DNA from: a virus
DNA length: 20,477 nt
Direction: 5' to 3' (one strand)
Virus record (IMG/VR): IMGVR_UViG_3300031602_000054
Coordinates: 1-20,477 of that record
Shown here: in pieces, positions 1-20,477 of the stretch
Layout: every line of letters begins with the position of its first letter
Position numbering within the stretch: the first letter of the stretch is position 1
The notes under the pieces: model-generated
Seen by the model: only the letters and a program-made list of their open reading frames with translations
Databases searched by the model: none
Told to the model about the DNA's origin: nothing
Program-made: the position numbers and the translations under genes

Positions 1-559
1 TTATGTTTAATCTAAGTGCTCCAGTTGGCTGTATAGCTGTATCGGTACTACTGTAAGCTGCTGCCTCTATTGTATCATCTGCCTTTATAAAAGAAACTTT
101 TCCAGCTTTACCAAAAGGTACATATATGTTATATCTATCATTGTCTGATGCTAAAGGATTATCCTCTGCAATTAACCATGCAGGTTTAGAAACAAATTCA
201 AAAGGTATAGTTGGATTAGTACCCTCTGAAAATAGTCCATAAGCTTCAAAACCATTACCGCCTACTGTACTTGTAGCAGGTCCTTGTGCAGTACCTTCTG
301 CATTTGGTAAATTAAAAAATTGGATACTAGAACCAAAGACTATAAATTGTGGGTTTCCAAGGTTACCATCTATATCTAAGAAATCTCGTATTAATTCAGC
401 AATTTCAAACTGTACTGTTTTATTTTGTGATGCTTCTTTTATCAATGTATATTCAGTATTACCTGCTACTGTAACCACACATTTAGCTGATTCTGTGTTT
501 GCTCCTGTGCTATGAGCGGATGCGTATATAGGAGTTCTTAGTGCATAATTTAGTGCCAT
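1..559 (-). CDS. Tail-associated structural protein, partial (C-terminus beyond window edge)
   Basis: An open frame starts at ATG 559-557 and runs off the window edge; 186 residues are visible. It begins MALNYALRTPIY and contains the stretch YTLIKEASQNKTVQFEIAEL, followed by Gly/Thr/Asn-rich beta-type sequence. There is no signal peptide, membrane segment or catalytic motif. The start lies three bases after the previous gene's stop, so it belongs to the same tail operon. I have seen proteins with this look (short N-terminal strand, then a YTIIK-like strand) in marine Bacteroidetes phages, usually among tail genes, but I cannot name a family. From its place after the chaperone and completion genes I infer a tail tube, baseplate or adhesin-like role. 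That it is a real structural gene is well supported; its exact role is not. Confidence 0.7.
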   Translation of the reverse strand, partial: MALNYALRTPIYASAHSTGANTESAKCVVTVAGNTEYTLIKEASQNKTVQFEIAELIRDFLDIDGNLGNPQFIVFGSSIQFFNLPNAEGTAQGPATSTVGGNGFEAYGLFSEGTNPTIPFEFVSKPAWLIAEDNPLASDNDRYNIYVPFGKAGKVSFIKADDTIEAAAYSSTDTAIQPTGALRLNI

Positions 560-562
560 AGT

Positions 563-1108
563 TTATCTTTTTTGTGCTAATAATATTGCGTTTTCTACAT
601 CTAAAACGAAAGCTTCAAACAATTCGTCAGGTAACCTTTCTATAGCCATATCAAAAGGTTTTGAAAAAAACATTGTAGCTTTTATTCCTTTATTTTTTAT
701 GCTATTAGCTAAAATATATCCCATTGTTGCATATGTTCCAAACCTTCCCTTTTTATCTCTAGGTTGCATCTTTCTATATTTTGCCCACTTTGAAAATATA
801 CCTGTTGCATATTCTAAACCTTTTAAATTACTGCTTGGTTTATAAGAGAATGGTGTATTTTTATTTTGAATGTAATTACTTTTAACTCCCTTAACTCCTT
901 GATCTTGAAAAGCTCCATAGTCTTCCATAAAAAAGTCAACTATAAAACCATCTCCTCCATCTTCAATCGTATATTTTAAAGATTCATAAAGTTCACGTGT
1001 GTAATTATACGTTCCTTTTTTTCCTCCTTTGGTTAAATTAGTTCTTGACTGCTGAATGATGTATTTACCAAATTCATCTAATACATTTTCTGCTCCTTTA
1101 AATTCCAT
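563..1108 (-). CDS. Neck / minor tail completion protein (HK97 gp10-like size and place)
   Basis: The protein has 181 residues. I chose ATG 1108-1106 (MEFKGAENV) over the TTG six bases upstream because it overlaps the previous stop as TAATG, the coupling pattern used throughout this window. The sequence is soluble and basic, with a long N-terminal helix (about residues 1-22), then TYNYTRELYESLKY and a beta stretch ending FFMEDYGAFQDQGVKG. Helix-then-beta proteins of 130-180 residues that carry an acidic-aromatic 'Y/F-G-x-F-x-D-x-G' turn are typical of head-tail or tail-completion proteins of siphoviruses, where they sit beside the tail terminator as here. The assignment is from context and general pattern, not from a specific catalytic motif. 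Confidence 0.5.
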   Translation of the reverse strand: MEFKGAENVLDEFGKYIIQQSRTNLTKGGKKGTYNYTRELYESLKYTIEDGGDGFIVDFFMEDYGAFQDQGVKGVKSNYIQNKNTPFSYKPSSNLKGLEYATGIFSKWAKYRKMQPRDKKGRFGTYATMGYILANSIKNKGIKATMFFSKPFDMAIERLPDELFEAFVLDVENAILLAQKR

Positions 1109-1578
1109 TAGCAAATATATATATCGTTATAAATCATCACATCTAATGTTGCTGTCCATCCTGCTAATTGATTTTCAAATCTGTCATAAAATGGAGTTAT
1201 ATTAGGGTTACCATCTAACTGGTACATGTCTGTGTAAAGAGTTCCCATTCTCAGCCTTTGTATTAATCTATTTAAAACTGCGAGTTGTGTATTTAAAATA
1301 TTCTGTACGTCATTGTTTCCTCTAAATTCATCTACTGTTTCGTTTTTAGATTGATCAACAATATCACAAGCAATAATGCTAATATTAAATCTTAGTACTT
1401 GCTCTTCATCTACAACGCTATTTATTATAATATGACCTAAAGGGAATATATCCTGCTTGTTTAAGTTGACATCTGTAATGTCTCCAGTAGTTACTGTATT
1501 GATGTTTTGGTCTTGCAGTAACTCTGTCTTAATAGTTTCAGTTAATTGGTAAAACCCTCTTACTCCTTGATTTGCCAT
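1108..1578 (-). CDS. Probable tail terminator / tail completion protein
   Basis: The protein has 156 residues and starts at ATG 1578-1576. It has an N-terminal amphipathic helix (GFYQLTETIKTELLQDQNI), then a beta strand holding FPLGHIIINS, a second helix (LNTQLAVLNRLIQRL), and a C-terminal strand with LAGWTATLDVMIYND. This helix/strand order, with a final strand reading W-x-x-x-L-x-V-x-I, is what I expect of phage tail terminator or completion proteins that cap the tail tube. Its start overlaps the stop of the chaperone extension by one base (TAATG), and its own stop overlaps the next start in the same way, so the three are probably translated in a chain. The function is inferred from fold-like pattern and neighbours. 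Confidence 0.5.
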   Translation of the reverse strand: MANQGVRGFYQLTETIKTELLQDQNINTVTTGDITDVNLNKQDIFPLGHIIINSVVDEEQVLRFNISIIACDIVDQSKNETVDEFRGNNDVQNILNTQLAVLNRLIQRLRMGTLYTDMYQLDGNPNITPFYDRFENQLAGWTATLDVMIYNDIYIC

Positions 1579-1832
1579 TATTTAAATTTTTTCTTCATTT
1601 GTTTTGCTTCTACTTCACTTTTGTCTTTCATAAATGAGAGCATCATAAAACACTCGTGAAACTTTAATTCTGTGATATTTTCAAATCTTGTAATATCGCC
1701 TTGAGCGAGTCCGAAAATTGATTGATACCATCCCCATTTTTTTGAGAAGTTAGATACTGGGTCAAGGCTTTGCCCTCCTCCTCCACTAAAGAGCTCGTCA
1801 TAGTTTTCGATAATTCTAGTCCTAAACTCCAC
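1578..1832 (-). CDS. Tail assembly chaperone, downstream frame (GT-type extension or overlapping gene)
   Basis: This open frame is -1 relative to the preceding gene and shares 169 bases with it. The best-preserved part starts at KKWGWYQSIFGLAQGDITRF and ends with a Lys-rich tail. The K-W-G-W-Y...LA-G-D-I...C-x-x-x-L-x-F order resembles a small tail protein I know from Bacteroidetes phages. The frame has no ATG before residue 63; the only in-frame initiator upstream is GTG at 1832. It is therefore probably made by -1 frameshifting from the upstream frame, like the G and GT chaperones of lambdoid phages. The A AAA AAT heptamer at 1736-1742 leads straight into WGWYQS. Its stop overlaps the next start (TAATG). 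Separate initiation at GTG 1832 remains possible. Confidence 0.6.
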   Translation of the reverse strand: MEFRTRIIENYDELFSGGGGQSLDPVSNFSKKWGWYQSIFGLAQGDITRFENITELKFHECFMMLSFMKDKSEVEAKQMKKKFK

Positions 1833-2314
1833 AAAAAAAAAATTGAAGACATTGCCGCATCCATTGGCATGTCTAGTAATTTGTCAGATGTTTCTGGTCT
1901 GTATTTTTCAATACTATATTTGTCTTTTAACTTAACAAGAACTGGTCTGTATAATACATTCATTGCCTTTTCCATATTCTCCCAGTCACCTATGTAGGTA
2001 TCTAAGTCAATGTATTCTCCTAATGTTAAATCATCTAATTGAGGTTGAAAGCCATACTCTAAGCCATTTAATTTAAACTTAGATACTAGACTAGGTTTCT
2101 TTTCAAATAGTTCAGAGAGCATACTTATTATTTCATTAGAGTCGTTTAATTTTAAAAGCATTACATCTTGAAGTTTTACATTGCAAAATATTTCGATCAT
2201 TTTTGCGTTTAAAAACCTTTCTTCTTTTACTGTCTCCTGCAACTTCAAATATCTTTTATATTGTCTTAGTGTTATTTCTTTTAAAGATGAAGGTATTTTT
2301 ATATTCAGTTTCAT
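1664..2314 (-). CDS. Tail assembly chaperone, upstream frame (G-like)
   Basis: The protein has 216 residues and is mostly helical and soluble. The first 25 residues are basic (SSLKEITLRQYKRYLKLQE). The middle carries LDDLTLGEYIDLDTYIGDW, followed by an aromatic-basic LYRP. That 'LTLGEY-D-D-Y' element recurs in tail-region proteins of Bacteroidetes phages. Codons 191-193 (CAA AAA AAT) form a slippery stretch. Staying in frame adds 23 more residues ending ILQDLKISQN; slipping back one base would add 52 residues of the conserved downstream frame, giving about 245. It is the first gene after the terminator at 2361-2394, so the tail genes may have their own transcription start just upstream, though I see no convincing promoter there. 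A chaperone for the tape measure protein is the likely role. Confidence 0.55.
   Translation of the reverse strand: MKLNIKIPSSLKEITLRQYKRYLKLQETVKEERFLNAKMIEIFCNVKLQDVMLLKLNDSNEIISMLSELFEKKPSLVSKFKLNGLEYGFQPQLDDLTLGEYIDLDTYIGDWENMEKAMNVLYRPVLVKLKDKYSIEKYRPETSDKLLDMPMDAAMSSIFFLWSLGLELSKTMTSSLVEEEGKALTQYLTSQKNGDGINQFSDSLKAILQDLKISQN
1736..1742 (-). other. Candidate -1 ribosomal frameshift heptamer A AAA AAT
   Basis: On the minus strand, codons 191-193 of the upstream chaperone frame read CAA AAA AAT, with seven consecutive A. Slipping from A-AAA-AAT to AAA-AAA-T moves the ribosome into the frame that reads TGG GGA TGG TAT (WGWY), where protein-like sequence continues for 52 residues. X-XXY-YYZ heptamers of this kind direct G/GT frameshifting in many long-tailed phages. 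I saw no clear stem-loop immediately downstream, so efficiency cannot be judged. Confidence 0.5.
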
Positions 2315-2360
2315 ATGTATATAACGTATTTTTTTAGTTTATTTAGAATAGTAAAAGTAA

Positions 2361-2394
2361 TAAAAAAAAAGGCAGCCATTTCTAGCTACCCTTT
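2361..2394 (-). terminator. Rho-independent terminator after the microprotein cluster
   Basis: Read on the minus strand, 2394-2385 (AAAGGGTAGC) pairs with 2376-2367 (GCTGCCTTTT). This is a ten-pair stem with two G-U pairs and an eight-base loop, followed by a run of T to about 2362. It lies between the zinc-binding microprotein gene (stop at 2420) and the tail chaperone start (2314), and separates packaging and microprotein genes from the tail genes. Confidence 0.75.
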
Positions 2395-2419
2395 AGATGT
2401 AAGTTTTCCCAAGTTATTC

Positions 2420-2545
2420 CTACATCATATCTGCTTCGTAACAACTGTTACTGCAATAACCTTTATCGTTATGCATTGGCTTTTCACAATGAGAACAAGA
2501 ATACTCAGGTTGCTCATGTGGATTTAAATAGTCATCCCAACTCAT
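2420..2545 (-). CDS. Zinc-ribbon microprotein
   Basis: The protein has 41 residues and starts MSWDDYLNPHEQPEYSCSHC. Two Cys pairs (C-S-H-C at 17-20 and C-S-N-S-C at 31-35), with His 25 between, make a small zinc-finger or zinc-ribbon knuckle. The frame is open back to a TTG at 2611, but I prefer ATG 2545-2543 because it overlaps the stop of the upstream membrane microprotein as ATGA and starts a sensible soluble protein. The gene is the last before a strong terminator. Its role is unknown; very small zinc proteins in phages often bind nucleic acid or host protein, but nothing here shows which. Confidence 0.6.
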   Translation of the reverse strand: MSWDDYLNPHEQPEYSCSHCEKPMHNDKGYCSNSCYEADMM

Positions 2546-2646
2546 ATCTGTATAGATAAAAGTAAACATACTACTAAGGCTATTGTATAAAAACAAATTA
2601 GCCACTTCCAATTATTTGGGTCTTTCTTTAAAAATTCTTTTATCAT
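2542..2646 (-). CDS. Small single-pass membrane protein
   Basis: The protein has 34 residues. A basic N-terminus (MIKEFLKKDPNNW) is followed by a hydrophobic stretch of about 19 residues (WLICFYTIALVVCLLLSIQI) that can span a membrane once, probably with the positively charged N-terminus inside. The start is two bases after the stop of the upstream gene, and its TGA stop overlaps the ATG of the next gene. This tight packing supports it as a real gene despite its size. Function is unknown. Confidence 0.5.
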   Translation of the reverse strand: MIKEFLKKDPNNWKWLICFYTIALVVCLLLSIQI

Positions 2647-2648
2647 AA

Positions 2649-2834
2649 TTAGTTTTTTATTAAGATTAAATCCAATTCATCAGCTACATAGTTTATGTGC
2701 TTTTGTGTTGTTTGACTCCAATAGCCTAATTGTAGTAAATCATTGCCTTCTATTTTAGCTACTATTGTAGAGTAACTCCATACATTGTTTCCTTGTATGT
2801 GTAAGTTTTGTTTGTATTTATCAAGTGTTCTCAT
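2649..2834 (-). CDS. Conserved small phage protein, unknown function
   Basis: The protein has 61 residues and starts at ATG 2834. Its core reads NVWSYSTIVAKIEGNDLLQL, then GYWSQTTQKHINYVADEL. I recognise the pattern 'S-Y-x-T-x-V-A-x-I ... L-G-Y-W-S-x-T-T-x-K-H-I-N-Y-V-A' from small proteins scattered through phage genomes, but no function has been given to it that I know of. It is soluble, with a predicted beta hairpin before a C-terminal helix. It lies in a run of four microproteins between terminase and tail genes. Confidence 0.65.
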   Translation of the reverse strand: MRTLDKYKQNLHIQGNNVWSYSTIVAKIEGNDLLQLGYWSQTTQKHINYVADELDLILIKN

Positions 2835-2853
2835 TGTTATGTTTTTTAAATTA

Positions 2854-2982
2854 TTAATTAATTACTTCATACTTCCATCTATTGTCTAGTATTTTTTTAA
2901 CATACCAGTCATGAAATCCTCTGGTTTTACCTAATAATATTTTACCTATGGTTGAATCTTTACTTACTTTTAATCTTAACAT
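2854..2982 (-). CDS. Basic microprotein of unknown function
   Basis: The protein has 42 residues, MLRLKVSKDSTIGKILLGKT to the end, and is rich in Lys and Arg with aromatic residues (FHDWYVKK, NRWKYEV). There is no membrane segment. It fills an otherwise empty stretch between the terminase stop (3069) and the next gene (2834), with an ATG start and no competing ORF on either strand. I do not recognise it. The basic, aromatic make-up would suit nucleic-acid or protein binding, but that is a guess. Confidence 0.45.
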   Translation of the reverse strand: MLRLKVSKDSTIGKILLGKTRGFHDWYVKKILDNRWKYEVIN

Positions 2983-3036
2983 CTTTTCTGTTTATATACT
3001 ACCTTAATTAGTAATATACTTCAATATACAACTATT

Positions 3037-3066
3037 TAAGTTATTAACCTAATTGTTATTAACTTA
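3037..3066. repeat. Short direct and inverted repeats in the terminase downstream gap
   Basis: The 9-mer GTTATTAAC occurs at 3040-3048 and again at 3055-3063, a 15-base period. The same block is bounded by TAAGTTA (3037-3043) and TAACTTA (3060-3066), a 7-bp inverted repeat. It lies just after the large-terminase stop. It could be a binding site or a weak hairpin; no T run follows. Confidence 0.4.
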
Positions 3067-3068
3067 TT

Positions 3069-4241
3069 TTAGTTTAGAGTATATTTTCCAAAGTTTGGTC
3101 TTGACAGTATAGAATACGTTGCATATCTACATGGGTCAATAATGTGGTTGTGTTTATCTTCAGGAACATTTGTAAGCATACCTGCTTTGTCTTCCCTCCA
3201 CTTATAGTTTCTAAATTCAGATATAGCATTAGTTGATGAAGATAATATGTGTATTTTATATCTCTTCAATAAATCAATCCCTGCATTAATAGAATCTTTT
3301 CCTTTAATGCTAGGGAATATATTATGCCCCATTCGCCTTAGTTCAGCGATTAGTCGAGGTTCTGCACTATCAGCGTATATAGGATTGGATAGTAATTTTT
3401 CTTCCTTTAGGAATATGTCAATATCTCTAGTAGTCATTTGTGTTCTATATAAGTGTTCTTTTATATACAAGTCATGTCCAATAGAATAAACAGAAACCAA
3501 AGTGGTTGGGTCATTAGAGTAACCGAAATCCATTCCGTATGCTATTAAGTTTGCATCTACAGGCATTTGTTGTACCTCTGTATAATTAAATATAGTGCTT
3601 TTACTAGCTGCTCTTTCTCCTAGTCCATAAACCCTCCAGTATTGCTCATCTGTATCTTTTAGTCTCTCTATCTCTTTTATTATAGAATCTTCAACAAATG
3701 GATTGTCTAGATATGTAGTCTTAAAAAATGCGCAATCTTCTCTTGGTATTACTTTATCATATATCCAATGGTATTCGTCTGATGGATTAAAGTCTAGAAT
3801 TATACTTTCTTGAGTTCTAAATATTAATTGTTGCCAGTCTTCAAAATATAACTCATTTGCTTCATTGATGAATAGTAAGTCTCTTTTTCGCCCTCTAATC
3901 TTCTGTGGTTGGTCTAGTGATATAAACTCAATTAAGTTTCCGTATAGGTTATATTCAGAGTTAGACTTATTATGAAACCTTTCACTATATATGTTATGAC
4001 TTTGTAAGATACCCATAAAGTCACGCAATACTGTTGCACGTAAACTAGGAAAAGTCTTTCGACAAATGGTTACAATCTTATTACGGTTATGAGTACAATA
4101 ATGAAATATAATCCATAGAATGATATTGTATGTTTTTCCAGACCTTGTACCACCCTGTTCAACTAAAATCTTCTTTTGATTATCTAATAAATGCTCATAG
4201 ACTACGTTAGTCTTTATCTTTAGTTCTCCCAATGATTTCAA
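3069..4241 (-). CDS. terL: Terminase large subunit (packaging ATPase and nuclease)
   Basis: The protein has 390 residues, the usual length for this group. The N-terminal ATPase carries Walker A GGTRSGKT (30-37), Walker B LLFINE (122-127) and a coupling motif ILDFNPS (148-154). The RNase H-fold nuclease has acidic residues in MDFG (Asp 238), YADSAEP (Asp 291) and HIIDP (Asp 369), the three expected for metal-dependent headful or site-specific cutting. The enzyme pumps phage DNA into the prohead at the portal and cuts it. The first 35 bases overlap the small-subunit gene. Unusually, the next genes are microproteins and a tail chaperone; portal and major capsid genes do not follow directly. Confidence 0.95.
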   Translation of the reverse strand: MKSLGELKIKTNVVYEHLLDNQKKILVEQGGTRSGKTYNIILWIIFHYCTHNRNKIVTICRKTFPSLRATVLRDFMGILQSHNIYSERFHNKSNSEYNLYGNLIEFISLDQPQKIRGRKRDLLFINEANELYFEDWQQLIFRTQESIILDFNPSDEYHWIYDKVIPREDCAFFKTTYLDNPFVEDSIIKEIERLKDTDEQYWRVYGLGERAASKSTIFNYTEVQQMPVDANLIAYGMDFGYSNDPTTLVSVYSIGHDLYIKEHLYRTQMTTRDIDIFLKEEKLLSNPIYADSAEPRLIAELRRMGHNIFPSIKGKDSINAGIDLLKRYKIHILSSSTNAISEFRNYKWREDKAGMLTNVPEDKHNHIIDPCRYATYSILSRPNFGKYTLN

Positions 4242-4563
4242 TTTGAAAGTTAGTAGGCATCCCTTCTGCTCCAGTTATTTCTTGTCTCTCTACGTATCCC
4301 CTATTTTTTCCTTTAGTCTTTAAATAGAATATAGTAGCACTTGTGTTTCCATCTCCAATTTGTTTGTGTAATTGTGATTCAGCAAAATCTAATGCTACGT
4401 TCTGTATGTCATCTACTTTTGTTCTAAATTCATTATCATCATTTAACCAATTGTAAAATTGTGTTCTTCCTATTCCTACTTTTTTGCAGGATGTAGTAAC
4501 AACTCCTAAAGATTTCTCTAGTGCTTCTAATATTGCCTTTTTATGCTGTTCAGTTTTGTTCAT
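4207..4563 (-). CDS. terS: Terminase small subunit (HTH DNA-recognition protein)
   Basis: The protein has 118 residues. The N-terminal part (about 7-40) is a helix-turn-helix of homeodomain type: KKAILEALEKSLGVVTTSCK, then VGIGRTQFYNWLNDD. It is followed by a helical oligomerisation stretch and FYLKTKGKNRGYVER, an ending seen in small terminases that use a 'K-T-K-x-R-G-Y/W' strand. Small terminases form rings that recognise packaging sites and hand DNA to the large subunit. The gene sits directly upstream of terL with a 35-base overlap, the classic arrangement. The call rests on fold-like pattern plus neighbour. Confidence 0.8.
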   Translation of the reverse strand: MNKTEQHKKAILEALEKSLGVVTTSCKKVGIGRTQFYNWLNDDNEFRTKVDDIQNVALDFAESQLHKQIGDGNTSATIFYLKTKGKNRGYVERQEITGAEGMPTNFQIEIIGRTKDKD

Positions 4564-4564
4564 A

Positions 4565-5305
4565 TTAAATGCCTTTTATTGGTGTTTTTATTATAGGATT
4601 AAAGTCAAAGTTTTTCTTCTTCTTGCCTCTCTGTGTTGTGTCTATCTTGATAATCTTGCTACCCCATTTTTTCTGCAATAAGGCTAACTGTTCTTTTTCT
4701 CTTGCCATAGTTCTCATATCAGCACAACCCCCTAAGTTTCCGTGGTCTTTCTTGATCATAAAAGTATGATTGAATCTTAATAGTTTTCTGTAGATATTTA
4801 AATTTTGTATTGAGTAATCGTAATCTTCTTTTAATGGTATTCGTTCATCAAATCTAAGTGGGTTATTTATAAACCCCATAAATGATCCGCTTATAGGATT
4901 AGTTAAACTAAAGGGCGAGTACTCTCTATAACTTCCTTTGTCTCCTATTATATTTAAACCCCATAATTTAGCACCAAACTCTTCGCAATGCCAAAAGCCA
5001 AATTCGATAAATTCTAATATATCAGCATTAACAATTTTTGGTTTACCATCTTCAATCGTCCATCTTTTAAAACCCTCTATGTCATCGTCAATAATAATTC
5101 CTTTTTCTTTTATAACATTGTCAAGCATCCAATTTCTAACTCGTGAGATGTTACCTTGTACTTGATCAGGCATTGTAACTACATTGTAACCTTTTTTAAG
5201 GTACTTTTCTGACTCAAACTCTGCTACGCAATATATTACGTTAGGAATTATTTTATGTGTCTTTACACCGTCACTTCTTTTATAACTTGGCGAATATACT
5301 TGCAT
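4565..5305 (-). CDS. GT-A glycosyltransferase, TET/JBP-associated (TAGT)-like, copy 2
   Basis: The protein has 246 residues. It starts MQVYSPSYKRSDGVKT, a nucleotide-sugar binding strand and loop. An IIDDD motif (71-75) supplies the DxD-type metal site of GT-A enzymes. YREYSPFSL (126-134), then RFDERIPLKEDYDY (151-164), RKLLRFN and KKDHGNLGGC (185-194) follow. This order of motifs matches my memory of the TAGT family, which Iyer and colleagues predicted to glycosylate modified bases in phage DNA. The gene is a paralogue of the one directly upstream and lies in a ParB-GT-GT-terminase run, consistent with DNA decoration before packaging. A glycosyltransferase acting on protein or envelope sugars cannot be ruled out. 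Confidence 0.65.
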   Translation of the reverse strand: MQVYSPSYKRSDGVKTHKIIPNVIYCVAEFESEKYLKKGYNVVTMPDQVQGNISRVRNWMLDNVIKEKGIIIDDDIEGFKRWTIEDGKPKIVNADILEFIEFGFWHCEEFGAKLWGLNIIGDKGSYREYSPFSLTNPISGSFMGFINNPLRFDERIPLKEDYDYSIQNLNIYRKLLRFNHTFMIKKDHGNLGGCADMRTMAREKEQLALLQKKWGSKIIKIDTTQRGKKKKNFDFNPIIKTPIKGI

Positions 5306-5320
5306 ATGATTTTAATGTTT

Positions 5321-6037
5321 TTAAGCTCCTATAATTGGAGTTTTAAATCTGAAACGTCCCTTGTCCCAAACCATGATTTGTTTTCCCCATTTATTGTTAA
5401 GCATAGTAGCATAGACTCTAGCATCATTTCTTGAATATCCAATGACAGAATCTTTGCCACCATCGTCTCCGTAGAATACCATTGCGTATTGATTGTCTTT
5501 TAAAAGCTTTCTATTTAGATTTAATTTCTGTACCCAAAATTCAACGTCTTCGTTTATTTTAAATCTTTCATCGTATTTTAATCCATCATGAGCATTTACC
5601 AACGTACAGCCAAAGATAATCTTAGTAAAAGAAAATGGTGACATATCTTTTAGCTTCATATTATCAAGTGAGTAATCAAAACCTGCATAATTAATACCCA
5701 TGTCACTAGCCATTATTTGTACTTTTTCTAACAGCTCTAACGCTTCTTCAGATTTTAAGTCAAGGTTTTCTTTTTTTCTTTTAATATTAACTAAGTCGTC
5801 ATCTATAATCCAACCGTAGCCATCTTCTTGTTCTTTAGTAATTAAATCTAAGATAGCGTTTCTTTTTTTTGATACAGTTCCATCCCTTTCGTCTGGTATA
5901 CTATATACTGCATTTCCGTACCTTTTTTTATAAGCTACTTCCTGAGATTTAGGAACTATTATTTTTCCGTAACCTAAATATTCATAAGTCTTTACAGAGT
6001 CAGCACGATTGTATGATGGTATATATATATTATTCAT
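5321..6037 (-). CDS. GT-A glycosyltransferase, TAGT-like, copy 1 (divergent)
   Basis: The protein has 238 residues and is a paralogue of the next gene. Matching elements are IYIPSYNRADSVKT (4-17), IPDERDGTVSKKRN (47-60), WIIDDD (76-81), MSPFSFT (132-138) and KYDERFKINEDVEFW (154-168), then LNRKLL. The distal motif differs: where copy 2 has DHGNLGGC, this copy reads FYGDDGGKDSVIGYSR, and the KEDYD element is NEDVE. The metal-binding DDD is intact, so it is probably an active transferase with another acceptor or sugar. Its start overlaps the ParB-like stop by eight bases. Two unlike copies in tandem suggest sequential additions or two different substrates. Confidence 0.6.
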   Translation of the reverse strand: MNNIYIPSYNRADSVKTYEYLGYGKIIVPKSQEVAYKKRYGNAVYSIPDERDGTVSKKRNAILDLITKEQEDGYGWIIDDDLVNIKRKKENLDLKSEEALELLEKVQIMASDMGINYAGFDYSLDNMKLKDMSPFSFTKIIFGCTLVNAHDGLKYDERFKINEDVEFWVQKLNLNRKLLKDNQYAMVFYGDDGGKDSVIGYSRNDARVYATMLNNKWGKQIMVWDKGRFRFKTPIIGA

Positions 6038-6626
6038 CAGTTATCTTATTTAAATAATCTGCTCCATTTATTACTCTGCCAATTCCTTTGCTCCAAGGTT
6101 TTCCATTAGCTCTTTTAGAGTGAACCGATTTTAATTCAAAATGAGTTTGTGCAGAAAGCCAATCAACTTCGGAATCAAATAGTAAAACAACATAATTATG
6201 AGCTTCATCTAAGTATTCGCTAAATTCAATTTCTTGTTCTTCAACTCCTGTAAAGTCCTCAATGCTAGGTACTTCTAAACCCCACTCCTCTAGTTTCTCT
6301 AAGTCCCAAGTATTAGCCAAAACATCCCAGTCCCATTCGCCAAACCCCACATTGTCTTTAGCAATAAATTCTGCTTGTTGTTCCTTTGTTAAACCTTTTG
6401 CTCTAATAATATGAACTTCTTTAAGTCCTGCTTTTATACTAGCCTTATATCTCATATTGCCACCAAGTATCATATTGTCATCATTTATAACAATTGGTCT
6501 AATTTTAAGCATCTCTGGAAAATCTTTAATGCTTTTTACTAATTTATTAAATTTATCTCCTTTTATGATTCTTGGGTTTTCAGGGTTTTCTGTAATATTC
6601 CCTATGCTTATTTTTTCTATTTTCAT
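6030..6626 (-). CDS. ParB-like (ParB/sulfiredoxin-fold) domain protein
   Basis: The protein has 198 residues from ATG 6626 (MKIEKISIGNI). I reject an upstream TTG because the ATG sits 12 bases after the previous stop and begins the domain exactly. Residues 5-75 show the ParB N-terminal pattern: ENPENPR, LVKSIKDF, then IVINDDNMILGGNMRYKA and GLKEVHII. They are followed by AKDNVGFGEWDWDVL, a tail seen in phage ParB-like proteins that are often coupled to DNA methylases. The C-terminal third is unrecognised. In phages this domain occurs beside DNA methyltransferases and base-modification enzymes, where a CTPase, nuclease or kinase role has been proposed. Its place directly ahead of two glycosyltransferases suggests it serves the same modification pathway. 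Confidence 0.8.
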   Translation of the reverse strand: MKIEKISIGNITENPENPRIIKGDKFNKLVKSIKDFPEMLKIRPIVINDDNMILGGNMRYKASIKAGLKEVHIIRAKGLTKEQQAEFIAKDNVGFGEWDWDVLANTWDLEKLEEWGLEVPSIEDFTGVEEQEIEFSEYLDEAHNYVVLLFDSEVDWLSAQTHFELKSVHSKRANGKPWSKGIGRVINGADYLNKITDE

Positions 6627-6637
6627 AATTATATAAT

Positions 6638-7174
6638 TTATTTGTTTGTTTTCCAGTCCCAAGATTTCTTAATAATCTTCATTTGTTTTAACATCACATC
6701 AACTTTGTCTTCGTCTATATTTAAACTAAATCTAACTATTGGATGCTGAGATTTAAGCATTAGTTCTTTATGCTGTTCCTCTAATAATATGTATTTGTTT
6801 TCTAAGTAATTTATTTTATCCTCCTCATCGTATGGGATAATAGAATTAAACACAAATTTTTTCTCGATATTACAAAGCGTTGGATTATTGATCTTATAAA
6901 TAGGATACATTTTAAGCAAGTGTATTACAGTAGCATGATGCATATCTTTTTTGTTTAATTTAAAAAAGTCAACAATACCCTGTAGAGTCATGTGCATTTT
7001 CTCTCTCAACATATAAGACAGCAAACCCCTGTATTCTACATATTTTCGTTCCCTGCTATTTTTAAATATATCAATGCCTGAAAGTTTAATTATCTTATCA
7101 GCTATTGCATCAGCATATCCAGTAATAGATATTGGTCCAATAAAAGGAATGTCTGGTTCTAGTTGTTCGTTCAT
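6638..7174 (-). CDS. DnaA domain IV-like DNA-binding protein without ATPase
   Basis: The protein has 178 residues. Residues 40-92 resemble the C-terminal, origin-binding domain of DnaA: an Arg-rich entry (SRERKYVEYRGLLSYMLRE), a turn with MTLQGIVDFFKL, and a recognition helix KKDMHHATVIHLL, where DnaA has the conserved 'D-H-T-T-V-I/L-H-A' helix. The AAA+ ATPase of DnaA is absent. The C-terminal half is helical and charged (YLENKYILLEEQHKELMLKS) and may dimerise or bind a partner. It could bind DnaA-box-like sites on phage or host DNA, as an initiator or as a competitor of host DnaA. The gene lies between a winged-helix gene and the ParB-like gene. Confidence 0.6.
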   Translation of the reverse strand: MNEQLEPDIPFIGPISITGYADAIADKIIKLSGIDIFKNSRERKYVEYRGLLSYMLREKMHMTLQGIVDFFKLNKKDMHHATVIHLLKMYPIYKINNPTLCNIEKKFVFNSIIPYDEEDKINYLENKYILLEEQHKELMLKSQHPIVRFSLNIDEDKVDVMLKQMKIIKKSWDWKTNK

Positions 7175-7180
7175 TGTCTT

Positions 7181-7609
7181 TTATACTTTCTTAATTAAAT
7201 CAGCTACTCTTTTCCACTCCTCATTTGTACTATTCTTATTTTTATATAACTCACGTAAGGAATTTATAGCATCATTAATTCTTTGTTTTTTTGTTTTATT
7301 TGAATTTTTTATTTTAATAGGAAGTTTATCTGTCAAATCCCATTGAGTTACCTTTCTTCCTGTGCTTTTACATTCAACTATTGCTTTTTCATAAACTACA
7401 CCTCTCTCAAATAACTCTGAAACTCTGTTTCTTATTCCTTCACTATGGTTTGAACTGAAGTGTTTTTGTTTAAACAAAATTGATATTTCTGTTCCTGTTA
7501 AACAGCCATTCTCAAGTAAAATCTCATACACTTGTAACCTTCTTTTTGAAAGTAATCCTTCTAATATAATTTGTTTATAGCAATCTATTGATGTTTGTCT
7601 TGCGTTCAT
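7181..7609 (-). CDS. Winged helix-turn-helix DNA-binding protein
   Basis: The protein has 142 residues. Residues 18-90 form a winged helix: RRLQVYEILLENG, CLTGTEISILFK, then a recognition segment SEGIRNRVSELFERGVV and a wing ending TGRKVTQWDLT. The pattern 'N-R-V-S-E-L...G-V-V' followed by 'G-R-K-V-x-x-W' is typical of small winged-helix proteins of phages and MarR-like regulators, where the wing touches the minor groove. The C-terminal 45 residues are Lys-rich and helical. It is likely a transcription regulator or a DNA-binding accessory to replication. It lies seven bases downstream of the exonuclease gene in the same run. Confidence 0.65.
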   Translation of the reverse strand: MNARQTSIDCYKQIILEGLLSKRRLQVYEILLENGCLTGTEISILFKQKHFSSNHSEGIRNRVSELFERGVVYEKAIVECKSTGRKVTQWDLTDKLPIKIKNSNKTKKQRINDAINSLRELYKNKNSTNEEWKRVADLIKKV

Positions 7610-7615
7610 AATTTA

Positions 7616-8329
7616 TTAATTTGTTCTTAATTTTAATAAATGATAGCACTCTGCATATTTCTGTCTTGCTTTTCCTTTATATTTTTGAATAAATAATTCG
7701 AATAATTTTCTAGTATATTTATATTTAGTATCACAATTAGCAAAATATTTCTCACTAAACTTCTTGCCTTTTCCTTTAAAGTAATTGACATTGTCTGCAC
7801 CATCTCCTGCTATCATTTGCTCATAAAAATTATACATCGCTTGTTCCTCAGATATATCGTAAATCTCTCTATGCATATAATGGTAGTTATATAAAAGACA
7901 AGGAAACTGTCTATAGTCTTTGTCAATTGAAACGATCATGACTTCGTTTCTTCCAATGTCTTGACTGATGTTATACCAGTATCTAGCTACCATGTCATCT
8001 GTTTCAACTCCATAGCCATATATGCTATCGTATTGTTGTTTTACAAATTTGTGCATTTCATTTAATAGAGGAGGTAGAACTGCATCTTTTCTATTAGCCT
8101 TATAGGTGTTGGTAAGAAGCTTTCTAAAGTTACCCTTTGATCCACTAAACGTAATCACTTTATCAATATTATAAACCTCTTCTAAGCTATTTACAATTGC
8201 CATAAACTGTTGGTCAAATTTAGTCCTAGCATCTGCTATATCAGTATAGTATTTTTCGTCTTCAGGATTTTCTCTTTTTCTGTAACAACTTGCAAAGATT
8301 AAGCTGTCAGCATCTACTAATAAAATCAT
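7616..8329 (-). CDS. 5'-3' exonuclease / flap endonuclease (FEN family)
   Basis: The protein has 237 residues. It begins MILLVDADSL, with metal-binding Asp 6 and 8. Other FEN markers in order are TYKANRKD (75-82, helical arch entry), GYGVETDDMVA (105-115, with Glu and two Asp), VSIDKDYRQ (133-141) and AGDGADNV (174-181, the helix-turn entry of the H3TH that binds duplex DNA). These are the acidic clusters of T5 D15, T7 gp6 and the 5' nuclease domain of PolI. The enzyme would remove RNA primers and flaps or resect DNA for recombination. The start overlaps the upstream coiled-coil gene by four bases (ATGA). Confidence 0.9.
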   Translation of the reverse strand: MILLVDADSLIFASCYRKRENPEDEKYYTDIADARTKFDQQFMAIVNSLEEVYNIDKVITFSGSKGNFRKLLTNTYKANRKDAVLPPLLNEMHKFVKQQYDSIYGYGVETDDMVARYWYNISQDIGRNEVMIVSIDKDYRQFPCLLYNYHYMHREIYDISEEQAMYNFYEQMIAGDGADNVNYFKGKGKKFSEKYFANCDTKYKYTRKLFELFIQKYKGKARQKYAECYHLLKLRTN

Positions 8330-8817
8330 ATATCTTTGGGGTCATTTATAGCTTGTTCGTCAATATCCATATATTTGTCTTCACCTTCAACCATTAAATC
8401 TAATAGCTCTTTTTTTATTTGCCCTAAATAATATGATTGCATTTTCTTGTTTTCTTTTACAACTTGATTAATTATAAAAGGAAGGTCTTTAAATAATTGG
8501 TCTGTATTATATACGACCCAATTCTCATTGTCGCAATCTCCATACTGTATGTGCATTTCTCCATCACTACAATATAAGTGGCTTGTTTCGTGTATATATG
8601 TTACTTTGCTTTTTAGTTGGTCTTCTAAATTTTTATTTTTGTTTCTGCAAAATTTTAAATCATCTTTTGCTATTCTTAATTGTTCTTCAAAATCTTTGTT
8701 TTCTTCTAGCAATTGATTGTATCTATTTTCATATTCGATACTTTTAGCTTGTTCTTCCATTAAGTTACCTTCTAGTTCTGTAGTTCTCTGTATTAAGTTA
8801 TCTTTTGATGTTCCCAT
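8326..8817 (-). CDS. Coiled-coil protein of unknown function
   Basis: The protein has 163 residues. Residues 5-72 are a long charged coiled coil (EGNLMEEQAKSIEYENRYNQ and onward, with repeating Leu/Ile at heptad spacing). A small beta part with HLYCSDGEMHIQYGDCDNEN follows, then a helical C-terminus and an acidic tail. There is no signal peptide or membrane segment. The stop overlaps the exonuclease start as ATGA, so the two are probably translated together and may work together. I do not recognise a family; a scaffold or nuclease-partner role is only a guess. Confidence 0.6.
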   Translation of the reverse strand: MGTSKDNLIQRTTELEGNLMEEQAKSIEYENRYNQLLEENKDFEEQLRIAKDDLKFCRNKNKNLEDQLKSKVTYIHETSHLYCSDGEMHIQYGDCDNENWVVYNTDQLFKDLPFIINQVVKENKKMQSYYLGQIKKELLDLMVEGEDKYMDIDEQAINDPKDI

Positions 8818-8821
8818 TTAT

Positions 8822-8974
8822 TTATCTGTTTATTAAGGTTATATACATAAAGTTTTTTTCATCACTCTTTTTTAATTGTATTGACACAATCGCATCTGTA
8901 ATTTGAGGGTCAACACTAATTAGGTTTTCTATCTGTGATTTAATAGAAATTAATGTTTCATGATTAATAGTCAT
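8822..8974 (-). CDS. Small protein of unknown function
   Basis: The protein has 50 residues starting MTINHETLISIKSQIENLIS. I chose ATG 8974-8972, one base after the stop of the upstream microprotein, instead of a TTG 36 bases earlier that would overlap that gene. It has an N-terminal helix followed by strands (AIVSIQLKKS, FMYITLINR), a compact alpha-beta shape. It has no Cys and no membrane segment. Role unknown. Confidence 0.5.
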   Translation of the reverse strand: MTINHETLISIKSQIENLISVDPQITDAIVSIQLKKSDEKNFMYITLINR

Positions 8975-8975
8975 A

Positions 8976-9107
8976 TTAATAGTTGCGTATTTGGTATTCC
9001 AACTTTGCAAATTTTAACATATCTTTTAATTCTTTGATAGTTTTTAATAATTGAACATCTGTCATATTATGCCTAATGTCTTTCGTGCTTACTGTTAAGT
9101 TTTTCAT
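8976..9107 (-). CDS. Helical microprotein of unknown function
   Basis: The protein has 43 residues, starting MKNLTVSTKDIRHNMTDVQL and rich in Lys, Leu and Ile (LLKTIKELKDMLKFAKLEY), which suggests one long amphipathic helix. It starts at ATG 9107 and stops one base before the next ATG. No competing ORF explains this stretch. Function is unknown. Confidence 0.45.
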   Translation of the reverse strand: MKNLTVSTKDIRHNMTDVQLLKTIKELKDMLKFAKLEYQIRNY

Positions 9108-9124
9108 ATCTGTTTTTTATGGAT

Positions 9125-9343
9125 TTATATATATATTGAATGTGAAGGTTCTAAAATACATCTCACTGTTTCTCTATCTAATGAATCGAAATGAAACTTT
9201 GATAAAGGTTTGCTTTCTAAAAATTTATTTACTGCACCTTTTATTTTATCAATAGATGCAATCGGATAAATACCATTTTTGTTATTATAAAAACTAATAA
9301 CATATTCAGTAAATTCATTAATAAGGGTAGGATAATTTTTCAT
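9125..9343 (-). CDS. Conserved hypothetical protein, first gene after the promoter at 9372-9402
   Basis: The protein has 72 residues. It reads as helix (NYPTLINEFTEYVISFYNN), a short 'GIYPIAS' turn, helix (IDKIKGAVNKFLESKPLSKF), then 'DSLDRETVRCILEPS'. The 'YPIA...I..A...FL.SKPL......D..DRE.VR.IL.P' pattern looks familiar from Bacteroidetes phages, without known function. The ATG is about 22 bases downstream of the transcription start expected from the promoter, so it leads this transcript. Confidence 0.6.
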   Translation of the reverse strand: MKNYPTLINEFTEYVISFYNNKNGIYPIASIDKIKGAVNKFLESKPLSKFHFDSLDRETVRCILEPSHSIYI

Positions 9344-9371
9344 TGTTTCTGTTTATTTAATTAGTGTTAAA

Positions 9372-9402
9372 CAAATATACAATAAATAAAGTTATAAACA
9401 AA
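9372..9402 (-). promoter_or_regulatory. Bacteroidetes-type promoter TTTG-N19-TATATTTG
   Basis: On the minus strand TTTG occupies 9402-9399 and TATATTTG occupies 9379-9372, exactly 19 bases apart. This fits the Bacteroidetes -33/-7 consensus (TTTG, 17-23 bases, TAnnTTTG). Transcription should start near 9365 and run through the gene at 9343 and those below it. The site fills the only gap in this region. Confidence 0.75.
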
Positions 9403-9406
9403 ATCG

Positions 9407-9625
9407 TTAAGAACTTATCCTTCCATTGTTCCATAGAATATTCAAATCGTTAATCCATTTATTTATGGTTTTGGGATTACAGGTGCAAGGTTTGTAAAAA
9501 CTATGCTTGTAATACTTTGAGTGTAATTGGCACACCAATTCAAATTCGGTTGCGCTGATAACGTCCTTTGTTCCTTGTCGAAATATTGACCAATCTTCAT
9601 AATCTAAATTTTTAAATTTTACCAT
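9407..9625 (-). CDS. Conserved hypothetical protein with CTC motif
   Basis: The protein has 72 residues and starts MVKFKNLDYEDWSIFRQGTK. A helical part (SATEFELVCQLHSKYYKHSF) is followed by YKPCTCNPKTINKWINDLN. The 'Y-K-P-C-T-C-N-x-K-x-I-x-x-W-I-x-D-L-N' element is one I associate with small proteins of Bacteroidetes phages; it looks like a short HTH preceded by a Cys pair. Its start overlaps the stop of the preceding Cys-containing microprotein by seven bases, and both carry a C-x-C motif, so they may work as a pair. Function unknown. Confidence 0.6.
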   Translation of the reverse strand: MVKFKNLDYEDWSIFRQGTKDVISATEFELVCQLHSKYYKHSFYKPCTCNPKTINKWINDLNILWNNGRISS

Positions 9626-9765
9626 CTTTTGATTTTCATATTATTTAGCTTGTTTCTTCTTTTACCGCATTGACATTCTGTACCCCTTGCCTTATGGTAT
9701 TTATCTACAAGAAATTTGATGCCTGTATATTTTGTTATGTAATAAATTAAATCTCCTAGTTTCAT
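9619..9765 (-). CDS. C-x-C basic microprotein
   Basis: The protein has 48 residues. It begins MKLGDLIYYITKYTGIKFLV, continues DKYHKARGTECQCGKRRNKL, and ends in a basic tail (NNMKIKRW). The 'C-x-C-G-x-R-R-x-x-L-N' motif recurs in small proteins of Bacteroidetes phages as far as I recall. It could bind a metal through Cys 31, Cys 33 and His 24, or bind DNA through the basic tail. The gene lies directly after the sigma-like gene and overlaps the next start. Confidence 0.55.
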   Translation of the reverse strand: MKLGDLIYYITKYTGIKFLVDKYHKARGTECQCGKRRNKLNNMKIKRW

Positions 9766-9776
9766 ATTATTATAAT

Positions 9777-10292
9777 TTATAAAAGTTTTTTAAGTTTTTC
9801 TTTAACTTTGTTATAATGAAAATAAAGAGTGTAGTAAGGAATTTTTGATTTCTTTGAAAAATCCGAAATGCGTTCTCCTCCATTTATAACCTCAAAAATC
9901 TTTCTGTCATACCAATGCATTTTGCTTAAAGCGTCCTCTATCTTTTCATAAGCTTCTAGATAATTTACATCGTTATGTGATAATAAATTTAATTTACCAA
10001 CGTACCATTCTTCTTCATTATCTATGTTCTCACTTAAATGACAAATAGTTATATTTTTGTTTTTTCTTTTAAGATCAATAAAAATAGAATTGAGCGTTTT
10101 GAAAATATAATAATAATTTATTTCGTCATTATACATGATGTCTATTTTACCCTCTTCTAATTTTAACTGTATTTTGATATACATTTCTTGAGTAATATCT
10201 TCAGCTATTCTTCTAGTGCACCCAAACGTACAGACAATGTCTATCCAAGTTTCGTGCTTTTTAGCTATTAAAATAATTTTATCGTGAACCAT
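9777..10292 (-). CDS. Sigma-70 family (ECF-like) sigma factor
   Basis: The protein has 171 residues, the usual ECF length. Residues 25-45 (CTRRIAEDITQEMYIKIQLK) hold the region 2 signature 'A-E-D-I-x-Q-E-x-Y/F', which binds core polymerase and reads the -10 element. Residues about 128-170 form region 4: LSKMHWYDRKIFEV, GGERISDFSKKSKIPYYTLY and YNKVKEKLKKLL, a helix-turn-helix. It would redirect host RNA polymerase to phage promoters. Its start overlaps the upstream ATPase gene by 14 bases. Small sigma-like proteins in this position are common in flavobacterial phages, so it may be a middle or late gene switch. Confidence 0.75.
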   Translation of the reverse strand: MVHDKIILIAKKHETWIDIVCTFGCTRRIAEDITQEMYIKIQLKLEEGKIDIMYNDEINYYYIFKTLNSIFIDLKRKNKNITICHLSENIDNEEEWYVGKLNLLSHNDVNYLEAYEKIEDALSKMHWYDRKIFEVINGGERISDFSKKSKIPYYTLYFHYNKVKEKLKKLL

Positions 10293-11127
10293 AAGATTTT
10301 AGTGGGTCATATAAATCGTTGACAATAGTAGGTAATCCTAAATCGTTAACCTCAAAGCTAAAAGTTTCAAATGCGTAACCTCTGCTTCTTTTACATTTAA
10401 CTGTAACCCAATTTTTGTTGACAGTATTAGCTTCTAACTCGATATGAGTCTCGCATTTTTTTTCTAGAAAACTACCTAAATGACCAGTCATTTTTGCCGA
10501 GCCATAGTTTTGATGGATGACATTTATTATGTGGCAATTATATTTGGCAGACCATTCCATGAGCTTTTGCACTACTGCATTGGACTCTTCTAGGCTATTT
10601 ACATCACTCACAAGGTCGGCAATTCCATCTATAATGACAAGTGAAGGAGTATTTATTTTCTGTGATAGGTAATACTCAATAAACTCTAAGCGAGTCTTAT
10701 ACGCTATTGCACGAAGTCCAAACGTATGATAAATTTCAGGTTTTATTGTAGAATCCATATCATAAACTCGTTTAAAAACCTTTTGGCAATGCCATAGTCC
10801 TTGTTCAGTATCAAAGTGAACTAAGTGACCATTATTTCTATGTCCTTTAATTTTACCCCCATAAATATTAGAGTCGGATAAATAGACTGAAGCTAATAAG
10901 GATATAAAGAATGTCTTTTTAGTTTTAGGTGGAGCAGAAACGCAACTTAGATTCCCATATGTGCCAAGTGGAATAGGTAAAAGTAATTCTCCATTTTTAT
11001 TTTTAATTGTTTTTTCTCCAAAGGATAAAGCTACAGGTGGGTATTCTATTATTTCTTTTGTATTTACATAGCAATCTTCCTGAATAAATCGCATAAGCAT
11101 ATTATGCTCTGTTTGTTTTTCTGTCAT
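10279..11127 (-). CDS. RecA-fold ATPase, RepA/DnaB-like helicase or AAA_25 type
   Basis: The protein has 282 residues. The P-loop reads SAPPKTKKTFF (64-74): the Lys-Thr that grip phosphate are present, but the usual Gly residues are replaced, a variant I associate with this phage/plasmid helicase group. HFDTEQG (104-110) supplies a catalytic Glu, LVIIDGIADL (163-172) is Walker B, and NVIHQNYGSAKMTGHLGSF (202-220) resembles the sensor and Gly-rich loop of RepA-type hexameric helicases. It probably unwinds DNA at the phage fork, or loads or remodels a recombinase. It lies just past a strong terminator, so it may rely on read-through or on a promoter I cannot see. Confidence 0.75.
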   Translation of the reverse strand: MTEKQTEHNMLMRFIQEDCYVNTKEIIEYPPVALSFGEKTIKNKNGELLLPIPLGTYGNLSCVSAPPKTKKTFFISLLASVYLSDSNIYGGKIKGHRNNGHLVHFDTEQGLWHCQKVFKRVYDMDSTIKPEIYHTFGLRAIAYKTRLEFIEYYLSQKINTPSLVIIDGIADLVSDVNSLEESNAVVQKLMEWSAKYNCHIINVIHQNYGSAKMTGHLGSFLEKKCETHIELEANTVNKNWVTVKCKRSRGYAFETFSFEVNDLGLPTIVNDLYDPLKSYGSR

Positions 11128-11138
11128 TGTTTAAAATT

Positions 11139-11177
11139 AAAAAAAAAAGGTGTGAATTATTATAGTCACACCTTTTT
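11139..11177. terminator. Strong bidirectional rho-independent terminator
   Basis: A perfect 12-bp inverted repeat pairs AAAAAGGTGTGA (11144-11155) with TCACACCTTTTT (11166-11177) around a 10-base loop. On the minus strand the stem is followed by a T run to about 11139. It sits between the SSB stop (11197) and the ATPase start (11127), and is the cleanest terminator in the window. Confidence 0.85.
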
Positions 11178-11196
11178 ATAAGTTAGTTAGGTTTTA

Positions 11197-11526
11197 TTAA
11201 AATGGTAAATCATCGGATTTATTGTCTGAAATACTTGCAGGAGAAGATTCAACTACTTCTTCTTTTTCTGCTAACCTAATTTTACCTTGTCCATCAACTG
11301 CATCTTTGATCCATGCAACTTTTCCATTGCCAAAATACATGGATGGCTTTCCTGCTTCACGCTCCTCTTGTGAACGACTGTCCATTATACCTACATTGTT
11401 TCCATAACGAGTATCGTCATTTATTGATATGGTAAAATTATACCAAACCGCGCCATCTTTTCCTTTGATGAATTTTTCTTTTGGCATTTTTGCCACATTA
11501 ATACTTGCATTAATAATTGCTCCCAT
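11197..11526 (-). CDS. ssb: Single-stranded DNA-binding protein
   Basis: The protein has 109 residues. It begins GAIINASINVAKMPKEKFIK, then VWYNFTISINDDTRYGNNVG, a strand layout like an OB fold with aromatic residues for base stacking. The C-terminus is acidic and ends DDLPF, the hallmark SSB tail that binds replication partners. It coats ssDNA during phage replication and recombination. It is shorter than host SSB (about 150-180), as phage forms often are. The neighbours (a possible annealing protein and a RecA-fold ATPase) fit. A strong terminator follows directly. Confidence 0.8.
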   Translation of the reverse strand: MGAIINASINVAKMPKEKFIKGKDGAVWYNFTISINDDTRYGNNVGIMDSRSQEEREAGKPSMYFGNGKVAWIKDAVDGQGKIRLAEKEEVVESSPASISDNKSDDLPF

Positions 11527-11555
11527 AATTTATATTTGTTTATTTAGTTACTAAT

Positions 11556-11675
11556 TTATTTTGTTCTATTTAATTTATTGTTTTTATTAGATTTATGCCA
11601 TTGATAAGTTTGAGTAAAATCATCGCAAGGAATAAATTTTACTTTTTTATTTAATGGTTTTTTTAATTTTTTCAT
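11556..11675 (-). CDS. Lys/Asn-rich microprotein of unknown function
   Basis: The protein has 39 residues, MKKLKKPLNKKVKFIPCDDF and onward with QTYQWHKSN in the middle. It is very basic and polar. Its ATG overlaps the stop of the preceding gene as ATGA, and it ends 29 bases before the SSB start. Nothing else explains this stretch. It is unrecognised; high charge could mean nucleic-acid binding. Confidence 0.4.
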   Translation of the reverse strand: MKKLKKPLNKKVKFIPCDDFTQTYQWHKSNKNNKLNRTK

Positions 11676-12055
11676 TTTTTAAAACTTTCAGATTCGTCTT
11701 CTCCAAAAACACCAAGCTCATAGAATCCAGTTAATTTTAAAACAGCTCTGCTCATAGCTCTTTTTTCAGCCATTTCTGCAACGTACCAACTATTGCAATT
11801 GCCATCTTTGAAATTTACACCTTTTAATGCTGATCCAAAAGTTTGTATTGTTTTACCTCCTTTTTCTGCATTAGCTTTTATTACTGCAAAACTAGGTTCG
11901 CATTTAATAATATCATAATTGATGTTTATTTGTTCAACTCCTTGAATCTTATCAATTCCTTGTCTAGTGATAATAACATAATGTTGATGCTTAAATACAT
12001 CATCTTTTGTTAAATCATACTTTTTGTAAAGTTCTAATAATTTGTCTCTGTTCAT
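11672..12055 (-). CDS. Possible ssDNA-annealing/recombination protein
   Basis: The protein has 127 residues. It has a beta-rich N-terminal half (HYVIITRQGIDKIQGVEQIN, CEPSFAVIKANAEKGGKTIQ) and then the motif YVAEMAEKRAMSRAVLKLTG, ending in an acidic EDESES tail. The 'A-E-x-R-A-x-x-R-A-x' helix after a short beta sheet recalls phage single-strand annealing proteins (ERF, Sak and related folds), which carry 'AETRAxGRAL' in this place. The gene lies in one run with SSB, where annealing proteins are usually found. It is shorter than typical ERF proteins (about 200), so it may be a minimal version. The assignment is inference. Confidence 0.4.
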   Translation of the reverse strand: MNRDKLLELYKKYDLTKDDVFKHQHYVIITRQGIDKIQGVEQININYDIIKCEPSFAVIKANAEKGGKTIQTFGSALKGVNFKDGNCNSWYVAEMAEKRAMSRAVLKLTGFYELGVFGEDESESFKK

Positions 12056-12135
12056 AATTTATTGTTTTTATTTATATTAATTAGTATTATTATAATGCAT
12101 AATAAAACCCCTGTAATTAAGCTTATCATCTCCAT
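12052..12135 (-). CDS. 27-residue membrane microprotein
   Basis: The whole protein is one hydrophobic helix with a short basic tail: MEMISLITGVLLCIIIILIN, then INKNNKL. The ATG lies one base after the previous stop and the TGA overlaps the next ATG, so it fits the packing of the operon exactly. It would be a single-pass inner-membrane protein with a cytoplasmic basic end. Function is unknown. Confidence 0.45.
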   Translation of the reverse strand: MEMISLITGVLLCIIIILININKNNKL

Positions 12136-12136
12136 A

Positions 12137-12298
12137 TTAATAAATGCCAAGCTCTTTACTTAAAGTATCTAATTGACCATCTTTAAATTTAATGTCCGAT
12201 TCTAGTTCTAATATTTTTCTTATAAGAGCATCAACTCTAAATTGGTAATATTGGATTACTTCGTCTTTTGTTTGATGTGATTGATTTGTGTTTACCAT
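12137..12298 (-). CDS. Small helical protein of unknown function
   Basis: The protein has 53 residues. It starts MVNTNQSHQTKDEVIQYYQF and continues with a charged amphipathic helix (RVDALIRKILELESDIKFKD) ending LSKELGIY, a likely short coiled coil. Its ATG shares one base with the preceding stop (TAATG). Together with the preceding gene, also a coiled-coil microprotein, it may form a heterodimer; this is inference only. Confidence 0.5.
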   Translation of the reverse strand: MVNTNQSHQTKDEVIQYYQFRVDALIRKILELESDIKFKDGQLDTLSKELGIY

Positions 12299-12447
12299 TA
12301 CATTATGTTTATTAAGATTGATTTTTTTTCCTCTAGTTCTTTGTATAGTTTGATTTGAGAAAATGCATCTTGAAATAATGCTGCGTGTTGAAGTTGTGTT
12401 TCTAGTAATTTTATCTCCTTTCGAAGAGTGTCTGCTTGTGTTATCAT
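12298..12447 (-). CDS. Small coiled-coil protein of unknown function
   Basis: The protein has 49 residues: MITQADTLRKEIKLLETQLQ, then HAALFQDAFSQIKLYKELEE and a short hydrophobic end. Leu/Ile recur at heptad spacing through most of its length, so a coiled-coil dimer is likely. It starts 30 bases after the preceding gene and is coupled to the next gene through TAATG. Function unknown. Confidence 0.5.
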   Translation of the reverse strand: MITQADTLRKEIKLLETQLQHAALFQDAFSQIKLYKELEEKKSILINIM

Positions 12448-12477
12448 ATGTTTTCTGTTTTTAAGTGATTAAAATTA

Positions 12478-12783
12478 TTATTCATTTGACTTATTAAAGT
12501 CTCCTAAAATATTTAAAAAGTCAATTAATGGATTTGGGCTTTCTCTTTTTTCTTTAGCAAGTCGATTTTGTTTTAAGTAGATTTGTTCTTCTAATTTAGT
12601 AATGACTTTATTGCCTTCTTTTGTATTAAAGCCAAACATATAATCAATATTTGAACATTTAATAACTGCACTTGCTTGTTCAATTTCTGAAGATTCAATA
12701 TCTCCATCAGCTATTTTTGCGATTAATTCTCTAATGGATAAAATGCTTAAGATTTCTTCACAATCTTCAACTGTGGTTAGCAT
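12478..12783 (-). CDS. Early gene of unknown function; start uncertain
   Basis: From ATG 12783 the protein has 101 residues, mostly helical and acidic (TVEDCEEILSILSIRELIAK, ADGDIESSEIEQASAVIKCS). A second part has NKVITKLEEQIYLKQNRLAK. No family was recognised. The frame stays open upstream to a stop at 12877-12879, and those 32 codons also read like protein (LEIAETLNRNYQNRLLQKGI), but they contain no ATG, GTG or TTG. Either translation begins at 12783 after a long leader, at a rare start codon, or the sequence has a small change. It is the first gene after the promoter/palindrome at 12909-12944. Confidence 0.55.
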   Translation of the reverse strand: MLTTVEDCEEILSILSIRELIAKIADGDIESSEIEQASAVIKCSNIDYMFGFNTKEGNKVITKLEEQIYLKQNRLAKEKRESPNPLIDFLNILGDFNKSNE

Positions 12784-12908
12784 TTCAATGTCAAGTGTTC
12801 CATCATTGTTTAAGATTCCTTTTTGTAGTAATCTGTTTTGGTAATTTCTGTTTAATGTTTCTGCGATTTCTAGGTTTTAAATTATATGCCTTATGGCTTA
12901 TTATAATA

Positions 12909-12944
12909 CAAATATATAACAATATTGTTAATAAAAAAAGCAAA
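12909..12944 (-). promoter_or_regulatory. Bacteroidetes-type promoter, long spacer
   Basis: On the minus strand TTTG occupies 12944-12941 and TATATTTG 12916-12909, with 24 bases between. This is slightly longer than the usual 17-23, so it may be weak or need an activator. It lies just past the terminator of the ninG transcript and ahead of the early gene at 12783, where a promoter is expected. Confidence 0.5.
12917..12930. promoter_or_regulatory. 14-bp palindrome, candidate operator
   Basis: TAACAATATTGTTA is a perfect 14-bp palindrome that lies directly against the upstream edge of the -7 box of the promoter at 12909-12944, inside its spacer. A dimeric repressor or activator bound there would control polymerase access or correct the long spacing. 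Confidence 0.55.
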
Positions 12945-12948
12945 AGAC

Positions 12949-12984
12949 AAAAAAAAAGGTCAGCTTGACATCCGACCCCTTCTT
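12949..12984 (-). terminator. Rho-independent terminator after ninG
   Basis: On the minus strand AAGGGGTC (12981-12974) pairs with GACCTTTT (12961-12954). This is an eight-pair stem with two G-U pairs and a 12-base loop, followed by an uninterrupted T run to 12949. It is 37 bases after the ninG stop and separates the late/lysis side from the early genes. Confidence 0.8.
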
Positions 12985-13017
12985 TGATAACAATAAACAG
13001 AATCCAAATATAAGTAA

Positions 13018-13407
13018 TTAAAACTTAGCTACAAAGTCTTTGTACTTTTTTATCATGTCCTGAAGTTCATTATCAGAGAGTTTAACGATTTGTTGTGATT
13101 TTATATGTAATCTTCTAGCAGTTCCTTCTCCGTATTTAGCATCTAGTTTAGCTCCAAATATAAATTGTTCCCCATAATTAAAGACGTTACATTTTGGGCA
13201 TTGTACTTGGCAATTTACTTCATCCCATCTAGTTGAATAGTGTTTACGAGATTGGAAGTGTCCATTCTGTAAGCTCTTTACATCATCCACTTTATCACAA
13301 GTAAAGCATATTGCCATATTATTATCTGCATCTTTACCCCTTATATATTGACTAAAAACTGCATCTAATTTTTTGACTATTTTGCTCCTTGTAAGTTTCT
13401 TTGCCAT
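13018..13407 (-). CDS. ninG: NinG/Rap-like recombination protein
   Basis: The protein has 129 residues, shorter than lambda NinG (about 200). A basic N-terminal helix (KKLTRSKIVKKLDAVFSQYI) is followed by a zinc-binding core: CFTC (34-37), then SLQNGHFQSRKHYSTRW (45-61), and CQVQCPKCN (66-74). The order Cys-x-x-Cys, 'GH-x-x-SR', and 'C-x-x-C-x-x-CN' is the NinG pattern. In lambda the protein (Rap) is a structure-specific nuclease that cuts recombination junctions and D-loops. It lies between the lysis cassette and the early genes, with a terminator right after it. Confidence 0.8.
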   Translation of the reverse strand: MAKKLTRSKIVKKLDAVFSQYIRGKDADNNMAICFTCDKVDDVKSLQNGHFQSRKHYSTRWDEVNCQVQCPKCNVFNYGEQFIFGAKLDAKYGEGTARRLHIKSQQIVKLSDNELQDMIKKYKDFVAKF

Positions 13408-13551
13408 TCTTATAGATTATAAATATGTAAAAAATTGTTTTTTTAATTGAAATAAAAATAATAAATTTAAAATTTTTAAGAAATATAGAAATAATAATTC
13501 TAAAATAATAATAATATAAATCTTATAAAAATAATGAGATCGGAATTATAT
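13408..13551. other. AT-rich spacer with inverted repeat at 13539-13563
   Basis: No ORF fits this gap. It is almost entirely A and T, with AATAAT-type iterations (13485-13520) and TTTAAAATTTTTAA at about 13466-13480. A 7-bp inverted repeat, ATCGGAA (13539-13545) against TTCCGAT (13557-13563), surrounds the holin stop codon and could end the lysis transcript, though it has no tight T run. An origin or regulatory role is possible. Confidence 0.4.
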
Positions 13552-13974
13552 CTATTTTCCGATTGATTTTAACTTTTCAAAACCTCGACTTCCAAAATAT
13601 GCCGCTACTATTAAAGATAGTAAGCCAGTTATACTTTCTAAAGGATATTCTAAAAACCAACCTATTACATAAGAGATAGAAAAAAACACCAAAGTCATTG
13701 GTCTTACGTTTTTACTCAACCATGAATCGGATTTCATGTCAGAGTTCCATCTTTTGGAAACCTCTTGCATTTCTATTAAATCCATTTCTAATAATTTTAA
13801 AGCTTCTTCTTTATCTTTAGGTTTGATAACCTTATCAGTAAATATAAGTTCTTTAATCATCTTCAAAATACCTGCATCTGGTATAATGGATGAGGTTACA
13901 TCAAATATATGTGGTGCTACATTCATTAAGAATTTGCCAACTCTAGTTTCAGAAAATTTCTTTTTAGGTTTCAT
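13552..13974 (-). CDS. Holin, GTA-type/3TM family
   Basis: The protein has 140 residues. The N-terminal half is soluble and charged (residues 1-80, with a helix DKEEALKLLEMDLIEMQEVS). The C-terminal part starts SDSWLSKNVRPMTLVFFSIS, then two membrane helices (about 92-108 and 113-127) and a basic tail. The 'W-L-S-K-N-x-R-P-x-x-L' lead-in to the first helix is the mark of holins of the gene-transfer-agent type. These form inner-membrane holes that release the endolysin. The ATG overlaps the stop of a membrane microprotein, and the endolysin lies just upstream. Confidence 0.8.
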   Translation of the reverse strand: MKPKKKFSETRVGKFLMNVAPHIFDVTSSIIPDAGILKMIKELIFTDKVIKPKDKEEALKLLEMDLIEMQEVSKRWNSDMKSDSWLSKNVRPMTLVFFSISYVIGWFLEYPLESITGLLSLIVAAYFGSRGFEKLKSIGK

Positions 13975-14123
13975 TTCTTTTTTTTATGTAGTAAGTACCA
14001 TTTATTGGCTGTGTAACCTATGGTAACAGATACTAGAATAATTTTTAATCCTATGTCTATTGATGTCATGCTTATTCCAAAACTTCCTATATTGATTAAT
14101 ATAGTATTATAATCTGTTTTCAT
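13971..14123 (-). CDS. Small membrane protein of the lysis cassette
   Basis: The protein has 50 residues, MKTDYNTILINIGSFGISMT with a hydrophobic helix running to about residue 38 (IDIGLKIILVSVTIGYTA) and a basic end (LLHKKKK). It is coupled on both sides by ATGA overlaps, between the gene at 14120-14584 and the holin. Position and topology suggest a holin partner, antiholin or spanin-like element, although no lipobox is visible. The role is inferred from context. Confidence 0.55.
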   Translation of the reverse strand: MKTDYNTILINIGSFGISMTSIDIGLKIILVSVTIGYTANKWYLLHKKKK

Positions 14124-14584
14124 TTCTTGTCTATTTGTTGGAGCTTTTTAGCTGCCCAATTAATACCACTAGTTCCACCCCAACCAAGCCAAGCTACGTA
14201 TCCTTTATCCTTCCATGGAGTTGCTTCAAATTCAGGGCTAACCTCTGCATTTTTTTGATGTCTTTTAAATGCTGACATTCTAGCTATAGTTTCTCTGCTG
14301 ATGTTTTCTCTTTTAGCTAATTGATTAGCACGAGTCCATCCGATCTGAGTCATTCCTTTAACTTCGTCTTTGTATTTATCCCTCCATCTTAAAACCTTTT
14401 TAGCATTATTAGAAACGCTTTTAGGGTAGTCATTATATGTTTCAAGGTTAATCATTTTACCTTTAAAAGAACGATAGCAAATAGCTATTGCTTGTGATTT
14501 ATCGTGGTATCTCATAAGTTGAGGTACGCAACGTATCATATAATCACTTTGTTTTTCTCCTGTCTTTTTGTTAGGTATCGGCAT
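14120..14584 (-). CDS. Head-accessory-domain-type protein, standalone
   Basis: The protein has 154 residues. The N-terminus, MPIPNKKTGEKQSDYMIRCV followed by QAIAICYRSFKGK, matches the 'P-x-P-x-x-G-E-x-x-x-x-F-x-x-R-C-M...Q-x-x-A-I-C-Y' segment often found at ends of phage capsid-side proteins. A second part runs from SNNAKKVLRWRDKYKDEV through GWTRANQLAKRENISRETIA to YVAWLGWGGTSGINWAAKKL. This is the small helical domain often fused to phage head or protease proteins. Having both as one separate gene inside a lysis cassette is unusual. The function of these domains is unknown; DNA or capsid binding has been the usual guess. Confidence 0.5.
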   Translation of the reverse strand: MPIPNKKTGEKQSDYMIRCVPQLMRYHDKSQAIAICYRSFKGKMINLETYNDYPKSVSNNAKKVLRWRDKYKDEVKGMTQIGWTRANQLAKRENISRETIARMSAFKRHQKNAEVSPEFEATPWKDKGYVAWLGWGGTSGINWAAKKLQQIDKK

Positions 14585-14594
14585 TTGTTTCTTT

Positions 14595-15077
14595 TTAACA
14601 GTTTTTACAATTTGACCAAACTTTGTAGTAACCTCTTTTCTTGGTAACTAGAACTTGCTTTCTATTGTCTTTTTTGTTTTTATAAGAAACGTGTAACCAT
14701 TTAGGTTCTGAGCCAAATTCCCAAATGAGTTGATCAAAATCTAAATTGTCTTTTATGTAATGAAACATTTCTAAATTAGTCTTTCCACCCATTGAAGTTA
14801 TATCCATCGCATTACCTGTTAGGTGTGAGGACATATAAGCGCCTTTTAAAGCACTATTTAATTCTTCAGACCTAAACATACTGTTGACCTTAATTGGAGC
14901 CGCTACCCACTCTCTAAGTGGTTCAAACACTTTATCAGCTAACAACTCCATGTTTTTAATATGTGAGTCTTTGGGTTTGTTCTCAATACTGAATTGTTTA
15001 GCGTAATCAGAGTGAGTAGCTTCCTTGAAACTTATGTGCTTACTTATTCTATAAGCTATATTACTTGTTTTCTTCAT
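14595..15077 (-). CDS. Endolysin, M15 family peptidase
   Basis: The protein has 160 residues. The N-terminal part (SFKEATHSDYAKQFSIEN) is the usual entry to the M15A domain. Zinc and catalytic residues are in SSHLTGNAMD (83-92, His 85 and Asp 92) and WLHVS (127-131, His 129); SMFRSEELN precedes them as in D-Ala-D-Ala-type peptidases. It cuts cross-bridges or stem peptides in host peptidoglycan at the end of infection. There is no signal peptide, so it needs the holin for release. The first 17 bases overlap the upstream small gene. Confidence 0.85.
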   Translation of the reverse strand: MKKTSNIAYRISKHISFKEATHSDYAKQFSIENKPKDSHIKNMELLADKVFEPLREWVAAPIKVNSMFRSEELNSALKGAYMSSHLTGNAMDITSMGGKTNLEMFHYIKDNLDFDQLIWEFGSEPKWLHVSYKNKKDNRKQVLVTKKRGYYKVWSNCKNC

Positions 15078-15306
15078 CTTTTTCAGGTATTAATTCGTAA
15101 GAACCATCCTTTAAGTTTATGTTAACTTTACCATACTCTGCTTCAAGTTCTTTTTTTGATTTGTCTTGCTCTACCATCAACTCAACATACATGTGATTTA
15201 AACTGTATATTTGAGTTTGTAATAAACCAAGGTCGTGCAAAATTGCACCTTTTTTCTGCTCTTGTTCTTGTAATCCTTTTAATTCTACTTCGGTAATTTT
15301 TGACAT
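15061..15306 (-). CDS. Small coiled-coil protein ahead of endolysin
   Basis: The protein has 81 residues. It starts MSKITEVELKGLQEQEQKKG and continues as a helix (LHDLGLLQTQIYSLNHMYVE) to an acidic C-terminus with DGSYELIPEKDEENK. It is soluble and probably a coiled coil. Small proteins of this size and pattern between tail fibre and lysis genes are common in Bacteroidetes phages; a fibre-assembly or lysis-timing role has no direct support here. The stop overlaps the endolysin start by 17 bases. Confidence 0.6.
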   Translation of the reverse strand: MSKITEVELKGLQEQEQKKGAILHDLGLLQTQIYSLNHMYVELMVEQDKSKKELEAEYGKVNINLKDGSYELIPEKDEENK

Positions 15307-15345
15307 TTTAAATGTTTTTTAAGTTAATTGTAAATATACTGAATT

Positions 15346-18300
15346 TTATTTAGCCTTTAAAAGTTCAATTTCTGCTTTTAATTCTTGTATTGCTTTTAAT
15401 AAGACAGGTATTGTTTCTGTATATTTCATTGATAATATACCCTTCTTATCTTTACTTACTATTGCATTAAAATCTTTTTCCCAGTCTTGAGCGATAAAAC
15501 CTATTTTTTTATCTTTATCATTTTTAAAGTTATATTCAACACATCTATAATCTTTTATTTTATCTAAAACATTATTTAAAGGTTTAATATTTTCTTTTAA
15601 AATTTCGTCTGAAGCCGAAGTCCAAGCCGTTGCATTAGGGGTTAATCTAACCCCATTAGATTTAGACATAATTCGGATATTTCTACCATTTGAATTTTGT
15701 TGAATTGTAAACTCACTGGTATCCATAAACTGTGCTACTGTATATCCATTGCCTTCAATTCTAAATTGTGCAGTTGCAAAACCTCTATCATTAGCGTCAC
15801 TAACAAATAATTTAGCATTTTGTTCAACATTCGTACCTATTAAAACATTTCCGGCTGGTGTTATACGCAATCTAACATTAGCCGCAGAATTTGTTGCTCC
15901 TTTTATTATACAAAAATCCCCTGCTGAAACAGTATCTGTACTTAAAGAAAAAGCTTCACTACCAGATTCGCCTGTTCCTAGAGTTAATTGAGGGGTGCTT
16001 GATACTCCTGCTTCTCTAAAAACTTCTAATCTAGCACGAGGAGTTATTGTGTTTATTCCTGTATTTCTATCATTATCAAAATACATTCTAGTAACATTCG
16101 CTGAAGCATCAAAAATTCTAAAGTCAGCACCAACATTTCCTAAATCATATTGTCTCCCACCACTTGCAGGTAAAAAAGAAATTTTAGCATTAGCACTTCC
16201 AGTTTTTCCTTTTATTAAAACTCCTGTATCTGTTCTAACATCTAAAGTTGTACTTGGCGAATCTGTTCCGATACCAACCTTACCATCTTGTAGAATACGC
16301 ATTTTTTCAGACGCATTAGTTGCAAAAGATAAATAACCATTTTCTTTATTTTCTAAACCTACATCTACACCATTAGTAAAAACAAGAAAACCATCTGATG
16401 AACCTACACCTGACGTAGCATTAGCTAATTGAAATACTGCGTTTCCAGAAGACGCAAATACTGTTAAATTTCTTTGAGGTGCAGTTGTTCCTATACCTAC
16501 GTTTCCTCCATCAAGCACTGTTAACGACCCTGCTTCTTCTACTTGGAATATTGCATTTGTAGCAACTGCTGTTGTACTAGGAATACCTACTGAAAAAGGA
16601 CTATATCTTACACCTACTCTACCACCATCTTCAATAAAGAAAGTTTCATTGTTGTTTGAATCAAATGTTTTAAAAGAAAAAGTGCCAGTAGACGCACCAT
16701 CTCCTTTTATTTCTAGTTTAGCACTAGGTGTATTTGTTCCAATACCAAAATTGTTATTATTATCAATCCAAGAAACACCCTCTGAATGTAATCTTATTGA
16801 ATGATTTGCCCCACTATCACGGAATATGTCAAATATTGGGTCTCCTGCCCCTGTAAGTCCTACATTTCCAAGTACGGTTAAATCTCCTCCTGTTTGGCTT
16901 AATCCACCGTCTTGTTGTATAAACAAAGCAGTAGCAGTATTACTTAGGTTAGTACATTTTATTGAATCTCTACCTATAAAAAGCTTTCTAGCATCATCTT
17001 CTGTTATTATTGTAGTAACTGTTCCACTACCTGTCTGATGAATGTGAAGTTTAGCATCTGGCGACAGTTCTCCTATTCCTACTTTTCCATCTTCTTGAAT
17101 ACGCATTAATTCAATACCATCATCAGCAGTACCATTTGTTCTAAATCTATAACTAGAACCAGTACCACTATTATCGGAATCAATTTGAAAAACCATTGAA
17201 TCAGCAGTTATTAATTTACCTGCAGCAGTTCCTGTTGTTCCTAATTTTAAAGTGTCAAAAATATTAACACCTGTACTTGTAGTTTCAAATTTTTTAGAGT
17301 TGTCATAGTATAAATTTACTGCACCATTTTCATTAGCATCAATCATACTTTCCCCATTAGCACCTTGTATTCTTAAAGCACTACTAGCCCTTATAAATAA
17401 TAATCCTGTTCCTGTATCAGAAATATAACTGTCATTTCCGTCGTGATATATTTGAAGGTCTGAAGAATTTCCAAATTTGGCTATAACGTTATCAGACAAT
17501 GATACGTTTTTACTAAATTGATTTATCTCATTAAGTCCATCAATAGTAAAATACGTAGTTGTTCCACCAGAGCCATTATCCGTAGCAAATCTAATATCTT
17601 TATTATCTGCTCTATTAGTAAATGTAGCATTACCTATATCGTTAAAGAAGTTAAAATTACTACCATCGTGTTTCATAAATGCTTTTCCACCTGGACCAAA
17701 TGATATTGCTTTATTATCTAGTAAACTTATTTCTCCTGCAAACGATACGTTAGCGTTTGTGTCTATTGTCAAAGCAACACCAGTTCCATCTGAATCCGAT
17801 ATTTCTAAATTTCTACTTGCCTGTACATTTGTAAAAACCCAATTTCCTGTATTTGCCCCTAAAGTTAACGATGAATTATTACCAACTCCATTAACGGTTA
17901 ATGATTGACCTGTAGTAACATTACCACCAAAACTTCCTGTAGTAGCAACTGCTAGTGCACCATAACTCCTTAATAATCCTATAGTTTCTAACCCTTCAGA
18001 TACTCTAATAGCAGAATTTGCTGCTACTCTAGTTAATGCAATTCCATTAATATCTATACCTACATCTGTTGTAGATATAAACGATGTTGCAGATACAGTT
18101 CCTGTTGATACAAAACTAGAACTTTCTAAACCTGCTACAACCAAATCTGCTGCTTGATAACCTCCTGCTTGACTTACTACAGTTGTCGGTTCTACTGTTG
18201 TGTTTTTAAATAACTTAAATTTATTAGAATCTGATGCATCGTTATATAATCCTAAATACCTAGGAGTTCCATCATTGTATTTTCCATAGAAACCAATGTC

Positions 18301-20262
18301 TAAACTATTAGCAGCATTTGCAGTTGCTAAACTTATTAATGGATCAACTACTGAAAGTGTTTGAGAATTGACTGTTGTAGTCGTTCCATTTACTGTAAGG
18401 TCTCCTGCGATAGTTACATCGTTACCTGTAATTAAATCTCCACTTCTATTTATAATTAAAGCAGTAGTATCTAAAGGAGAGTTATTTGATGTTTTAAATA
18501 TTGTTGATTGTGTTCCTCCTGTATTATCAATAAAAGAATTAGACCCATCTGAATATATCTGTAAATTAGCTTGATTTCCAAATCTTGCTTTTCCGTTATT
18601 TGCAAAATTTATATTGTTAGCACCAACTTCTACATTACCTGTAAAAGAACCTCCGCCTGTTACTGCTATACCTGTGTTTGTAGTTGCTAATCTTACTACA
18701 TTATTAAAATAAAGTTGTACTGCATCATCTGTATCTGCCCTTAACATTTGCTCAGTACCTGCTGCATTTAATACCCTAAACGTATTTGTTTTTATTAAAA
18801 GTCCACCTGTACTATTATTTATTTCACTATTAGTACCCGAATGAAATATTTCAAGGTCAGAGCCTGTTCCATAAATAGACTTCACATTATCATTATGAAT
18901 AGTATCGCCTGTCATAGTTCCTCCAATCAATGGAAGAAAAGAACCTCCTGCGCCAGTTATCGTGCCTGTAACTTCTAGGTTTCCTGTAACCTTTGCACCA
19001 TCTGAAACTGTTTCTAGTCTTTTAGTTCCATAATGACTTAACTCAACTTTACCTGTAGAGCCATCTATTTGAATATATGTAGCAATACCACCACCGCCAT
19101 TATCACTTTGTAAAATAATATCTCGGTCTTGAAAATTATTTCTTATGTATAAATCTCCATTATCATTATCTAAATAAGAATTTGTGCTGTTATGATATAT
19201 GCTAAGGTCAGACCCTGCACCGAATATAGCTTTTCCGTTATCTACAAAAGTTGCATTTGCTCCTACTGTTACATTTGATGTAGTAGATAAAGCACCTGTT
19301 ACTGCTATACCTGTGCTTTCAGTTGATAGTTTAGTTACGTTTGCGTGTCGCATTGCTGTGTTAGCACCCTCAACAAATTGAAAACCTATTTGACCATTTA
19401 CGCTTCCTATATTGACTTGAGTAGAACCTTGTATATTAAATACCCCTGTTCCTGTATCTTTAATAAAAGAATTATTAGAATCGTGAAATATCTCAAGTCC
19501 ATCGGATGCAGTTCCGTATATGCTTTTAACATTATCGTTGTGGATAGTGTTACCAGTCATTATTCCGCCTGCTAGTGGCAAGAATGAGCCACCTGCTCCT
19601 GTAATAGTTCCTGTCACGAGTAAATCCCCAGTAACAGTACTACCTAATAAAGTGGTTTCAATTTTCTTAACACCATTAAAAAACAACTGTACTGCACCAT
19701 CTGTAAATGCTTGAATCATTGATTCTCCACCTGTCTTTTGAACTCTAAATATTGGAGTTTGAATATATAAGTTTGATAAAGTTGTAATTCTTGAATCGGC
19801 AGTATCTTGAAATATCTCAAATTCTGAACTTGTTCCAAATATTGCTTTACTAGTATCAGTAAAAGTAACATCATCCCCTGCACTTACTGCAATGTCTTTT
19901 CCACTTGTAGTGTTTCCAAATCCTAAAACCTCAGTTAAAGTATCTGTTTGTGAGAATTTGGTATCTACATACAGTTTAACTGCAGCACTTGTAGGTAGAG
20001 TAGTATCATTATTAAAGTTTTCAATACCATTAGCTGCTGTTACAAATTGTGTAATAGTAACACCAGTACCAGTATCTTTTAATGACCCCCATTCTAGTAC
20101 ACTTGTAACTTTAAAATCACCTGCTGTGTTTAATAATAGTCCTGACTGGTTTCCAGAGCCATCTGTCAGTTCTTTTAATGTAGCTGTAATTACGCCATTA
20201 TCAATGGTCTTTAAAAGACCTTCGTAGGTTTGAGATATTTTAGTGTTAAATAGAGTTGCCAT
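15346..20262 (-). CDS. Long tail fibre with C-terminal S74 chaperone domain
   Basis: The protein has 1638 residues. The N-terminal 110 residues (ending SAAVKLYVDTKFS) probably attach to the tail. Most of the body is beta-rich and repetitive: a unit of the form 'FG..SDL.I.HD..NS.I.D' appears near residues 140, 247, 344, 461, 556 and 924. Between them is LTVNGTTTTVNS, a common fibre element. The end (1545-1638) has SASDEILKENIKPL with Ser 1551 and Lys 1556 spaced as in the catalytic dyad of S74 (endosialidase-type) chaperones, which fold the trimer and then cut themselves off, and a terminal coiled coil. It recognises host surface sugars or proteins. Confidence 0.9.
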   Translation of the reverse strand: MATLFNTKISQTYEGLLKTIDNGVITATLKELTDGSGNQSGLLLNTAGDFKVTSVLEWGSLKDTGTGVTITQFVTAANGIENFNNDTTLPTSAAVKLYVDTKFSQTDTLTEVLGFGNTTSGKDIAVSAGDDVTFTDTSKAIFGTSSEFEIFQDTADSRITTLSNLYIQTPIFRVQKTGGESMIQAFTDGAVQLFFNGVKKIETTLLGSTVTGDLLVTGTITGAGGSFLPLAGGIMTGNTIHNDNVKSIYGTASDGLEIFHDSNNSFIKDTGTGVFNIQGSTQVNIGSVNGQIGFQFVEGANTAMRHANVTKLSTESTGIAVTGALSTTSNVTVGANATFVDNGKAIFGAGSDLSIYHNSTNSYLDNDNGDLYIRNNFQDRDIILQSDNGGGGIATYIQIDGSTGKVELSHYGTKRLETVSDGAKVTGNLEVTGTITGAGGSFLPLIGGTMTGDTIHNDNVKSIYGTGSDLEIFHSGTNSEINNSTGGLLIKTNTFRVLNAAGTEQMLRADTDDAVQLYFNNVVRLATTNTGIAVTGGGSFTGNVEVGANNINFANNGKARFGNQANLQIYSDGSNSFIDNTGGTQSTIFKTSNNSPLDTTALIINRSGDLITGNDVTIAGDLTVNGTTTTVNSQTLSVVDPLISLATANAANSLDIGFYGKYNDGTPRYLGLYNDASDSNKFKLFKNTTVEPTTVVSQAGGYQAADLVVAGLESSSFVSTGTVSATSFISTTDVGIDINGIALTRVAANSAIRVSEGLETIGLLRSYGALAVATTGSFGGNVTTGQSLTVNGVGNNSSLTLGANTGNWVFTNVQASRNLEISDSDGTGVALTIDTNANVSFAGEISLLDNKAISFGPGGKAFMKHDGSNFNFFNDIGNATFTNRADNKDIRFATDNGSGGTTTYFTIDGLNEINQFSKNVSLSDNVIAKFGNSSDLQIYHDGNDSYISDTGTGLLFIRASSALRIQGANGESMIDANENGAVNLYYDNSKKFETTSTGVNIFDTLKLGTTGTAAGKLITADSMVFQIDSDNSGTGSSYRFRTNGTADDGIELMRIQEDGKVGIGELSPDAKLHIHQTGSGTVTTIITEDDARKLFIGRDSIKCTNLSNTATALFIQQDGGLSQTGGDLTVLGNVGLTGAGDPIFDIFRDSGANHSIRLHSEGVSWIDNNNNFGIGTNTPSAKLEIKGDGASTGTFSFKTFDSNNNETFFIEDGGRVGVRYSPFSVGIPSTTAVATNAIFQVEEAGSLTVLDGGNVGIGTTAPQRNLTVFASSGNAVFQLANATSGVGSSDGFLVFTNGVDVGLENKENGYLSFATNASEKMRILQDGKVGIGTDSPSTTLDVRTDTGVLIKGKTGSANAKISFLPASGGRQYDLGNVGADFRIFDASANVTRMYFDNDRNTGINTITPRARLEVFREAGVSSTPQLTLGTGESGSEAFSLSTDTVSAGDFCIIKGATNSAANVRLRITPAGNVLIGTNVEQNAKLFVSDANDRGFATAQFRIEGNGYTVAQFMDTSEFTIQQNSNGRNIRIMSKSNGVRLTPNATAWTSASDEILKENIKPLNNVLDKIKDYRCVEYNFKNDKDKKIGFIAQDWEKDFNAIVSKDKKGILSMKYTETIPVLLKAIQELKAEIELLKAK
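18870..19614 (-). repeat. Near-identical internal duplication in the tail fibre
   Basis: Residues about 217-250 and 432-465 both read TGTITGAGGSFLPL, then a GG-MTG turn and IHNDNVKSIYG, with only a few changes, 215 residues apart. The DNA is also similar but not identical. It suggests tandem growth of the fibre by duplication of a unit about 645 bases long. Confidence 0.7.
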
Positions 20263-20353
20263 TCTTTTTTGTTTTATATTTTTTAATCTTTTTTAAAAAG
20301 ACTTTTAATTTTTCGATATTCTTTTCTTTTACTTTGTATTTTATAATACCCAT
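20246..20353 (-). CDS. Lys-rich 35-residue bridging ORF
   Basis: The ORF starts at ATG 20353 inside the end of the upstream gene and stops after the tail-fibre start, covering the whole gap. The product would be MGIIKYKVKEKNIEKLKVFL and then a very basic tail ending GNSI. It is probably a coupling device, or a very small basic protein. The sequence is AT-rich, so Lys codons arise by chance easily; I hold this as possible only. Confidence 0.3.
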   Translation of the reverse strand: MGIIKYKVKEKNIEKLKVFLKKIKKYKTKKNGNSI

Positions 20354-20477
20354 CCGTTGAATGTTGCGTCATATGATGGATAAATATCATCGTTTATATT
20401 GCTAGTGTATTCAGGAAACAAAGTTTGGTTAAAACTCATGTAGTCTATAAACCTTCTAGCATACCATTCTGCATTAG
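20341..20477 (-). CDS. Structural protein, C-terminal fragment (N-terminus outside window)
   Basis: The last 45 residues are visible, reading NAEWYARRFIDYMSFNQTLF, then PEYTSNINDDIYPSYDATFN and GWVL before TAA at 20343-20341. The 'E-W-x-x-R-R-x-x-D-Y-x-...-F/Y-P-E-Y' ending looks like the C-terminus of a head-tail or tail structural protein in Bacteroidetes phages, where it ends with a strand containing W or F. It lies directly ahead of the tail fibre, which supports a virion role. Only the end is present, so the function is open. Confidence 0.55.
   Translation of the reverse strand, partial: NAEWYARRFIDYMSFNQTLFPEYTSNINDDIYPSYDATFNGWVL

Follow-up and report, generated by a model that had tools for sequence, protein, structure and literature searches.

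A recurrent phage cassette of a ParB-type adaptor protein and TAGT glycosyltransferases, a probable DNA glycosylation system

A cassette in which a ParB-type protein with a conserved C-terminal adaptor domain precedes one or two glycosyltransferases of the TAGT (TET/JBP-associated glycosyltransferase) family probably attaches sugars to the phage's own DNA, steered by the ParB-type protein. It was found in a linear IMG/VR virus fragment of 20,477 bases, which was analysed at its full length and is called the window here. We put the probability that it is a ParB-guided DNA glycosylation cassette acting late, after replication, at roughly 0.6. Phage DNA would be the likeliest substrate, as the enzymes are homologous to T6 ggt, the cassette exchanges with DNA methyltransferases, and a ParB is its partner. 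There is a real chance that the chemistry is new.

On the minus strand of the window, the ParB_N gene (6030..6626) is followed by TAGT_A (5321..6037), TAGT_B (4565..5305), and the terminase genes terS (4207..4563) and terL (3069..4241), all with overlaps or tiny gaps. The ParB gene and TAGT_A overlap by 8 nt, the two TAGT genes are 15 nt apart, TAGT_B and terS are separated by 1 nt, and terS overlaps terL. The preliminary description of the window had claimed a ParB-fold gene and two tandem GT-A glycosyltransferases running into terS and terL; the coordinates, overlaps, and Pfam matches confirm this order. The small subunit gene (PHROG terS matches, synteny) and the large subunit gene (Terminase_3 and Terminase_3C matches, synteny) are linked to the cassette, terS being counted outside the enzyme set. 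The ParB reading frame starts with ATG at 6626 and stops at 6030; a TTG at 6662 could also serve as the start and would lengthen the protein. The gene immediately before ParB in the window (6638-7174, minus strand), present in some relatives as well, weakly matches the DnaA C-terminal DNA-binding domain (25 bits, under the cut-off), has no AAA domain, and possibly encodes a phage replication-origin binder. A Bacteroidota host is likely for the window virus, since Flavobacterium phages make up most of the closest cultured relatives of its terL among the matches listed, with an identity of about 38%.

Both TAGT_A (238 aa) and TAGT_B (246 aa) are over the curated Pfam cut-off of 27.5 bits for PF20691, the TAGT family, with 61.3 and 39.6 bits, respectively, and both match PHROG 842, beta-glucosyl-HMC-alpha-glucosyltransferase. 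A genome search of T6 with the PF20691 profile gives 39.4 bits, about equal to TAGT_B, and a profile built from ParB-linked TAGTs alone scores T6 ggt at 49.8 bits and a Microbacterium protein at 84 bits. The family membership claimed earlier is thus upheld, and the profile matches (PF20691, PHROG 842, and T6 ggt via the family profile) are not confined to capsule or protein glycosyltransferases. The SPSY/IPSY, DDD, SPFS, and DER elements named in the same description are all present in the translations. The DDD metal/donor motif, at 5795..5803 in TAGT_A and 5081..5089 in TAGT_B (both minus strand), is invariant across 32 diverse TAGT homologues (alignment A4), and likewise in the alignments of TAGT_B (A1) and TAGT_A (A2).

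The predicted structure of TAGT_B has a GT-A fold (pLDDT 86.7, pTM 0.85); rows from the phage collection were left out of the alignments used for structure prediction. Its nearest PDB folds in Foldseek are the GT2/GT-A enzymes AvpGT (the top match), WrtF, and TarP, with RmlT also among them, and a sequence search of the PDB gave no match. AvpGT is reported to be a nucleoside 3'-O-glucosyltransferase of family GT2 (PMC11959488). As a guide to the TAGT acceptor it was rejected as too weak, since with a TM score of about 0.5 and 14% identity its function is not transferable. TAGT_A, likewise of GT-A type, shares 31% identity with TAGT_B. Because TAGT_B groups with single TAGTs in the tree and TAGT_A falls in one separate clade (rooting and long branches are unsure), we read TAGT_A as a putative additional copy, in the same slot that inserted methyltransferases occupy elsewhere. 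Both enzymes are under strong purifying selection, with dN/dS of 0.02-0.07 against the two closest relatives compared (L004 and L008).

The ParB protein (198 aa) consists of two halves of different character. The ParB_N domain (residues ~1-115, 6282..6626, minus strand) matches its Pfam family with 27.6 bits (cut-off 26.3), the predicted model matches ParB CTPases in structure comparison, and the alignment of this putatively NTP-binding domain contains a P-motif-like GGNMR. This half is variable, and several ParB_N types occur among adaptor-bearing relatives. The adaptor, a C-terminal domain of about 65 residues (residues ~132-198, 6033..6233, minus strand) with the pattern NYVVLxFDNDxDWLSAQTHF...GKPWSKGIGRVxNGAxYL, is markedly more conserved, with a mean column conservation of 0.58 versus 0.34 for ParB_N. 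It matches no Pfam family, and its portion of the structure model is of low confidence. One relative has a second ParB_N gene, this one without an adaptor, shortly downstream of the TAGT (L050:3919-4518).

The linkage of the two components was seen from both sides. Queries with TAGT_A, TAGT_B, and alignments returned about 100 relatives, and a ParB gene lies immediately upstream in nearly all of those whose contig reaches that far. Two scans with the C-terminal adaptor alone (best 80 loci each), together with the earlier loci, gave 130 distinct adaptor-bearing ParB proteins. Among these listed matches, many of which came from the adaptor-only queries, a TAGT follows just downstream in 130 of 130: as a single gene in 78, in tandem in 40, and beyond an inserted gene or an open gap in 12. 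The adaptor is found only upstream of a TAGT among the matches listed, where rarer partners may be missed. The ParB-TAGT junction is mostly an overlap of 4-8 nt, and the terminase genes are usually next. This unbroken recurrence of the gene pair and the low dN/dS place the cassette far beyond chance.

Genes between the adaptor-ParB and the TAGT are mostly SAM methyltransferases, with one of FkbM type and one radical-SAM/SPASM enzyme. The position held by TAGT_A in the window is taken in some relatives by a methyltransferase or radical-SAM gene. The radical-SAM/SPASM enzyme (L160:6194-7072) may be a sign of unusual chemistry on the sugar or base. Related proteins of about 300 aa follow the TAGT in the two contigs with FkbM or radical-SAM inserts (L162:7620-8534 and L160:7817-8719); the former has no Pfam match.

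Carriers include contigs labelled Lentisphaerae, Acidobacteria, Spirochaetia, and Phascolarctobacterium, as well as the Streptococcus prophage Javan291, from Streptococcus marmotae HTS5, and Microbacterium phages. The Microbacterium TAGT is carried by 56 phage records, Paschalis among them, and strains of M. foliorum or M. paraoxydans were the isolation hosts of most of these carriers. In the phage collection, TAGT_A gave no match and TAGT_B matched Javan291 only. Among about 400 genomes of the phylum of one carrier, G028, a TAGT occurs only in G028 itself, and a search of plasmids found none. In the Microbacterium phages, a UDP-glucose-dehydrogenase-like gene comes right after the TAGT (Paschalis L103:7355-8137), which hints at a uronic-acid donor.

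The relationships of the ParB_N half point towards DNA methyltransferase fusions. The ParB_N of Javan291 shares 60-75% identity over about 113 residues with the ParB_N of Streptococcus and Lactococcus phage proteins in which it is fused to an N6_N4-MTase (ParB::N6_N4-MTase), and in the Streptococcus prophages Javan316 and Javan213 such a fusion lies directly before terS/terL. At the DNA level, Javan291 and Javan213 are 71.7% identical over 297 bases, and this similarity ends before the start of the adaptor. For a second ParB_N type, from another carrier, the best matches are likewise MTase fusions (two types were tested). The same order is seen in the Bacteroides phage BS-TP3, with ParB, ParB::MTase, terS, and terL. 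In carrier pairs, ParB_N is only 19-25% identical whereas the adaptor and TAGT reach 60-78%, as domain swapping would give. In the Streptococcus prophages, the adaptor and TAGT take the place of the methyltransferase in the same pre-terminase slot. A clean allelic swap between near-identical prophages was rejected: Javan291 and Javan213 have no long DNA similarity in terS/terL, and Javan11, the closest terL relative, has neither enzyme in the slot. The swap therefore lies between prophage families.

Several known systems resemble the cassette in part. T6 ggt is reported to attach a second glucose to the glucosyl-hmC of DNA, and a GT-A fold was reported for the T6 TAGT (PMC13216743). By profile (PF20691 and PHROG 842), ggt of T2 and T6 belongs to the same family as the window TAGTs and shares the DDD motif. 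However, T6 ggt adjoins the dCMP hydroxymethylase gene (gene 42) and has an alpha-GT elsewhere in the genome, whereas neither was found with the adaptor-ParB cassette, whose ParB-adaptor partner is invariable. Phage-typical fusions of the ParB-CTPase fold are those with N6_N4 MTase and Methyltransf_23, and the survey that describes them makes no mention of glycosyltransferases (PMC12704722). These fusions share with the cassette a homologous ParB_N and the slot before terS/terL; the cassette differs in having a novel adaptor and a separate glycosyltransferase gene in place of the methyltransferase. The ParB-like proteins DpdB and DndB are ParB-fold partners in DNA modification operons. DndB is also named in PMC12704722. 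Their partner enzymes differ from those of the cassette, and no TGT (DpdA) or Dnd proteins were seen at the cassette loci. Solitary TAGTs in 288 of 753 phages were called potentially novel transferases and left unexplained (PMC13216743). They have no alpha-GT or beta-GT, as would be the case here, and a large subset of solitary TAGTs is tied here to ParB-adaptor and terminase genes. In the open literature searched, a set that excludes Iyer et al. 2013 on TAGT/TET systems, no mention was found of the adaptor domain, the ParB-adaptor coupling, or the methyltransferase swap.

In the proposed mechanism, ParB_N, with its presumably NTP-binding ParB-CTPase fold of the kind fused to phage DNA methyltransferases, would bind or slide on phage DNA, and the C-terminal adaptor would recruit the TAGT enzymes. 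These would then move a sugar from a nucleotide-sugar to the phage DNA, presumably shortly before its packaging by the adjacent terminase. TAGT_B may carry out the basic transfer. TAGT_A may add a second sugar or perform a tailoring step, in the slot where others have a methyltransferase, an FkbM methyltransferase, or a radical-SAM enzyme. The sugar would most likely serve as a block to host nucleases. The preliminary description had proposed a candidate DNA hypermodification module. The TAGT enzymes and the coupled ParB in it are borne out, and the unit now extends to a widespread pair of adaptor-ParB and TAGT that is exchangeable with ParB::methyltransferase; DNA as its target is our inference.

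The acceptor was approached through 68 carrier records, of which two are complete phages (Javan291 and Paschalis) and the rest (~65) are fragments or host genomes. The window itself has no dioxygenase or hydroxymethylase, as had been described. The cassette might still belong to an ordinary T-even or TET route, with a hydroxymethylase, a C5-MTase plus TET elsewhere, or a host enzyme preparing the base and the TAGTs merely glycosylating hmC or hmU. Such pathways are known to include TAGTs (PMC13216743, PMC13390438), and the window is only a 20 kb fragment. However, no thymidylate-synthase-like gene (PF00303) was matched in any phage or viral record of the 68, including the complete Javan291 and Paschalis, with positive controls detected; the only matches came from three records that are whole bacterial genomes and would be expected to carry a chromosomal thyA. 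Tet_JBP (PF12851) had no match in the 68 records, mostly fragments, in a search run without a positive control. None was present in the T6 region examined either, and a TET/JBP link is not required for TAGT membership. Among 23 carriers, the T4 alpha-GT (PF11440) was found in none, with T6 detected as the positive control, and a C5 cytosine methyltransferase (PF00145) in one (G450). In both complete phages, Pfam scans covering most of the non-structural genes gave no candidate hydroxylating enzyme of a kind that such scans detect, as novel enzymes would escape them. We regard the ordinary route as improbable. Because the complete relatives lack every recognised hydroxymethylpyrimidine route tested, the acceptor-making gene probably does not lie just outside the window, one of the two options given in the preliminary description. 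With no hmC- or hmU-making enzyme recognised, the known TAGT chemistry is left without its substrate, and the missing DNA-preparing enzymes mean that an undescribed kind of DNA modification, the other option, may be at work. In a tentative and more specific form, which we consider possible but hardly the expected outcome, the cassette would be a new hypermodification class in which the adaptor-ParB delivers the glycosyltransferase and the sugar is placed directly on an unmodified base or deoxyribose, without hydroxymethylation and coupled to packaging.

The DNA reading has its counterpoints: T6 ggt acts on a sugar and not directly on the base, and both SAM methyltransferases and FkbM also occur alongside the glycosylation of proteins and surfaces. 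The main rival is protein glycosylation, since phages with glycosyltransferase and methyltransferase sets proposed to be capsid-directed exist: cluster O mycobacteriophages carry glycosyltransferase and O-methyltransferase sets proposed to decorate the capsid (PMC4351075). The TAGTs would then glycosylate a virion or packaging protein such as the terminase, portal, capsid, or tail, and ParB would be a scaffold or regulator. The place of the cassette beside the terminase fits this, as do the FkbM and SAM methyltransferase inserts, which suit glycan tailoring. However, the TAGT homology to T6 ggt and a ParB_N that is also found fused to DNA methyltransferases in that slot argue against a protein target, and we consider it unlikely, if somewhat less so than the ordinary route. 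Modification of host nucleic acid or a surface polymer, as in O-antigen conversion or superinfection exclusion, is very improbable. TarP, WrtF, and RmlT, whose substrates are wall teichoic acid or LPS, are among the structural neighbours. Yet the ParB partner and the late position beside the terminase speak against a host target, no flippase or membrane gene was seen in the conserved unit, and the cassette is present in phages described as lytic (PMC7302621).

If the DNA glycosylation reading holds, many solitary phage TAGTs that now lack an explanation would gain a function, glycosyltransferases would join the known partners of the ParB-CTPase fold, and a route of DNA glycosylation without a hydroxymethylpyrimidine would be indicated. 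The cassette is directly testable, because the Microbacterium phage records and one Streptococcus prophage carry it.

Other parts of the window have features of their own. The small tail-like genes that follow terL (1-3069) include no portal or capsid gene evident by eye, which is not the usual order in tailed phages. The gene at 9777-10292 (minus strand), which comes immediately after an AAA ATPase gene (10279-11127), encodes a small protein with a marginal match to a sigma-factor PHROG (E 0.011). At 15346-20262 (minus strand), a very long, repetitive tail-fibre-like protein of 1638 aa is encoded, whose C-terminus resembles, from the appearance of its sequence, an intramolecular chaperone domain.
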